From Tannerella sp. (lineage in GTDB: Bacteria > Bacteroidota > Bacteroidia > Bacteroidales > Tannerellaceae), in the NCBI GenBank assembly GCA_031283785.1, contig JAITBC010000157.1, positions 1 through 11,558 of the forward strand: DNA of 11,558 nt. Direction: 5' to 3'. This document shows, in pieces, positions 1 to 11,558 of this stretch. The notes beneath the pieces were generated by a model, which saw nothing but the letters and a program-made list of their open reading frames with translations, ran no database searches and was not told the DNA's origin. Position 1 is the first letter of the stretch. Every line of letters starts with the position of its first letter. A program made the position numbers and the translations under genes.

Positions 1-1
1 G

Positions 2-2776
2 CTTGGGGCTATGGCAATCGCCCGCTATAACAATAAAGGATATATCGTCGTTGCGGGAACCGACAAATATTTATATGCCTACGACGTCGACGGCGGTCGC
101 CACTGGAAGTCCGACGTGCAGTATCATACAAACTCTTACGGAACAATCCTCGGCATAGCCGATTTCAATAACGACGGTATTCCGGAAGTATATACCGGTA
201 ATCAGGTCTTCTCTTTGACGAACGGCAAAAAGTTGTGCGACGGAGGTACGTCCAAACATTCCGGCATACTCGCCCAAGGTGCGGGACATTTGTCTGCCGT
301 GGCCGATATGGACGGCGACGGGACGCTGGAAATCATCGCCGGGAGGAATATCTATAAGGTTAATATTGCGAATCATAACGGTACAGCCGGTAATTCGATT
401 GATACTATACCGGGATGGCAATTTTCGGGAGAAGGCAATTCAACCGAAGATGGTGTAACACAGGTTGTCGACATTGATAATGACGGGAAGATGGAAGTCG
501 TCGTATACTCCGTGAAAGAAAATTGGATTGTCCTTTATGTATGGAAACCTCTCCCCGACGGTCATTCATACAATTTGGGTTTTATAAGGCTGTCACAAAC
601 AATGCTGCCACACGGCATACCTGTAATAGGAAATATTGATAATGACATTTATCCGGAAATCATATATGTCGGGAATTTTGGAGGAGTCTATATGATGACA
701 GCTAAGTATGACCCTTCCGGAAGTGTCGGGAATAAACTTGCATTCGGTTGGGTTTTGTCTCTTATGAACGATTCGGGTTGTACCGGAATTGCGCTTTTTG
801 ATTTTAACCGGGACGGGCGGAATGAGATTGTTTACCGGAACAGGGCGCAATTAAAAATCCTTGGGTACGGTAGCGACACGACTCCGATAGAATATGCTTA
901 CTTCGATAAAGTACAATCCGGCGTTTTAATAGAGTCTCCGGTGATTGCCGATGTGGATGACGACGGACAGGCGGAGATTGTTGTAACCGGTTGGGACGGA
1001 AAAATTAATAGCGTAGATGGAAGATATGCCACAGCTCAAAACGGTTATCTTCGCGTATTTAAAACAGGCGGTTCGCCATGGGCGCCGGCACGGACGGTCT
1101 GGAATCAATATGGTTATAATGCAAACTGTGTAAATAAAGATCTGACAATCCCCCAATACATGCTGGAGCCGGCGGCAATGTTCCCCGGTTCCGACGGAGT
1201 ATCAGGTACATCCGATGATGTAAAGCCATATAACGCATACAGGCTTCAGCAGGGGATGTTGAACGGTTATGGGGTGCCTGTTTGGCCTGCTCCCGATGCA
1301 ATCCCCGAACAAACGGTAAATACTTACGTATCGAATGACACTGTAAGCATAACGGTAGAGATATCGAACATGGGAGATGTGGCGATCGGGCCTCCGGTTT
1401 ATGTGACGATTTATAAAGACTTTGTTTCCGACGCCGCCATCATAGCGACAGACAGCTTAAACGAGCTTATTCGTCCGGGAGAGACAGGATATGTAACGGT
1501 TGTTATTCCGGATATAAACCTGTATCTGCCGTTTTTTAATATCATTGCCCGCATTAACGATAATAACGGACGGTTCCCTTACCAACCGGAATGTGATACG
1601 GGCGGCAGTGAACTGACGATTCGTAATCCGGTTTTCCACCGGTTGATGAAAAAGGATGCAATGCTCGATTCCGTGCAAAATAACGGTTATTATTCCAATC
1701 CGGTATCGGTGTTGTTTAATGAAAGTATAAAATATGAAATAACGGCCATCAATGCAAGCAGTAATGCAGGAAAGGTGGTTGTTGTTGATACTCTGCCGGC
1801 ATATCTGAACTATGTCACGGGGACGGCATGGCCAACCGTCGGTTTTGTCAATTCCCGGATAATGGGAATGCCTGCCCGGGATGTGTTAAAATGGACGCTG
1901 ACAAATGTAGCCTCCATGGATACATGCAGATTTAGATACGAAGCTACGCCCGACAACGGTGTTTGCGTCTCACAGCCGCTGTTTATAAACCGGGCCTGGA
2001 TTACATTGAGCGATAAGCTTATCGTGGAGACGGGGAACAGCACTTATCATCAGGGGGCAGGTGCCGGCGTTGTTACATTTTCAACCGCATATGGCGGCAG
2101 CATATACAATGCCGAACCGCAGGTTCTTGATTATAAAACATCTGCTCGTGGAGGCGTGCTTGTCGTCCCCAATGAAGGATATGTCTTTTCGGGCTGGAGC
2201 CATGGCGACTATATTTCGCTTCGCGGTGAGCAGATACAGGCACGGAAAGGAATCATGCACTATGATACGCTGACGGTTTTCGGCAAAGTCGAGTTTACGG
2301 CTAATTTTGAACCGGATGAGTATCCTGTTTATTATTACCTGAATGGCGGCGAAAATGCTGATAACAACCCATCTGTATACACTGTAGAATCCGGAGCTAT
2401 TACACTCGAAGCGCCCCGTAAGGTGGGAGATGTATTCGTCGGATGGACAGGGTCGAACGGTGAAAAGCCGCAAGAAACGGTGACAATACCCAAAGGTTCA
2501 ACAGGCGAACTTGAATTTTATGCAAATTTCCTGTATAGTGGGCGGGAGGATGTTTCCCGTAAAGAAATCCGTAGAGACAAAATCTGGTCGGCCGGAGACG
2601 AATTATGTGTCCGTACAGCCGGGACCGGCAGTATAGTCCGCATTTACAAGATGAACGGCATTCTGTACAAGCAGTGCACGATCATTGTCAACGGCGTAAC
2701 AAAGATCAAACTTGAGCAGGGTATCTACATCGTCACACTGAACAACAGTGCAGGGCGGAGCATAATCATACAATAA
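2..2776 (+). CDS. Large modular surface protein with FG-GAP repeats and C-terminal sorting domain (5' partial)
   Basis: The frame is open to the window edge. The first in-frame ATG (position 11) falls inside a beta-propeller repeat with no signal peptide, so the true start is upstream. Counting from that ATG, FG-GAP/VCBS-type repeats with calcium-binding D-x-D-x-D-G-like loops lie near residues 48, 98, 153, 207, 263 and 313 (for example ADMDGDGTLEI and ADVDDDGQAEI). A CARDB-like Ig module follows at about 430-530 (VSITVEISNMGDVAIG). A DUF11-like module lies at about 570-670 (IKYEITAINAS, VVVDTLPAYLNYV), and InlB/Listeria-Bacteroides repeats at about 684-840 (EGYVFSGWS, VGDVFVGWTG). The last 65 residues (VRIYKMNGILYKQ, then LEQGIYIVTLNN) resemble the C-terminal domains of Bacteroidales proteins exported by type IX-like secretion. 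I infer a large secreted or surface-attached protein, perhaps for adhesion or glycan contact. No catalytic motif was recognised. It faces the GH2 gene tail to tail and need not belong to the same pathway. Confidence 0.85.
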   Translation, partial: LGAMAIARYNNKGYIVVAGTDKYLYAYDVDGGRHWKSDVQYHTNSYGTILGIADFNNDGIPEVYTGNQVFSLTNGKKLCDGGTSKHSGILAQGAGHLSAVADMDGDGTLEIIAGRNIYKVNIANHNGTAGNSIDTIPGWQFSGEGNSTEDGVTQVVDIDNDGKMEVVVYSVKENWIVLYVWKPLPDGHSYNLGFIRLSQTMLPHGIPVIGNIDNDIYPEIIYVGNFGGVYMMTAKYDPSGSVGNKLAFGWVLSLMNDSGCTGIALFDFNRDGRNEIVYRNRAQLKILGYGSDTTPIEYAYFDKVQSGVLIESPVIADVDDDGQAEIVVTGWDGKINSVDGRYATAQNGYLRVFKTGGSPWAPARTVWNQYGYNANCVNKDLTIPQYMLEPAAMFPGSDGVSGTSDDVKPYNAYRLQQGMLNGYGVPVWPAPDAIPEQTVNTYVSNDTVSITVEISNMGDVAIGPPVYVTIYKDFVSDAAIIATDSLNELIRPGETGYVTVVIPDINLYLPFFNIIARINDNNGRFPYQPECDTGGSELTIRNPVFHRLMKKDAMLDSVQNNGYYSNPVSVLFNESIKYEITAINASSNAGKVVVVDTLPAYLNYVTGTAWPTVGFVNSRIMGMPARDVLKWTLTNVASMDTCRFRYEATPDNGVCVSQPLFINRAWITLSDKLIVETGNSTYHQGAGAGVVTFSTAYGGSIYNAEPQVLDYKTSARGGVLVVPNEGYVFSGWSHGDYISLRGEQIQARKGIMHYDTLTVFGKVEFTANFEPDEYPVYYYLNGGENADNNPSVYTVESGAITLEAPRKVGDVFVGWTGSNGEKPQETVTIPKGSTGELEFYANFLYSGREDVSRKEIRRDKIWSAGDELCVRTAGTGSIVRIYKMNGILYKQCTIIVNGVTKIKLEQGIYIVTLNNSAGRSIIIQ

Positions 2777-2804
2777 TGTCGACTGAGGAAAAGTCGTGTA
2801 GCCA

Positions 2805-2836
2805 GGACCGTTTATTTTGCCATATAAACGGAATCC
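2805..2836. terminator. Imperfect hairpin between convergent genes, possible terminator
   Basis: An 8-bp perfect stem (CCGTTTAT at 2808-2815 with ATAAACGG at 2824-2831) closes an 8-nt loop. It is extended by GGA/TCC across a 2-nt bulge. It sits in the 102-bp gap between two genes that end towards each other, where a bidirectional terminator is expected. Neither strand has a strong T-run directly after the stem; the nearest on the plus strand is T5 at about 2850. Intrinsic termination is therefore only a suggestion. Confidence 0.35.
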
Positions 2837-2878
2837 GTAAAGTGAAAATTTTTCGGGTAAATCTTTCGTTATTTTCGG

Positions 2879-5800
2879 TTATTCGTTTGGATTCTGTAAT
2901 GATGTTTGCAATTGATTTACAAAGTCAACATTATTTTCACAGGCAAACCGTATTTTTTGCGGTATACTTTGGTTTGGAAGCGAAAAAACAATTCGATTCC
3001 AACCTTGTTTAAAGGGAAGGGCATTTGTTGATTCGCATGTTGTACCGTTCAATAATACCCTGATATCGTCATGCGGGACAATGATATTCAGTTTCGGGAT
3101 ATCGGGTTCGATCAAAAGATTGTCCAGCGGGCGTGGACAGTAAATCCACAAGGTGTATTCCTTGCGGCTGTTACGGTTTTGGACGAACAGGTTGTTCATA
3201 TCTGTGTAACCATGCACGTCAATCAGCGATTCTGAGAGAGTTTTTCCGTAAACGGGTATTCCTGTGCCGGCGATGAGTTTCTCTATCGTACGGTATCCTT
3301 TTTCCGTTCCGGCAAAGTTGTCGAGCGTGCTGACATAGAATGTATTGTAGCCAGTGGCATATTTCACAAACATGACATCCGGCCCTTTCGCTTCGTACTC
3401 GCTACGTAGAACGGCGGCTGTTTTCAGTTCTTCCGGCCGTTTGTTCCACGCACGCCAGTCAGTGTTACACGCATACAGCAAGACCTCGCCTTCCGTCACA
3501 AAATGGCCTGTCATTCCATAAGTTGAAGCATCGTGGTTTTGTATTTCACAAAAATAAAAGTCGGAATTGACCATATTGGCCATCCACGATTTTCGGACAG
3601 GGATAAAAGATGATGCCGCTCGTTTCTCCAGAATCAATGTGTCGGGCATCCATTCGCGATACGTTTCGAGTGTCGAAGGATCAGGCGACCAGAGCCAGAC
3701 GTCAGCGCCTCTGCGTAAGTAGCTTTTTATTGAGACGGTTTCTTTTTCCGTCAACGGGTTGTTGCCGTCAATTAATAGTAGAGCGCTTTTCGCTTCTTTG
3801 ATTTTGCTGTAGAAAACGATACCATGGCTTTGCATCAGTTGTTTCAGCGGGCTTGTTTCTTTGCCGACGAAAAGGATTTCGTTGTATTTTTTTTTCGGAG
3901 GATGATTTGGATATTCTTTTTTATCGGGCATTTCCGACCATTCCGTCCACGCCGGACTATCTCCTGCGTTAGCGGCTTTGATAGCGTCGAACATCGGCCA
4001 CGTACGGTACAACGGGAGCGACGGGTCATAACCGGGATTGAAGGTAGAACTGTACGGCCCCATTCTTTCGGGCTGTATGCCGGGCGTATTTTCCTGGTAT
4101 GCTGCGAAATGAATACCATCATGCAATGTCGGGGGGGCGGTCAGGTCTCTTTTCCCGAACGGAAGCGGGTGCAATGCATACCATGCGATATTGAATACGG
4201 ATACATATGATGCGCCGTTTGTACGTTGCTGGGCAATCAGGTCATAACACTCGCGGGCCAACCCTTCCATTCTGCCGTGTTGAGATTCGTATGCACGTTC
4301 GCCATTATAGCGTGCAACCTGTTCCGGCGTTCCGTAGTAAGCCATGCTGTGTTCGCCGATTCCCCATGGTTTTCCTGTTTCTATCCAGCGTTTCATAGAG
4401 TTTTTGTCGCCATAATGTCCCATAGTTACAGGTAGGATACCATCGCCGTCGTCTTCACCGTCTGCCGTTACCCATGGACGTGTCGGGTCATTTGTCCGCA
4501 CGATTTCGAGCCAGTCGGCCCACGCCTGTTGTTGCAGAGGCAACCATTCTGGCCGGTTAAATACATGGAGGATAACCGGTTTATTTTCATTGCTGATACT
4601 CCAGCCGAAGATAGACGGGTGATTACGATCTCGCAGTACCATCCGTCGCAGATGCATTTTAGAATTTTCCCAAAAGAGCGGAGAGTCTAATTTCGGTCCC
4701 CCGTCGCTTGCCCAGTTAGCCGTTTCGGCAAGAACGCAGATCCCCATTTCATCGGCTACATCCATATAAAAACGAGGGTAAACCTGCGCATGAAAACGCA
4801 CGGCATTAGCGTTGGCATCTTTCAGCGCGGTGAACCATGCCCATGCATATCTGCGGGTCATTTGGGGGATCCCCATAAAATGCCAGGAATCGCCTTTCAA
4901 TTGAACGACTTCGCCGTTCAGCAGCAGTTGAGTACCCCGAAGTGTCCATTCACGCCAGCCGAACCGTTCGTATTTGACGTCAGAAATGTTTTTTCCCGAT
5001 CCGAGTCTCAACGTTAAGCCGTATAAATCAGGGTGTTGGGGCATCCAGTAACTTAATTTGCCGTCGACGGCTATACGAATGGTTGTACGGGTGACGCCGG
5101 GCGCAAGCTTCAGTCTTTGGGGCGGGATGTGGAGCGATACATTGGCGGCGAGTTCCCAGTTGGGGACGGATGCGGATAAAATGTCTGTACCAGCGAGGTT
5201 TATCCACTCCCGGATATCTCCGGATAACGTTTGTTCTTCCGTTTGTTCCGTCATGTTTTCCAACTGTATTTCCATTTCCAGCATACCTTCCGATACCAGC
5301 GGTTTGACATAGACGTCGCAGATATTGATTTTTGGTAAGGCCAGCAAATATACATCCTGCCAGATGCCATTCACGAGATATCCCCACATTGAGCCGGCGG
5401 GGATAATGCGCCGTCCCAGCGTGGAACGGTCTTCGAAAAGCGTCTGGCTTCGTACGCCGACTCTTATTTCCGCCGTTTTCCCGGCTTTTATCGCAGAGGT
5501 GATATCGACCTCAAAAGGAAGGAACAAATCAAAATTTTCAGCCATTTTCTGATCATTCACATATACCTCCGCAAATCCGGCGATAGCTTCGAAATGCAGG
5601 AGAATCTTTTTATCGTGCCATTCGGCAGGGATGTTTATCGTCCTTTTTAGCCAGGCCATTTTTACCTGCTCCCATGCTTCGGGATATGATGGGTAATTAC
5701 GGTGGTCAGGCCCTTCAAGATTGCGATTTGCAAAAGCATTGACATTCCATGGCGAAGGAATCTTAATTTTCGTTTTATCCCAGTCCGAAGCAACAGGACT

Positions 5801-6049
5801 GGGCAGTTCCGGAGTCGGGCTTTTCCCTTGTTGATAATCGGCAGGAAGCGGCATAGCCTGGAAATCCCATTGCCCATTGAGGCAGATTTCTTCCCTGACG
5901 GTTCGTTCTATCTTACCGAGATAACCCTCCGAAGGTGCAAAAACCTGGTTGAAAAACAATTTTCCCGTGTCCGTATCCGCGTGCATCTTTATGTTTATTG
6001 CGGAAGACAGAAAAATAAATAAGATCAAAAGAATGTTGATACGTTTCAT
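2879..6049 (-). CDS. Secreted glycoside hydrolase family 2-type enzyme, specificity unknown
   Basis: The product is a 1056-residue exo-glycosidase-like protein with a Sec signal peptide (MKRINILLILFIFLSSA). I chose the ATG at 6049; a TTG two codons upstream is less likely. Domains run as follows: a GH2 sugar-binding jelly roll (about 45-240, including LNGQWDF and NGIWQDVYL), an Ig-like sandwich (about 240-375), and a TIM barrel (about 380-680). The acid/base is predicted as E488 in RNHPSIFGWSISNEN and the nucleophile as E566 in WGIGEHSMAYYG. Their separation of 78 residues fits GH2 of clan GH-A. After the barrel come an alpha/beta domain (about 725-815) reminiscent of Rossmann/amidotransferase-like modules and a C-terminal beta-rich region, so it is longer than a minimal GH2. 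Substrate (beta-galactoside, beta-mannoside, beta-glucuronide or other) cannot be assigned. It lies 123 bp downstream of the regulator on the same strand but has its own repeat-containing promoter. Export suggests a periplasmic or surface location. Confidence 0.88.
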   Translation of the reverse strand: MKRINILLILFIFLSSAINIKMHADTDTGKLFFNQVFAPSEGYLGKIERTVREEICLNGQWDFQAMPLPADYQQGKSPTPELPSPVASDWDKTKIKIPSPWNVNAFANRNLEGPDHRNYPSYPEAWEQVKMAWLKRTINIPAEWHDKKILLHFEAIAGFAEVYVNDQKMAENFDLFLPFEVDITSAIKAGKTAEIRVGVRSQTLFEDRSTLGRRIIPAGSMWGYLVNGIWQDVYLLALPKINICDVYVKPLVSEGMLEMEIQLENMTEQTEEQTLSGDIREWINLAGTDILSASVPNWELAANVSLHIPPQRLKLAPGVTRTTIRIAVDGKLSYWMPQHPDLYGLTLRLGSGKNISDVKYERFGWREWTLRGTQLLLNGEVVQLKGDSWHFMGIPQMTRRYAWAWFTALKDANANAVRFHAQVYPRFYMDVADEMGICVLAETANWASDGGPKLDSPLFWENSKMHLRRMVLRDRNHPSIFGWSISNENKPVILHVFNRPEWLPLQQQAWADWLEIVRTNDPTRPWVTADGEDDGDGILPVTMGHYGDKNSMKRWIETGKPWGIGEHSMAYYGTPEQVARYNGERAYESQHGRMEGLARECYDLIAQQRTNGASYVSVFNIAWYALHPLPFGKRDLTAPPTLHDGIHFAAYQENTPGIQPERMGPYSSTFNPGYDPSLPLYRTWPMFDAIKAANAGDSPAWTEWSEMPDKKEYPNHPPKKKYNEILFVGKETSPLKQLMQSHGIVFYSKIKEAKSALLLIDGNNPLTEKETVSIKSYLRRGADVWLWSPDPSTLETYREWMPDTLILEKRAASSFIPVRKSWMANMVNSDFYFCEIQNHDASTYGMTGHFVTEGEVLLYACNTDWRAWNKRPEELKTAAVLRSEYEAKGPDVMFVKYATGYNTFYVSTLDNFAGTEKGYRTIEKLIAGTGIPVYGKTLSESLIDVHGYTDMNNLFVQNRNSRKEYTLWIYCPRPLDNLLIEPDIPKLNIIVPHDDIRVLLNGTTCESTNALPFKQGWNRIVFSLPNQSIPQKIRFACENNVDFVNQLQTSLQNPNE

Positions 6050-6077
6050 TGTCAAAGATTTTTATTGATGATGCGCA

Positions 6078-6123
6078 CAAAGATATTCCCACATGCTTAA
6101 AAAAACGCTTAAAAAATACTTAA
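6078..6123 (-). promoter_or_regulatory. Candidate activator-dependent promoter of the GH2 gene with three TTAAG direct repeats
   Basis: Read on the minus strand, TTAAG occurs at 6123-6119, 6112-6108 and 6100-6096 (spacings 11 and 12 bp), the last two preceded by T-runs. Exactly 10 nt after the last copy is TATCTTTG (6085-6078), a perfect match to the Bacteroidota -7 consensus TAnnTTTG. The box ends 28 nt before the ATG. No TTTG is visible at the expected -33 position, which the repeats occupy, so an activator is probably needed. The same geometry recurs before the GH92 gene. Confidence 0.6.
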
Positions 6124-6172
6124 TACAGAAGAATATGCGGGAAAAAGCGAAAAAAATAAATTTGGCGGAAGA

Positions 6173-8869
6173 TTATTTCACAATTTCGTCAAAAGTCAGT
6201 TCCGGCTCGATGTTTAAGATTTTCAAATGTTCTTCTGTATATTTATTATAACATTGCAAGGCTTGCTTCTTTTTACCCAGTTTGTAGAGGATGCCGCATT
6301 TTAGTTTGATGGCGGATTCATCCAGACTGTCCTGTATCAGGATGATTTCCGAGATATTCAATATCAGCAGCAAATTGGTTTTTACATCCGGATGTTCCGC
6401 CAGGCTCAGCAAAAATTCGATAATAGTATTTGAATATGCAGTTTTATAGTTGTCCAGCCATTCGAGTTCATATGACGGAAGTAATTTTCCTTTTTTCGCA
6501 ATACGCAAAGTTATCCGGAGTAACTCTATGTCTAATATCGTATTTTTTCTGATAAGTTCGATATTTTCCATAACCGTTTCGTAATCGCAATAGATCGTTC
6601 CTGCGTCATGTGATAATATCCAAAAATCGTTTATTTTAGATAGCCTGATATTGCCCATTATATTCAGTATCGGGCGTAACTTATTGAAGTAGACATTACG
6701 GTTGTTACGGGCGTTTTCGATATCTTTATCAGGCCAGAGGATTTTTTGTAATTCGTTGGAGGTGATGCCTTTACCATCTCTTGTTTTAAGGTACAGGAGG
6801 ATAAACATCTGGCTGATGGTGGGCGTGAACAAATGCGAAATATTTACCCCTTTTGAATCCAGGACATCAAACATGTCCAGCATATAAACGGCGGGATAAT
6901 GTGTCGTCATGTTTTCTTCCTCTTTTGCCTTTTTGTTCGGTTTGATATCCGGTTTGATATCCGGTTTATTATCCGGTTTGATGTCCGGTTTATTATTCGG
7001 TTTGATATTAGGTTTGATGTCCGGTTTATTGTTATCCGGTTTGATGGCTTTCAGTGCGGAATGGATATGCATCATTTTTTTTATCCGTTTCACTGCCAGA
7101 TATGCCGGTATTCCGGTGACAGCAAAAAGTAATATATATAATAATGTATATAAAATGTTGGTCGTTTTGTTTTCCGTCTGTAATATATCCGTCATGCTTA
7201 GGGGTGGATAAGAGATGGAGTAGATATCAATTTTACTGTTATCTCCTGCCATGTATGAGGTGACGGCAAAGAGCGTCGAGCTGTCTGAGGGAATGAACAG
7301 GTCACAATAAGATTCCACATCATTGAACAGGAATGGAATAGGATTTCCCAGCCTGCGGAATCCGGGTTCTTGCAGACTGTATTCATGCAGGAACATTTGC
7401 GTTTCGTAAACGTTGTTAGGGTAGGATAACGTGTAAAAGGTTCGGTTTGCCTTGTTTACAACAAGCGAATTGCTGTTCGTGAAATGTTTGTCGACGCGCG
7501 GGATTTCCCATATCTTCCGGACATTCTGCGTATAAGGATTGACGGCATACAGATCGTAATAATTATGCGGCGATTCGTATTGTTTTCCCGAAGCGTTGCC
7601 GTATCCGCCGAAGCATAGCAGGAGCGAATCGCGCCAAATGCCCATGGCCGCAAGGTAGCGAGGGTGTATAACGTCTGATAAATCAATGCTTTGCCATTGA
7701 TGCTCCGTCTCCGAAAAGGATTGTAAAAGCGCCGAATATTTATGGAAACCGTACCCTCCAAACGTATATACGGTACTGTTTTTTTCATCAAAATGTTTGT
7801 TGTGGTGCATGAAACGACGTGTAGAATAGGTATCATCTTCATTATCCCATTTCTGTATGGCAAAATTAAATTCTCCCAGACGGTTTTTTGTAAAATCATA
7901 TATTATTAATCGATCATTAGTCCCGTCATATAATAATTGATTGATGTCTACATTGAAGGGGGTTCCATGGCCGGATTTTATTTCATGAGTCAGATCCTTT
8001 TCCGCATCATAAATATTAATCAGGTTGTTTTTTGCAATGAAGATCCTTTTATTTTCCCTGTCAAAAGAGATCTGGGGATATTTGCCCGCAATAGTGACGG
8101 TCGCCCGTTTTTTCCATTCCGTACGGCGGTCAATTTCCCAGACCGCATTTGTCGTGACGGCTTTTGCCGATTTACATTCGTCGAAGACGCAATTATCGCC
8201 ATGCCTGTTTAATTTCCAGTGTCGTACCGGTCGGTTCTTATAGTCGAATATCCTCACGTCCTTTAAAATAAACGGTGCGACATCTGTTGTTGAAAAATTG
8301 ATGTCGTTATTTCGTCCAAAACATATCATGAATTTTTTCAGGAGACAGATATCATGATCTATTGATTTCTGTTGTCCGTTAAGGGAGATTCTTATTTTAT
8401 TGTTTTCGATATCGACTGTCAGTTCTGCTTTTATCCATTCTCCGTTTGCGCTTTCCCGTATTTCGGAAGTCGGAAAATTCGTCAGTGTAGTATTTCCGGA
8501 TACAAGCATCAGACTTGGAGAGTCAATATTGGAAATCAAGTCGATATTTGTATTCTGATTGCATATAATCCTGAATATATAACCGTAAGTATCGTGTTCC
8601 GGTCTGATCTTAAAATCAAATGACAGGGTAAAGCCGTCCGGGAATGAAAACGGTTTTTCCGGCGTTAAATCCAACCCCGTCCTGCTGTCTTTATCTACTA
8701 AAAAAGAATGGAAATAAAGTCCTTCATCTTTTTTATCTTCCGTGTTATCAGCACATACAAAAGATAATTGGATGAATGTGATTAACAATAATACGACTTC
8801 TTTAAGTCTTTTATTTACTATTTCCGGTATCAATGGTTTATATTTTTGATTTGCAGCACAAACGTACAT
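6173..8869 (-). CDS. Transmembrane one-component regulator: LamG/propeller sensor, TM helix, SARP-like winged helix and BTAD
   Basis: The protein has 898 residues. A hydrophobic segment at about 25-38, then VCA at 38-40, looks like a signal peptide, though its n-region is long; a TTG at 8833 (residue 13) is an alternative start. Residues about 52-230 resemble a LamG/concanavalin sandwich (GFTLSFDFKI, WIKAELTVDI). Residues about 250-560 resemble a kelch/beta-propeller, with FGGYG near 367 and 418. One transmembrane helix lies at about 572-592, followed by basic KRIKK, placing the C-terminus in the cytoplasm. A repetitive KPDI/KPDN linker spans 610-646. Residues about 665-755 form an OmpR/SARP-type winged helix (LLYLKTRDGKGITSNELQ, LWPD at 711-714, YFNKLRPIL). 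Residues 755-898 match a BTAD helical domain (EWLDNYKTAY, LDESAIKLKCGILYKLGKK, ending EHLKILNIEPELTFDEI). There are no histidine-kinase or receiver motifs. I infer that it senses a glycan outside the cytoplasm and directly activates the flanking GH2 and GH92 genes. Domain calls are firm for the C-terminus and moderate for the sensor. Confidence 0.85.
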   Translation of the reverse strand: MYVCAANQKYKPLIPEIVNKRLKEVVLLLITFIQLSFVCADNTEDKKDEGLYFHSFLVDKDSRTGLDLTPEKPFSFPDGFTLSFDFKIRPEHDTYGYIFRIICNQNTNIDLISNIDSPSLMLVSGNTTLTNFPTSEIRESANGEWIKAELTVDIENNKIRISLNGQQKSIDHDICLLKKFMICFGRNNDINFSTTDVAPFILKDVRIFDYKNRPVRHWKLNRHGDNCVFDECKSAKAVTTNAVWEIDRRTEWKKRATVTIAGKYPQISFDRENKRIFIAKNNLINIYDAEKDLTHEIKSGHGTPFNVDINQLLYDGTNDRLIIYDFTKNRLGEFNFAIQKWDNEDDTYSTRRFMHHNKHFDEKNSTVYTFGGYGFHKYSALLQSFSETEHQWQSIDLSDVIHPRYLAAMGIWRDSLLLCFGGYGNASGKQYESPHNYYDLYAVNPYTQNVRKIWEIPRVDKHFTNSNSLVVNKANRTFYTLSYPNNVYETQMFLHEYSLQEPGFRRLGNPIPFLFNDVESYCDLFIPSDSSTLFAVTSYMAGDNSKIDIYSISYPPLSMTDILQTENKTTNILYTLLYILLFAVTGIPAYLAVKRIKKMMHIHSALKAIKPDNNKPDIKPNIKPNNKPDIKPDNKPDIKPDIKPNKKAKEEENMTTHYPAVYMLDMFDVLDSKGVNISHLFTPTISQMFILLYLKTRDGKGITSNELQKILWPDKDIENARNNRNVYFNKLRPILNIMGNIRLSKINDFWILSHDAGTIYCDYETVMENIELIRKNTILDIELLRITLRIAKKGKLLPSYELEWLDNYKTAYSNTIIEFLLSLAEHPDVKTNLLLILNISEIILIQDSLDESAIKLKCGILYKLGKKKQALQCYNKYTEEHLKILNIEPELTFDEIVK
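6932..7042 (-). repeat. 12-bp tandem repeat encoding a KPDI/KPDN/KPNI linker
   Basis: Nine units beginning Lys-Pro (KPDNN, KPDI, KPNI, KPNN, KPDI, KPDN, KPDI, KPDI, KPNK) cover residues 610-646 of the regulator. On the plus strand GGTTT recurs at 6939, 6951, 6963, 6975, 6987, 6999, 7011 and 7023, an exact 12-bp period, with one 15-bp interval to 7038. Changes by whole units keep the reading frame, so copy number could alter the length of the cytoplasmic tether between the membrane and the DNA-binding domain without inactivating the protein. Confidence 0.9.
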
Positions 8870-8972
8870 AAAAAATTCCGGTTTTACAAATCGGATAATG
8901 TTAAAAATAAATTTTTGTATGAAAAGGCTGATTTGTAGCGATAGATAGTTGTATTTCGACCGGTTTGTCGGC

Positions 8973-9016
8973 GCTTAATAAAACGCTTAATAAAACACTT
9001 AATAAAACACTTAAAA
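8973..9016. repeat. Four-copy 12-bp direct repeat array in the divergent intergenic region
   Basis: The unit (G/A)CTTAATAAAAC is repeated with an exact 12-bp period: CTTAA starts at 8974, 8986, 8998 and 9010. The fourth copy is truncated (CTTAAAAT). The core is the complement of the TTAAG repeats at the GH2 and GH92 promoters. The array points towards the regulator, opposite to the promoter-proximal repeats of the GH92 gene. An A9 tract at 9028-9036 separates the two sets. Likely a cluster of operator sites, possibly for autoregulation or distal activation. No -7 box is found at the 10-nt spacing on its downstream side. Confidence 0.75.
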
Positions 9017-9062
9017 TAGCGCAGAATAAAAAAAAATCGATTTATTTTCCATATTACGAAAA

Positions 9063-9099
9063 TTTTAAGCGAAATTTTAATAGGCAAATCTTTTATTTG
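9063..9099 (+). promoter_or_regulatory. Candidate activator-dependent promoter of the GH92 gene with TTTTAA direct repeats
   Basis: TTTTAAG at 9063-9069 and TTTTAAT at 9075-9081 are 12 bp apart. A weaker TTACG at 9054-9058 may be a third copy. Exactly 10 nt after the second copy lies TTTATTTG (9092-9099), a one-mismatch version of TAnnTTTG. The box ends 29 nt before the ATG at 9129, nearly the same as the 28 nt for the GH2 gene. No -33 TTTG is seen. Confidence 0.5.
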
Positions 9100-9128
9100 C
9101 AGAAATTTTTAAAGTTGTCATTAGCACT

Positions 9129-11453
9129 ATGAGAAAGTTTCATTTTAGAGCGTACGTTTTTTTGATAGTTCCGATTACATGTTTATGGAGTTGCTGTGAA
9201 AGGGCAGGGGAGGCGAAAACGCCGGTAGATTACGTGAATCCATATATGGGAAACATCAGCCATATTCTTGTACCTACTTATCCGACCGTTCACCTGCCGT
9301 ATGGTATGCTGCGGGTTTATCCCGAACGGAGCGACTATACGTCGGACCTCATTCGCGGCTTGCCTGTGATCGTTACCAGTCATCGCGGGAGTTCGGCCTT
9401 TAATATCAGTCCCGTCTCCGGTACGCAGGATTTGTCGCCTGTGATGAGTTATGCTTATGATCAGGAAGAAATTACGCCATACAGTTATAAAGTGTTTCTG
9501 GATGAACAGCAGGTAGACGTGCGCTATGCGCCTTCACGCCGAGCGGGTATCTATGAGATTACATTCGAAAAAGAGGGTGGACCAAATTTGTTGATATTGA
9601 ATACGCGCAGCGGGGGAATCAATATCACGGAAAAGGGTGTGACGGGATACCAGCGAATTTCGGGGATGAAAGGCGGTATGATGAACGTTTATGTTTTTTT
9701 CGAGACGAAAGAAAAACCCTTGTCCGCAGGCATTTTGTCCTCAGAAAAACAGGACGGGAACGACCGTGCCGGGCGGCAAAGTTTTATTATCGACGATAAC
9801 AGGAAAAGTGTGGAAGGGCGGAATCGGGCGGTAGTGCTCGACTTCGGAACGGAGAAAACGATACACCTGCGTTACGGCGTTTCGTTTATTGATGAAATAC
9901 AGGCGGAAGCAAACCTGCGCAACGAAATAGACACATACGATTACCGGGATGTTGCCCGTACAGGACGCGATATCTGGAACAAAACGCTGGGTAAGATTCG
10001 TGTGGCGGGCGGCACGGACGATGAAAAATCCGTGTTCTATACATCTCTATACCGTACTTGCGAGCGCATGATAAATATTTCGGAGGACGGACGTTACTAT
10101 GACGCCTTTGCGGGTGGAAAAGTCAGGGAAGACGGTGGAACGTCCTTCTATACGGACGACTGGATTTGGGATACATACCGCGCCGTACATCCGTTGCGGA
10201 TATTAATTGAGCCGGAAAAAGAACGCGATATGATTTGTTCATATATCCGTATGGCTCAGGCCTCACAGGAAGGCTGGATGCCGACATTCCCCGAAGTGAC
10301 GGGCGACAGTCACCGTATGAACGGAAACCATGCGGTGGCAGTTGTTTGGGATGCTTATGCCAAGGGATTGCGAGGGTTCGATCTGAACGAAGCATATCAG
10401 GCTTGCAAAAAGGCGATTACGGAATCTACGCTGATCCCATGGGTGCGTGCACAGGGCGGTGTGCTGGATGATTTCTACAGGGAGAAAGGTTATTTCCCGG
10501 CATTGAAACCGGAGGAAACGGAAACGGTGGAGGACGTCAACTCTTTTGAAAAACGTCAACCCGTAGCTGTGACCACAGGAACATCGTTCGACCATTGGTG
10601 TTTGTCGCAGATCGCAAAAGAACTCGGACTGGAGGATGATTATCGCTATTTCCTGCATGCTTCGTATAATTATCGCAATCTTTATAACGGAGCGACAGGG
10701 TTTCTCCATCCCAAAGATCATGACGGGAATTTTATAGAACCGTTCGATTATCGTTTCTCCGGCGGAGCGGGACTGCGGGATTATTACGATGAAAACAACG
10801 GATGGACATATCGCTGGGACGTACCGCATAATCCGGCCGACTTAATACGCTTGATGGGATCTGCCGAAAATTTCGTCCGGAATCTGAACAACACGTTCCG
10901 TGAGCCAATGGGTATGGGTAAATCTGCATTCTATAACAAAATACCCGACCAAACGGGGAATGTAGGACAATATTCGATGGCAAACGAGCCTTCCATGCAC
11001 ATACCTTACTTATATAATTATGCAGGACAGCCGTGGATGACGCAGAAGCGTGTCCGTCAGTTACTCGACATGTGGTTTCGTAACGACCTGATGGGTGTGC
11101 CGGGCGATGAAGACGGCGGTGGTTTGTCGGCCTTTGTCGTATTTTCGGCGATGGGTTTTTATCCGGTTACGCCGGGAATGGCCGCTTACAATATCGGCAG
11201 TCCGCTGTTCCGTAAAATTAATATTGATTTGGGTGGCGGTAAACATTTCGGTATAGAAGCTGTCGGTTGTTCGCCTGAAAATAAGTATGTGCAAAGCGCT
11301 ACCCTGAATGGAAAACCGTGGAATAAACCGTGGTTCGGTCACGATGACATCAGGAATGGAGGCACGTTAGTCCTGATTATGGGAAATCGCCCCAACTACA
11401 CATGGGGCGCTAAGATTGAAGACGTTCCGCCTTCGGCAGAACGAATTGACTGA
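9129..11453 (+). CDS. GH92 family glycosidase (putative exo-alpha-mannosidase), lipoprotein
   Basis: The 774-residue product has the usual GH92 length. Characterised GH92 enzymes are calcium-dependent, inverting exo-alpha-mannosidases that trim N-glycans or mannans. The N-terminus (MRKFHFRAYVFLIVPITCLWSC) resembles a lipoprotein signal with Cys22 as acceptor; the Trp in the lipobox is atypical. An N-terminal beta-sandwich (about 33-265; VDYVNPYMGN, YPTVHLPYGMLRVYP) precedes a helical barrel. Family motifs include YTDDWIWDTYR, the ENNGWTY motif with E555 as likely general acid, NEPS with conserved E620, and PGDEDGGGLSAF with D660/D662 as likely base pair. The order and spacing fit an active enzyme. 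YPVTPGMAAYNIGSPLF and the C-terminal PNYTWG are also typical. Linkage preference cannot be told. It is divergent from the regulator and shares promoter geometry with the GH2 gene, suggesting joint action on a mannose-containing glycan. Confidence 0.93.
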   Translation: MRKFHFRAYVFLIVPITCLWSCCERAGEAKTPVDYVNPYMGNISHILVPTYPTVHLPYGMLRVYPERSDYTSDLIRGLPVIVTSHRGSSAFNISPVSGTQDLSPVMSYAYDQEEITPYSYKVFLDEQQVDVRYAPSRRAGIYEITFEKEGGPNLLILNTRSGGINITEKGVTGYQRISGMKGGMMNVYVFFETKEKPLSAGILSSEKQDGNDRAGRQSFIIDDNRKSVEGRNRAVVLDFGTEKTIHLRYGVSFIDEIQAEANLRNEIDTYDYRDVARTGRDIWNKTLGKIRVAGGTDDEKSVFYTSLYRTCERMINISEDGRYYDAFAGGKVREDGGTSFYTDDWIWDTYRAVHPLRILIEPEKERDMICSYIRMAQASQEGWMPTFPEVTGDSHRMNGNHAVAVVWDAYAKGLRGFDLNEAYQACKKAITESTLIPWVRAQGGVLDDFYREKGYFPALKPEETETVEDVNSFEKRQPVAVTTGTSFDHWCLSQIAKELGLEDDYRYFLHASYNYRNLYNGATGFLHPKDHDGNFIEPFDYRFSGGAGLRDYYDENNGWTYRWDVPHNPADLIRLMGSAENFVRNLNNTFREPMGMGKSAFYNKIPDQTGNVGQYSMANEPSMHIPYLYNYAGQPWMTQKRVRQLLDMWFRNDLMGVPGDEDGGGLSAFVVFSAMGFYPVTPGMAAYNIGSPLFRKINIDLGGGKHFGIEAVGCSPENKYVQSATLNGKPWNKPWFGHDDIRNGGTLVLIMGNRPNYTWGAKIEDVPPSAERID

Positions 11454-11499
11454 ATAAATCTTTTAGATATGCAGGAATAATATTTCGTTTTATAATTTA

Positions 11500-11558
11500 A
11501 TGATGAAGAAGTGTTTTAAATATATGACAGCTTGTGCTTTTATGAATTTTCAGACCGG
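11500..11558 (+). CDS. Start of a downstream gene, 3' end beyond window
   Basis: An open frame begins with tandem ATG codons 46 nt after the GH92 stop and runs off the window. It encodes MMKKCFKYMTACAFMNFQTG; the basic start leading into a moderately hydrophobic stretch would fit a signal peptide. The short gap without an evident terminator or new promoter suggests it is cotranscribed with the GH92 gene. Too little is present to name a family. Confidence 0.4.
   Translation, partial: MMKKCFKYMTACAFMNFQT

Follow-up and report, generated by a model that had tools for sequence, protein, structure and literature searches.

The locus described here raises the question of how a protein with a large exported half could act as a SARP-type transcriptional activator, and of which genes such a protein would control. 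The regulator gene sits between a GH2 gene (minus strand) and a divergent GH92 gene (plus strand) in an 11,558-nucleotide stretch of DNA from Tannerella sp. (assembly GCA_031283785.1, contig JAITBC010000157.1, apparently of metagenomic origin), referred to here as the window (Table 1). Translation of the regulator probably begins downstream of the first ATG, as this ATG overlaps TACGTTTG, a possible -7 box at 8860-8869. At the start of the window, an ORF open at its 5' end (2-2776) encodes FG-GAP repeats, DUF11, and List_Bact repeats according to Pfam, and we take its C-terminal tail to resemble a type IX secretion sorting domain.

Table 1. Features of the regulator locus, with positions in the window.
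Feature	Position	Strand	Basis or remark
GH2 glycosidase, predicted target	2879..6055	-	likely start ATG at 6049
GH2 operator-promoter: three TTAAGNN repeats at steps of 11 and 12 bp, then 8 bp, then TATCTTTG	6078..6123	-	
Regulator ORF, 898 aa counted from first ATG	6173..8869	-	true start may be at least 12 codons downstream
BTA (BTAD-like) helical domain, residues 762-897	6179..6586	-	AF2 model, fold search
OmpR-type winged helix, residues 660-753	6611..6892	-	AF2 model, fold search
Disordered linker, KPDIKP-type repeats, residues 606-653	6911..7054	-	AF2 model
Transmembrane helix followed by a basic extension into the cytoplasm, residues 572-608	7046..7156	-	AF2 model, hydropathy
Kelch propeller, residues 250-558	7196..8122	-	kelch-model matches; fold search
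Exported LamG-like beta-sandwich, residues 45-245	8135..8737	-	strand pattern in model; Laminin_G_3 in relatives
N-terminal hydrophobic helix, residues 16-37	8759..8824	-	AF2 helix; hydropathy 2.01
Four-copy 12-bp TTAAGYG array, regulator/GH92 divergent region	8974..9014	.	
GH92 operator-promoter: TTACGAA, TTAAGCG, TTAATAG at steps of 11 and 12 bp, then 8 bp, then TTTATTTG	9054..9099	+	
GH92 glycosidase (alpha-mannosidase family), predicted target	9129..11453	+	

Sequence searches missed the C-terminal fold of the regulator, and a fold search was therefore required. Pfam searches with the window protein alone returned kelch-like matches and one weak TPR row and nothing else, NCBIfam gave no match, and the single sequence searched against the PDB gave one weak match, SaeR, at an E value of 0.27. 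From the PDB, the full profile recovered kelch proteins and two aspartokinase rows at E values of 0.05-0.06, the C-terminal profile recovered nothing at E <= 5, and PADLOC found no match. A sequence-only reading of this DNA had seen the winged-helix and BTAD pair of SARP activators in the C-terminus (residues 660-898), and neither Trans_reg_C nor BTAD matched the window protein; among the 58 aligned family members, weak matches (E <= 0.5) to BTAD occur in 19 and to Trans_reg_C in 18. In 10 genomes searched for BTAD, of which 7 carry the regulator, none of the regulator genes was recovered. By fold, the output half has the winged helix of OmpR type followed by a BTA domain that defines a SARP, with AfsR and EmbR as similar structures, and the proposal of a SARP-type output domain, fused to a membrane helix and an exported half, is confirmed on that basis. 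The recognition helix of the winged helix holds invariant N722, R724, and V726 together with basic K730 and R732. The SARP domain is not N-terminal, as it is in SARPs, and occupies residues 660-897 of 898. We call the regulator SARP-type by fold and by operator and do not place it in the SARP sequence family.

In the structural model, the sensor half is predicted to lie outside the inner membrane and the SARP-type pair in the cytoplasm, with residues 16-37 serving as either a signal peptide or an N-in anchor. The coverage of a fold search with the whole model was essentially the propeller, and Laminin_G_3 was matched in 3 of the 58 aligned family members. This predicted topology agrees with the transmembrane helix near residues 572-592, the exported propeller sensor, and the one-component, outside-to-DNA layout that the sequence-only reading had proposed, and it has the SusR-like trait of a membrane protein with an exported sensor and a cytoplasmic DNA-binding domain. 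The "glycan-sensing propeller" of that reading stands as a propeller, of the kelch type, while the glycan-sensing part was a guess at a ligand that we infer. ToxR and CadC are membrane one-component regulators with an N-terminal OmpR-like winged helix and no BTA domain. The window protein resembles them as a membrane one-component protein with an OmpR-like winged helix and differs in that this helix is C-terminal and joined to a BTA domain, so that the description of its topology as opposite to ToxR/CadC holds.

The layout also invites comparison with the hybrid two-component systems (HTCS) of Bacteroidota, and the sequence-only reading had described it as that of such a sensor with the kinase and receiver removed and the output domain replaced. 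A large exported propeller, one helix, a cytoplasmic DNA-binding end, and adjoining glycosidases are common to both, as are glycan-gene neighbors and direct-repeat motifs, although the tandem sites of HTCS are on average 21 bp apart (PMC3878776). At E <= 1, the window protein has no Pfam match to the histidine kinase, receiver, or AraC domains of HTCS, nor to the Reg_prop or Y_Y_Y sensor; its sensor half instead matches kelch models and includes a LamG-like sandwich, and the likeness to a hybrid sensor is therefore one of layout only. Since the kelch architecture is common to the 58 aligned members and the family is phylum-wide, the protein is not a recent derivative of a hybrid sensor, and the same output module is also found behind other sensors (see below). 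Descent from a degenerate hybrid sensor is accordingly highly improbable.

Putative tandem SARP-like operators, overlooked by the sequence-only reading, directly precede both flanking glycosidase genes. The repeats of the GH2 promoter are all exact, whereas the GH92 operator scores 15 of 16 bases and its -7 box is imperfect. The four-copy array in the divergent region lacks a -7 box at the usual 19-bp spacing; arrays of two or three copies occupy the equivalent place in the related loci L001, L004, and L007, and the array is possibly an autoregulatory or accessory site.

The same pattern recurs in a set comprising the window and 71 related loci (1.12 Mb), for which 20 Markov sets served as the control. 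TTAA triples at 11- or 12-bp steps, counted by strand, number 156 compared with 5.1 +- 2.5 in the Markov sets, each triple being counted twice in real and Markov sets alike because TTAA is palindromic. Where TTTG was found between 8 and 30 bp after a triple (51 cases), it stood at exactly 19 bp in 36, and the remaining triples, including the four-copy array, have no TTTG at that distance. In these 36 sites, T is present at +15 in 83% and A at +16 in 77%, neither of which was part of the search, and it is thus TAnnTTTG, the consensus of the Bacteroidota -7 box (PMC7366714), that stands 8 bp after the third heptamer. SARP promoters are reported to have repeats spaced by 11 or 22 bp, with 8 bp separating the final repeat and the -10 element (PMC10936776, PMC4393881). 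The sites found here share the direct repeats of about 11 bp and the 8-bp distance to the core element, and they are tied to the regulator by association. The repeat spacing is not strictly 11 bp, as the steps are 11/11 in 8 of the exact sites, 11/12 in 12, and 12/12 in 16. All but one of the 36 exact sites (35) fall outside called genes, 31 precede a gene on the same strand by no more than 320 bp, and 23 are within 1 kb of the regulator, where their density in the loci is 11.8 times that beyond 2 kb. A site at most 1 kb from the regulator is present in 22 of 72 loci when an exact match is demanded, in 33 at 15 of 16 bases, and in 44 at 14 of 16 bases, a cut-off that also admits 66 matches beyond 2 kb; the other 28 loci, some of them short contigs, have no site of at least 14/16 within 1 kb of the regulator. 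Near a distant relative, two operators with TTAAGG repeats were observed (L068, at 7303 on the minus strand and 14011 on the plus strand), and the sixth base of the repeat therefore seems to vary by clade, which could permit a test of covariation with the recognition helix.

Whole genomes allow the association between operator and regulator to be weighed against the alternative that the SARP-fold membrane regulator is real and another factor, controlling the same glycan loci, acts at the TTAA-repeat promoters. In a first set of 15 regulator-holding genomes (L037 and L041 left out), the exact pattern occurs 47 times and the reversed pattern 4 times, and for 10 of the 47 sites one of the 38 regulator genes is no more than 1 kb away, compared with 0.095 expected (42 regulator rows were reduced to 38 by dropping four short or fragment matches). 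The other 37 sites lie more than 1 kb from any regulator gene, as the alternative would have it. Because these genomes include some of the loci that yielded the pattern, the association was repeated on further genomes that exclude the first 15, namely 22 of genus A and 57 of genus B. For these counts, the fragment matches in G198, G178, G169:C12, and G211:C10 were dropped, G178 was counted as regulator-free, and two overlapping rows of G192:C13 were merged into one interval. In genus A, there are 19 sites in the 14 genomes with the regulator (57.5 Mb) and 2 in the 8 without (22.7 Mb), and in genus B, 26 sites in the 20 genomes with a kept regulator match and 6 in the 37 without. Sites within 1 kb of a regulator gene number 10 of 19 in genus A (expected 0.04) and 5 of 26 in genus B (expected 0.05; 11 of 26 are within 10 kb), a significance that is overstated to some extent, since related genomes share sites that were treated as independent, the direction being clear. 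The ten close sites of genus A are 50-307 bp from a regulator gene.

The further genomes G144 and G191 proved to be those of loci L033 and L049 among 11 genomes looked up, in which there are 29 sites and 2 matches to the reversed pattern. None of 35 site sequences (21 of 21 from genus A and 14 of 32 from genus B) occurs in L001-L071, and the sites so tested are therefore not the source of the pattern. Exact sites are absent from 4 of the 14 regulator genomes in genus A and 7 of the 20 in genus B. In a family-level control of 121 genomes, the 4 genomes with a full regulator carry 5 sites (2 of the 4 have no exact site) and the other 117 carry 7. With 12 sites in all, compared with 8 matches to the reversed pattern, the pattern does not rise above background in this sample as a whole, and it is at background where the regulator is missing.

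A conserved element, TTAACATC(C/T)..TTTAA..TTTAAA..TTTG, also matches the pattern in many Bacteroides genomes, including regulator-free ones (G004:C25, G008:C57, G089:C9, G166:C142, G195:C1, G200:C24, G209:C53, and others). It makes up 9 of the 32 genus B sites and is the only site in two more regulator genomes of genus B. Its presence in genomes with and without the regulator means that not every pattern match belongs to the regulator family, which speaks for the other-factor alternative. With this element left out, however, genus B has 22 sites in 83.9 Mb with the regulator and 1 in 126.5 Mb without, so that the sites of both genera are concentrated in regulator genomes. Given this concentration, the short distances in genus A, and a geometry equal to that reported for SARPs, control of these promoters by another factor is unlikely.

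The genes found below the sites indicate what the regulator would control. With a spacing of 18-20 bp, 38 genes were collected, including the GH2 gene of the window (3 of 41 site rows were dropped, as no gene was near), and among them are 6 with a TonB-dependent receptor plug, 5 sulfatases, 4 GH92, 3 GH2, 2 GH31, 2 GH99, and 1 GH3. The regulator's 64 downstream neighbors include 12 with a TonB-dependent receptor plug and 6 GH99, and its 60 upstream neighbors include 4 GH3 and 3 GH31; some of the rest are housekeeping genes. The proximity to glycan genes that had been anticipated is thus frequent but not universal. Eight further sites lie in the genome of the nearest relative, L001, and five of them have a called gene within 400 bp, encoding a SusC-like receptor, a GH3, a transglutaminase-like protein, and two unassigned proteins. 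These sites suggest control in trans, although that genome has other paralogues, which are candidate owners as well.

The closest loci (L001-L005) are from Tannerella sp. MAGs at 66-81% identity, and the family as sampled (71 loci; 422 proteins) extends to Bacteroides, Dysgonomonas, Paludibacter, Sphingobacterium, Parapedobacter, and Flammeovirga. Its members are publicly named 'hypothetical', 'Kelch repeat-containing', 'two-component SAPR family response regulator', or 'SARP family transcriptional activator', showing that automatic annotation had already noticed the SARP likeness. Eight additional loci (L081-L088), chosen because only the C-terminal part matched, have the same module of membrane helix and SARP domains behind other exported parts: in L081-L085, a strong Laminin_G_3 (E 5e-15 to 1e-18) that follows a different N-terminal domain, and in L086-L088, proteins of ~500 residues, a short unassigned exported domain. 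In three of these eight loci, TTAA triples at 11 bp are present ~100 bp past the 3' end of the regulator, with no TTTG 15-23 bp on. Copies of the regulator that are split or contain a stop were observed in L025, L028, L038, L051, L063, L065, and G168:C1, suggesting either recurrent gene loss or assembly errors.

Taken with the fold and the predicted topology, the operator, which is backed by statistics and association, makes it quite likely that the regulator is a membrane-spanning one-component activator using SARP mechanics on tandem TTAA repeats, an account in which we infer DNA binding, activation, and the ligand. The LamG-like/kelch half would bind a glycan or glycoprotein fragment outside the inner membrane, a single helix would cross the membrane, and the flexible linker would hold the winged-helix/BTA pair on the cytoplasmic side. 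This pair would bind TTAA(G/T)NN repeats with one protomer on each, a helical turn apart, the array stopping 8 bp short of the -7 box, and RNA polymerase may then be recruited as it is by AfsR. The simplest signal step would be ligand-driven clustering or re-orientation in the membrane, leading to side-by-side assembly on the repeats. The SARP domain of AfsR, monomeric in solution, forms pairs on DNA (PMC10936776), and membrane tethering combined with a ligand-driven gathering of copies would raise pairing on three tandem repeats. This behavior of AfsR would also suit proteolysis that frees the C-terminal domain from the membrane as a soluble SARP, as would the long disordered linker between the helix and the DNA-binding domain, which a 12-bp tandem repeat at 6938-7045 encodes as KPDIKPN-type units. 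The linker repeat is, however, missing from the close relative P0004, and we regard release by proteolysis as improbable. With the regulator acting from the membrane, GH2 and GH92 would be switched on in the window, and perhaps the regulator too through the four-copy array.

Bacteroidota are already known to use one-component regulators in the membrane, as SusR of Bacteroides thetaiotaomicron is described in this way, with an exported sensor, glycan loci, and direct repeats, all of which the present family resembles; the DNA-binding domain of SusR is described as unlike known factors, and its repeat motif has a long spacer (PMC3878776). EmbR also combines the SARP fold with an additional fused domain, but its fusion is a C-terminal FHA (PMC10936776), whereas here the kelch/LamG half and membrane helix are on the opposite side. 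The resemblance to actinomycete SARPs such as AfsR, ActII-4, DnrI, and OtcR, a group familiar chiefly from Streptomyces as regulators of antibiotics, lies in the winged-helix and BTA fold (AfsR) and in repeats of about one turn ending 8 bp before the -10 or -7 box. In contrast to these, the SARP domain here lies at the C-terminus, following a membrane helix and an exported sensor; the window protein has no Pfam BTAD or Trans_reg_C match; the TTAA-type repeats number three at 11-12 bp, where two at 11 bp are usual, and precede a Bacteroidota -7 box; and glycan loci take the place of antibiotic clusters. In the literature on Bacteroidota, we found no report of a membrane SARP/kelch regulator, which is weak evidence of absence, as most searches returned nothing or papers on other subjects, and the main text of PMC12596196 contains none of the terms SARP, kelch, and SusR.

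It is, on balance, probable that these proteins represent phylum-wide, modular membrane SARPs that stand beside the SusR-like, HTCS, and ECF regulators of glycan loci, with one output module serving differing exported sensors and the 8-bp rule of actinomycetes applied to the -7 box of sigma-ABfr. The geometry of SARP promoters would then have been conserved between two phyla whose sigma factors differ, which bears on its age. If this account is true, SARP-style activation would occur beyond the actinomycetes, under control from the cell surface, and a widespread gene family would become a readable regulator, with targets predictable from the operator pattern in the sequence alone. It would also offer direct access to the signals that induce the polysaccharide loci beside the regulator genes.
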